Of a stretch of DNA of 64,000 bases, positions 1 through 64,000 are shown one piece after another; positions within the stretch are counted from its first letter, which is position 1, and the number at the start of each line of letters is the position of its first letter. Source of the DNA: Unio delphinus (Eukaryota; Mollusca; Bivalvia; Unionida; Unionidae). The position numbers were made by a program, and so were the translations under genes. A model generated the notes under the pieces. The model did not search any database and had not been told where the DNA came from. It saw only the letters and a program-made list of their open reading frames with translations. The DNA lies in assembly GCA_029339505.1 (NCBI GenBank), contig JAQISU010000097.1, positions 2,491,001 to 2,555,000 on the forward strand. The letters run 5' to 3'.

Positions 1-199
1 TGATTATGCATACATTAGGTCTCCTCTCCACTTGAAACAGGATTCATCCTATCCATTTTGTCAATTTCTTAAACATTACAAAATGTGCCAGGGACAAAAA
101 AATGTTCTACTCCGAGAAAGCTAAAATTAAACTCAAGAATGAGTTAATATATACATCTAACTACAGTTTGTACTCTGTTGCAGACGTAGTGTTCAGGGT

Positions 200-415
200 G
201 TTGATACAAGTTGTACCGTGCTGGAGAGGCAAGCCAAAAAAGCATGTGCCATTAACCCTCCTGAAGATGTCTCCCTCATCCCCTGTCCCTTATGCAAATG
301 AAACATTCCATGAAAGGATTGGCCTAATCAGTCAACTGCACAAACACAGAACAGAACCAGCCCCTCCAACCCTCAGACAAGTCGAGTGGTCCTCATCGAC
401 TCTATGGACCAACAA
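200..415 (+). pseudogene. LINE ORF C-terminal remnant (zinc-finger-like), low confidence
   Basis: A short coding-like stretch contains the pattern ETFHERIGLISQL followed by HKHRTEP. This resembles the C2H2-like finger at the end of some non-LTR retrotransposon ORF2 proteins. The expected cysteine pair lies just upstream in another frame, so the piece is frame-broken. It runs straight into the 44-bp tandem repeat. It could also be an unrelated spurious frame. Confidence 0.25.
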
Positions 416-417
416 CT

Positions 418-840
418 GTGTTGTAGATACAGTGTGGAGGGTGTTAATACAATTTGTACTTCATTGTAGATATACAGTGTTGAGGCTGTTGATACAATTT
501 GTACTTCATTGTAGATATAGTGTGGAGTGTGTTAATACAATTTGTACTTCATTGTAGATATAGTGTGGAGGGTGTTAATACAATTTGTACTTCATTGTAG
601 ATATACAGTGTTGAGGCTGTTGATACAATTTGTACTTTATTGTAGATATACAGTGTTGAGGCTGTTGATACAATTTGTAGAGATTTGTACATATACTGTG
701 TGGTGGGTGCTAATACAATTTGTACAGCTTTTTACCTATACAGTCTTGTGGGTGTAAATACAATTTGTACTGCATTGTAGATAAACAGTGTTGAGGTTGT
801 CTATACAATTTGTACTGCTTTGTACACATATTGTAATGTT
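418..840. repeat. Minisatellite, 43-45-bp unit, about 9 copies
   Basis: The core 'acaatttgtacttcattgta' recurs about every 44 bases with alternating 'gtgtggaggg' and 'gtgttgaggc' halves. A more diverged unit is visible at 160-225. The long open frames here are repeat read-through. Confidence 0.85.
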
Positions 841-1129
841 ATTCACTACTCAATATCATTCTTATGAACTCTTTTAGTATGTATACCGGTTTTAACTCTA
901 GCTCTAGTAAATTGAACATTGTTAACAAGCAGTTATTGGTATAGTCAAATTATTTAGACAGCCCCAGTATAAGCAAGCACATTTCTTACAGCACTTTATA
1001 ATGATGAAAAGAGCAATATAATCAATTCAAAAATCTTGTATTGTTCACCTAGCTTATCAAACTTAAAAGGCCATGATTTCATTAAGGTTTGTGCAATAAA
1101 ATCTTTAAAAACACAACCCTATATAAACC

Positions 1130-1470
1130 ATCTCACTTTATATCATATCAATTGAAGCTTCATTTCCTGTCAATTGAATGAAGCCTTTATATCATATCAG
1201 TTGAAGCTTATATCCTGTCAATTGATGCCTTTATATCACGTCGATTGATGCCTTTATATCATGTCAACTGAAGTCTTTATATCATGTCAACTGAAGCCTT
1301 TATATCATGTCAATTTATGTCATTTTATCATGTCAATTGATGCCTTTATAACATGTCAATAGAAGCCCTTATACGTCAATTGAAACTTTTATATCATGTC
1401 AATAGAAGCCCTTAAAAGTCAAATGAAGCCTTTATATCATGTCAATTGATAATTTTATATCATGTGAAAT
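1130..1470. repeat. Minisatellite, about 22-25-bp unit
   Basis: 'tttatatcatgtcaattga' followed by 'agcc' or 'tgcc' repeats imperfectly roughly a dozen times. No coding potential is seen. Confidence 0.8.
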
Positions 1471-1479
1471 GAGTTCCTC

Positions 1480-3690
1480 AAGTCACGTTATTAATAACCA
1501 TGCCCATAATCATATGTAACTGTACTCTCGATAATCTGTACCTATACGTTTTAGCAAATCATATCAATTACAGCAATCTCAAGTGCGACCGAAAGCTTAA
1601 AAGATGTAAGATCTCAAAATAAAATCTTGCCATCAACATACTCTTGCATGTGCAGAGTTTCTTCTTGTCATCAACACGAACAGCAGAAATCATCAAAATC
1701 TAATACACAGAACACGTAGAACACCCCCCCCCCCAAAAAAAAGTAGAACAGACCCCATGAATAATTTTCAATACATAACGAGACCAAGTTAAATACCAGA
1801 TAACAGCCAGAAGAAAATAACATCCCAGTTTGAAATAAAAATATTACAGTACTAGAAACTATCTTCTGAAGATAATGATTTCTTTATATAGTTATGAATC
1901 TGGAAAGGGATTAGAGTTTTCTGTACAGCTTAGTTGCAATACAAAGCATTACTGATACACATATGCACTATTAAAAAATAAAATTACACAGAACAAGGGA
2001 TAAAAAAAAGTTGAAATGGAGTCATGTCTTTTATGTATAAAAAAGTAATTTGTGTTCCTGACATATCTAACTCATTTGAGGACTTAACACTGTATCACAC
2101 AACACAGGACAATTTTCTCCAAGCTGATATGAAATGAGCAACTTTTTTAAATGATTTTTCACAATTTAAAAATATATTGTCCTTTCAAATTGACATGTAG
2201 CTAACAGACTCTACCTGAAAATGTTTCAATAAACAAGACAAGAAATTCTATAAAAAAAAATACCCCCTCCCATTTTTCTAATAACATATTTGGAAGATTC
2301 AATATATCAGGCAAAGGCAAAATAAAAGTTATTAATGAAATTATAAATAAATAAAGGTTTTCTTGCCGAATGGGTGTTAATTATGCAACTATTATTGAGA
2401 ATGTAAATATTCTGATAGTAAGCCTACTCCTAAAAATGGTCCAAAGAATTACAACAAACCATTTCTATTACAGTACTTCACTTTTTTTAACTTACAGGCG
2501 TGAACTTCAACAGTTATAAAAGATAACGAACTGCAATATTAATGAAAAACATGATGTCCAAGGAACTCCATTTTTTAAATCATTTTTGGCACCAGTCTTC
2601 GACCTTGTGTTTGCTTACAAGTGAATTCCTGAATATATTTTATGGATGGAATTAAAAACCATGCCTTATTGGAAGGATATTGCTAATTCAATCAATTTTA
2701 AGAAAGCATGTACATGGCAGAGATTTTGACAGTCTCTAAGGTTTGACCTGGAACTGAGTACCACAAGATAAAAGTTAATAAAGGGGCATAACCCTGGATA
2801 ATACTGTTTTAAACACAAGTTAATTGTCTACTTGTGCATTATTGCAGAAATAAATGACTGCAATAATATAGGAATATGGACTGATTTACCTCAAAATACG
2901 CATGACTTAACAATCCCCTCCCCTTTGTGGGGTGGGAATCACTTTGATAAAATATAAACAAATCACATACCTGTCAACTCACTAGCAATAGAAAAATTTC
3001 CATATTTCGGGGGCTGTTCCATGCCTATCGACTGATTTCATATTATCTCCCTATTTTTGCATAGAACTCCTGAATTTTTACATTTGTCATCATTAAATAA
3101 ATGTTAAGTTTAAAAATTATTCAAGTCAATTTATGAATGTTTCTAACCGTACCAACAATACTAAAATCAGAAAACAAACAATAAACAACAACAATAAAGT
3201 TGTCAGCATTTAGTTTCAATCCCAAGAATGATCACTGTGAATGCTGTAACATCTCCATTCCCACCAAAGAAACTTACACGAATGAACACCGGCATTACTG
3301 TGCCATATATATCTTATCTTGTTTCAGGCTCAGTGGACTTGACCACTGACTGCTTTTCCATACCCCTGGTGCAAGCCTTCTGTAATCAGTTTGATTTATT
3401 ATGCATAAACCATTCTTAACCTTTCAGACATTTAAACTTTAATCTCTGCATTAAAAGCTTTACTCTTTACCCAAACTGCACGCCATCCACCAAGACTGTC
3501 TACTGCAATGAATGAACAATCGAGTTATTATGTAGAAAACAGGTAACGGATAGATGGCTGGATACATAGATAATATTCAGAACATTATAAACTCTACCTT
3601 ATGGAGGCTGTAGAAAAATCAGAACTCTACATGACCTTGCTTTGTTATTAAATTGTCAAATTGTGACTATCAAAAGTGGAAGCCTGGTTG
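1480..3690. other. AT-rich non-coding stretch
   Basis: I see no exon, RNA gene or element boundary I can support. The small open frame at 3,228-3,419 has no family signature and no convincing splice borders. Confidence 0.5.
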
Positions 3691-3697
3691 ATATTAC

Positions 3698-3803
3698 CTG
3701 GATCTATTCTGGTGCTCCATGACACAACTAATGTGCACACTGTGGCATCATCATCCGTTGGCACGTAATTGTCGAGATCCCAAGAGCTAAAGAACCAATC
3801 ACT
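3698..3803 (-). CDS. Orphan internal exon of an unrecognised gene
   Basis: On the minus strand a 106-base open segment is bordered by 'tattgcag' (acceptor) and 'gtaatatc' (donor). It enters in phase 0 and leaves in phase 1. It encodes a 35-residue peptide beginning SDWFFSSWDLDNYVPTDDD and continuing ATVCTLVVSWSTRIDP. The composition (acidic, aromatic, one Cys) and codon use are unlike the AT-rich surroundings. I do not recognise the family. Neighbouring exons were not found; they may lie on either side or outside the window. An accidental open frame is possible, but both splice sites are good. Confidence 0.4.
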
Positions 3804-4043
3804 CTGCAATATACTCAAAAATCTTTATAATGGAAGCAGTCAGTTTCCATATTTACCGTTCTATCATGGATAACTTGAATGATTATTTGTGTGTGAAACA
3901 TTATATTTCTCAGTGACCTTGATCTTTGAATGACCTTTAGATCCCATGACAGATCCCATGACAGAATAAAGTGTGATATCAATCCGAAAAACAGTATATT
4001 TAATTTAATTTAATTATTTATATGTACAGGAACCTGATGACTA

Positions 4044-4147
<104 letters not shown>

Positions 4148-4149
4148 CT

Positions 4150-4715
4150 ATGTATGCGCATAAATGAGTACTGGCATAGAATATTTATGAGCATGTATGA
4201 ATACTGACATAGAAAACCTTTGAGCATGAATGAGTACTGAGAACCAGAAAATGTTTGAGCATGTATCAGCACTGGCATAGTATATGTATGAGCATGTATG
4301 AGTACTGGCAAAATATATGTGAGAGCATGTGTAAGTACTGGCATATAATATATTTGAATATGTATGAGTGCTGGCATAATGTATGTATAAGCATGTGTGA
4401 GTACTGGTATAGAATATGTATGAGCATGTCCGAGTACTGACAACCTTAAAATGTCTGAACATGTCTGAATACCGGCATAGAATATGGATGAGTATGAATG
4501 AGTACTGAAAACCAGAAAATGTATGAACATGTGTCAGTACTGGTATAGAATATCTATGAGCATGTATGAGTACTGACAACCAGAAAATGTCTGAGCATGT
4601 ATCAGTACTGGCATAGAATATGGATGAGCATGACTGAGTACTGACATACAATATGTATGAGCATGTTTGAGGACTGACATAGAATATGTATGAGCATGTA
4701 TGAGTAATGACATAT
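4150..4715. repeat. Minisatellite, 33-35-bp unit, about 17 copies
   Basis: The unit is built on 'gagcatgtatgagtactggc' plus 'atagaatatgtat' or 'aaccagaaaatgtct'. The period is near a multiple of three, so long repetitive frames appear on both strands. They are not genes. Confidence 0.85.
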
Positions 4716-4767
4716 ATATTAATTATAAGCATGTGTGAATATGTTTTTTTCAATGATCTTGCAACAG

Positions 4768-4885
4768 TTTGACCGTTCCGGTGGCCGTATTGTTCGAGGG
4801 ACCGCCTCAGATGTAGAATATTCGGAGCAGATCTTTGTTGACGAACGCGATAATACTTGCGAACAGATCCGCAGGGCTGACAAAG
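4768..4885 (+). CDS. Orphan exon, probable first seen exon of an unknown plus-strand gene
   Basis: A 118-base segment is preceded by 'cttgcaacag' and followed by 'gtgatt'. It is open in phase 0 and exits in phase 1. The peptide starts FDRSGGRIVRGTASDVEYSE and ends with FVDERDNTCEQIRRADK. It is GC-richer than its flanks and uses regular codons. The exit phase matches the entry phase of the exon at 16,161, so the two can be spliced in frame. No family is recognised. The minus strand is also open here, but its splice sites are weaker. Confidence 0.45.
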
Positions 4886-5515
4886 GTGATTATATGATTT
4901 GATTTCATTGCTGCATTTAAGACATAGGTTGAGCACTTGTACCATCACGATACGCGAGAAAAAGCTATTTAAGTAGTCATCATGACATGTTCTGCTGCAC
5001 AGTTCCTATTTTCCAAGACATACACCTTTACATCGATAACGGTCCAAAGCAATTGATTTTTCTATATACAAACAGCGTTACCTAATTGATCGAATTGTTT
5101 TCCACTCGCTACCGTTTGTATTCCAGTCACCGCTAGAACATATTTTCTTCCGCAAAGTGTGATACATGGATATGTAGATCAATATACAACGTGTACTTTC
5201 AATTTTCACTGAATTTAAAGTTAGCTATCTCAAATAAATAGATTCATTTGCTTTAGCAATATAAAGTTCTTTTTTTAAAGCTGAATATAAATTCTTCTAA
5301 CACTGCGTCAGCAGAAATAAGCTCAAATGACACATGACACAAAGTGTTGCACCAATTCTACTACTACAAGACTTTCTACGCTTGTGTTCAATAACTTAAC
5401 ATGTCTTGGAATTTGTGTAAATTTATTTAGTAGTGTTTGCATCATTAGTTTTACAAATAGCTTGTGGAACTTGTTTTCAGTACTTACGTTTACTCTCTTA
5501 TGCCTTGTTGTTTTT

Positions 5516-5522
<7 letters not shown>

Positions 5523-5579
<57 letters not shown>
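5523..5579. repeat. (AT)n microsatellite
   Basis: Pure AT dinucleotide tract. Confidence 0.97.
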
Positions 5580-5582
<3 letters not shown>

Positions 5583-6417
5583 GGAGTCTAGATGCCATCT
5601 TTATTTAAATACTAAAAAAATCTCTCACACTGATTTACCATTGGTGATCTTCTAGACTCAAGCTACTAAATTCACTCCATATGTCAAAATTGTCGTCATC
5701 ATCGTCATCGGTGCTGACGCCTTTCTGTTTACTTCTTGCGTATCCAAAAAAATATTTTTGTTTTTCTCAAAATGTTTACTAAGCTTAATTAGATGCTGTT
5801 CTAAGACAATTTCCAAGTTAATTAAATTATCAACATGATAAACATGTATTCGAGAATGCATATAAAATTTTTGGGCCTCTTTGATAATCTGTATTTTGTA
5901 TTAAAAAAAACAGCCTATAATCTTCATATGTAACTATTTTTCTTACACTCAAAGCACTTGGCAGAATAATAACACGATCAGATATCTGCATAAAATTATT
6001 TCAAAATAATATAGGCATTTATCTGTGGAATTTATCGCAAATATATATTATGGTAATTCCTTAAAATAAATGTGTGCAGTCCAAATCAATTACAGTGGTT
6101 GGAATATAACATGTGCACAAAAAAAGAAGAAAAAGAAATATTTATCATGTTTGATATCCAAACATACTAATTGAAAATACTAATAATTCAGAAACGAAAA
6201 GAATATGCACACTTTGGGGTGTTTAAAAGCTGTTCAGAATTTAAATAATTATCTACTTCCGAAATTTCTATGCTTCATGATAGATAATCAGTATATGTGC
6301 TACTTTTACTTATTTACTTATTTTCTTTATTTGTTTGTCTCAGCTTTATTCAGATAAAAATGTGAAACATTTACTTTTCTTTGTCAATCTCATGTGGTTT
6401 TTGCTTAAAATTTTGAC
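5580..6417. other. Non-coding AT-rich sequence
   Basis: No supported gene, RNA or repeat boundary. Confidence 0.5.
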
Positions 6418-7017
6418 ATGGTTCACATTTAAAAAATAGGAAGCCCAAAAGTTCGAAAAATATGTGAAAGCTAAATAATTAAATTAATGAACAAATTCCG
6501 AGAATTATCAGAAACTTGAATTGAGTCATCAACATAGGAATACAAATATGACTAATGCTTTTATTTTTTTTTTTAAGCCATTTGTTCCTGAAAATATTTG
6601 GGCGTTTTGTCCAATGTCCGAACAATTGCAAAATGTGTAAAAAAAAAAAATTTAACAAATAAAATTAAAATAAAAGATGGCTGTAATGATCTGTCAATCT
6701 AATTAGGTCAAAACAGCTAGCAAAATTCATTTGTGTACGTTTAATGGTTTTTATCCACTGTTTCTAAAACTCTTCTCGGCACAGACATACAGAATTACAA
6801 ATGTACGGACGTAAAATATGGGCAAGACCAAAACAAGATGCGCTCACTGACTGAAGTCGGAAAGTGAAGATCGGTCGACTTATTTATATAGATAAGTACA
6901 TGCTTCGATCACACTATCTTGCTATTTAGTTATTTAATACCTTGAATCAATTAAGATCGTAGAGTTTTGAACAGAAATGCTCTTTCTAAAGTTTAAGTCA
7001 AATTGTTAGCTTTCCAG
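6418..7017 (+). repeat. Dispersed duplication, copy 1 (about 600 bp)
   Basis: It matches 9,952-10,551 in the same order and orientation. Shared landmarks are 'aggaagcccaaaagttcgaa', 'aagatggctgtaatgatctg' and 'tagataagtacatgcttcga'. Copies differ by scattered substitutions and indels. No coding potential is seen. This is either an unclassified dispersed repeat or a local segmental duplication. Confidence 0.8.
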
Positions 7018-7354
7018 TCAAATCGGTTGATTATCAGCTTAATTTGTACCGGTTGTAACGAGTAAGCATTAGAGATACAAAAATATGCTATGCGTGCTAT
7101 TATGAAAGTATGCACGTAGCCTCAAGGAAACTATACAAATAATTTTCAGTAACTAATTAAATTTTCGACGAAAGCAAGCATCGCTGGGGATTTACAGATG
7201 AATCAGTACATCCTACCTTTCTAATTGTCTTAGTCATGATAATTTAAAAAGAAATAACTTTTATTTTCACTTTTCGTAAATGACATGTATACACGACTGT
7301 ACAGTTTCAATAGCAAAATCAGTTGCAAAGGGCTCCAACTACATTCTGCACTCT

Positions 7355-7522
<168 letters not shown>

Positions 7523-7819
7523 TTGGTGTAGCGCTCCACAAGAATTGAGAGAACGCAATAAAGATGTGAGGAACGCATGTTACTCAATTGCAAGGGGGTG
7601 AGGGGGACAATAGCGAACGCAAAAAAGAAAGGGAACGCCTTTCCTACAACACTACACCATATATAGATAGACGAAGAAGCGAATATGTGTATAACAAACA
7701 AGAAGTACACGTTCAAGTAAAGAACGACCAATATAGCAAATGAACGAAGAATCGAACAAGGGAGTAGATGCAAAATGAACAACACCTCTGAAAATATTCT
7801 TGCTGTCAGCATTGGGTTA

Positions 7820-8950
7820 GAAATTTAAATAATGAATGACGAATGACGAAACCTCTCATAACTCAACATATTCTTAAATTTAGGCTTTTGATCTCAGGAA
7901 CGTCTATCAAACGTTCTCTATTTATCTCACATTACTCATGTAAATTATCGTACTAATTATCAATTTGATTCGAGGATGAAATGCTGCGGATAGTGTGGTG
8001 GGTTGGTAACATGCAACACTATGAAAATGCGTAACTCTAACTCGTCCTCCACAATTTGGTATTCTTCCAATTTAAGTAAAGCCAGTTATCTTCCTTTGGC
8101 ATGTTCCAAGTTAATGTCCAAGATACTTTTTTAGCCTTACAGGTCGAGAGCCTATAAGTTGTTCTCTTACCAATATTTCGCACGTCGCCGCTCTTTCTAA
8201 TCTCAATTTATCATCTGTATGTGAGTTACCAATATGTACCAGAGTGAAAAGTGCTGTTCCGGATCCTGGAGACGGTTACATGATAATATTGAGTGAAATC
8301 TGGCATACACTTTTATTTTGAGATGTAACTTGTGATAAATGGCTTTAAAAAAAATATTTCATTATTTTTTTTTTGTTTTCTTTTTTTTTTTATATACTTT
8401 TGTCTTGTTAAAACAAAAGTTATTCATTTAAGTGTTCGAAGATTAAATATAGACATTGATAAATGAGTCCACAACCTGATTGAAAGTAAAATCTCCAATA
8501 CAATGGTGATCTCACAAACACGGATACGAAGTCATGTTCTGTTAACTTTTTTATTAGCCGGTGAAATTACAGCTTTCAAAATAAATGAAACTGAAACTAA
8601 CCTTTCCAACGCAATTCTCCCTGACACAAATGTCAATGCTATGTCTGATTGATTACTACAGATGAGTAGACCGGGGAATACCCCCAAAAATCCTACCAAA
8701 ACATGAATCACGGACAAGGGCCACTTAGGCGCCATTGTTGAACTTTCAATACAGAGGATACTCCGGTGAGTGAGTATCGGTGTCTTTATACAGACTTTAC
8801 GACCGAACAGGAGGACATGTCTGGGAAAGAGAAGACGTGTCACAACGCTAATAGCGATAATGAATCTGTTAGAACGCGTCACAAGAGACAAAGAAAAAGA
8901 GAAATAAAAAAGGATGCAGTAAATTGTCATATAGATATCCTTTGTATTCA
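7820..8950. other. Non-coding stretch with one undecided short frame
   Basis: Mostly AT-rich. Around 8,766-8,930 a less AT-rich patch holds a basic open frame (MSGKEKTCHNANSDNESVR and on). It runs into an ATT microsatellite and lacks family features. It was not called as a gene. Confidence 0.4.
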
Positions 8951-8956
8951 AATTGT

Positions 8957-8967
8957 CATTATTATTA

Positions 8968-9014
<47 letters not shown>
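8957..9014. repeat. (ATT)n microsatellite
   Basis: ATT trinucleotide tract directly in front of a SINE. Confidence 0.95.
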
Positions 9015-9235
9015 GTGGGAAATAGTTGGCTGAGTGGTCTAAAGCGCTCACCTATACCAACCACTGCCATCTTACCTCTGTCTAGGTGGATATGCGAAAA
9101 AGCTTGCTAGCAGCTTCCGGTGGGATGGCGGCTCTTCGAGGGTTTTCACGGTTCTTTCTCTACAAATTATACAGGCTGCCATGTATAGCATATTATTTGA
9201 TTTGATGTAAAATGACATTAAACCAACAACAACAA
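9015..9235 (+). mobile_element. tRNA-derived SINE
   Basis: A degenerate tRNA-like head with an A-box-like 'tggctgagtggtctaaag' is followed by 'tgccatcttacctctgtct', 'gaaaaagcttgctagcagct' and the tail 'gacattaaaccaacaacaac'. The same order occurs in the SINE copies at 11.8, 17.3 and 58.3 kb. Confidence 0.75.
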
Positions 9236-9951
9236 TATTATAATTATCTTTTTCTAACCGTGCATAAGTAGAGATAGGTCAAGGAAAGATTCATTCCATT
9301 ACATGGGTATACTATTTTTTAACACGTATTGTACAGGATGACTCGACATACGATTTAACGTATGTTACTCGTTATATGTGTACAACAAACAATACACAGT
9401 ATAAATTTAAGAACGGTACATTTATTTATATGTATGGTGTTCGAATCATAATAAACAAATACATAAAAAGACCATGTTGTTATAATAATGTATGGATTCA
9501 TGACAAAAATTAAAGAATGTAACTCGACTTAAATATATCCATATAGTCGAAGAGTTTAATTTGCCGCGTATGTCAAGAAGTAGTAGGAAAATGTATATTT
9601 TGGAATTTCCCTTTAAAACCTGTTTATTTTATTTTACATGGACCACTGCTTCTGACTCCACGACTTAACATATCACTGGTATAAGAATGTTTAAGTTTTC
9701 AACAACGCTACGTTCAGACGTGACCTAGCATTACGGTAATATAAAAATATACTTGTTCAACAAGTGTTTGAAGTATTAAATGATTGTCCTCATTTTTGCT
9801 CAGAAACTGTTATCCGAACAAATGCGTCCTGGAAAATAAACAGTTCGCTTTTTTCTTCTTCTCTCACCCGAGTTAAGGTTAGTTTAACATCTTTGTTGGT
9901 AAATGTAACCGGGCAACTGCATCGTTGTAGAAACAATCAGACATGGTTTTA

Positions 9952-10551
9952 CATTTTTTTTAAAGTAGGAAGCCCAAAAGTTCGAAAAATATGTGAAAAC
10001 TAAGTAATTAATTAATAAACAAATTCCTAGAATTGTCAGAAACTTTAATTAAGTCATCAACATAGGAATGAAATATAACGAATACTTTTCACTTCTTTTC
10101 ATGCAGTTTAAACAATTTCTTGCTTAAAATGTTTGGGGTTTTTAAATGTCCTATTCCAAACAGTTCTATGATGTGCAGAAACCTAAAACTAAAAGATGGC
10201 TGTAATGATCTGTCAACCTAATTAGGTCATTTGGGCATGCATACAAAACAGGTAGAAAATTTCATTTGTATACCTTTAATGGTTTTTATCTACTGTTTCT
10301 AAAACTCTTCTCGACACAGACATACAGAATTACAAAAGTACGGACGTGCATATGGACAAGAACAAATCAAAATGCCTTCACTGAAGGACGTTGGAAAGTG
10401 AAGATCGGTGGACTTATTTATATAGATAAGTACATGCTTCGATCACACTATCTTGCTATTGAGTTATTTAATACCTTGAATCAGTTAAGATCGTAGAGAT
10501 TTGAACAGAAATTCCCTTTTTAAAGTTTAAGTCAAAATGTAAGCTTTCCAT
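9952..10551 (+). repeat. Dispersed duplication, copy 2 (about 600 bp)
   Basis: Partner of 6,418-7,017, diverged by substitutions and indels. Confidence 0.8.
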
Positions 10552-10743
10552 AATTTGCAATCGAATGGAATATTAAACTATTCATTGTTTATATGGAAAT
10601 GGAAATAATATTTGGATACAAATACTTAATAGTTTATCCAATTTAATATCTTTGCATTCAATTGTTCATTAAGTAAATGAAGTTTGTTCTTTTTTATATC
10701 GTTAAAAATATTAATCAGATATAGTGATTAACTTAACTTAAGC

Positions 10744-10746
<3 letters not shown>

Positions 10747-10809
<63 letters not shown>
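10747..10809. repeat. (GA)n microsatellite
   Basis: Pure GA dinucleotide tract. Confidence 0.97.
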
Positions 10810-10812
<3 letters not shown>

Positions 10813-11261
10813 GATCACCGATAGAAAGAATTTGCGACCCACTTCATACAAAGACAACAAAGTTTGACAAGCTTATAAACAAGAATGTATGTATTAGTTT
10901 TCAGATTTTGGTCTTACAATCCAAATAAATGAGGCAAAAGTGAAATTACAAACTTAATTATTACTATTATTCTTATGATTGCAATGAATATCAAATAAGT
11001 TCCAAAGGTTGTAGCTCGCGCACAGCTTTGAATTAATAACGTCAGATTTACCCTTTTGTCTATCATGGTGGACTCGTCTAGTTTGTCGATGTAACCACCG
11101 CACGAGGACCCTCTAGTACGTCTTGTATTTTAGAAAATAAAATGCCATACATGTAGTGAAGTGATTACTACATAAACCATAGTGATACCGCCAAATGACT
11201 TAGCCGTTTCCTTTAACAAGTTTAAATTTCGTATATTCCACTAACATGTAACACGACAATC

Positions 11262-11292
<31 letters not shown>

Positions 11293-11787
11293 ACACAATG
11301 TTCGGCTTTCCCGTCAGATAGAAAATACAGCTGCATTAGGAAGAAAAATTCCCGGAGAGGCAGATTTTCAAGTATGAATATCTGGATTTTAAAAAAAAAA
11401 ATGTATTCATTTTTGTATTTTTAAAATAAGTTATAGTCAAAATTTTTATATTATTTAAAGGCGTTAATGTAGTTAAAGGCTTTGATATTAAGGCTTTGCT
11501 GTGGGCAGAGGGTGTGGGTGCGGTAACTTTGACAGTACCGATGGGCGGCAAAATCAAATCACACACACAGAGGAATCTTACCTTTTATTTATCAGAAATA
11601 ACACCTATATTTCGTGCAATTTGGATCAAGACATATTGTACCCGATATTCTTTGGTCATTATTTTGTTGTCGTTGTCGTTCTTGTCTCCATCGTTTATAA
11701 GTATCTTGCATTTGCCCTATTACATTTTATAGGGTTATTATCAACCTGCCTACCTTATTTAAAAGCGTTTCGTTGACGTACGAGATT

Positions 11788-12025
11788 GTAGTTGTTGTTG
11801 TTGTTATTGTAGGGTTTAACGCAATTTTTCAGCACGATATATGCTATACATAGCGGTCAGTATTAATGGTGGAGGAATAAGCCGGGAAAACCCCTAGAAA
11901 GATCCACCGACCCACGAGAAGCTACTGGCACGCTTTCTTACATCCCCGAATCTGAATCTGACTTTAACCCACGCCGACAGAAGTGAGATGGCAGTGATCA
12001 CTCATCCACTCGGGGCCCCAGATGT
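11788..12025 (-). mobile_element. tRNA-derived SINE, minus orientation
   Basis: Begins with 'gttgttgttgttattgtagg' (reverse of the CAA tail), passes through the conserved body, and ends at a reverse A-box-like region near 'gagatggcagtgatcactc'. Same family as at 9,015. Confidence 0.75.
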
Positions 12026-12228
12026 ACGAGATATTTATATAGGTAACGTTTGTGAAACCTATTTAGCAGAAAATTATCTTACTCTTAAAACTTAACACAA
12101 TTATGAGGGCAAACTTACGTTGCTCACTAAACGGTGCCGGCATAACAGCAGCTTTCAGACTGAGGTCCGTGGAATTATAAATACATTATATTGTTCGTTC
12201 CCGACTGAGTCACTTTCATAATATTTGC

Positions 12229-12365
12229 ATGTTCAGGTGTGTAATTCCGAATAATTGTGGCACACATCTCTGCTCTTACTTTGACTGTATGCTTTCAGGG
12301 CTGGATCGGTTGTTAGCGGTTGCGTGTCCGGCCGCCTACGTCCATCCCACCCCTACCCTCCCACA
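12229..12365 (+). pseudogene. Possible rhodopsin-type GPCR fragment
   Basis: The open frame contains LDRLLAVACPAAYVHP. This resembles the end of transmembrane helix 3 and intracellular loop 2 of class A GPCRs (DR-x-x-AV-x-x-P-x-x-Y). A 'gctttcag' lies directly upstream. The frame then runs into a CA repeat. No other receptor segment was found nearby, so it may be a fragment or chance. Confidence 0.2.
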
Positions 12366-12704
12366 CACACACACACATTTGGTCTCATCCGGTCTTTGCC
12401 TTAAGTTCGTTTTTCATTCTTCGTATGAAGGTGTCACGATATGTAGGTGTCAGTATTCGTTGGCCTTGAAATTATTTCGTTTGCTGAACACTTCTAAAAT
12501 CGCAATGTCTATCAAAGCTGAAAGAAAAGAAATGGGGAAGAAGTGTTTTAAAATAATATCCATTAGTACAAACAACAAATATCTAGTTTAGTAATTAGTT
12601 TGTGCAATACTAGTAATGTGGTCGTGTCACAAAATTCCATGAAACTACTCAAAAGTACAAATAGATTTTATAACTTACAAGTACGGTACCGACCGCGACC
12701 CCGA

Positions 12705-12866
12705 CAATAATTATATCAACGGTTCGGATGATGTACTTGATTTAGTGTTCGATGTTTATATTTCGTTGGTCCGTCAAATCAAGTACCCCGGTACAATGTA
12801 CAAGACGAAAACGTTCTGTACCTTCTTAACTGTAGATGCATCGGGTGTAATGATCTAAAAAAAACA
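12705..12866 (+). repeat. Short duplication with internal stem, copy 1
   Basis: Matches 13,072-13,230. Each copy holds 11-bp perfect inverted arms (GTACTTGATTT ... AAATCAAGTAC; here 12,733-12,786) and ends in 'gggtgtaatgatctaaaaaa'. Confidence 0.75.
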
Positions 12867-13071
12867 ATAAATTTCGAAATTAAAGTACAATGAATTAGTT
12901 TTTTGTTATTTTTCGTTATTGATTTAATGTATATTAATAAATGTCTTTGCTATATATGCATGGTTGTCAAGTCTAACTTAATAAAGACACCAAAATATCA
13001 TTTTGACATATTCGCTACTCAAGGACATTCGACGTTTATAAAAGATCACTTGCCTTTATTCAAAGCCCATT

Positions 13072-13230
13072 AACAATAAATATATCAACGGTTCGGGTGA
13101 TGTACTTGATTTAGTGTTCGATGTATATCTTCCGTTGTTTCGACAAATCAAGTACCCCGGTACAATGTACAAGACAATAACTTTCTGTACCTTCTCATCT
13201 GTAGGTGTATTGGGTGTAATGATCTAAAAA
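13072..13230 (+). repeat. Short duplication with internal stem, copy 2
   Basis: Partner of 12,705-12,866. The inverted arms at 13,102-13,112 and 13,145-13,155 are conserved while the loop differs. Confidence 0.75.
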
Positions 13231-13372
13231 AAGTGAATTATAACTATTTTAAATGTAATCGAATTCTAAAACGAATAAGACCCCTTACCGAATTAGTCGG
13301 TACTGAACGATTACATGATATATATATAACGTTTAGAAAACCATGGACACATTCCAATTTTAATCAAATGTG

Positions 13373-15910
13373 GTAAACTTAAACTATTGTATACTCATTG
13401 AATGTGTTCACTAGTAGATATAGGTTAAACTATTGTATACTCATTGAATGTGTTCACTAGTAGATATAGGTTAAACTATTGTATACTCATTGAATGTGTT
13501 CACTAGTAGATATAGGTTAAACTATTCTCTACTCATTGAATGTGTTCACTAGTAGATATAGGTTAAACTATTCTCTACTCATTGAATGTGTTCACTTGTA
13601 GATATAGGTTAAACTATTCTATACTCATTGAATGTGTTCACAAGTAGATATAGGTTAAACTATTCTATACTCATTGAATGTGTTCACTAGTAGATATAGG
13701 TTAAACTATTCTATACTCATTGAATGTGTTCACTTGTAGATATAGGTTAAACTATTCTATACTCATTGAATGTGTTCACTAGTAGATATAGGTTAAACTA
13801 TTCTATACTCATTGAATGTGTTCACTAGTAGATATAGGTTAAACTATTCTATACTCATTGAATGTGTTCACTAGTAGATATAGGTTAAACTATTCTATAC
13901 TCATTGAATGTGTTCACTAGTAGATATAGGTTAAACTATTCTATACTCATTGAATGTGTTCACTTGTAGATATAGGTTAAACTATTCTATACTCATTGAA
14001 TGTGTTCACTTGTAGATATAGGTTAAACTATTCTATACTCATTGAATGTGTTCACTTGTAGATATAGGTTAAACTATTCTATACTCATTGAATGTGTTCA
14101 CTTGAAGATATAGGTTAAACTATTGTATACTCATTGAATGTGTTCACAAGTAGATATAGGTTAAACTATTGTATACTCATTGAATGTGTTCACAAGTAGA
14201 TATAGGTTAAACTATTCTATACTCATTGAATGTGTTCACTAGTAGATATAGGTTAAACTATTCTATACTCATTGAATGTGTTCACTAGTAGATATAGGTC
14301 AAACTATTGCATACTCATTGAATGTGTTCACTAGTAGATATAGGTTAAACTATTCTATACTCATTGAATGTGTTCACTAGTAGATATAGGTTAAACTATT
14401 CTATACTCATTGAATGTGTTCACTAGTAGATATAGGTTAAACTATTCTATACTCATTGAATGTGTTCACTAGTAGATATAGGTTAAACTATTCTATACTC
14501 ATTGAATGTGTTCACTAGTAGATATAGGTTAAACTATTCTATACTCATTGAATGTGTTCACTAGTAGATATAGGTTAAACTATTCTATACTCATTGAATG
14601 TGTTCACTAGTAGATATAGGTTAAACTATTCTATACTCATTGAATGTGTTCACTAGTAGATATAGGTTAAACTATTCTATACTCATTGAATGTGTTCACT
14701 TGTAGATATAGGTTAAACTATTCTATACTCATTGAATGTGTTCACTTGTAGATATAGGTTAAACTATTCTATACTCATTGAATGTGTTCACTTGTAGATA
14801 TAGGTTAAACTATTCTATACTCATTGAATGTGTTCACTTGTAGATATAGGTTAAACTATTCTATACTCATTGAATGTGTTCACTAGTAGATATAGGTTAA
14901 ACTATTCTATACTCATTGAATGTGTTCACTAGTAGATATAGGTTAAACTATTCTATACTCATTGAATGTGTTCACTAGTAGATATAGGTTAAACTATTGC
15001 ATACTCATTGAATGTGTTCACTAGTAGATATAGGTTAAACTATTCTATACTCATTGAATGTGTTAACTAGTAGATATAGGTTAAACTATTCTATACTCAT
15101 TGAATGTGTTAACTAGTAGATATAGGTTAAACTATTCTATACTCATTGAATGTGTTCACTAGTAGATATAGGTTAAACTATTCTATACTCATTGAATGTG
15201 TTCACTAGTAGATATAGGTTAAACTATTCTATACTCATTGAATGTGTTCACTAGTAGATATAGGTTAAACTATTCTATACTCATTGAATGTGTTCACTAG
15301 TAGATATAGGTTAAACTATTCTATACTCATTGAATGTGTTCACTAGTAGATATAGGTTAAACTATTCTATACTCATTGAATGTGTTCACTAGTAGATATA
15401 GGTTAAACTATTCTATACTCATTGAATGTGTTCACTAGTAGATATAGGTTAAACTATTCTATACTCATTGAATGTGTTCACTAGTAGATATAGGTTAAAC
15501 TATTCTATACTCATTGAATGTGTTCACTAGTAGATATAGGTTAAACTATTCTATACTCATTGAATGTGTTCACTAGTAGATATAGGTTAAACTATTCTAT
15601 ACTCATTGAATGTGTTCACTAGTAGATATAGGTTAAACTATTCTATACTCATTGAATGTGTTCACTAGTAGATATAGGTTAAACTATTCTATACTCATTG
15701 AATGTGTTCACTAGTAGATATAGGTTAAACTATTCTATACTCATTGAATGTGTTCACTAGTAGATATAGGTTAAACTATTCTATACTCATTGAATGTGTT
15801 CACTAGTAGATATAGGTTAAACTATTCTATACTCATTGAATGTGTTCACTAGTAGATATAGGTTAAACTATTTCATACTCATTGAATGTGTTCACAAGTA
15901 GATATAGGTT
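13373..15910. repeat. Satellite array, 46-bp unit, about 55 copies
   Basis: The unit is 46 bases, with 'aaactattctatactcattg' followed by 'aatgtgttcactagtagata' and 'taggtt'. Copies are nearly identical. Changes concentrate at 'ctattStatac' and at the middle of the hexamer ACTAGT (also ACTTGT, ACAAGT). Edge copies are more diverged than interior ones, as expected from unequal exchange. There is no coding potential. It lies between the orphan exons at 4.8 and 16.2 kb. Confidence 0.97.
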
Positions 15911-16160
15911 CTTTAGAAGATTTATGGGATGGTGGCTGTTATCGCTATATTCAGAGTTTATGAAAAAAACATAGCATAAGCTTTCACCATTACTACTGGT
16001 CACTAAACATTATTTAGAAAACTGACAGTCCCTGTGAAATGGCTGGGATTGCAACAAAAAGATAGAACGCTTATTCAAGCTATTTTACGATCATCCTTCA
16101 TTAAATCTAGGTAAACCATAACCTTTGTAATTCTAGGTTCTTGTAACCGTCTTGATTCAG

Positions 16161-16263
16161 TCTATAATGGTGACCTGATCTGCTTCATTACCAAACGCGC
16201 GAATCAAGTGTGCTACTTTCGATTCAAGGCGCCGGGACATAGAAACGGAGCGCCAATATGTTT
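16161..16263 (+). CDS. Orphan exon, phase-compatible with the exon at 4,768
   Basis: A 103-base segment is bordered by 'cttgattcag' and 'gtaagt', both close to consensus. Only one frame is open; it needs one base from the previous exon and leaves two. Its 33 whole codons begin YNGDLICFITKRANQVCYF and end APGHRNGAPIC. Joining to the exon at 4,768-4,885 keeps the frame (exit phase 1 to entry phase 1), which supports one gene with an 11.3-kb intron containing the 46-bp satellite. Three cysteines suggest an extracellular domain, but no family is recognised. Confidence 0.5.
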
Positions 16264-16779
16264 GTAAGTATTAATAATAAAATACTTATTCAATAACTTA
16301 AAAATGAAAATGCTGCGTTATGTAGGTGGGGTGAAGGTTTCTTGAAGATAAATAGTATAACTCCTTTTGGAGTATAGGATCAAGCGGGAATCTCGCTTTA
16401 AAAGAAAGACGAGGCGTCGTCTGCGTTAGATTTTGAGAGCCCTGTACATCAGACCATCCGATTGTTTAAATAAAGATATTGTATAGTTGCAAGATATAAA
16501 TGAAAGAATATAACTTTACATTAATGTATCAATATAAATGTTCTAGACTAAAGTCTGCTTGAAATATTGTATGCATTTGTTTTCTTATTGACCTAGGCTA
16601 CAGTTGATTGATCTATTGTAATTTCCCATAGCATAGCCTGGCATCATGGCAACCAATAGTTGCCATGGTTACAGCCTATCAGTCACGGTGTGAGCAATCA
16701 TTTCAAATAGAAGAAGATACAATATCATATAAGAGCTCATACAGTTTTATCTATAGTTTCAGATCGAACCAACTATTGT

Positions 16780-16783
<4 letters not shown>

Positions 16784-16819
<36 letters not shown>

Positions 16820-16850
16820 CACCACACCACACACACACACACACACACAC
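16784..16850. repeat. (CA)n microsatellite
   Basis: CA dinucleotide tract with a short imperfect centre. Confidence 0.95.
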
Positions 16851-17063
16851 TTTGATATATGTTCATGTCAGTGTCTCTTGACACCTGTCCCTTGTTAGGA
16901 TTGGAATATACAATCGACATTGTGTAACGTTTTCATTGTAACAAAATGAATTATGTCGCTCGGGCATATTAAAAAGGCCATTTTGTAATGCATACGACAT
17001 TTCGTATCAGACAGTGAACAGCGTTACATCAATGTATAACATCTATTGTTCAAATCTCTCTCA

Positions 17064-17267
17064 GGGATAAGATGCAGTGTTAATGAGAATTTCTTCGTCG
17101 CAAAATGGGTGGAAAATACGTCCACCCACAAGAATCAACATCATGTAAAGGACACTACAGATATATCATCTAAAACTAATCCGTTTGCAATGGCGTATTC
17201 GATACATGTCGGTATCATGTCAGTTTGTGTTGTCATTTATGTAGCTGTAACAATTTCCATTCCATAG
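17064..17267 (+). CDS. Candidate terminal exon with hydrophobic C-terminus
   Basis: After 'caaatctctctcag' the frame reads IRCSVNENFFVAKWVENTS and on to a stop at 17,265-17,267. The last 20 or so residues are hydrophobic (SIHVGIMSVCVVIYVAVTIS), like a C-terminal membrane anchor or GPI-attachment signal. It could end the gene seen at 4,768 and 16,161. However, its entry phase does not fit the exit phase of the 16,161 exon directly, so an unseen small exon or a different acceptor would be needed. Alternatively it is a chance frame. Confidence 0.3.
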   Translation, partial: GIRCSVNENFFVAKWVENTSTHKNQHHVKDTTDISSKTNPFAMAYSIHVGIMSVCVVIYVAVTISIP

Positions 17268-17285
17268 CTATAGCAGTAAGAATAT

Positions 17286-17705
17286 GTTGTTGTTGTTGTT
17301 GTTGTTTTGGGGTTTGACGACATTTCTTCAGCACAAGATAGGTTATCAGTGGCGGCAAGTACACTTAGTGGCGGAAGAACCCATGGAAACCATGGGAAGA
17401 ACCACCGAACACGGGAAACTACTGACAGCTTTCGTACATGCCCATATTCGATGAATATGAGACTGGAACCCACACTGGCAGCGCCGGTGCAAGGCATTTT
17501 GACGCCCTAGGCGAGATCAGATATTTAACGCACCGCTTCCCACTCACGCCCTCCCCCATCATAAAATAAAACCCAATTTGTAATTTTTTCTGGCGCCCCC
17601 TTACGATTGCCTAGTTCGCCTAGCGGAAGCGCCGGCCTGCACACTGGCAGAGGAGAGTTGGCAATAATTGGTGAAGGCGAGCGCTTTACGCCACGTGGCT
17701 ACCCT
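17286..17705 (-). mobile_element. tRNA-derived SINE interrupted by a hAT-type MITE
   Basis: Reverse CAA tail (TGT repeats at 17,286), then the family body, split at 17,479 by a 161-bp insertion, and continued to a reverse A-box-like region (about 17,660-17,700). Same family as at 9,015 and 11,788. Confidence 0.75.
17479..17639. mobile_element. hAT-type MITE inside the SINE
   Basis: The 161-bp insert is flanked by a perfect 8-bp target duplication CACACTGG (17,471-17,478 and 17,640-17,647), the length typical of hAT transposons. The ends are imperfect inverted repeats: CAGCGCCGGTGC at the left, and CAGGCCGGCGC when the right end is read inward. No transposase; non-autonomous. Confidence 0.7.
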
Positions 17706-17999
17706 GGACCCCAGGAATAAGGTGTAAACCTAATTTTCAAGAAGTGAATGAGGATGAGGGTCTGTTGTGGATCTGTTTTAATCAGACACCACAAGTTCAC
17801 GCCCCAAATCGGTTAGAATATACCTAATTCCATAACAGTATAAAATAATGATCTTGCAGATACCAAATCTAACACTGAATTGTCAATGTCTCAGCTATTC
17901 ACAGAATGATTTGGTGTACATTCATGGAGAACATTTCAGGTTGAACATGATGCACACATTACATTTTATAACGGGCAGGTTAACTAGATATAAAGTCTG

Positions 18000-20100
18000 A
18001 ACTTACTAACAAGCGTAAACATTAGGGCATGGTAACTTACTTATTCCACAATGGCGTACTTTACTTCAGGATGCATTACGTTTTTTTTTAGGGGGGGAGG
18101 GATGGGGTGGGGGAGTGTCTATAGAGGAAAGGTTGATCAAGCTGTGTACTTTCTATCTAATATTTTAACTCGGAATTTCTAATTCTGGTTTAGGTTCAAA
18201 CCGTGCGTTCGATATTTTCGTGGCTACTAATCTCGATTATATTACTTAGAAAAGAAAAAAACTGAACCAGTCCATGTCATAAACTGAACCAGTCCATGTG
18301 ACGTGAAAAACATAATCAGGCCAGGTGACTCAGAAAAACTGAACCAGTCCAGATGACCCAGACATAACTTTGGAAATATGCACCATACCAAATAATTTGG
18401 TCATACGAGTCAAACCATTTCTTTAGAGGAGTCCTAATATTCTGAAACGTCATCTCGTTAAATATATCATTCCTATGCTTCCTTACCGCTGTTGCACACA
18501 TTTAGACCTGATGATCGATAACGAAATATGTGATACTATACTTGTGTAGGTATATGGAATTAGTTGGCTGTATAAAAAGACTCGAGAAAGAGGTTTAATT
18601 GGGTTTTTTTTTTGTCTGTTATGTATATTTAATATGTATTTGCTAGTTTTTTTGGGCTCCATGAATATGTTATGTACATTTGTATTTAGTACTTGACCTT
18701 GTCAAAAATAACGTTCACAGTGACTCTGAATAGGGACCTTGATGTTTTGATTTTGTAAGCAAATAGTACATAGTTAATATTTCTTTGTGAGTGTGAGTTT
18801 AATGTTAGGACCATTATCTATGGAAGTAAACATGTTTATTTAGATCTGAGTCTAGGACATAGGAATTTACTGAAGATAAACCTGGTCTATTTGATAATTT
18901 CCATGTTTTTATTATCCTTTTAGTAAGTGAGTTTATCATATTGACTACTTTGAAAATTCTAGAAATTAACTGCTGATCTATTGAGAAATTACTTATTCTT
19001 GCATTTAATACATGAGGCATAACCAGTCAGATTGTTGTGTTTAGTATTTCATTTGGCTGGAATTATTTATTTTCAGTATTATTCACTGAGAAAAAAAAAC
19101 CAGGGCTTATCTATAATATTCTTGGACTGGAACATTAATTTGGATTTATAGTTAATTCAGACAATATGTATTATATTATTGGGATCCTTCAAAAGGCTCT
19201 TGGTAGGTCTCCACGTCACAGGCCATTACATGCATATCAACACATTCAGATTCAGAGTTGAAGATTTTTTGGAACATCACTGGAATTTATTGAGAATTGT
19301 AATCATTACGATTGGTTATAGAACATTTTGGACTCTTTGGACTCAATTCACAATTCTCGCACAATTCTTTAAGTACTGTTTAAACTTTAACTTTCAGTTC
19401 TTGTGAAATACATGTTGCTGAATTTTACCAAACTTGGTTTTTGCTCTTTTCTGTTACTTAGTTTAGTACCAATGAATCGTAACAAGCTTAAAACAGCGAC
19501 ACAACTAAATTACGATTTATTGTTGCAGCCGTTGCCGTATTGGTCATAGCGGCGCGACGCTAGCTTCGCTACCAATGTTATGTTAGACGATAGGGACTTG
19601 CAACCATACACGGTTATTCCTGGGATTCACTGATGAATTCCTCAGTTGAAATAGTGGTATAAATCAAGATGACAGGGGTTCATGGATACATTGCAAAGCC
19701 ACACCTTGCTGATATGCCTGTTCTCAAAAGATTGCCAGTGCTGCATAACCATTCGCAGTTTTTGAACTTTGGATGAAAATTGCTTCTTTTTTATATAAAA
19801 AAATGAGCTGATGCTTTCTTTAGCTAGGTACTATTATATAATTTCATGCATACATTTTATGAGAAGATAAAGATTCCTGCTCTGTTAAATTCATTGCTAA
19901 ATTTTAAAAGCCGTCAAAGTTTGTGGAATGTGTGCCACAGTATCAGTCACTTACTAAAGCCACATGCTTCAGTCATCACACCTTTTGAAATAGTGATACG
20001 AATATGTCAACACAAGTAGATGTATATGTATATGTGTGTATTAGCTTGAGCATTGTGAGAGTTGTTGAGTAAACAATTTTGCAGTGTACATCATCGTTTC
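18000..20100. other. Non-coding stretch upstream of LAAO copy 1
   Basis: Contains a short repeat of 'ctgaaccagtccatgt' at 18,262-18,355. No exon with acceptable borders was seen. Confidence 0.5.
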
Positions 20101-20199
20101 TCAGATGTGCCACAACACTTTTAAATGTCACCTACATCAAACTCTTCTATATCAACCCGAGGATCTCATATCACCGCAATTAATGCCCTCATGTGCTCT

Positions 20200-20600
20200 G
20201 GCGTCTTCTCAAGCCTAAGTTCCGATATGATAATCCTATATACATCTTGGCGGATCGAACATATATATGTGTGCTCTGTCCTAGTGACATTTATTGGATT
20301 TCATGCGTTGTCTGTCTTAGTATGTAATGACAGCTAACCAATAGCGTGGTGCATTGAGCATCGCCCGAAAATGGTGGAGGTTGTTTATCTGAAAATGATG
20401 CTTTAAAAGTTTAACATCGACAGTGTCACTCTGCGCTAAAGGGAAGCTATTACTGGTGTTTTGAGTGAAAAGCATTTGTGCAAACGCGGACCGGCAGTTT
20501 AAAATTGCTTATCTTATTTATCAGTTCATTCAACGTGTGTGCTCCTATTGTCTCAGTCATGTAGGAACAATGGTCATATTTGAACACCGCATCCAAAGAA
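20200..20600 (+). promoter_or_regulatory. LAAO copy 1 5'-flank, conserved with copy 2
   Basis: Shares ordered blocks with 42,670-43,085: 'tctgtcctagtgacat', 'gctaaccaatagcgt', 'cgcccgaaaatg', 'gtttaacatcgacag', 'tttgagtgaaaagcattt', 'aaaattgcttat', and 'ttgtctcagtcatgtaggaa'. It sits about 300 bases before the first coding exon. A promoter or 5'-UTR role is inferred from position and conservation between copies. Confidence 0.5.
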
Positions 20601-20907
20601 ATTCCTATACACGAAGCACAGAAATATTCTGATCATTACGCCAAGGAGTAGAAAAGTTTATAATATCCGTGCCTTGGCTAGGTTTGTAATTTTAGCTACT
20701 GTAATTTTATGTGCTTTTAGCTCAAAAGGAGGAATTCCACCACAATTGCGAAAAACGTTTTCGACAGTATATCATGGAATTGTTGCAGCAAATTTTAACG
20801 TTCTACCACTTAGAAAGAGTTATGCCTTTGTATAAGTATTGGTATATTTAATTGGAGCATGTAGGGGGCAACCACACCTTTTTGCAAACATCGTTTACTT
20901 TCAGAAA

Positions 20908-34062
<13,155 letters not shown>

Positions 34063-34253
34063 TCCACGAGGATGCAGCTCCATCTTCAACCAAGAGATTG
34101 TAATGCCATAGTGTATCTTTTGTTCATTTTGTGGGGTTTTCAATCAACAATTGTCTACAAGTTGAAGCTTCTTTAGCCAAATCTTTTGTAGCATTTAGCA
34201 AGATAAGTTTGATTTTCTTGTGCATCTGCAGCATTTACTACTGTATTCGGTTT

Positions 34254-34259
34254 AATAAA
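34254..34259 (+). terminator. Poly(A) signal AATAAA of LAAO copy 1
   Basis: Canonical AATAAA 192 bases after the stop codon; consistent with the 3' end of the gene. Confidence 0.6.
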
Positions 34260-34424
34260 AGTTCAAGTGTTATCAGACCCATTTGGAAATTGGCCATGTG
34301 AATAAGAACACATTATTTAAACAACTTCTAAAATACTGGGGTTTAGTGGTGTGTCTATCGACATTTTGACAAACGTTTTCAAACGTATCATGTAGGCAAC
34401 TGTGAAGCTGATTTACTTGATTGG

Positions 34425-34695
34425 TACACAGAGGTAATACAATTAAATGTATATTGGTACACATAGGTAATACTATTAAATGTTCATTGGTACACAGAGG
34501 TAATACTATTAAATGTTGATTTGTACACAGAGGTAATACAATTAAATCCTGAATGGTTCACAGAAGTAATACCATTAAATCTTGAAAGGTACACAGAGGT
34601 AATACAATTAAATTTTGAATGGTATACAGATGTAATACAATTAAATCTTGAATGGAACACAGAGGTAATACAATTAAATCTTGAACGGTACACTA
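34425..34695. repeat. 33-bp minisatellite, about 8 copies
   Basis: 'ggtacacagaggtaatacaa' followed by 'ttaaatcttgaat'; a multiple of three, so frames stay open on both strands. Confidence 0.9.
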
Positions 34696-34739
34696 TTCTT
34701 TTGCTTCATTCTTCATTTGTATGTAGGTAAAAGCTGTGA

Positions 34740-36000
34740 TATGTGTTACACGAAACAAACAAATGTGATCTTGTTTTAGTTAAGTCATGTTGAATTTCTT
34801 AGTCTCTAGCGTTACGTTGACGGAGATGGATAAGTCAAGAATGATTAAGTAATCTGTGGGGTTACAAAATAAAACAAAATATAGGAAACCATTAAAAACA
34901 AACTTTTATGAAATCAAATGACGGCTCAGTTTTGCTCTTATTAGCGATAGCTCAAGGGATTATCTCATTTACTGCGCTTAAGTTGTAGGAAGTAGGCCAA
35001 ATTGGTGTACATGCACTGATTTTTTTCCCGCAGTTCATAAGTAAAAACAAAACCAACTGATAGGATCACCCACAATGCACCATCAAATCCCAAAACTTCC
35101 ATGTGTAAAAAAAAATACCATTTGTTGCAGTGTTGTCAAAACCAAATAAAAGAAAATCATTTATTTTGAAATCTATTTTGTTTTTCATTTTTGAAAATGT
35201 CAGTGAGATTTCTTTCGTTGTTTTTTAACCACAATATTAGTGTAAAAACAATTATAGGGTATATAAAGACAAATCAACAAAGTATGTTTCTGATGACAGT
35301 AAGTATTGTTATATATTTAACTTCAGTAGAAAATAACTGTAACAACACCTCCGTTTAATATTGTTGTTTTTGTTTAGTCAAAATCTAGTGTTCAATCAAG
35401 GTCACACCATATATCAAGGTCACGGCTATATGATATTCCCGATAAATAATGTTTCCCTTAATGCACAAGTAATTACTTTCCCTGTCAGGTATGTTTAATA
35501 AGGTTCACCTAAGAGACGGAGGACACTTAATTCCAAAAATAGAAAATGAATCTGAAAATATATGACCACTGTATGTTGATATGTCCGTTATTTGTTAGGT
35601 AGACCGTGTTTCATGACAGATTTGTTTTAAAAATTAAACTTATTTTTGTTTACAAATTTATAAATAATAGAGTATGTCTTTCTTCAAATTGTATGCAAAA
35701 CACGCGGAAATCTGACAGAACGAAGTACTCGCAGTTAGAGAAGTATGGACAACCAATTAGCTTTTTCAAGATGTAACTAAGAGTAACATGACGAATGTGA
35801 ATATATGATGAAAAAGGTGGTATGTAGATATATCCTACTTTTCACTTTCACGTGCTTGTTATGTCAGGAATTAACCACCAGCTTTAACAGTTTAAGATCA
35901 GATGTCGATGTAGATGAGAAAATATTATTTGATCTGTATTACTTCATAACGTGCTTTTTTATACCTCAAATGCCATGAAGATATTTGAGTACAGCTAAAA
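34740..36000. other. Non-coding AT-rich sequence downstream of LAAO copy 1
   Basis: No supported gene, RNA or element. Confidence 0.5.
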
Positions 36001-36010
36001 TGTATTTTAG

Positions 36011-36012
<2 letters not shown>

Positions 36013-36103
<91 letters not shown>
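36013..36103. repeat. (AT)n(GT)n microsatellite
   Basis: AT tract passing into GT tract. Confidence 0.96.
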
Positions 36104-36104
<1 letters not shown>

Positions 36105-36459
36105 TTTGTTATGTGATTAACGATATGAAACATGTTTATATTGTTATTTTCCTCTGAAACATAGGCTTCCAAGTTAAGGTAAATACCAACGTGCAAACAA
36201 TGACTGTAATCAGAAGCCAGATAATAGCGCTGATGTTGATTGGGAAGTTAATAAGGCAGGTATCTCGATGTCCTTACTGATAAATCAGTATTGTAAAACT
36301 ATACAAATTATCGAAAACCCTTTGAATAAAATTTGCAGGGGTACACACAACATATTAAGAGATTAAGTACTATATATCTAGTCTCTAATGAATTAAATTA
36401 TTGCACACCATTACTATAGATTCTTAAAATATCCAGTGCCTTCAAGTCATACAAATCTA

Positions 36460-38400
36460 AAAGTTGTATGAAACACAACCGACAGGTAAATCAGTCGTCA
36501 AGTGTCATCGCGTATTTATCTTGTGGAGAATCCAAAACTGGAATAGCATTCTCCACAGTGTCCTTTGTACTGGCGTCCATCACCGACCAATTATGAAAAG
36601 GACATCCAGGCTGTTGCTTGCAGCTGACCAGCAATTCATCGAATTCGTGCAAATGGACAGCATGCATTCTGTGTCTGGCTTATGTTTCTTTTCAGACATT
36701 TTTCATTTACTTTTGAAAGAAATGTAGGGTGAAGAACTGCAATATTCAAGTCATTTAAAGGATCTAGAATATCTTCATCCTCCTTAAATCATAGACATTA
36801 TAGAAGACTACCAGAACTCTAAGGTATACATCGCCTACATATTTTTTAAATTCTCTGTGTACACTTTCTATATCTATCGCACTGCCATTATCAAAGCCTC
36901 TCTGCTGCATCATGTATTCGGCAACACAAATTATTCATACCTTTATCAGACCGAAATCGTTCGAAGACATACATTGTTTGAAGCCTAACTTTCTTCTAAA
37001 CTTCCAGACATGACACTTGACTCTTTATCAGACTGATACATTTGGGAAGGCCAAAAAGTGTTAAATACGTAATCAAAGATTTTACTATGGGTTTAATTTT
37101 AATATATCTTGTGGACACACAAATTATGATCAGCAATATTATTGCTTGCCTGACGTGGTATTAGGTAACCCACCGGCACAATCTACCATTATTGTGCTAA
37201 ATGGTTCTTTAAATGCAGGAATGGGTTGCAGATGAGCCGTACAGCAGCGAACTTCTGCCTAGGCAAACTAGTCATTTGCCTAGGGCCCCAACCTAGGAGG
37301 AGACCCCGGCCAAGGGCCGAAATGGTACATATTGAGGACACAAGTTTGTTTCTTGCTAACTTACCAAAAGGGGGCCCGACTCTGTTAACTGCCTAGGGGC
37401 CCTGGATCTCTATGTAAGGTCCTGGAACCGTAGCTATATTCCGATTGGGTTTCCCTACCATTTGGCAAGCATGAAAAGATCTAAAGTATTTAGAAACATC
37501 ACTTCTAATTTTCGTCCAATTACAATTATTCAAGATCTTGTAATAAGTTTTTCTTACTCATAAATTACCAGCTAATGAGTTTCATGGGCTAAACTAATAG
37601 TTTCCTGTCCATTTGGCTTACGAATAGCAATTTGATTACTCAGTGACCACTCGTCAGCATATGTTGTGACTCCATTTTCTCATTCGGACTCCATTTTTCA
37701 CCAAATAACAAACTGGTACATGGGTGGCTTACTGTCAATAATATCCCTAGAAAACCAATCTTAGGATCTTGTTCCTGTTCTACAACGAGAAATTGTCTTG
37801 TGTCATTGTGGTTAGAGTCTAGGTAATGCGTAGTTCAAGGAGGATCGCTTTGATAAATACCCTTTGATTGATCAAGAGATGCAAATTTAACCTCATCTAA
37901 AGACTGGTCAATAAATGTATAAGCTAAAGGAATCATGTCCTGACCAAGATCATTATTAAGTGTTCATTTTACCACAGCTTTAGTAACTACACAAGCGGGG
38001 TAAATATAAGGGATTTCGATCATCTAAGCAAGATCAACTTTCTGATCCAAAATGAAGCCTTGTAGCTACAAATGGATTGACCATAACCTTATCTCCAGTA
38101 TGGTCGTTGCCTAGCAATGATTAAATATCCTCAATTGGTAAAAATACATTGCTCCGAACATTGCTCCGGTTCGCACGGTTCATAAGACTAGGTTTGATGC
38201 CAAATTAACACAAGGGAGAGATATATTAATAAAGCCCGACTTACTCCCAGAAACAGAAGAACACTTTCAGAAGAAGAAAACTTCTCAGGAAAATCCAAAG
38301 TAACTGATAATAAAAGACTCGGAGAAGCTCCTGCTACATTAATGTTTTTACACGGATGGGCTTGACAGAATCAATAAGTGACGTAGAACCTTTCGACACG
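36460..38400 (-). pseudogene. Decayed retroelement-like coding remnant, low confidence
   Basis: On the minus strand several stretches stay open over 40-55 codons with single stops, for example IEIPYIYPACVVTKAVVK then, past a stop, DLGQDMIPLAYTFIDQSLDE (about 37,865-38,025), and EYMMQQRGFDNGSAIDIESV (about 36,880). The character suggests an old LTR-retroelement polyprotein. No catalytic motif was found to prove it. A decayed MITE-like insert may lie at 37,240-37,440. Confidence 0.3.
37240..37440. mobile_element. Possible decayed MITE ('CCTAGGGGCCC' type)
   Basis: GC-rich island with 'tgcctagggccccaacctag' near the left and 'ctgcctaggggccctggatc' near the right, unlike its AT-rich surroundings. 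Resembles the MITE at 17,479 in style, but no target duplication was found. Confidence 0.25.
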
Positions 38401-39700
38401 AATGGTTCATAATTCCCCATAATAAAACAAACCCGAGTTTCTTTGCTTTTAATTCAAGAACGTGACCTTGACTTCTTTCATTTGGAATAGCCCTGTCTTT
38501 GTTCTACTTCAAAAGATTTCAATCTGTAACCATCAGAAATGACGTGACCTTTCTTTTTACAGTAAGTCCACGTAGAAAGAGATAACTCGTATTAGACTGA
38601 GATGGCTTTTTACACAACATAGCTGAGAGGATAACGTACTGACTAATGAAATTCTGTGAATCGGGGAAATTTCATCTGCTGTACGAACATCATTTTTCAA
38701 AGCTTTCATATTTTGTCATCAAGCTAGGTCCTTACATTGCTATGATAATATTTCCGGTAACATTAAAACATGTATCTCCCACTCCTCTTTCTTCTAGAAT
38801 TGTAATATTTCCTGCTGAAGACGAAGCTTTTTTATCTCTTTTTCCATCTGTGGTTTTTAAACTGCAATTCTTTCATTTTTCTTTAGTTTTTCAGTCTCCT
38901 TGCGATTCTGAACAGATAAAAGACGCGTGAGAAATGTCGAATCGAGCGAAGGGTAGTGGTCGTCGTTGCACTCTTTGTGTTCATTTATATAACCGATAAA
39001 GTGATTTCATGTATTCAGAGATTCCGCCGTACTTTATTGATAAAACGTCAGACTCTTGTGACAGAGATAACCAAGAAACCCCAACTGTGATGGTTTATAT
39101 CGAGATGATGTAAATAAAGCGTAATATAGAAGTTCCTCGTTTAGACTCTCTTATCACTGGAATGATCTGTTTAAAATCACCAAATTTATTAGTTTTAAAA
39201 ATGATTTTTGAAGATTATAAATTCTTAAACACTTACTGATTCTTGTATATTTTATTTTTTTTAATTTAAAAAACAGCAACAAACAAAGGTTTTAATATTC
39301 TAATTGGGCGGGGTAGAAGCACAGATCGTTGGCATTATGTTATACGTGTGATTATGCATGTAGAATAAGTAAACTTATATTTTCGCCCACGTTCTAAAGG
39401 AAATCCTAATGTTTCCTGTCAAACAATTGAATTCTTCAATGAAACGGGATTATAGGGGATCTCCAAGATAATTAGGTCAATAGATGAATCGTATGCATGC
39501 ATCAAACGGGATTAAAAAGTTTAAAACATCAATCAATACATCGTGTCACAGGGGTTTTCCAAGCTAATGAGTTGAACAAATTGGTCATCTCAGTGTCCGA
39601 GTCGCGTGAATGTCAAATCAAATAACTTACGTTTTCTCTTTACATGGGTGACATGTATACCTGACTTCACAGTTTCGAAAGGAACTGAGTAATACATTGC
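38400..39700. other. Non-coding or unrecognised sequence
   Basis: One short open frame at 38,646-38,930 shows no family features. Confidence 0.4.
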
Positions 39701-39825
39701 ATGCAACTACCCTATGCATTAAGGAGACTAAGATAGCTATACCGATAGATAAATTGGTAGGTAGGTAAGTAGGTAGGTAGGTAAGTGGTAGATGCCATCA
39801 ACGATATCTCCTGTAAGGCAGGTAG

Positions 39826-40135
39826 ATGAGTAACATAATCAGGCACAAAGTAGGTCATTGTGAAGACCTTCTCAACACTGTCAAAAAGAGGAAGCTGAAA
39901 TGGTATGGCCATGTCACTAGAGCCAACAGTCAATCCACAACAGTACTGCAGGGCAGCGACCAGGGTGGCAGAAGGAGAGGTAGACAGAGAAAAAAGCGGA
40001 CAGACAACATCACAGAATGGACCAGGAAAAGTTTTGCAGACACGGGCATTGGCACTTGATCGAGACAAGTGGAAGGAACTGGTCAAATGTTCAGAAGCAC
40101 AGTGCCTCGACGACCACACTAGGTCAAGAGACTGA
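39826..40135 (+). pseudogene. LINE ORF2 C-terminal fragment
   Basis: Encodes LLNTVKKRKLKWYGHVTRAN then GSDQGGRRRGRQRKKR and DNITEWTRKSFAD, the conserved tail of one widespread group of non-LTR retrotransposon ORF2 proteins. 5'-truncated and frame-broken, ending in a TGA/TGC microsatellite. A different group from the LINE at 26,226. Confidence 0.75.
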
Positions 40136-40203
40136 TGATGATGCTGCTGCTACTGCTGCTGCTGCTGCTGATGATGATGATGATGTTGATGATGATGATG
40201 ATG
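40133..40203. repeat. (TGA/TGC)n trinucleotide microsatellite
   Basis: TGA and TGC triplets. Ser/Ala-rich and Asp-rich frames are read-through. Confidence 0.95.
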
Positions 40204-41519
40204 TAAGTGGAGAGATAGATATAAAATTAGGTAGGTATGTAGAATGGAACAAAAAATGGAATAGATATATAAACACAAATACACGACTGGTTAAGTACAG
40301 AATGACTAATCCAACAAATGAACAAACGACAAAAGTAATGACTAAAGGTAAAAACATTAGATGAAAATCAATGAGTTGTAGGCGGGCAGTATGTATTTGA
40401 AACGTCCAGCTTCTAATCCACTGCTACTTTTTTTTATCTTTTACAGCAGTTTCTTCTCGAAAACAATTTTTAAACAGATTTCACGAATATCCAATGTGAT
40501 TGCAATAGAGGACATCTAAAAAAATCTTTTTATTCCCTATCATGCAGCATGAATGGTTGCATTGATATCGGGTTTCAAATAAAGCACTTTTTATGCTACA
40601 ATGCTGTCCAAAAAGTTAAGCTTATGCAATCTATCTTTACAAAATGGCTACCGTGGTAGCCATATTTTAAATTCCTTTATCGCTTTCCTACTGAACATAT
40701 AAACGAATTAACATGGAGGTATTTTCTGGTTTTTTGCAATATGTATTTGGTTCTACTCGCCAAAATACATAACCACTAAATGTCTTGTTATAATAGTTAT
40801 CTACAATAAATAGAGTTCCTGAAAGTGATCCAGATAACGAGGCAAAATTATACAGAATAGATACGAAAAAGTTGATTTAAGAACGATTTCATCATCTGTA
40901 GGTTCACGACAGAAGGAGAAGAAGTTAAGACAAAAAGAAAACAATTAAGTGTATGCTAGCTTGGCAATGAAGGCGAGTTTACTTATCTTAAATAAAATAT
41001 AAGCTAAGATTCTAAAATTGTATAGTGATGTAGTTAAACTAAACTCCGTTCGTTCCTGATTGTTTCGAGATCTGCACTTTAGCTGTCATCACAAAAGGTT
41101 CATACGAAAATTATCGATTGAATGAAGTTTAAGAATGGCGCCCGGGTACTAAAGTGGGTCAGGAAAAGCGGAAGTCGGGTTCAAGTATTATCGGTGCAAG
41201 GGTCCAATTGCTTCCAATGCACATCTTTTCAATATGACGTCACAGCATAAGTCATTCAGCAAAGGTTAGACTAGCCTTGTATAAAATGTTCCTCTAACTT
41301 TAGACATATGCATGTGTGCGTCTGTCTGTCCGCTTAATACTGATTTAGTAAGATGCTAATTCCCGGGGCGGTTATAAAATGATTTTGGAAGAAATGCTAA
41401 ACGACCTGCAGGAAAATAATCTCCATTTAAAGGCACGTGCAAATTCCGCCCAATCAACAACCACATTCCGCCCAAACTACCACACCCTCACACCGCTACT
41501 GTACCCAGTCCTCTTTCTG

Positions 41520-42440
41520 TCCTATTGAACTGCATAGTTTCGTACGGTTGCGAAAAATGTAACGTTTTCCAAATTGCAACTGATGAAAGTTAAAATTTAA
41601 CCATAAAGATATTAATTAGCTATTGTTAATTTTATTAAATTCATCGATTAAATGTGATAACACAGTAATAACATCAAATATTTGTATTTTTTTATTTTCT
41701 CGTGCCTAGAACTCGTGTACTTGAGGCCGAGAGGTCATCCCATTGCCCTCATTAACATTCGTCTTACTACGCACTATTTTGGAAAATAATAGCACGTAGC
41801 TCGATACACTCTTTACTTCCAACACATAACAGTGACTTTTTTCTTGATTTTGTTTTAGTTTCTAATAGCGGCAGATATAGCAAGATTCTACATAAATAAT
41901 TTTTCAGATTTGTATAGTAGAGTACATAGATTCTACATAAATAATTTTTCAGATTTGTACAGAGGAGTACATAGATTCTACATAAATAATTTTTCAGATT
42001 TGTACAGAGGAGTACATAGACTGATGTTCCTTATACAGAGCGCGCAACAATGTGTTTTCATTCTGCAATCAAAATTCGAAAGTGCAGGCTCATTTTGATT
42101 TAATTTGTACAAAAAATGTGTGAGAAAGATTAATTTATGTCTTTGTTTGTACCATAACAAAGAAATCCTAGTCTCGGATGTAACGTTATCACATTATAAA
42201 TCTCTCCACCAAGCATAGCTTCGTGGGCAGACAAAAAATATAATCCTTTGACCCGGATATCTTTCTCTCTGTCCAAACCCAAATATAGATTATATTAATC
42301 TCGTTTCCACGCATGAAACAAGAAGTAAAAAAAAATACAACTGCTATGTACACAGATATCATTAGCACATGAAGACTATAATATATTCATTGAAAAACTT
42401 GATTGTGTAAAATAGAATCTCAATATCAGTAGCATATCAA
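41520..42440 (+). repeat. Segmental duplication, copy 1 (about 0.9 kb)
   Basis: Matches 44,695-45,620 in order and orientation: 'ccaaattgcaactgatgaaa', 'ggccgagaggtcatcccatt', a 45-bp tandem unit (three copies, 'agattctacataaataattt') and 'cctagtctcggatgtaacgt'. Differences are scattered. No coding gene is recognised. Confidence 0.85.
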
Positions 42441-42669
42441 TATCGGGGGGGGGGGGGGACGGGCGGGGAGGTTGCCCCGCGTGTCAAAGGTCTTGGAGCG
42501 CAAAATCAACGGGCGTCAGAGTTCTTTGGATCTTTATAGTTGACCCGGGCGCTATTTACCCATAGTACGCCATTGCTCAACCCGTGATCAAATAGCTTTC
42601 AAGCGCTTGCGTGTCAATTAAATTCGATGATGAGAGAATTCAAATCTATACAAGGTAATACACAAGTTT

Positions 42670-43085
42670 ATGTCGCCGGCATCTTCGCGGATCAAGCAGA
42701 TATGTTAGTGCTTTGTCCTAGCGACATCGATTACACTTCATGAGTTGCTTCCCTTATTATGTAACGCCAACTAACCAAAAGCGTCTAACAGCCGTGTATT
42801 GTACATCTGCCGAAAATGATGCAGGCAAGTTATTTCAAAATAATACGTTGTAAGTTTAACATCGAGAGCATGACCTCGTGCCAGATAGAATACATTACAG
42901 GTGCATTTGAGTGAAAGGTATTTACCAAACTTCAGACTATATGTATATTACAAACGTCGGACTAGTAGTGAAAAATTGCTTATTTATGAGTCCATTCAAG
43001 TTATATAATCCCCTTGTCTCAATCATCTAGGAACCGTGAGTGTTCAAATTTGAACAACTTAATTTTGATTGGATGTGGTGTCTTG
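42670..43085 (+). promoter_or_regulatory. LAAO copy 2 5'-flank, conserved with copy 1
   Basis: Shares with 20,200-20,600 'tttgtcctagcgacat', 'aactaaccaaaagcgt', 'gccgaaaatgatg', 'gtttaacatcgagag', 'tttgagtgaaaggtattt', 'aaaattgcttatttatgagt' and 'ttgtctcaatcatctaggaa'. The matching exon of copy 2 is 6 kb away because LINE, SINE and repeat insertions separate them. The promoter role is inferred. Confidence 0.5.
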
Positions 43086-43199
43086 CAGGTGTAGATAAGG
43101 TTAACATATCGTAAACATGGCTATTGAAGAGGTAATGATACACAGCAAATATTTCTGCGGGGTTTTTTGGAGGGTTGGGTGGGGGCAATATTGCAATCT

Positions 43200-43790
43200 C
43201 ACATTGTATCAACATATCATGAACATATGCAAGGTTGCATATCTTAAACTGAGACGAATCAGTTCCATTCGAAAATATCATTCAGTGTGTTCATTAGTAC
43301 TTTCACGACTGGACTATTGTAACTCAATTCTGGCTGGATCGTCACAATATTTACTCCAGAAACTTCAAAAAGTTAAAAACACAGCTGTACGGATCATCTT
43401 TAGGGTACCTCGATCAGAGCACACCTCACCACTGCTCTGTACCCTACACTGGCTATTGATTCAATACAGAATCAAACACAAAATTTGTTCTCTGTGCTAT
43501 GTTTCAATGACAGACTCCAGTCCAACATACCTATCCGGCCTCACCCATGTGTATACACCAGCTAGATTCTTATGCTCTTCTTCTGATAATCGTATACTCA
43601 TTGTTCCCACGGTGAAAATAATGTTTTGTATCATATATGTTTTCAGCATGTTTTTATGTTTTCCAATTTCATTGTTTTTGTCATTTGTTTTTTTAGTGTA
43701 GTCATATCGTTATAGATGGTGTAAAGCGCTAAGAGCTTCTAAAGATTAGGCGCTATACAAAGTCCTTACTACTACTACTATTACTACCTA
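43200..43790 (+). pseudogene. LINE ORF2 C-terminal fragment
   Basis: Encodes SLVLSRLDYCNSILAGSSQY, a following AVRIIFRVPRSEHTSPLL, then SSDNRILIVPTVKI, with an internal deletion relative to the copy at 26,226. The 3' tail 'ttaggcgctatacaaagtcc' ends in ACT triplets. Same family as at 26,226 and 30,478. Confidence 0.8.
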
Positions 43791-43862
43791 CTACTACTAC
43801 GTTTGTAAAATAAATAGACAGGATGGTTACCCCATACGATTGGAGTCAGTCTTTTTAGTAGG

Positions 43863-43865
<3 letters not shown>

Positions 43866-43933
<68 letters not shown>
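43866..43933. repeat. (AT)n microsatellite
   Basis: AT dinucleotide tract. Confidence 0.97.
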
Positions 43934-43935
<2 letters not shown>

Positions 43936-44104
43936 GTCATTGGGATGGTATATGCAAACTTAGAAATCGTAGTGTTACTAATGTTATAAACTGTATTTAA
44001 AAGAAGAAACGATTCAAATATTTGATGCAGAATAAAAATCAACATGCAAAGGTCTGGTGTACTATACGTACGTGTAGTTAGCATGTAGATGTTGTATAAT
44101 AATA

Positions 44105-44220
44105 ATGAACCGCTCCAGTTGACTAAGTCGTTAGAACGTCTGCAACAGATGCGGGAGATCCCAGGTTCGAACACCGACAGAGTCTTACCGAAGACTTAGC
44201 CTAATAGTACTAGCATATAT
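44105..44220 (+). mobile_element. tRNA-derived SINE head (second SINE type)
   Basis: 'ttgactaagtcgttagaacg' resembles a mutated A box and 'gatcccaggttcgaacaccg' contains a B box (GGTTCGAAC). Spacing fits a tRNA-like promoter. Acceptor-stem pairing is poor, so it is not a functional tRNA gene. Differs from the SINE family at 9,015. Confidence 0.55.
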
Positions 44221-44694
44221 ATGTATATCTAACTTTAATAACAAACCGTACAAAACATGTTCACACTCACACACACAAAGAAACCAACACGTCTTGCTGT
44301 TCCATAGAGCTCCCGACACAGGCTGTATACATTGGCTACACAAATCCAACTCACTCAAGAACAACTACAAAGCCGGGGAAAACGGAAATGTGTTATGTCA
44401 AACTGGTCTCTTCTAAATTTGTCTAACACCCACAATCCCCCCCCCCCCACACACACACACACGCTTGGATTGAATAGAACATGCGATTGCAACTTACCAT
44501 TCAGAGTGGTTCATTCATCAGTCCACATTTCTATTTCGCGTGATTTCCATATAGCGTATCATTGCTATAACGACAGCATGCTCTAATGATAGCAGCATAT
44601 GTTATATGTGAAGGACAGAAAATATAACTTTCCAAGAAAGTCATGAATTAGAAATGTCATCTTTCACAATACACTTTGTAAGAAATGTACCCAT

Positions 44695-45620
44695 TAGACC
44701 TATTGTACTGCATACTTTCGTACCGTTGCCGGCCATACAACGTTTTCCAAATTGTAACTGATGAAAGTTAAAATTTAACCATAAAGATATTAATTAGCTA
44801 TTGTTAATTTTATTAAATTCATCGATTAAATGTGATAACACAGTAATAACATCAAATATTTGTAATTTTGTATTTTCTCGTGCCTAAAACTCGTGTACTT
44901 GAGGCCGAGAGGTCATCCCATTGCCCTCATTAACATTCGTCTTACTACGCACTATTTTGGAAAATAATAGCACGTGGCTCGATACACTCTTTACTTCCAA
45001 CACATAACAGTGACTTTTTTCTTGATTTTGTTTTAGTTTCTAATAGCGGCAGATATAGAAAGATTCTACATAAAAAAAATTTCAGATTTGTATAGAGGAG
45101 TACATGGATTCTACATAAATAATTTTTCCAGATTTGTATAGAGGAGTACATAGATTCTACATAAATAATTTTTCAGATTTGTATAGAGGAGTACACAGAC
45201 TGATGCTCCTTATACAGAGCGCGCAACAATGTGTTTTCAATCTGCTATCAAAATTCGAAAAGTGCAGGCTTTTTTTATTTAATTTGTACAAAAAATGTGT
45301 GAAAAAGATTAATTTTTGTCTTTGTTTGTACTAGAACAAAGAAATCCTAGTCTCGGATGTAACGTTATCACATTATAAATCTCTCCACCAAGCATAGCTT
45401 TGTAGGTAGACAAAAAATATAACCCTTTGACACGGATTTCCTTGTCTCTGTCCAAACCCAAATATAGATTATATTAATCTCGTCTCCACGCATAAAGCAG
45501 GAAAGTAAAAGAAAATACAACTGCTTATGTACAAATATATCATTAGCACATGAAGATTATAATATATTCATTGAAAAACTTGAATGTGTAAAATAGAATC
45601 TCAACATCAGTAGCGTACTA
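44695..45620 (+). repeat. Segmental duplication, copy 2 (about 0.9 kb)
   Basis: Partner of 41,520-42,440, about 3.2 kb downstream. Confidence 0.85.
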
Positions 45621-46039
45621 ATGCGGCGTGGGGGGGGGGGTGCGGTGGAGACAAGGAGGTTGCCCAGGGTGTTGCTGTTATTTGCCCAGTGTCTCGGCTC
45701 AACATTGGCTTGATGTAGAGAAAGAGAGTTTACGAAAATCGCAGGAGAGACGATAAAGTCTGATACAAATAATGCGTTACAACTAAAAACATTCGAAAAT
45801 GATGAAGACATGGTGAGTCATTAGAAAATGTGATGAATATCTATTACACTATCTATAGTTTAAAGTTCTACTTAAAGACGTTAATGAAATTGTGGTTATG
45901 AAACTGGTTTGGCAAACATTAAAAAAGTACGACTAATTCATGATGTATCGATTCGTAATTTGCGAAACATCATCCGTTATTTTGCAAAGTTATGGACAGC
46001 TCTGCCAATAGTGTTGTCACACTAGGTGTTAAATGAAAA

Positions 46040-46430
46040 TGATAATGATACACAGCAAATATTTGGCGAGTTTTTTTTTTTGGGGGGGGGGGGGTTTGGG
46101 AGGGGGGCAATATTGCAATTTTATTGATGATTCACAGCAAATATTCGGTGAGGTTTTTTTAGGGGGTTTGGGATGGGGGCAATATTGCAATGCTATTGAT
46201 GATACACAGCAAATATTCGGCGAGGGTTTTTTTAGGGGGTTTGGGAGGGGGGGGGCAATATTGCAATGTTATTGATGATACATAGCAAATATTCGGCGAG
46301 TTTTTTTTAGGGGGTTTGGGAGGGGGGCAGTATTGCAATGTTATTGATGATACACAGCAAATATTTGGCGAGGTTTTTTTTTAGGGGGTTTGAGAGGGGG
46401 GGGGCAATATTGCAATGTTATTGATAATCA
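46040..46430. repeat. G/T-run minisatellite, about 78-bp unit, 5 copies
   Basis: Each unit holds 'gatacacagcaaatattcgg', a T run, G runs (up to 9-10 G) and 'caatattgcaatgttattga'. A single related unit stands at 43,132-43,195. Confidence 0.88.
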
Positions 46431-46439
46431 TTTTTATAA

Positions 46440-47615
46440 ATCAGACTGAAAGGTATTAGAACACTATTACGTTACTTTGCCAAAAAGGGTTCGGCACAAT
46501 GAACGCCATACTCGATAAATATATTCTCTATTTACACCACGCGCTCATTTGCAAATAAATTAATTTAGTCGACTTGGTATGGATTGGAAACAGGTTATGT
46601 AGTATTGATGAAGATTTCTTTAAATACAACATGTAATATTAGAATATCAACTTTCAGATTCATTCACACTTGTTTTTAAAAGGTATCTGCTATCCAAAAT
46701 AGTACATTTACAATGAATGTGCTGATCATGTAGATATTACGGTAAGTATTATGGTATAAAACCAAGTTATAACTTAAATCATTTTGATCCAAACAAAGTT
46801 AAGATGTACCATTTCATAAACAAACTCACCGTATTTGTTCAATCTGTCTAAACCTGCTATTGCATCGGGCATACCTCAATACCACTGACTATTTTATTTT
46901 CACTCCCACGCGTATAAAATATAACATGCTGACGCATCAATAGTGGGAGGTCATATCACTGTTTAGACATAGACATTGAGATGTTTGGAATAGACAGGTG
47001 ACCATTCTCTCACATATAAAGTAATTATCGCAAATCATAGAACAATAAATGGTTTTTTTATTTCTGTTTACGTTTGGTACGTCTTTAGCAAGGCTTCCCG
47101 CTGGCAATATAATTTTTTAAATTGTTTAATGATTACTTCACAAAGATTAAGGAGGCCCTCCAGTTACAAGTTACCACTGTTAGATCAAAAAGGCATTAAA
47201 GTGAAAGTATATCTCCCAGTTCTTCGAAACTTTAAGCGTGCAGGAAAATGATGGGAAGTTTGAAAATGATGACACCCAACATTATCGCTAATTTACAATA
47301 GGCTATGTTTAAACAAAATCACGAGACGTTTACTCAAAAAGTTCCCTGAAAATGGAACATTCGCTTTATCATAATAAATGTAAACCACATTACAGATTTA
47401 GCTTATGAACAATGCTAGGATTATGATAATTAGGCTCACGCCTTCTACCTTAAATATTAGGGAGCTGTCAATATACGGAACTATCCAATGAGACCTTATG
47501 AAGATATTTTCCCCCAATGAAATTAAATATCGCACGTGACACAAATAAGCTATAAAAGAAAACTGCCATCAAGAAGATTGGAGTACAGTTGTGAAAAATT
47601 ATGGAGGTAGGATTA
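46440..47615. other. Non-coding stretch
   Basis: No supported feature. Confidence 0.5.
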
Positions 47616-47616
47616 G

Positions 47617-47673
<57 letters not shown>
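47617..47673. repeat. (TC)n microsatellite
   Basis: TC dinucleotide tract. Confidence 0.97.
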
Positions 47674-47678
<5 letters not shown>

Positions 47679-47779
47679 GGTGCTCATATTGTGGTTTGGA
47701 GAGTTAGAGAATATCGATACAATGAACATCAAAATGTGTGAGAAATTACGTGCCTTGTTCCATATTAGTTTTAATTGCT

Positions 47780-48135
47780 TTTTCAGTTGCCCAAGTGTTT
47801 GTATTTTCAGTGCCTTGTTTAGTTGCCCAAGTGATTGTATTTTCAGTGCATTTTTTTAGATGCCCAAGTGTTTCTATTTTAATTGCCTTTTCTAGATGCC
47901 GAAGTGATTGTGTTTTCAGTGCCTTTTTCAGTTGCCCAAGTGTTTGTATTTTAATTGCCTTATTTAGATGCCCAAGTGTTTGTATTTTCAGAGCCTTTTT
48001 CAGTTGCCCAGGTGTTTGTATTTTAAGTACCTTTTTTAGAAGCCCAAGTATTTGTATTTTAATTGCCTTTTATAGATACCCAAGGTTTTGTATTTTAATT
48101 GCCTTTTCTCAGATGTCCAAGTGTTTGTATTTGTT
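47780..48135. repeat. 36-39-bp minisatellite, about 10 copies
   Basis: 'tgcccaagtgtttgtatttt' plus 'cagtgcctttttcagt' or 'aattgccttttctaga'. Cys/Phe-rich frames are read-through. Confidence 0.88.
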
Positions 48136-48229
48136 TTATTTTCAAAAGCCACTTGAAATCGTACATTTACAGAAGAGGGGAATAGACAGTATATACTGCC
48201 TTATGGAATGAAAGGCAACACTATTTTGG

Positions 48230-48740
48230 ATAGAAGACGAGTACCGTCACGGAAGTGACAGATGTAAGAGTTCTCTGTTTCGATAAAAGACAAGTACATT
48301 AATACGAGTGGCAGATGACAGAGCTTTGTTTCGATATGAAATGAAAAATGTCAGGTTCGTGATAAACGAAAGAGCTGTTTCGATAGAAAAGGAATACATT
48401 CACGCAAGTGACAGCTTAAAGGGCTCTCTGTTTCGATAGAAGATGAGTACTTTCATACAAGTAACAGATGAAAGAGAAGAGCTTTGTTTCCATAGAAAGG
48501 AGTACCTTTATGTACGTGACAGATGAAAGAGCTGTTTCGACGGTATTCTCGTGTATATGACAGATGAAAGAGCTCCCTGTTTCGATAAAGGACGACTACC
48601 TTCATGTCATAGATGAAAAAGCTGTTTCGATAGAAGACGAGTACCTTCATGTAAATGACAGATGAAAGAGCTCTCTGTTTCGATAGATGACGAGTACCCC
48701 GATACAAGCGACAGATAAAAGAGCTGATTTGTTTCTCCAG
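48230..48740. repeat. 50-57-bp minisatellite, about 9 copies
   Basis: 'gacagatgaaagagctctct' plus 'gtttcgatagaagacgagta' plus 'ccttcatgtaagt' repeated with substitutions. Confidence 0.85.
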
Positions 48741-49066
48741 TACGAAGGACAATCGAATGATCAAAGGTATCCAATTTATAGAATGTCAAAGACAGGGGTG
48801 GATGGAACCCATTGAGGGGAATCACGGAGCAAATCCCTTTAATTGCTCTGCATTTTAAGCGTTTCTAGGGGATAATGTTAACCTTATCATTACAAAGCAA
48901 ATATACTCAAGCAAACGTTCGCTTGTTATGTGCAAACATTGTACCAGGTCCCGAGTTTGGTTGTTGTTGTTCTTATTGTTCACTTGAAGATTTATATTTA
49001 CGACTATGTTTGTGATGAATTATATAGACACATACCAAGTATCATAATCCCGATTTGCAATTGCAG

Positions 49067-49315
49067 AATATAGACTTGAACTCGAAGCTTAAGGAACCGC
49101 AGCCATCTTTCATCCAGCAGGAAGATAATGAAGCTGACTTTTACAACAACATTTTAACGAATGGCCTTCGGTATGAGTACGCCATCAAGAGCGGAGAAAA
49201 AGACCCAGATATTTACAAACGGACGCAAACCAAGTATCCGAAACATGTACTCATTATTGGCGCAGGAATGTCTGGGTTGGTCGCCGCTTATGAACTTGAG
49301 CAAGTGGGACACCAG
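49067..49315 (+). CDS. LAAO copy 2, exon with FAD-binding motif
   Basis: Bordered by 'tgcaattgcag' and 'gtaagc'; exits in phase 0 exactly like copy 1. Encodes QQEDNEADFYNNILTNGLRY and later HVLIIGAGMSGLVAAYELEQ, colinear with copy 1 but diverged. At the position of the copy-1 ATG this copy reads ATA, so translation must begin in an upstream exon or the copy has lost its start. The rest of the exon is intact and conservative, which argues for selection. Confidence 0.75.
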
Positions 49316-49517
49316 GTAAGCAACTCACATTCGAGTCAACATTATTTATTTAAAAGCGTGCTTTAAAAATGATTTAGTATGAATAAATATCATTTACTAC
49401 TGACACGCTTTTTGATCCGAGAGGTGTACCGTTATAAGTGTTGTGTCAGGTTGGTGTGCCTTATCATAACCTTCTTCTCATTTGTTGCTATGAAAACGAA
49501 TTACTCATAAGTTAAGG

Positions 49518-49520
<3 letters not shown>

Positions 49521-49604
<84 letters not shown>
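49521..49604. repeat. (GA)n(GT)n microsatellite
   Basis: GA tract followed by GT tract, 60 bases before the virus-like element. Confidence 0.95.
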
Positions 49605-49606
<2 letters not shown>

Positions 49607-49666
49607 CAAGCTTTCTTAAAAGAAGGTAGTGACTCATAACGGTGTACATACGGCTACATCTTGGGG

Positions 49667-49857
49667 AGCAGCAGAGGGGTAATCAGACCACTTTTACAAG
49701 CCTCTATTTTGTGAAAGAAGATTTTATTGATATTTACAAATTCACATCAACATACATGAGTGGGCGAACCATACAAATATAATCTGCGGACAAATTTGTA
49801 AAATAAACATTACCAATATGAAAACAAATCGTGGTTGAAATGCTAATCACGTTGGTG
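49667..49857 (+). repeat. Left inverted terminal repeat
   Basis: Pairs with the reverse complement of 56,275-56,467. Shared blocks include 'gtaatcagaccacttttaca', 'gaagattttattgatattta' and 'gtggttgaaatgcta'. Roughly one mismatch in eight by eye. Confidence 0.92.
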
Positions 49858-49882
49858 TAATTAAATAATTGAGTTATTGATA

Positions 49883-50756
49883 ATGTCAAACATCGAAGAA
49901 GCATATTCCGTTAGACTAGCTCGAGAGCGACTAGCAGCAATAATGAAATTTCTTCCCGTACGAGATAGCGTCAATCAAAAACTTCAACAACGATAAGAAT
50001 CTCAATTTGAATTCGTAACAGGTGTAGAACAGTTATTTAAACCAGTTACAACAGCTACTGAAAAAAACTGCAATGGTTACTGAAAGAGCTATATTAGGAG
50101 ATATTAAGAATGAAGAGGAATAAAGGTATTTTTCAGAGTTAAAAGAAACCGTTAATGCTATAAAGGCGTCACAACAAGTTACTGCTGCATTACCCCAACA
50201 AATTAAAGAAGCTGTGGAGTCTGATGTTAAAAATATTGTTGAGGAATTATCTAAACCAGAATTGAAAACTAAATATTTTACTCAGCAGGGCTATATGCAA
50301 GTTATAACCGATCCTATTAAAGTTGCTGCGGTGGGATATCAAATGCGGGATAATCATCTAAGTATTTCGCGAGCACAAGGGTATTTCACAAATTAATTTT
50401 AAAAAATATAAACGCGAATATGAAGATTTTGTTGAACGAGTTAATGAAATAAAAAATGTATTTCAACACCAACAAATCAGCAATCTCGACCACGACGGCA
50501 ACCATCACCCTAACCTAGTGTAACCAGAAGTGGTCTTAATATAGCAAGTGGTCTTATTACCTGTCCTAACAATATCATCGACGATGTATCCTGGTTGGAA
50601 GTTCTCGTAGATTGTAAACGAGATGGAAATAATTCTCCAGATATAATTAACGAAGCGGCAGATATTTGTCAACGATTATTTCAGGGTGGTAGTATGGATA
50701 TCGGTGTATATCGATCTCTTATTGATGAAATCATTGATGATTACCATAGTGATTAG
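49883..50756 (+). pseudogene. Element protein 1, unknown, frame-broken
   Basis: Starts at ATG 49,883 (MSNIEEAYSVRLARERLAAI) and can be followed through at least three frame changes and stops to a C-terminus YRSLIDEIIDDYHSD at 50,756, about 290 codons in all. The middle is charged and helical, possibly coiled-coil. The C-terminal DVSWLEVLVDCKRDGN segment is compact. By position (first gene, ahead of the capsid genes) it is probably a structural or packaging protein, but I do not recognise the family. Confidence 0.6.
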
Positions 50757-50787
50757 TTATTTTAGATAAAACGAACAATTATATAAC

Positions 50788-51243
50788 ATGATTATACATG
50801 ACCAACGACGACAACAAATCCGCGTGGTAAATTTACGATTACCTATATATAAGCTAGATTACGGAGATGGACTTGGAAATATTATTCACGGTTTATTTAC
50901 AAGAACGGCTCCCAGGGCTGTGCCAATAGCAAAACAATGATCGATGAAAGCTATCGACGTTATTGGCGATAAAGTTACTGGTGCTGTTGGTGATCTTGCA
51001 GGTAAAACATTTTCGGTGGTCGAAGATAAGTTAGCAAAATTAATAGGCAAACCTCAGACACCAAAAGCAATCCAATCTGTGAAATTACCCAGTACTGAAG
51101 TTATGCCTGCAAATGTCAATAAAGTAATCAATCAAACTGTAAATAAAAAAGTAGCGGAGCTGGCTGGTGTATCTGATAAACAAAGAGAAAAAAATATAAC
51201 TGCCAGTCTAGTAGCAGGAAGTGGTCTTCGTTTTAGACGATAA
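50788..51243 (+). pseudogene. Element protein 2, candidate membrane-active minor capsid (pVI-position)
   Basis: A 151-codon frame interrupted once by TGA at 50,938. The N-terminal part has GDGLGNIIHGLF, an amphipathic glycine/hydrophobic stretch. The middle has KAIDVIGDKVTGAVGDLAGK and the end is GSGLRFRR. An amphipathic N-terminus plus basic tail just before the capsid gene recalls adenovirus pVI-like proteins of adinto-type elements. The assignment rests on position and composition only. Confidence 0.5.
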
Positions 51244-51291
51244 CCAATTATAAAAGAAAATGTTTAAACGCGAATCCAACACCGCAATAAC

Positions 51292-52569
51292 ATGGATGCA
51301 CCAATACGTTAGGATGAATCTGTGCGTGATTATCAACATTATTATCATGACGCACCTGCGCCTGATGCAACTGGAAGAATTGAATTACGAGTTCAGGATA
51401 CTGGTATATATTTCTTGCCCGCTGAGGCATTTATCGAAATCGAAGGCAGACTTTTACAGGCAGATGGTACAATTATGGAATTGGTGATCGAGTTGGTTTT
51501 GTTAATAACGGTATTATGGCGTTATTGAAAAGCGCTCTATATACGATTGACGGAAGAGAAATTGAAACAATTCATGAGAATGTTGACAACAATAATAGGT
51601 TTAGCACGATATTCAGATGATTACTCAAGATCCGCTGGTCCGTCAATGATGATCAACCAGAAAGCAGAAACGTAAGAATGAACGCAGCTGGGGACGCATT
51701 TACATCGATGAATGAAAATCATAATTTGGGATTTGCAGCTTACAGAGCAATGTTGAATGATAATGAAGAATTTTCATGCGCAATTCCACTATCTCATATA
51801 TTTGGATTTTGCAGAGGGGTTTGAAAGGTTATATTTGGCGCTAAACATACAATTGTACTTGTAAGAAAGGAGGATACCGACGCTATCTGGCGACAAAACA
51901 CAGTTGCTTATGCTAAAGTAACGCTAACAAAACTATCGATGTGGATGCCGGTAATGACTCCGTCAATTGCTGAAGAACAGCGACAACATTCCTTTATGGA
52001 CTCGGGTGATAAATCGTTGTTATCATGGTTGTCAATGACCATAGATATTTTTCCTGGTCACGCCTCTGGATTATTCACATGTCAGATAACATCACAGCAT
52101 GGATTGTCAACACCGCGACATATTTTTTTCGTATTTCAGGAAAATACCCGATTAAATAATCAGGAAGGAAATCCCATGGTATTTGACACACTTAATGTTT
52201 TCGAAGCTGCGCTTCAGATAAACGGGCATCAAGAACCATTGAAGATATCTTAATAAATTTTGAACATAATCAAGTTACACGTGCATATCATCGTTTGATG
52301 ACATATATGGGACGCGACCGAAATATTGATACTGGTTTGTTGATATCTCAGCGGGATTTACAACGCTATACCCAATTTATTACTTTTCACTAGAACATTT
52401 AGATCTATATAGGCAATCTGTTCTTGATATACACTTTCGAGCTCGTGTAGGTCAGTTTCCCGTTGACGGTTTTAGAGCAATTGCTCTCATTCTCAGTGAT
52501 AAGATGATGTTACTTGAAGGTACTGATGGGCGAATGAGAGTCGTTGACGCTCCGGTTGAAAACATGTAA
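51292..52569 (+). pseudogene. Jelly-roll major capsid protein remnant
   Basis: About 425 codons from ATG 51,292 to TAA 52,567-52,569, broken by an early TAG (about 51,310), a frameshift near 51,478 and further lesions. Recognisable pieces are RIELRVQDTGIYFLPAEA, FVNNGIMALLKSALYTIDGR, AIPLSHIFGF, VTLTKLSMWMPVMTPS, and a C-terminal ALILSDKMM-like strand (here AIALILSDKMMLLEGTDG). Together these match the capsid protein family of metazoan Polinton-like elements. It would form the virion shell. The intact middle section is the 104-codon stretch 51,939-52,253. Confidence 0.72.
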
Positions 52570-52598
52570 ACAATTAGATCAATCACGTTATTAATAAA

Positions 52599-52829
52599 AT
52601 GTCATACAATCACGCTAATGTCACTCGGACTCATGGTCAGGTGAAAAAATTACAATCAAAAAACGCAAGCACATATGGGGCAACAATAACGTTAAAGCAA
52701 GACAAGATTGCTAGTGGTAGTCCAAATAAACTGTCAGTGACTAAAACCCAACTTAACCACTTCAATAAGGCACTAAAAGCAAAAACTGGTGTTCAATTTA
52801 ATTTTCCTCCATCCGCAGTTAAAATATGA
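52599..52829 (+). CDS. Element small basic protein, intact
   Basis: 76 codons, one of the few uninterrupted genes of the element. Lysine-rich, with SVTKTQLNHFNKALKAKTGV near the end. Its stop overlaps the start of the next gene (ATGA at 52,826). Location among capsid genes suggests a virion component. No family is recognised. Confidence 0.55.
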   Translation: MSYNHANVTRTHGQVKKLQSKNASTYGATITLKQDKIASGSPNKLSVTKTQLNHFNKALKAKTGVQFNFPPSAVKI

Positions 52830-52933
52830 TTAAATCAGGTGGTACATTTCCTCCTAAAGCAGCCGCGTTGGGTGCTATTGGAAGCGCTGCTGTAATGGCG
52901 TTAAAGAAAGCTACTGGAAATGGATACAAATAA
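52826..52933 (+). CDS. Element 35-residue hydrophobic peptide
   Basis: ATG overlaps the previous stop by four bases. The peptide has KAAALGAIGSAAVMALKKAT, a glycine/alanine-rich membrane-compatible helix flanked by lysines. Small hydrophobic proteins of this kind are common in Polinton-like elements. Too short for homology. Confidence 0.45.
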   Translation: MIKSGGTFPPKAAALGAIGSAAVMALKKATGNGYK

Positions 52934-52941
52934 AGGGGGAA

Positions 52942-53450
52942 ATGTCTAAAACTACCAGGCAGTCGTTTCACTCGTTATGGAAGCGGCCTGAGACTACCAT
53001 TGAGTATTTACTCGTAACACCATTGTCAAATTTTGATTTGATCGATGCTGCTAAAAAATAAAAATAAAATACTTCAGAAGTGTTTTTATTTAAATCCGAG
53101 ATCAATTACCACAACAACCTAACAATATTGAAACCGGTATCATTAATCTCGATAACAGCACCAGAACTGGAACTCACTGGGTTACATATGCGATTGATCC
53201 ACGTGGAATTGTTTATTTTGATTCATACGGGTTAGCACCACCTGAAGAATTTATGCGTTATATTAATCGATTCAATTTTCCTTGCTGGTAATCAACACTA
53301 CCAACACAGACAATAACCGATCCACCAATATGCGGCCAAGAAGTGATTAACATCCTTGAAGCTATATCAATATCAACTAAACAACCCCATAAGATCGTAC
53401 ACGAGTATACCAACAACAACGTTTTTAAAAGATCTAAATGCATATGGTAG
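52942..53450 (+). pseudogene. Adenain-like capsid maturation protease remnant
   Basis: Begins SKTTRQSFHSLWKRPETTIE with PLSNFDLIDAAKK, then stops and a frame change. It continues as RTGTHWVTYAIDPRGIVYFD (catalytic His in HW, then the D-x-x-G strand), a TAA after FNFPCW, and PPICGQEVINILEAI (catalytic Cys after the conserved Pro-Ile). This is the order of adenovirus-type C5/Ulp1-like cysteine proteases that cut capsid precursors in Polintons and adintoviruses. Catalytic residues survive but the frame is dead. Confidence 0.75.
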
Positions 53451-53587
53451 ATATTTGGGGAAGATCTCTCTCGAGTCTAAAAAAGACTGAGGAAATATCA
53501 CACGAGAGTGTGAAAAAAATCGTCAAGGACGAAATATCCGAAAAGTTAAATCTTGCAAGTGTAGCTGTGGTAAAACAACGCGTGTGA
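53444..53587 (+). CDS. Element small ORF, possibly a truncated N-terminus
   Basis: 47 codons: MVDIWGRSLSSLKKTEEISH and on, ending in VVKQRV. It overlaps the protease end and the helicase Walker A region in another frame. Structural proteins of such elements may begin in this style, so it may be the start of a longer gene cut off by a deletion at about 53,540-53,570. It could equally be chance. Confidence 0.3.
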   Translation: MVDIWGRSLSSLKKTEEISHESVKKIVKDEISEKLNLASVAVVKQRV

Positions 53588-54290
53588 TTTAATTTTTTCG
53601 AGAGAATTCTGACGTGAACGTGCTAACACCCACACACAGACTTGCAAAGGAGATGACAACCCGAGGATTAAATTCTTGTACTTATCATAGTTTCTTGTGG
53701 ACTCCTGATCGAATGGGGACAAAATATATTAGGCGGATTACCATTTGGGACGAAATATGTACAGTATCGTTAACAATAAAAAAAAAAAATTTCTGGATTG
53801 ATTATTTGAAAAACAACACAGCTGTGATAATGTGCGGTGATCACGGTAAACAACCGCCGTTTACTGGATTATCTTCGCATGAATGGTTGAAACGAACTGT
53901 GGATTATTATGAAGAAATTATTACTGATCATATAGCACTTGATGAATCGTTTAAAACATAAAAAATCAACAAGATTACAACCGGATAAACTTCAATGTAA
54001 AATAGCGCGTAAAACGATTCGAGAGACTTCCATGGATGATTTTTGGGAAACATGGAAACCAAGCGATATGATAACATCAAGTTGAAACATAGTTAGATAT
54101 ACACTTCAGATGAAATTGTTTTGTGTGCACGAAGAAAAATTCCCGATGTTACTAGTCCCGTTGTGTTACAGACCAGCTGATACATGACTACAAAATATTG
54201 ATTTTGATATAACAGGAAGATCTGAGCGACGAAATCTTGTATTGAATGATACTGTACTAGTCAACATTGACGTTGTGAGAGATGCTGGCT
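53550..54290 (+). pseudogene. SF1 helicase remnant
   Basis: Walker A survives as CGKTTRVI at about 53,565-53,588, followed by a TAA. The 115-codon frame from 53,614 then carries LTPTHRLAKEMTTRGL (motif Ia), TIWDEICTV (Walker B), VIMCGDHGKQPP (motif III, GD-x-x-Q) and ALDESFKT. After another shift come LQPDKLQCKIARKTIRE and RSERRNLVLNDTVLVNIDVV. This is a superfamily 1 (Pif1/RecD-like) helicase, probably for element DNA replication. There is little or no protein in front of Walker A, so the N-terminus, or an upstream fused domain, seems missing. Confidence 0.65.
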
Positions 54291-54293
54291 GTG

Positions 54294-55058
54294 TTAAAAA
54301 ATCACGCCGTTGCAGTATTTTTCTGTAACTGCGTCAACAGGTTTCATATTGATTGTTCGAGTAATTTCATTATTCAACGCAGCTATCACATTTGGTGATC
54401 TTGCAACCCATTCACGAGATCTCCTATCTTGAGTAAATTCCTTCGTGTATTGATATCCAAATAGCCGATCAGGAAGTGTTCGATTTAATCCCTCAATAAT
54501 TGCCTGATCATAGTGAATTGCAGTATGCCTTCGTCTAATGGCGACATTATGTTGCTTCATTAATGACGATAGCACACCTTGAAATTCTTTGCCAGGATCA
54601 ACTTGTAATAGATTTGGCCATCGCAGACTACCTTGTGATCCAAGTCCTCGTCGATAAGTTCATTCAAATGCAGAAGCTACTTCTGATGCTGTCTTTGTCG
54701 ATAACGGTTCTGCTTCTTTGTATCAACTCGCAATATCAACTACAATTAAAGCGTATTTGTAAGTTCGTCTTTTGACAGTGTCATGTGGGAAAAATAATAT
54801 ACCCGCCTGGTGAACTTCATTAGGGACACTGGCCTCAAAATACGCGAAGTGAATTTTCTTAGGAGGTGGTAAATAAATTTGCCATATTGCATGTCTTGAT
54901 AACCAATCTGCCACATTAACCTGTTTTACCTTTGCTGCTTCAGCGATTTTATTAATATCTGATTTACCTTTCCAATATCGTTTCGGGGAATAATAAATGG
55001 ATTCCATAATAATATTAATCAGCTGATTAATTACCAGCTCGTGACGTTCCACTTCCAT
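54294..55058 (-). pseudogene. Retroviral-type integrase with two in-frame TGA stops
   Basis: One continuous minus-strand frame from ATG 55,058 to TAA at 54,294, interrupted only by two TGA codons in the core (54,722-54,724 region and about 54,662). The order is an N-terminal helical part, LSRHAIWQIYLPPPKKI, the first catalytic Asp in IVVDIAS, the second in VDPGKEFQG, and the Glu in QAIIEGLNRTL, 34 residues later. The C-terminal part reads EWVARSPNVIAALNNEITR. This is the rve-type DDE integrase of Polintons, which inserts the element and makes 6-bp target duplications. It ends against the helicase gene tail to tail. Confidence 0.85.
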
Positions 55059-55407
55059 GCACTAGTTTACCCTTCATCGCAGATTTTATTAACCAACTAG
55101 CTAACCTTTCCTTGAAAGATTTATCAGTGATAGAATTTAACGCGTGAAATAAATTCACATCTGAGATATGTCGTTGCTAAAGATTGCTACTTTAATAAGC
55201 AACATCATGAGCGTGGCATGCTTTATCGATAGCGTTTATAGTATATTTGCCTGGTTTGGGTTGATCTTGATTATCAAGCCGGATATCAAGTCGAGTTCCA
55301 TGGCAGCAGTAATTATATCCTGGAGGATGGTTTTTTCCAGGGCAATTAACCCACGGAACCCATGGAAGTTTTGTTAATTTTGCTGCGATATCAACCCCGT
55401 GCTGCAT
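55027..55407 (-). pseudogene. Parvovirus-type phospholipase A2 domain remnant
   Basis: From ATG 55,407 the frame reads LTKLPWVPWVNCPGK, PGYNYCCHGTRLDIRL, then DKACHAHDVAY, which holds the His-Asp pair of secreted/parvoviral PLA2. A TAA and a TAG follow, then SDVNLFHALNSITDKSFKER and a basic C-terminus ending at 55,027, overlapping the integrase start by 32 bases. In parvoviruses this domain breaches endosomes on entry; a similar role in this element is inferred. The calcium-loop glycine-proline is not intact (reads C-H-G). Confidence 0.72.
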
Positions 55408-55547
55408 TTTTTACTGACAAATTTAAATTTCTTTGTACCACATCGTTTACATTTACCAGTGAGCGATTGTCTGTTATTTTGTGTTGTAACGGTTGTTAAT
55501 GTATCTGTTGGGGTACGTGTCCTACATTTTACACAATATAAATTCAT
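55374..55547 (-). pseudogene. Zinc-ribbon protein, probably the N-terminus of the PLA2 protein
   Basis: 57 codons: MNLYCVKCRTRTPTDTL, then LTGKCKRCGTKKFKFVSKK. Two C-x-x-C pairs form a zinc ribbon. The frame overlaps the PLA2 frame near 'agtaaaaaatgcagcac' and would pass into it with a one-base shift. I infer an ancestral zinc-ribbon plus PLA2 fusion broken by a frameshift. Confidence 0.65.
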
Positions 55548-55570
55548 ATTTACTTAGTTTTTTATATAAT

Positions 55571-56236
55571 ATGGAAAGCACTGACTTTTCTAGGGTAAGA
55601 AAACGAGAACCGGTCAAACATCATGCGATGTTACCTAATAATGTTCGAATAATTATAATTGGTCCATCTGGAAGTGGTAAGACACAGTTGTTACTTAATC
55701 AGAAAATGGAGTGGTTGAAATGGGAAAAATTATATTTAATTGCTCCATCTGTTGATGATCAACGATGTTACAACGTGTTAAAGGATTTTAATGAAAGTGC
55801 AAAATCGTTGAACGATGATGAAGATGTTATCGATTTATTACCGATATCGATGAAGCTCCGAGTTTCGATTATCTTGATGGATCCGTTAACAATTTAGATG
55901 TGTACGATGATGTGATGTTGGATAAACAGGCAAACCCTGCCAGTATATTTTCACGCGGTAGGCATAAAAATACAGATGTGATTTATGTAACCCAGTATTA
56001 TACACAAATTCCCAAAGCGATAAGAAACAATTGTAATATTCTAGCGGCATTTAACGGAAATGATATTTACACGCTTAGACATATTCATCAGACCTGTTGC
56101 AGCGGAGATATGGAAATAAACAAAATAAAAAAAAATCTTTAGCCACGCTCAGTCAATCCCGCACGGATTTATAACGATAAATGTACATGATCCTCGAACA
56201 AAGTATCGAATCGGTCTCGATAAAATATTCGGTTAA
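55571..56236 (+). pseudogene. A32/FtsK-type genome-packaging ATPase remnant
   Basis: Starts MESTDFSRVRKREPVKHHAM. Walker A is GPSGSGKTQLLL (about residues 36-47). After a frameshift near 55,860, Walker B appears as VYDDVMLD, followed by ASIFSRGRHKNTDVIYVTQ, the sensor-like segment of HerA/FtsK packaging ATPases. A second shift near 56,140 leads to a C-terminus YRIGLDKIFG at 56,236, 38 bases before the right terminal repeat. It would pump element DNA into the capsid. Confidence 0.82.
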
Positions 56237-56274
56237 AACCGCAGCAGCCGAGTAGAGCGCGACGGTGGGAAAAT

Positions 56275-56467
56275 ACCAACGTGGTTAGCATTTCAACCAC
56301 GAACTTTTCCTTCATATCGATAATGTTTATGTTACAAATTTGGCTGGAGATTATATTTGTATGGTTAGCCCACTCTTGTCTGTTGATGTGATTTTCTAAA
56401 TATCAATAAAATCTTCTTTTACAAAATGGAGGCTTGTAAAAGTGGTCTGATTACCCCTTCTGCTGCT
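56275..56467 (-). repeat. Right inverted terminal repeat
   Basis: Reverse complement of the left repeat with scattered mismatches and small indels. Ends CTGCTGCT at 56,467, followed by aggggaaat; the left end is preceded by cttgggg. Confidence 0.92.
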
Positions 56468-56489
56468 AGGGGAAATTGGCAGTGCGAGA

Positions 56490-57690
56490 GGTCCAGGGAT
56501 ACTGTAGTTAGAGATGCAAGTCTTTCTGACTTCATTTCTGAACTTTATTTAAATAATTAATAGATATATATTATAACGTTCTAGAAATAGATATATTAAA
56601 CGTTATATTTAAAATACATTTAATACATATGAAATTACCATTTGAGCTTACCATTTTCATTCATTTGTATAATTTCTACATTTTAGAATATAACACAAAT
56701 AGTTAAATCTCTATTAATTTCATGATAACCAAAATAGAATAAAATGTAATAGGTGCGATTAATGCAACAATCATTTCAGTCTAGCAGAAAGGGCTCTCCT
56801 ATCCAATACACTTATCCAATCGCTCATATTGTTTTACGTCATTCGACAGAAAGTTTGCTGCATTTACTCACTAAATTGGAATTCTAAGAATGTGAAGTCT
56901 TTAACCAATGTAGCTTACCGAGTGTATTTTTTCTTGCTGACTTTGCAATACAAGAGAAATGTACAAATGCAAGGGAGTTTTGCATTAGGCTCATAAGGGC
57001 GCACACTTTATTCAAATAGTATATAGTTGTGATATAGAAATAAATGGAACTAATCTGAATATATTTTAGTAGAAAATTACTTTCAATATAAATTAGTAAA
57101 CAATTACTTTAATACAATTTAGAGAAAATGTCAATCTTATTACTTTTACAAACAGTTATGTCCTAACATAAGCATAGACTCATCAGTCATTCAGCACGTG
57201 TCAACAATAATGCTGTTAGTATCACGTGACTATCGCGTTAACAGGTCTTCTCTGCATGATGCATCTGATTGTCTCCAATTATTTGATAGTTGTTTTCGGA
57301 ATAAATATATTGAGATCTATGTGTCCTTACGTATTACTTGGTTTTCATTTAATATTTTCGAAAATATTATTGGAAAGATGTTTGTTGCTGATTTCACGTG
57401 ACTACTGGACATCTGATTTCATAGACATGTAGGTCGCGACATTTGTGTATTCATGTAACTATTAATTTAAATGACGAGTACCAGGTCAAATGTCATCAAT
57501 GTTGTGGTTACCTATCGTCTACCAGTGGATTAAAGGCAAAACGAATATTATATTCACAATCATCTTCATACCGATTTCACGCATGAATGGGTCGATATAA
57601 GGTCGTTTAAGTCTGATAGACCGGCTAGTAAGCGGATGCCCCATGCACCGTGGCGGTGAGTTCCAGCTTTTTTACAGGCAGTTGGTTCTC
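56490..57690. other. Non-coding intron sequence of LAAO copy 2
   Basis: AT-rich, no supported feature. Confidence 0.5.
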
Positions 57691-57700
57691 ACCCCACAGC

Positions 57701-57854
57701 CAACGTTCCCTCTAAGCGAATAGATGTATGCGCATTGCTCGCTGCATTGTGCAAGTATTACGGAGACGTGAAAACTTTAATGTTGGATTGACAATTCAGC
57801 TGAGTAGGGATGTCTGAGTAGTTGCCCGCACGCAGCAGCTTAGAGGGAACGTTG
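57701..57854. mobile_element. hAT MITE, 154 bp
   Basis: Perfect 17-bp terminal inverted repeats CAACGTTCCCTCTAAGC and a perfect 8-bp target duplication CCCACAGC (57,693-57,700 and 57,855-57,862). The end sequence and duplication length are characteristic of hAT transposons. No transposase, so non-autonomous. The perfect duplication suggests a fairly recent insertion. Confidence 0.9.
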
Positions 57855-58024
57855 CCCACAGCCCAATATAAATATCAAGATATATAAAATGGGGTGGGAA
57901 GTGTCACACGAAACTCGGACTACAACTTCCCATTAACTTACCAAACGTATCTATAGCTGACGTGTTTTATACATGACTAAAAGAGCGACCAACAATCTGA
58001 TTCATTCCATTTATTGATTTTCAG

Positions 58025-58106
58025 ACGACCATTATTGAACTGTCAGGTAGAGTTGGCGGAAGAGTGAAAACCATACGTGACTTTTCCAGTGGTTTACACG
58101 CGGAAG
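58025..58106 (+). CDS. LAAO copy 2, second exon (GG doublet)
   Basis: 82 bases between 'gattttcag' and 'gtgata', same length and phases as copy 1 at 22,417. Encodes [20 protein letters not shown] and on to HAE. The exon is intact. Introns on both sides carry large mobile elements, and the following exons lie outside the window. Confidence 0.85.
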
Positions 58107-58157
58107 GTGATATATCTATATAACTCTTTATCCAGTGTTGCATATTGGAGAGGGGAA

Positions 58158-58159
<2 letters not shown>

Positions 58160-58245
<86 letters not shown>
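58160..58245. repeat. (AAT)n/(ATT)n inverted microsatellite
   Basis: About 14 AAT units run directly into about 13 ATT units, a self-complementary tract that can form a long hairpin. Confidence 0.95.
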
Positions 58246-58334
58246 GTCGTCACCGTCCACATCATTTCAGAACGATCATCAGATTTGATGCTTAATAAGA
58301 GATAAATTTGTCTCCCCTCGGACCTGGCTGCATG

Positions 58335-58542
58335 CCATGTCTACGAGTGGCCGAGCGGTCTAAAGAGGTCTCCGTTACGGATCGCTGCCATCTCACCTCT
58401 GTCTGCGTGGGTTCGAGTCTCATATTCGGCCAATGTGGGTATGTGAGAAAGCTTGCCAGTAGCTTCTCGTTGGTCGGTGTTTCTTTCTGGGCTTTTCCCG
58501 GGTTCTTCCTCCACCATTAATACTGGCTACCATGTATAGCCT
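58335..58542 (+). mobile_element. tRNA-derived SINE, 5' part (split by the Gypsy element)
   Basis: The best-preserved copy: A box in 'gagtggccgagcggtctaaa' and B box in 'gcgtgggttcgagtct', then the shared body ending 'ggctaccatgtatagcct'. The 3' part continues at 63,516 beyond the retrotransposon. Confidence 0.85.
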
Positions 58543-58705
58543 CGTCGTGTTCTAACTATCAATAACTTTAATATGTACAAACGACTACTGTGAGGTCTTA
58601 ACACAGAGTGCTATCAAAGAGGCAGACCTGATGATAGTACCAGTGGAACCAATGACTCATGCACAGAGGGCTCCGATTGGTCAGCTACACATGTATAATG
58701 TTACA
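58543..58705 (-). repeat. 3' LTR of the Gypsy element
   Basis: 163 bp, matches 63,353-63,515. On the element strand it starts TGTAACATT. The purine run AAGAAGAGAGA lies immediately before it and would be the polypurine tract. Confidence 0.93.
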
Positions 58706-58896
58706 TCTCTCTTCTTACAAAGAAGGTTTTAATACACTTTATTAAAATGTCTAAATTAATCATTAGCCATTATAACTAACATATCAAAATCAAAAGCGTC
58801 TTTGATAGCAAATATTACAATGATTAACTAATAAATTTCTGCAACATACTTGGAATGAATTTTACAGTTTTTACAATTCTTGTTGCATGCTTGATT

Positions 58897-59172
58897 GCTA
58901 TTTAATGTACACAACTGGTCCTTATATATTTAATGTACACAGCTGGTCCTTATCTTGAATCACTGTCTGTGTTTATCAACAAAACGATACACCTTGACAC
59001 TAATGACGGATCTCTGGGCTCAGCCTCTCTATCTGCTATTTAATGTACACAACTGGTCCTTATATATTTAATGTACACAGCTGGTCCTTATCTTGAATCA
59101 CTGTCTGTGTTTATCAACAAAACGATACACCTTGACACTAATGACGGATCTCTGGGCTCAGCCTCTCTATCT
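58897..59172. repeat. 138-bp tandem duplication in the Gypsy 3' untranslated region
   Basis: 58,897-59,034 is repeated at 59,035-59,172 with no difference seen. Each copy contains two near-copies of 'tttaatgtacacaactggtc'. Lies between the gag-pol stop and the 3' LTR. Confidence 0.9.
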
Positions 59173-59184
59173 GAGAGTATCTGA

Positions 59185-62100
59185 TTACAATGACTCGATT
59201 ATCTTTGGTTTTACTAACCTTCCAGAACGTGTGTAATATCCACTTTGCTGACAATCCTGTGGGAATTTTGCGTCAGGCTCAGGTGTATTTTTACTGAAAC
59301 ATCGAGATTCTATTGACTGTGAAATTGGCATACTGGCATTTGCGGGAAATGTTACAGCTGTACACAGTGTGTTTTCATTCTGAGAGAAGGGGGCATTTAT
59401 ACTACATTGCAGGGGGTGTAGTTCATTAGTTGTTATGAGCTGACGTCTATTTCGACGATAAATGGTACCATCTTTGGTGCGAACTGAGTATGACCTTTCG
59501 TTGTGTCTTCTTATTATAACGGCAGGTTCCCAGTTTTGACCTTTGAATTGAACTCTAACTGATTCCCCTTCCTTAAGTGTTTTTAGTGGTTTTGCACTTT
59601 TATCATAATAATTCTTTGTTTTATTCTTGCGAAGCGTAATTTTCCTTTTGACCTCAGCGGTGTTGGGTATTTTGGGCATTAATTTCTCGCGGGTTGTTGG
59701 GAGAATAGATCTAAGTTGTCTGCCCATCAACAATTGTGCTGGTGAGAACCCGATATCAAGCACAGTGGCTCGATACTCTAATATGCCTATAAGCGGTTCT
59801 CTGCCATCGGCTTTTGCTTTTGAGAGAATTTTCTTTACAGTTTGAACTGTTTTTTCCGCTAGGCCGTTCGACTGAGGGTATGTGGGACTCGATGTAACAT
59901 GTTGAAAATCCCATTCTTTCGCGAAGCTTGCGAACTCTCGGGAAGAATAGCATGTTTGATTGTCGCTGACAACGATTTCTGGTATTCCGAAGCGCGCGAA
60001 TATACTTTTCATGTGATTGATAACAGTACAACTTTTTGAGCTTGCGAGTGTCTTAACTTCAAAGTAGCGACTGAAATAATCTACTACAACAATGTACTCT
60101 TTATTATCCCATGTAAATAGATCTGTGGCGACTTTTTGCCATGGATATTCAGGGACGTCATGGGGAATGAGAGGTTCCTTTTGGTTAGAACTTCTGCGCT
60201 CCAAGCAGATAGAGCATTTTGACACTAAATCGGAAATGTCAACTGAGATTCTTGGCCAAAACAAAACATCTCTAGCTCTTTTCAGACACTTCTCAATACC
60301 TAAATGTCCTGAATGTACAGTGTCTAGCATTTTCTGTCTGAGGGCTTGTGGTATGACTATTTTTTGACCTTTCAAGATTAACCCATCTACAACTGAAAGC
60401 GTATCTCTATAATTCCAATAGTCAATTATCTCTGATTTACAGCTTGACCTCTTTTCAGGCCAGCCTTCAATTATGACCTGTTTCAGTATGACCAGCTGGG
60501 GGTCTTGTTCAGTGAGAGATTTTATTTCTTCTTTCTTACGATCAGATACAGGTAATGCTGATAACACCATATGCACATGCATATCTATACCTTCAGATAA
60601 GGAGGGGTGTGTATCAGATAAGAACTTACGAGAGAGTGTGTCTGCTACGGGTATGTTCTTACCTTGATAATGTTTTACCTCTAGGTCATAACGCTGCAGT
60701 TGCAAAAGCATGCGTTGTAGTCGCGGTGGGGCTGCATAGAGGGGCTTTTTCATTATAGAGACAAGTGGAAGGTGGTCAGTTTGAATATGTACCTTTCTCG
60801 CGTATACATATTGATGAAAACGTTTGCATCCGAACAGTATAGCGAACATTTCTTTCTCTATCTGAGCATAATTAATTTCCGTAGTGGTCAATGATTTTGA
60901 TGCATAAGCCACGGGCTTATCATCTTGCAATAGGGCGGCACCGAGCCCATATTTTGACGCATCAACTTGCAAAGTCAGTGGTTTCTTAGGGTCAAAATAG
61001 GACAGAACAGGTCCCGGACTTGTTGTAATTATGTCTTTGACCTTTATAAATGCGTCTATTTGCGGAGAGTCCCATTCAAACTCTACGTCTTTCGCTAACA
61101 GTTGTCTTAACGGACTGGTGACCGCTGCCAAATTTGGGGCAAATTTGGACAAGTAGTTAACCATGCCAAGAATGGTTTCTAACTCCGCGCGGTTACGAGG
61201 GGGTTCCATTTCTCTGACAGCTGCTACTTTGGCAGGGTCCGGTTTGAGACCTTCTGCTGACAGAATGTGCCCGAAGTACTGTACTTCTGTGACACCTACT
61301 TCTAGTTTTTCCTCATTTAACCGGATTCCTTTTTCAAGGGAACGTTTGAGAACATTTCTCAAATTTGTATCATGTTCGTCGCGTGTGCGTCCGAAAACTA
61401 GTATATCGTCGCAAATCGAAACTATACCATTTAAACCTTCAAAACTCTCATCGATCTGCCTTTGGAATTCATCTTGAGATGATTTCAAACCAAATGGGAG
61501 ACGCAAGAAACGGAAACGACCGTATGGGGTGTTGAAAGTTGTAAGGTAAGAAGAATCTGTTGACAGTTTTATTGCCCAATATCCTGACCGTGCATCCAAT
61601 TTGGTGAAATATTTTGCACCTGATAATTGGGGTAGGATATCGTCTAATGCGCGCATAGGGTAATGGGGACGCAAAATTGCTCTATTAAGATCTTGTGGGT
61701 CGAGGCATACCCTTAGTTTACCCGACTGTTTTTCTACGACTACCATAGAATTCACCCATGCTGTAGGTGATGTAACCTGGGCAATAATATTTTCATTTTC
61801 CATGCGATCGAGTTCAGTTTTGAGTCTGTCTTGAAGTGCGACAGGTACTCGCCGCGGAGGGTGCACTACAGGTGTTGCCTTGGGGTCGATGTGTATGGTA
61901 CATTCCCCTGGGAAAAGACCTATGCCGTTGAAGACTTCGGCATATTCCTCGAGTACAACTGCCTTAGTGAGGGGCGTACTCTTGTTGCATTGTAAATTTG
62001 ACATCTGTGTCTGAACAGAGTATGTAAATTTAACTAAGCCTAACTCAATACAAGATTGTAAACCAAGTATAGGTGGTGCTTTCGTTTTAACAATGTAGAA

Positions 62101-63171
62101 CTCGAGTTCATGTGTACGTTCAGTGCGTTTACATGTGAGATTGACTGTACCCATTGTACTTAATAATTTGCCGTCATATGCGGATAATGTATTTGATGTA
62201 GGTTGTAGGGGATGCTTTATGCCTAGCTTTTTGAATATATGCAAGGGTATGATGTTAACTTGAGAGCCAGTATCCAATTTAAAATCAATAGAAACTAAAT
62301 GTGGTCCTACCTCAATCGCTGCATACGCCTGGCCATTGGCAATTATATCCCTTTTTACACTGTCAATATACAAATCCTCGTTTTGATGTTCATTGTTAAT
62401 CACACTGACTGTTTTTGATCTACATACTTTTTCAAAGTGATTGGGTTTATGACACTTATTGCAAGTCTTTCCTTTTGCGGGGCACTTATCCTGGCTTGAA
62501 TGCGACTTGTATCCGCAGTGTCCACATGTCAAGTTCACGCTCCGTCTGGAAGACGTGGTCCATTTCTTTTTCGGCTGCAGTTCTTTTGTCTTGGCCTGTC
62601 GTTGAATTGTCGCATGCACTTCTGGTCTGGCTGATGCAGACATGGTCTGGAGTTGCTCCTGTGCATATTCATGGCTTTGACTGATATTGATAGCCCTTTC
62701 CAAGGTCAACTTTTCGCCTTCGTTGATAAGTTTTTCTCGTATCCTTGATGATGATACCCCGAAAACAATCCTATCTCGAATCATGTCGTCTTCGTCTTTG
62801 AAGAGACAGTCTTTAGCCAATAGTTTCAACGAGGTCACATATTGATCTATTGTCTTGGAGCCTTGAATTTCGTTATTGAACTTGAATCTTGCAAAGACCG
62901 GATTTAATTTTGGTTGCACATGATGTTTGAATTTTGTAAAGATAATTGTTGGGTCCTTTTTATCTTCTTCTGTCAGAGTCCATGTATTGAAAATGTCTCT
63001 ACCTTTGTCTCCTACCCAAAGTAAAATGTAGTTGGCTTTAACCGCATCACTTCTTCTACTCATCGGTCCGTTAAATATCAATTCACAATGTTGTTGGAAT
63101 TTAGCCCATGATGTGGTAAGGTTGGAATTTTCCCAGTCCATGGTGGGTGTTGGCACGCCGGAAAGATCCAT
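59185..63171 (-). CDS. Gag-Pol polyprotein of the Gypsy element (1,328 aa)
   Basis: Single frame without the usual gag/pol frameshift. Domains: gag helices 1-200; zinc knuckles about 215-251 (CGHC ... CNKC ... HFEKVC); aspartic protease with DTGS at 300-303; reverse transcriptase with LDARSGYW near 525 and the catalytic pair in ICDDILVFG at 588-589; RNase H with VDASKYGLG near 736; zinc-binding HHCC near 955-990; integrase D1017, D1070 and E1106 (D-x52-D-x35-E); a basic C-terminal strand region near 1,210-1,260. All catalytic residues are present. It copies element RNA to DNA and inserts it. It resembles the mag-like branch of Ty3/Gypsy, an assignment from memory of the type, not from a tree. 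Confidence 0.95.
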   Translation of the reverse strand: MDLSGVPTPTMDWENSNLTTSWAKFQQHCELIFNGPMSRRSDAVKANYILLWVGDKGRDIFNTWTLTEEDKKDPTIIFTKFKHHVQPKLNPVFARFKFNNEIQGSKTIDQYVTSLKLLAKDCLFKDEDDMIRDRIVFGVSSSRIREKLINEGEKLTLERAINISQSHEYAQEQLQTMSASARPEVHATIQRQAKTKELQPKKKWTTSSRRSVNLTCGHCGYKSHSSQDKCPAKGKTCNKCHKPNHFEKVCRSKTVSVINNEHQNEDLYIDSVKRDIIANGQAYAAIEVGPHLVSIDFKLDTGSQVNIIPLHIFKKLGIKHPLQPTSNTLSAYDGKLLSTMGTVNLTCKRTERTHELEFYIVKTKAPPILGLQSCIELGLVKFTYSVQTQMSNLQCNKSTPLTKAVVLEEYAEVFNGIGLFPGECTIHIDPKATPVVHPPRRVPVALQDRLKTELDRMENENIIAQVTSPTAWVNSMVVVEKQSGKLRVCLDPQDLNRAILRPHYPMRALDDILPQLSGAKYFTKLDARSGYWAIKLSTDSSYLTTFNTPYGRFRFLRLPFGLKSSQDEFQRQIDESFEGLNGIVSICDDILVFGRTRDEHDTNLRNVLKRSLEKGIRLNEEKLEVGVTEVQYFGHILSAEGLKPDPAKVAAVREMEPPRNRAELETILGMVNYLSKFAPNLAAVTSPLRQLLAKDVEFEWDSPQIDAFIKVKDIITTSPGPVLSYFDPKKPLTLQVDASKYGLGAALLQDDKPVAYASKSLTTTEINYAQIEKEMFAILFGCKRFHQYVYARKVHIQTDHLPLVSIMKKPLYAAPPRLQRMLLQLQRYDLEVKHYQGKNIPVADTLSRKFLSDTHPSLSEGIDMHVHMVLSALPVSDRKKEEIKSLTEQDPQLVILKQVIIEGWPEKRSSCKSEIIDYWNYRDTLSVVDGLILKGQKIVIPQALRQKMLDTVHSGHLGIEKCLKRARDVLFWPRISVDISDLVSKCSICLERRSSNQKEPLIPHDVPEYPWQKVATDLFTWDNKEYIVVVDYFSRYFEVKTLASSKSCTVINHMKSIFARFGIPEIVVSDNQTCYSSREFASFAKEWDFQHVTSSPTYPQSNGLAEKTVQTVKKILSKAKADGREPLIGILEYRATVLDIGFSPAQLLMGRQLRSILPTTREKLMPKIPNTAEVKRKITLRKNKTKNYYDKSAKPLKTLKEGESVRVQFKGQNWEPAVIIRRHNERSYSVRTKDGTIYRRNRRQLITTNELHPLQCSINAPFSQNENTLCTAVTFPANASMPISQSIESRCFSKNTPEPDAKFPQDCQQSGYYTRSGRLVKPKIIESL

Positions 63172-63352
63172 ATCGAAGGTATTAAGTTCGTATTCAGAAT
63201 TTTGAACGTTTTAAAGGTTTTCAATTCGTCTTAAATCTTCCGTGGATTGATAGGTTATTGTTTCAAAATATCCATTTACGATCCATGTGCTATTTCCATT
63301 GCGATCACTTCTGACACCATGTTGTGTTATTGTGTTAAAACATAATATAAGA

Positions 63353-63515
63353 CGTCGTGTTCTAACTATCAATAACTTTAATATGTACAAACGACTACTG
63401 TGAGGTCTTAACACAGAGTGCTATCAAAGAGGCAGACCTGATGATAGTACCAGTGGAACCAATGACTCATGCACAGAGGGCTCCGATTGGTCAGCTACAC
63501 ATGTATAATGTTACA
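63353..63515 (-). repeat. 5' LTR of the Gypsy element
   Basis: 163 bp, read as identical to 58,543-58,705. It would contain the element promoter. Confidence 0.93.
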
Positions 63516-63562
63516 GCCTATATTGTGCTGAAAAATGGCGTTAAACCCTACAGCAACAACAG
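63516..63562 (+). mobile_element. tRNA-derived SINE, 3' part
   Basis: Starts with the duplicated GCCT and continues 'atattgtgctgaaaaatggc' and 'gttaaaccctacagcaacaa', the expected SINE tail missing at 58,542. Confidence 0.85.
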
Positions 63563-63589
63563 CCTTCTCTGCTTACCAAGATTCCGATG

Positions 63590-63900
63590 TGTCGATCCTA
63601 TCTACACTTTGGTAGATCGTTCAGATATTTCGGTGCTTCGGGTCTGTGAATTTCATTCAATGCGGCGACAAGCCACCGCATCCAATCAAAATCATGTTGT
63701 TCAAACCTGAATACTGTTCGTACAAGACAGAGACAAGTGGAATACTCAACTAGAATGGACTCATAAATAAGCAATTTTCCGCTGCCCATCCATTGTTTGG
63801 ACAAATACATCATTTCCCTCAAGAACACAAGTCTACTGCTTCCATTATTTTCAGCCGATGTACAACGCAACCTGATTAAAATCAGATCAGATAATAAAAT
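63590..63900 (-). promoter_or_regulatory. Third copy of the LAAO 5'-flank sequence, inverted
   Basis: Read on the minus strand it shares with 42,670-43,085 'gttgtacatcggctgaaaat', 'aaaattgcttatttatgagt', 'cacttgtctctgtcttgta' and 'gaacaacatgattttgattg'. A 90-codon frame runs through it, but the other two copies do not keep that frame, so coding is doubtful. It may mark a third LAAO-related unit facing left, or a dispersed repeat. Confidence 0.45.
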
Positions 63901-64000
63901 CAGATTATACGTGAAGATCTGACGACGGCCGCTTAAGGGTTATGTTCTGGCGATCTTTGCATTAGCCAATGAAAAACAAATGCAGCTTTTAAAATCTTAT

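Follow-up and report, generated by a model that had tools for sequence, protein, structure and literature searches.

A probable internally deleted copy of a Tlr1-type virus-like element in a mussel genome, with relatives encoding a polymerase-helicase fusion

Tlr1 of Tetrahymena and the PLVs with Tlr1-like helicases combine an rve integrase and a DJR capsid with one large protein containing a protein-primed-type palm, an SF1 helicase and a nuclease tail (PMC11071308; PMC12721341). Replacement of the first Asp of motif C marks this pPolB-S1H family (PMC11071308). The Oxyrrhis marina element OmPLV likewise joins an SF1 helicase to pPolB in a single protein but, unlike the family described here, its helicase is N-terminal (the reverse order), an exonuclease is kept, the length is about 25 kb and the host is a protist (PMC12721341). 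Polintons/Mavericks and adintoviruses, residents of animal genomes of 15-20 kb, carry a DJR capsid, an adenain-type protease, an A32-type ATPase and an rve integrase, together with a pPolB that has no fused helicase. The target-site duplication (TSD) of Polintons is 6 bp.

The element described here occupies positions 49667-56467 of a 64,000-nucleotide stretch of Unio delphinus DNA (hereafter the window), and is very probably the dead remains, after internal deletion, of an integrating Tlr1-type virus-like element with a DJR capsid. Judged by its sequences, the family to which it belongs shares the Tlr1-type plan of ciliates and PLVs, in which a pPolB-S1H fusion is combined with an RVE integrase. 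A first-pass annotation had bounded the element by terminal inverted repeats (TIRs), and its coordinates proved exact: TIRs of around 190 bp lie at 49667-49857 (plus strand, first letters AGCAGCAGA) and 56274-56467 (minus strand, last letters TCTGCTGCT), with 171 of 189 aligned positions identical. They are flanked by TGGGG (49662-49666) and AGGGG (56468-56472), TSD copies differing by one mismatch; a sister segmental copy has TGGGG at either side. The sequence there also allows a 6-7 bp reading, but this came from the sister copy alone and was replaced by 5 bp, the length of the exact TSDs of three copies elsewhere in the genome (C108, CGACG; C15, TAAGG; C139, GATGG). Copies of the window element sharing its flanks occur at two further sites on the same contig, and the window copy is an ordinary dead deletion derivative that later spread via segmental duplication. 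The surroundings are eukaryotic and rich in repeats, a setting in which a cluster of cellular genes, or a chance nesting of unrelated transposons, might be considered. The probability of such an explanation is negligible: the same genes, with module-internal order kept, recur between like termini at independent loci, which excludes chance nesting.

The window genes were profile-searched as separate open pieces and the scores compared with curated cut-offs. On the plus strand, the first structural-block gene, possibly a minor capsid protein, is a remnant at 49892-50762 in at least two frames, 56-59% identical to a 371-aa ORF of C108 that has no Pfam match. It is followed by a small ORF remnant (50779-51240; 48% to a 174-aa C108 ORF) and by the DJR-like capsid remnant (51289-52566), which aligns with residues 11-474 of a 474-aa relative and is the sole piece above its cut-off (PF21738, E = 1.9e-7, 31.1 bits against 27). 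Small basic ORFs at 52578-52933 are kept in C81, a longer copy discussed below, and those at 52578-52829 also in C108; by resemblance, we take them to be a possible core peptide. The adenain-type cysteine protease remnant (53068-53450), kept in C81 and C108, falls slightly below the cut-off (Peptidase_C5, E = 4.3e-4, 20.5 bits against 21.3). The SF1 helicase remnant (53563-54304, two frames) is C-terminal, corresponding to residues 865-1125 of a 1217-aa polymerase-helicase in C108; the N-terminal region and PolB palm are missing, as is part of Walker A, and its AAA_19 match is below cut-off (E = 7.2e-4, 20.2 bits against 25.1). The next three pieces lie on the minus strand. The rve/DDE integrase remnant (54318-55037) is 67.5% identical to its relative in C108, which matches PF00665 at E = 7.2e-8, although neither of its two pieces matches an rve model at E ≤ 1. 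The parvovirus-type PLA2 (55048-55410) was recognised by alignment to relatives and a Phospholip_A2_4 match below cut-off (E = 1.6e-4, 22.4 bits against 23.9); ACHAHD is retained, and the calcium loop reads YCCHG where relatives have YCGPG. Upstream of it, a CxxC...CxxC piece (55374-55553), homologous in relatives, is a putative zinc ribbon read from this pattern. Finally, the A32/FtsK-type packaging ATPase remnant (55559-56233, plus strand, two frames) is 67-84% identical to a relative matching PF04665 at E = 2.6e-11 and itself matches Pox_A32 below cut-off (E = 1.5e-3, 18.5 bits against 22.8). A PHROGs search gave no useful match.

Stops or frameshifts break every one of the capsid, protease, helicase, integrase, PLA2 and ATPase genes, the capsid gene using three frames and the ATPase gene two, and C108 proteins are 44-84% identical to the window. 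Relatives in this genome that have decayed less match far better (rve 7.2e-8, PLA2 1.8e-10, A32 2.6e-11, AAA_19 1.4e-13, DJR 3.3e-20), which removes doubt over the window gene identities with the exception of the protease, where relatives bring no gain (E = 0.0069). The six-gene set initially proposed stands, here as decayed pieces. The viral reading had been made to depend on the profile matches of the capsid and PLA2 pieces: the capsid passes its cut-off, and the PLA2 piece, below its own in the window, has relatives matching at E = 1.8e-10.

The PLA2 had also been taken as a link between parvovirus-like and Polinton-like strategies. The domain is genuine and conserved across the family, and in relatives it resembles that of parvovirus VP1 in having the YCGPG loop and ACxxHD, but the link amounts to shared domain content: the PLA2 here is apart from the capsid gene, accompanied by a zinc ribbon and placed in a DJR element, in which no parvoviral NS1 or capsid gene was seen. 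Membership of the parvoviruses or bidnaviruses was rejected, since the helicase is SF1/PIF1-like, not an SF3 NS1, and the capsid DJR, not single jelly-roll. A phospholipase protein cluster has already been reported from virophages and from further polinton-like viruses (PMC7805220).

The first-pass annotation saw no PolB, correctly for this copy, and offered two explanations: internal deletion, or a distinct small lineage naturally without a DNA polymerase, in which the SF1 helicase would work with a polymerase supplied by the host or a helper. Comparison with other copies bears out the former. C81 is an independent copy of 10.5 kb, colinear and with matching termini, which has 4.37 kb more at window position 53564/53566, between protease and helicase. 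At the junction in the window (53563-53565), the beginning of a fibre-like gene runs directly into the helicase, midway through Walker A. At a second deletion point (54276-54282), C81 has 0.66 kb with an HNH-like ORF whose profile match is weak (HNH, E = 0.041). Another copy, C250, carries several of the C81 extra genes in unchanged order, which makes this additional stretch ancestral. The one C250 end found has a TIR stretch 79% identical to the window over TIR positions 4-82, and the copy keeps a PolB-palm fragment that ends after motif A (motif-A-like ISVDMVACCP) and shows 50-51% identity to the palm encoded by three uninterrupted ORFs of about 1200 aa described below. Measured against C81 and C250, the window has lost in one deletion the greater part of the fibre-like gene, a block of minus-strand genes and the N-terminal portion of the helicase protein, approximately its first 860 residues as judged against C108, and in the second the HNH-like ORF. 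Partly examined TIR matches on C103, C101 and C145 hold some of the same genes, and no palm was seen in them.

A lineage naturally lacking a polymerase is nevertheless consistent with some observations. The palm is absent from the window and its flank-sharing duplicate, which are among the six of 20 helicase loci compared that have no palm piece, and from C81. Against the favoured reading, no copy examined with TIRs of the window subtype retains the palm in full, and some 3.4 kb between ATPase and PLA2 in C250 is not accounted for. However, the window, C81 and C250 lack different pieces, at different breakpoints, a pattern expected of separate deletions. The window helicase starts inside Walker A, copies seen with its junction also have its flanks, indicating one insertion, and relatives carry a fused polymerase-helicase. 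A polymerase-less lineage is thus highly improbable. Longer copies with these ends and PolB, named in the first-pass annotation as the mark of a deletion derivative, were found in part: C250 shares the TIR stretch and encodes the palm up to motif A, and the whole polymerase-helicase ORF is found in other subfamilies.

These are represented by three relatives in the same genome with uninterrupted ORFs of 1202-1217 aa, comprising an N-terminal region, a protein-primed-type PolB palm and a PIF1-like SF1 helicase, with an HNH tail in two of the three. The same integrase, PLA2, ATPase and capsid genes adjoin, and the single less damaged relative measured is 17.05 kb long. They are sister subfamilies of the window element: the helicase piece is 59-63% identical and the capsid block is inverted, so that the capsid module occurs in two orientations across the family. 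A palm piece is also encoded at the other 14 of the 20 helicase loci. In all three, motif A reads ISIDISACYPGS and motif C reads RVATDS, in which the first Asp of DTD is replaced (xTDS). A motif search found ATDS in 38 of 39 sequences, namely all three genome ORFs and 35 of 36 public homologues (six of 42, shorter than 881 aa, were left out); the sole miss is P0003. In the region before the palm, motifs sought for a vOTU protease were present, at motif level only, in 29 (LNC) and 37 (H..HA/C) of the 39. The homologue tree also took in a single sea slug protein and was given a distant outgroup.

The palm of the relatives matched nothing in Pfam or, by sequence, in the PDB, where PLA2 also found nothing. 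An AlphaFold2 model was made of P0003, a public homologue 69% identical, from a 30-sequence alignment (mean pLDDT 78.4). Foldseek matched it in the PDB to PIF1/RecD2 helicases (E down to 3.9e-12) and phi29 DNA polymerase (rank 46, E = 9.0e-7), and in BFVD to the DNA polymerases of mavirus (rank 14, E = 2.8e-11) and a densovirus (rank 42, E = 3.8e-9), the palm matches having low TM-scores (phi29 TMt 0.32, mavirus TMt 0.29). A VIA alignment, whose rows cover mainly residues 583-1071 and barely the palm, showed no polymerase.

The Polinton parentage originally envisaged holds as regards deletion but not as regards the parent, in which polymerase and SF1 helicase form one protein rather than there being a separate pPolB. 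Derivation from a classical Polinton or adintovirus would explain the shared morphogenetic genes (capsid, ATPase and near-cut-off protease), the rve integrase, the AG...CT termini and the roughly 17 kb of the one relative; given that relatives encode the palm and the SF1 helicase as a single ORF with motif C xTDS, and that the TSD is 5 bp rather than 6 bp, we consider it very improbable. The family instead has Tlr1-type features: in relatives a single protein joins the palm to the SF1 helicase, the window keeping only the helicase end, motif C is altered, and an rve integrase is present, in the window as a remnant. It differs from Tlr1-type systems in its probable animal host, adenain-type protease, parvovirus-type PLA2 and a fused protein of about 1200 aa with an HNH-like tail, GIY-YIG being reported for Tlr1.

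In less damaged relatives, the rve integrase would insert linear DNA with a 5-bp stagger, and the fused protein-primed-type palm and PIF1-like helicase would copy the linear genome. The DJR capsid, protease and A32 ATPase would build and fill a particle, with PLA2 breaching the endosomal membrane at entry. None of these functions is expected from the window copy because its genes are interrupted.

No report of a Tlr1-type plan in animals was found in the literature searched, coverage of which was partial. Capsid, palm, helicase and polymerase-helicase queries found no relatives among IMG/VR viral contigs, weak evidence of absence given the few short patterns used. Notable here are the probable animal host, the PLA2 and adenain within a Tlr1-type plan, the 5-bp TSDs, the two capsid-module orientations and the recent amplification. 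A replication plan of ciliates and PLVs is thereby placed in a probable animal (mussel) genome, offering material for asking if such elements still form particles in animals, and a 'polymerase-less' virus-like element can evidently be an artefact of deletion and of an enzyme missed by standard profiles. It is a tentative idea, rather less than an even chance in our view, that these are Tlr1-type viruses of animals proper, molluscs at least, which have a parvovirus-type PLA2 and still amplify in the host germ line via their own polymerase-helicase, perhaps alternating between transposon and virus life. Five equal-scoring helicase copies (C265 twice, C334, C611 and C673) were rejected as a sign of recent transposition, being duplicates whose right ends are identical, flanks included. 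Recent amplification is suggested instead by PLA2, of which 108 of the 150 scored matches in the genome have one score in common; family copy numbers are lower bounds only.

The window corresponds to C104:2491001-2555000 in a genome of 2.5 Gb. The element spans exactly 49667-56467 of it, as the first-pass annotation had proposed, and its terminal inverted repeats (TIRs) are present, with 171 of 189 aligned positions identical between the two. Its outer termini read AGCAGCAGA...TCTGCTGCT, preceded by TGGGG and followed by AGGGG. A search of the host genome with the TIR scored all 11 candidates as matches. On the window's own contig, C104, similarity to the window continues past both TIRs of a copy at 2460489-2467206 and past the left TIR of another at 1982975; since these flanks match, both are segmental duplications of a single insertion, not independent ones. 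A flank-sharing copy about 80 kb from the window element has TGGGG at each side.

In this element the genes for capsid, protease, helicase, integrase, for PLA2 and for the ATPase are all disrupted. When the pieces were searched separately against Pfam, the only match to pass its cut-off was that of the capsid (DJR capsid, E 1.9e-7). Matches below cut-off were obtained for PLA2 (E 1.6e-4), for the protease (adenovirus protease, E 4.3e-4), for the helicase (AAA_19, E 7.2e-4) and for the ATPase (Pox_A32, E 1.5e-3), and the integrase pieces matched no rve model. With one piece above the cut-off and no rve match, the full gene list cannot therefore be secured from the window by itself, but it is secured through the relatives; the features first observed are real. 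Just upstream of the element, 49055-49366 holds an ORF with a possible resemblance to the N-terminus of an L-amino-acid oxidase. The window also contains two long tandem arrays, at 13379-15910 (46-bp unit, 55 times, 98% matches) and at 28054-30097 (20-bp unit, 102 times, with GC skew near 0.5).

The lack of a visible DNA polymerase had been read either as a mark of a distinct small lineage or as the result of internal deletion. A copy at C81:300260-310734 has termini like those of the window element in different flanks, with a 5-bp duplication, AGTCT/AGTTT, containing one mismatch. Its main blocks are colinear with those of the window element and 76-84% identical to them, but an additional 4.37 kb sits where the window passes from 53564 to 53566 and another 0.66 kb at 54276/54282, and C81 is itself without window 55166-56266 (PLA2, ATPase). 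At the window junction, the start of a fibre-like ORF is fused directly to what is left of Walker A in the helicase, the second half of that motif. A third copy, C250, whose TIR match is partial, shares the order of the extra sequence: fibre-like pieces come first, followed by a repeat gene on the minus strand, a gene with a zinc ribbon and the N-terminal region of the helicase. Because C250 keeps the same genes in the same order, the extra stretch is ancestral and the loss therefore occurred in the window copy. In C250 about 3.4 kb separates ATPase from PLA2. The label 'fibre-like' presumes that GDTMTGPLxM is a tail-fibre motif, and a Pfam search of the ORF gave no match. The repeat gene, of ~60-aa units with a VMSS motif, is conserved (L010:532-1125, minus; L016:1397-1965; L023:2438-3047), lies on the minus strand in C81 and has a sub-threshold Pfam match only. 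The stretch absent from the window also includes an HNH_3 endonuclease gene (L010:1317-1673, minus, E 3.3e-12), with relatives in copies C108, C15 and C139.

Of the longer copies in which PolB was sought, C81 jumps straight to Walker A, but C250 runs on past that point and keeps a palm piece. This piece (L023:990-1508) is 172 aa long, with residues 50-172 lacking a counterpart in C81 and a C-terminal end ISVDMVACCP; a database search yielded two fragments, one with the sequence ISVDMVACYPASF. A genome search with the window helicase piece gave at least 150 matches, of which all those listed have E values no worse than 3.7e-42 and the longest open frame reaches 1228 aa; the 150 scored are a lower bound, and the 31,967 loose candidates are not a copy count. 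The palm adjoins the helicase in 14 of the 20 helicase loci examined for it; the window element and its duplicate are among the other six. Closer reading of three copies shows uninterrupted polymerase-helicase ORFs (C108, 1217 aa; C15, 1207 aa; C139, 1202 aa), which contain the C250 palm at 50-51% identity and share motif A ISIDISACYPGS, motif C RVATDS and Walker A. An HNH-like tail lies inside the ORF in C15 and C139 and in a different frame in C108, whose helicase part matches AAA_19 (E 1.4e-13) and, below cut-off, UvrD_C_2 (E 1e-3). With the ancestral stretch kept in C81 and C250, and a palm-helicase encoded by relatives, the window copy's want of a polymerase is best explained by deletion, not by a separate polymerase-less lineage.

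The palm region had no Pfam match, and a profile of 30 homologues run by sequence against the PDB found helicases and, weakly, an HNH nuclease, with no polymerase match. An AlphaFold2 model of 1168 residues, built on the 30-homologue alignment (mean pLDDT 78.4, pTM 0.64), was compared with the PDB by Foldseek: PIF1 and RecD helicases lead and phi29 DNA polymerase stands at rank 46 (E 9.0e-7, TMt 0.32). Among viral models the best match is H6WBE3 (999 aa, E 4.4e-23), while the DNA polymerase of mavirus (E 2.8e-11, TMt 0.29) ranks 14th and that of a densovirus 42nd. Low TM-scores are expected where single domains are matched within so long a model, but those of the polymerases are low all the same; a second look with VIA-align listed no polymerase. 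A motif search found motif C as xTDS in 38 of 39 sequences. Tlr1-like helicases are described in PMC11071308 as comprising a pPolB palm, in which another residue takes the place of the first Asp of DTD, together with S1H and an HNH or GIY-YIG tail, and are predicted there to be active polymerases; the xTDS of the present family fits that description. By its architecture, the parent element works like the Tlr1 type, showing the defining features tested, vOTU domain and phylogenetic placement aside.

The C108 element (C108:4228661-4245711) measures 17.05 kb, with TIRs identical at 243 of 245 positions and a CGACG duplication; the duplications are TAAGG in C15 and GATGG in C139. According to PMC7805220, some integrated PLVs that carry a tyrosine recombinase or RVE integrase have duplications of 5-7 bp. 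In C108, a TIR is followed by fibre-like, protease, core, MCP and small ORFs and by HNH_3 and zinc-ribbon genes, all minus, then by polymerase-helicase on the plus strand, integrase and PLA2 on the minus strand, ATPase again on the plus strand, and the second TIR. The capsid block has the opposite orientation in the window and C81, so that within one genome this module is inverted between subfamilies, C108 (L052, L054, L061, L062), C139 (L058) and C15 (L055) standing against the window and C81. Several TIRs are themselves bounded by inverted copies of AGCAGCAGAG...CTCTGCTGCT about 150-305 bp apart (L079:533-682, L080:1407-1579, L074:89-393), resembling a MITE at each end. PLA2 has YCGPG and ACHAHD in C108 and five further sampled copies; given the changes to YCCHG/ACHAHD in the window, YCGPG/ACHLHN in C139 and YCGPG/SCHARD in C250, each of these three has lost part of the expected active site.

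A genome search with PLA2 scored at least 150 matches (30,252 loose candidates), and 108 of the 150 listed share a single score of 115.3 bits, without stops. Five such copies (L074-L078) are identical across 72 residues and 93.6-98.5% identical across ~2.2 kb; the readable element ends of L074, L076, L077 and L078 have four distinct flanks, so these are separate insertions. Together with the near-identical TIRs of C108, this suggests that sister subfamilies have been amplified recently. If TIRs start out identical, the window copy, whose TIRs diverge by 9.5%, would be older. Novelty lies not in the window copy but in the family: its host is probably an animal, it carries PLA2 and adenain, its duplications are of 5 bp, its capsid module is inverted between subfamilies, and it shows a recent burst. 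No claim is made to a first description in animals; meldviruses, which have adenovirus-class virion proteins but no recognisable PolB or integrase, are already reported in PMC11071296. Element ends identical over 1.27-1.30 kb, flanks included, occur in five places (two on C265, and on C334, C611 and C673), and represent either duplications that are large and recent or haplotypes within the assembly.

For the polymerase-helicase, 42 homologues at E<=1e-3 are public, including one from the sea slug Elysia crispata. The capsid has 18, among them proteins of two freshwater mussels, Sinanodonta woodiana (69% identity, 62% of the query covered) and Potamilus streckersoni (46% identity, 46% covered), so that the host is probably itself a freshwater mussel or closely related to one. 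Scans of viral contigs with a few short patterns found no relatives. One public homologue, P0045, is a 2.3-kb JGI contig with a capsid protein 97% identical to that of C108, and represents either host DNA or a free element in an environmental sample.
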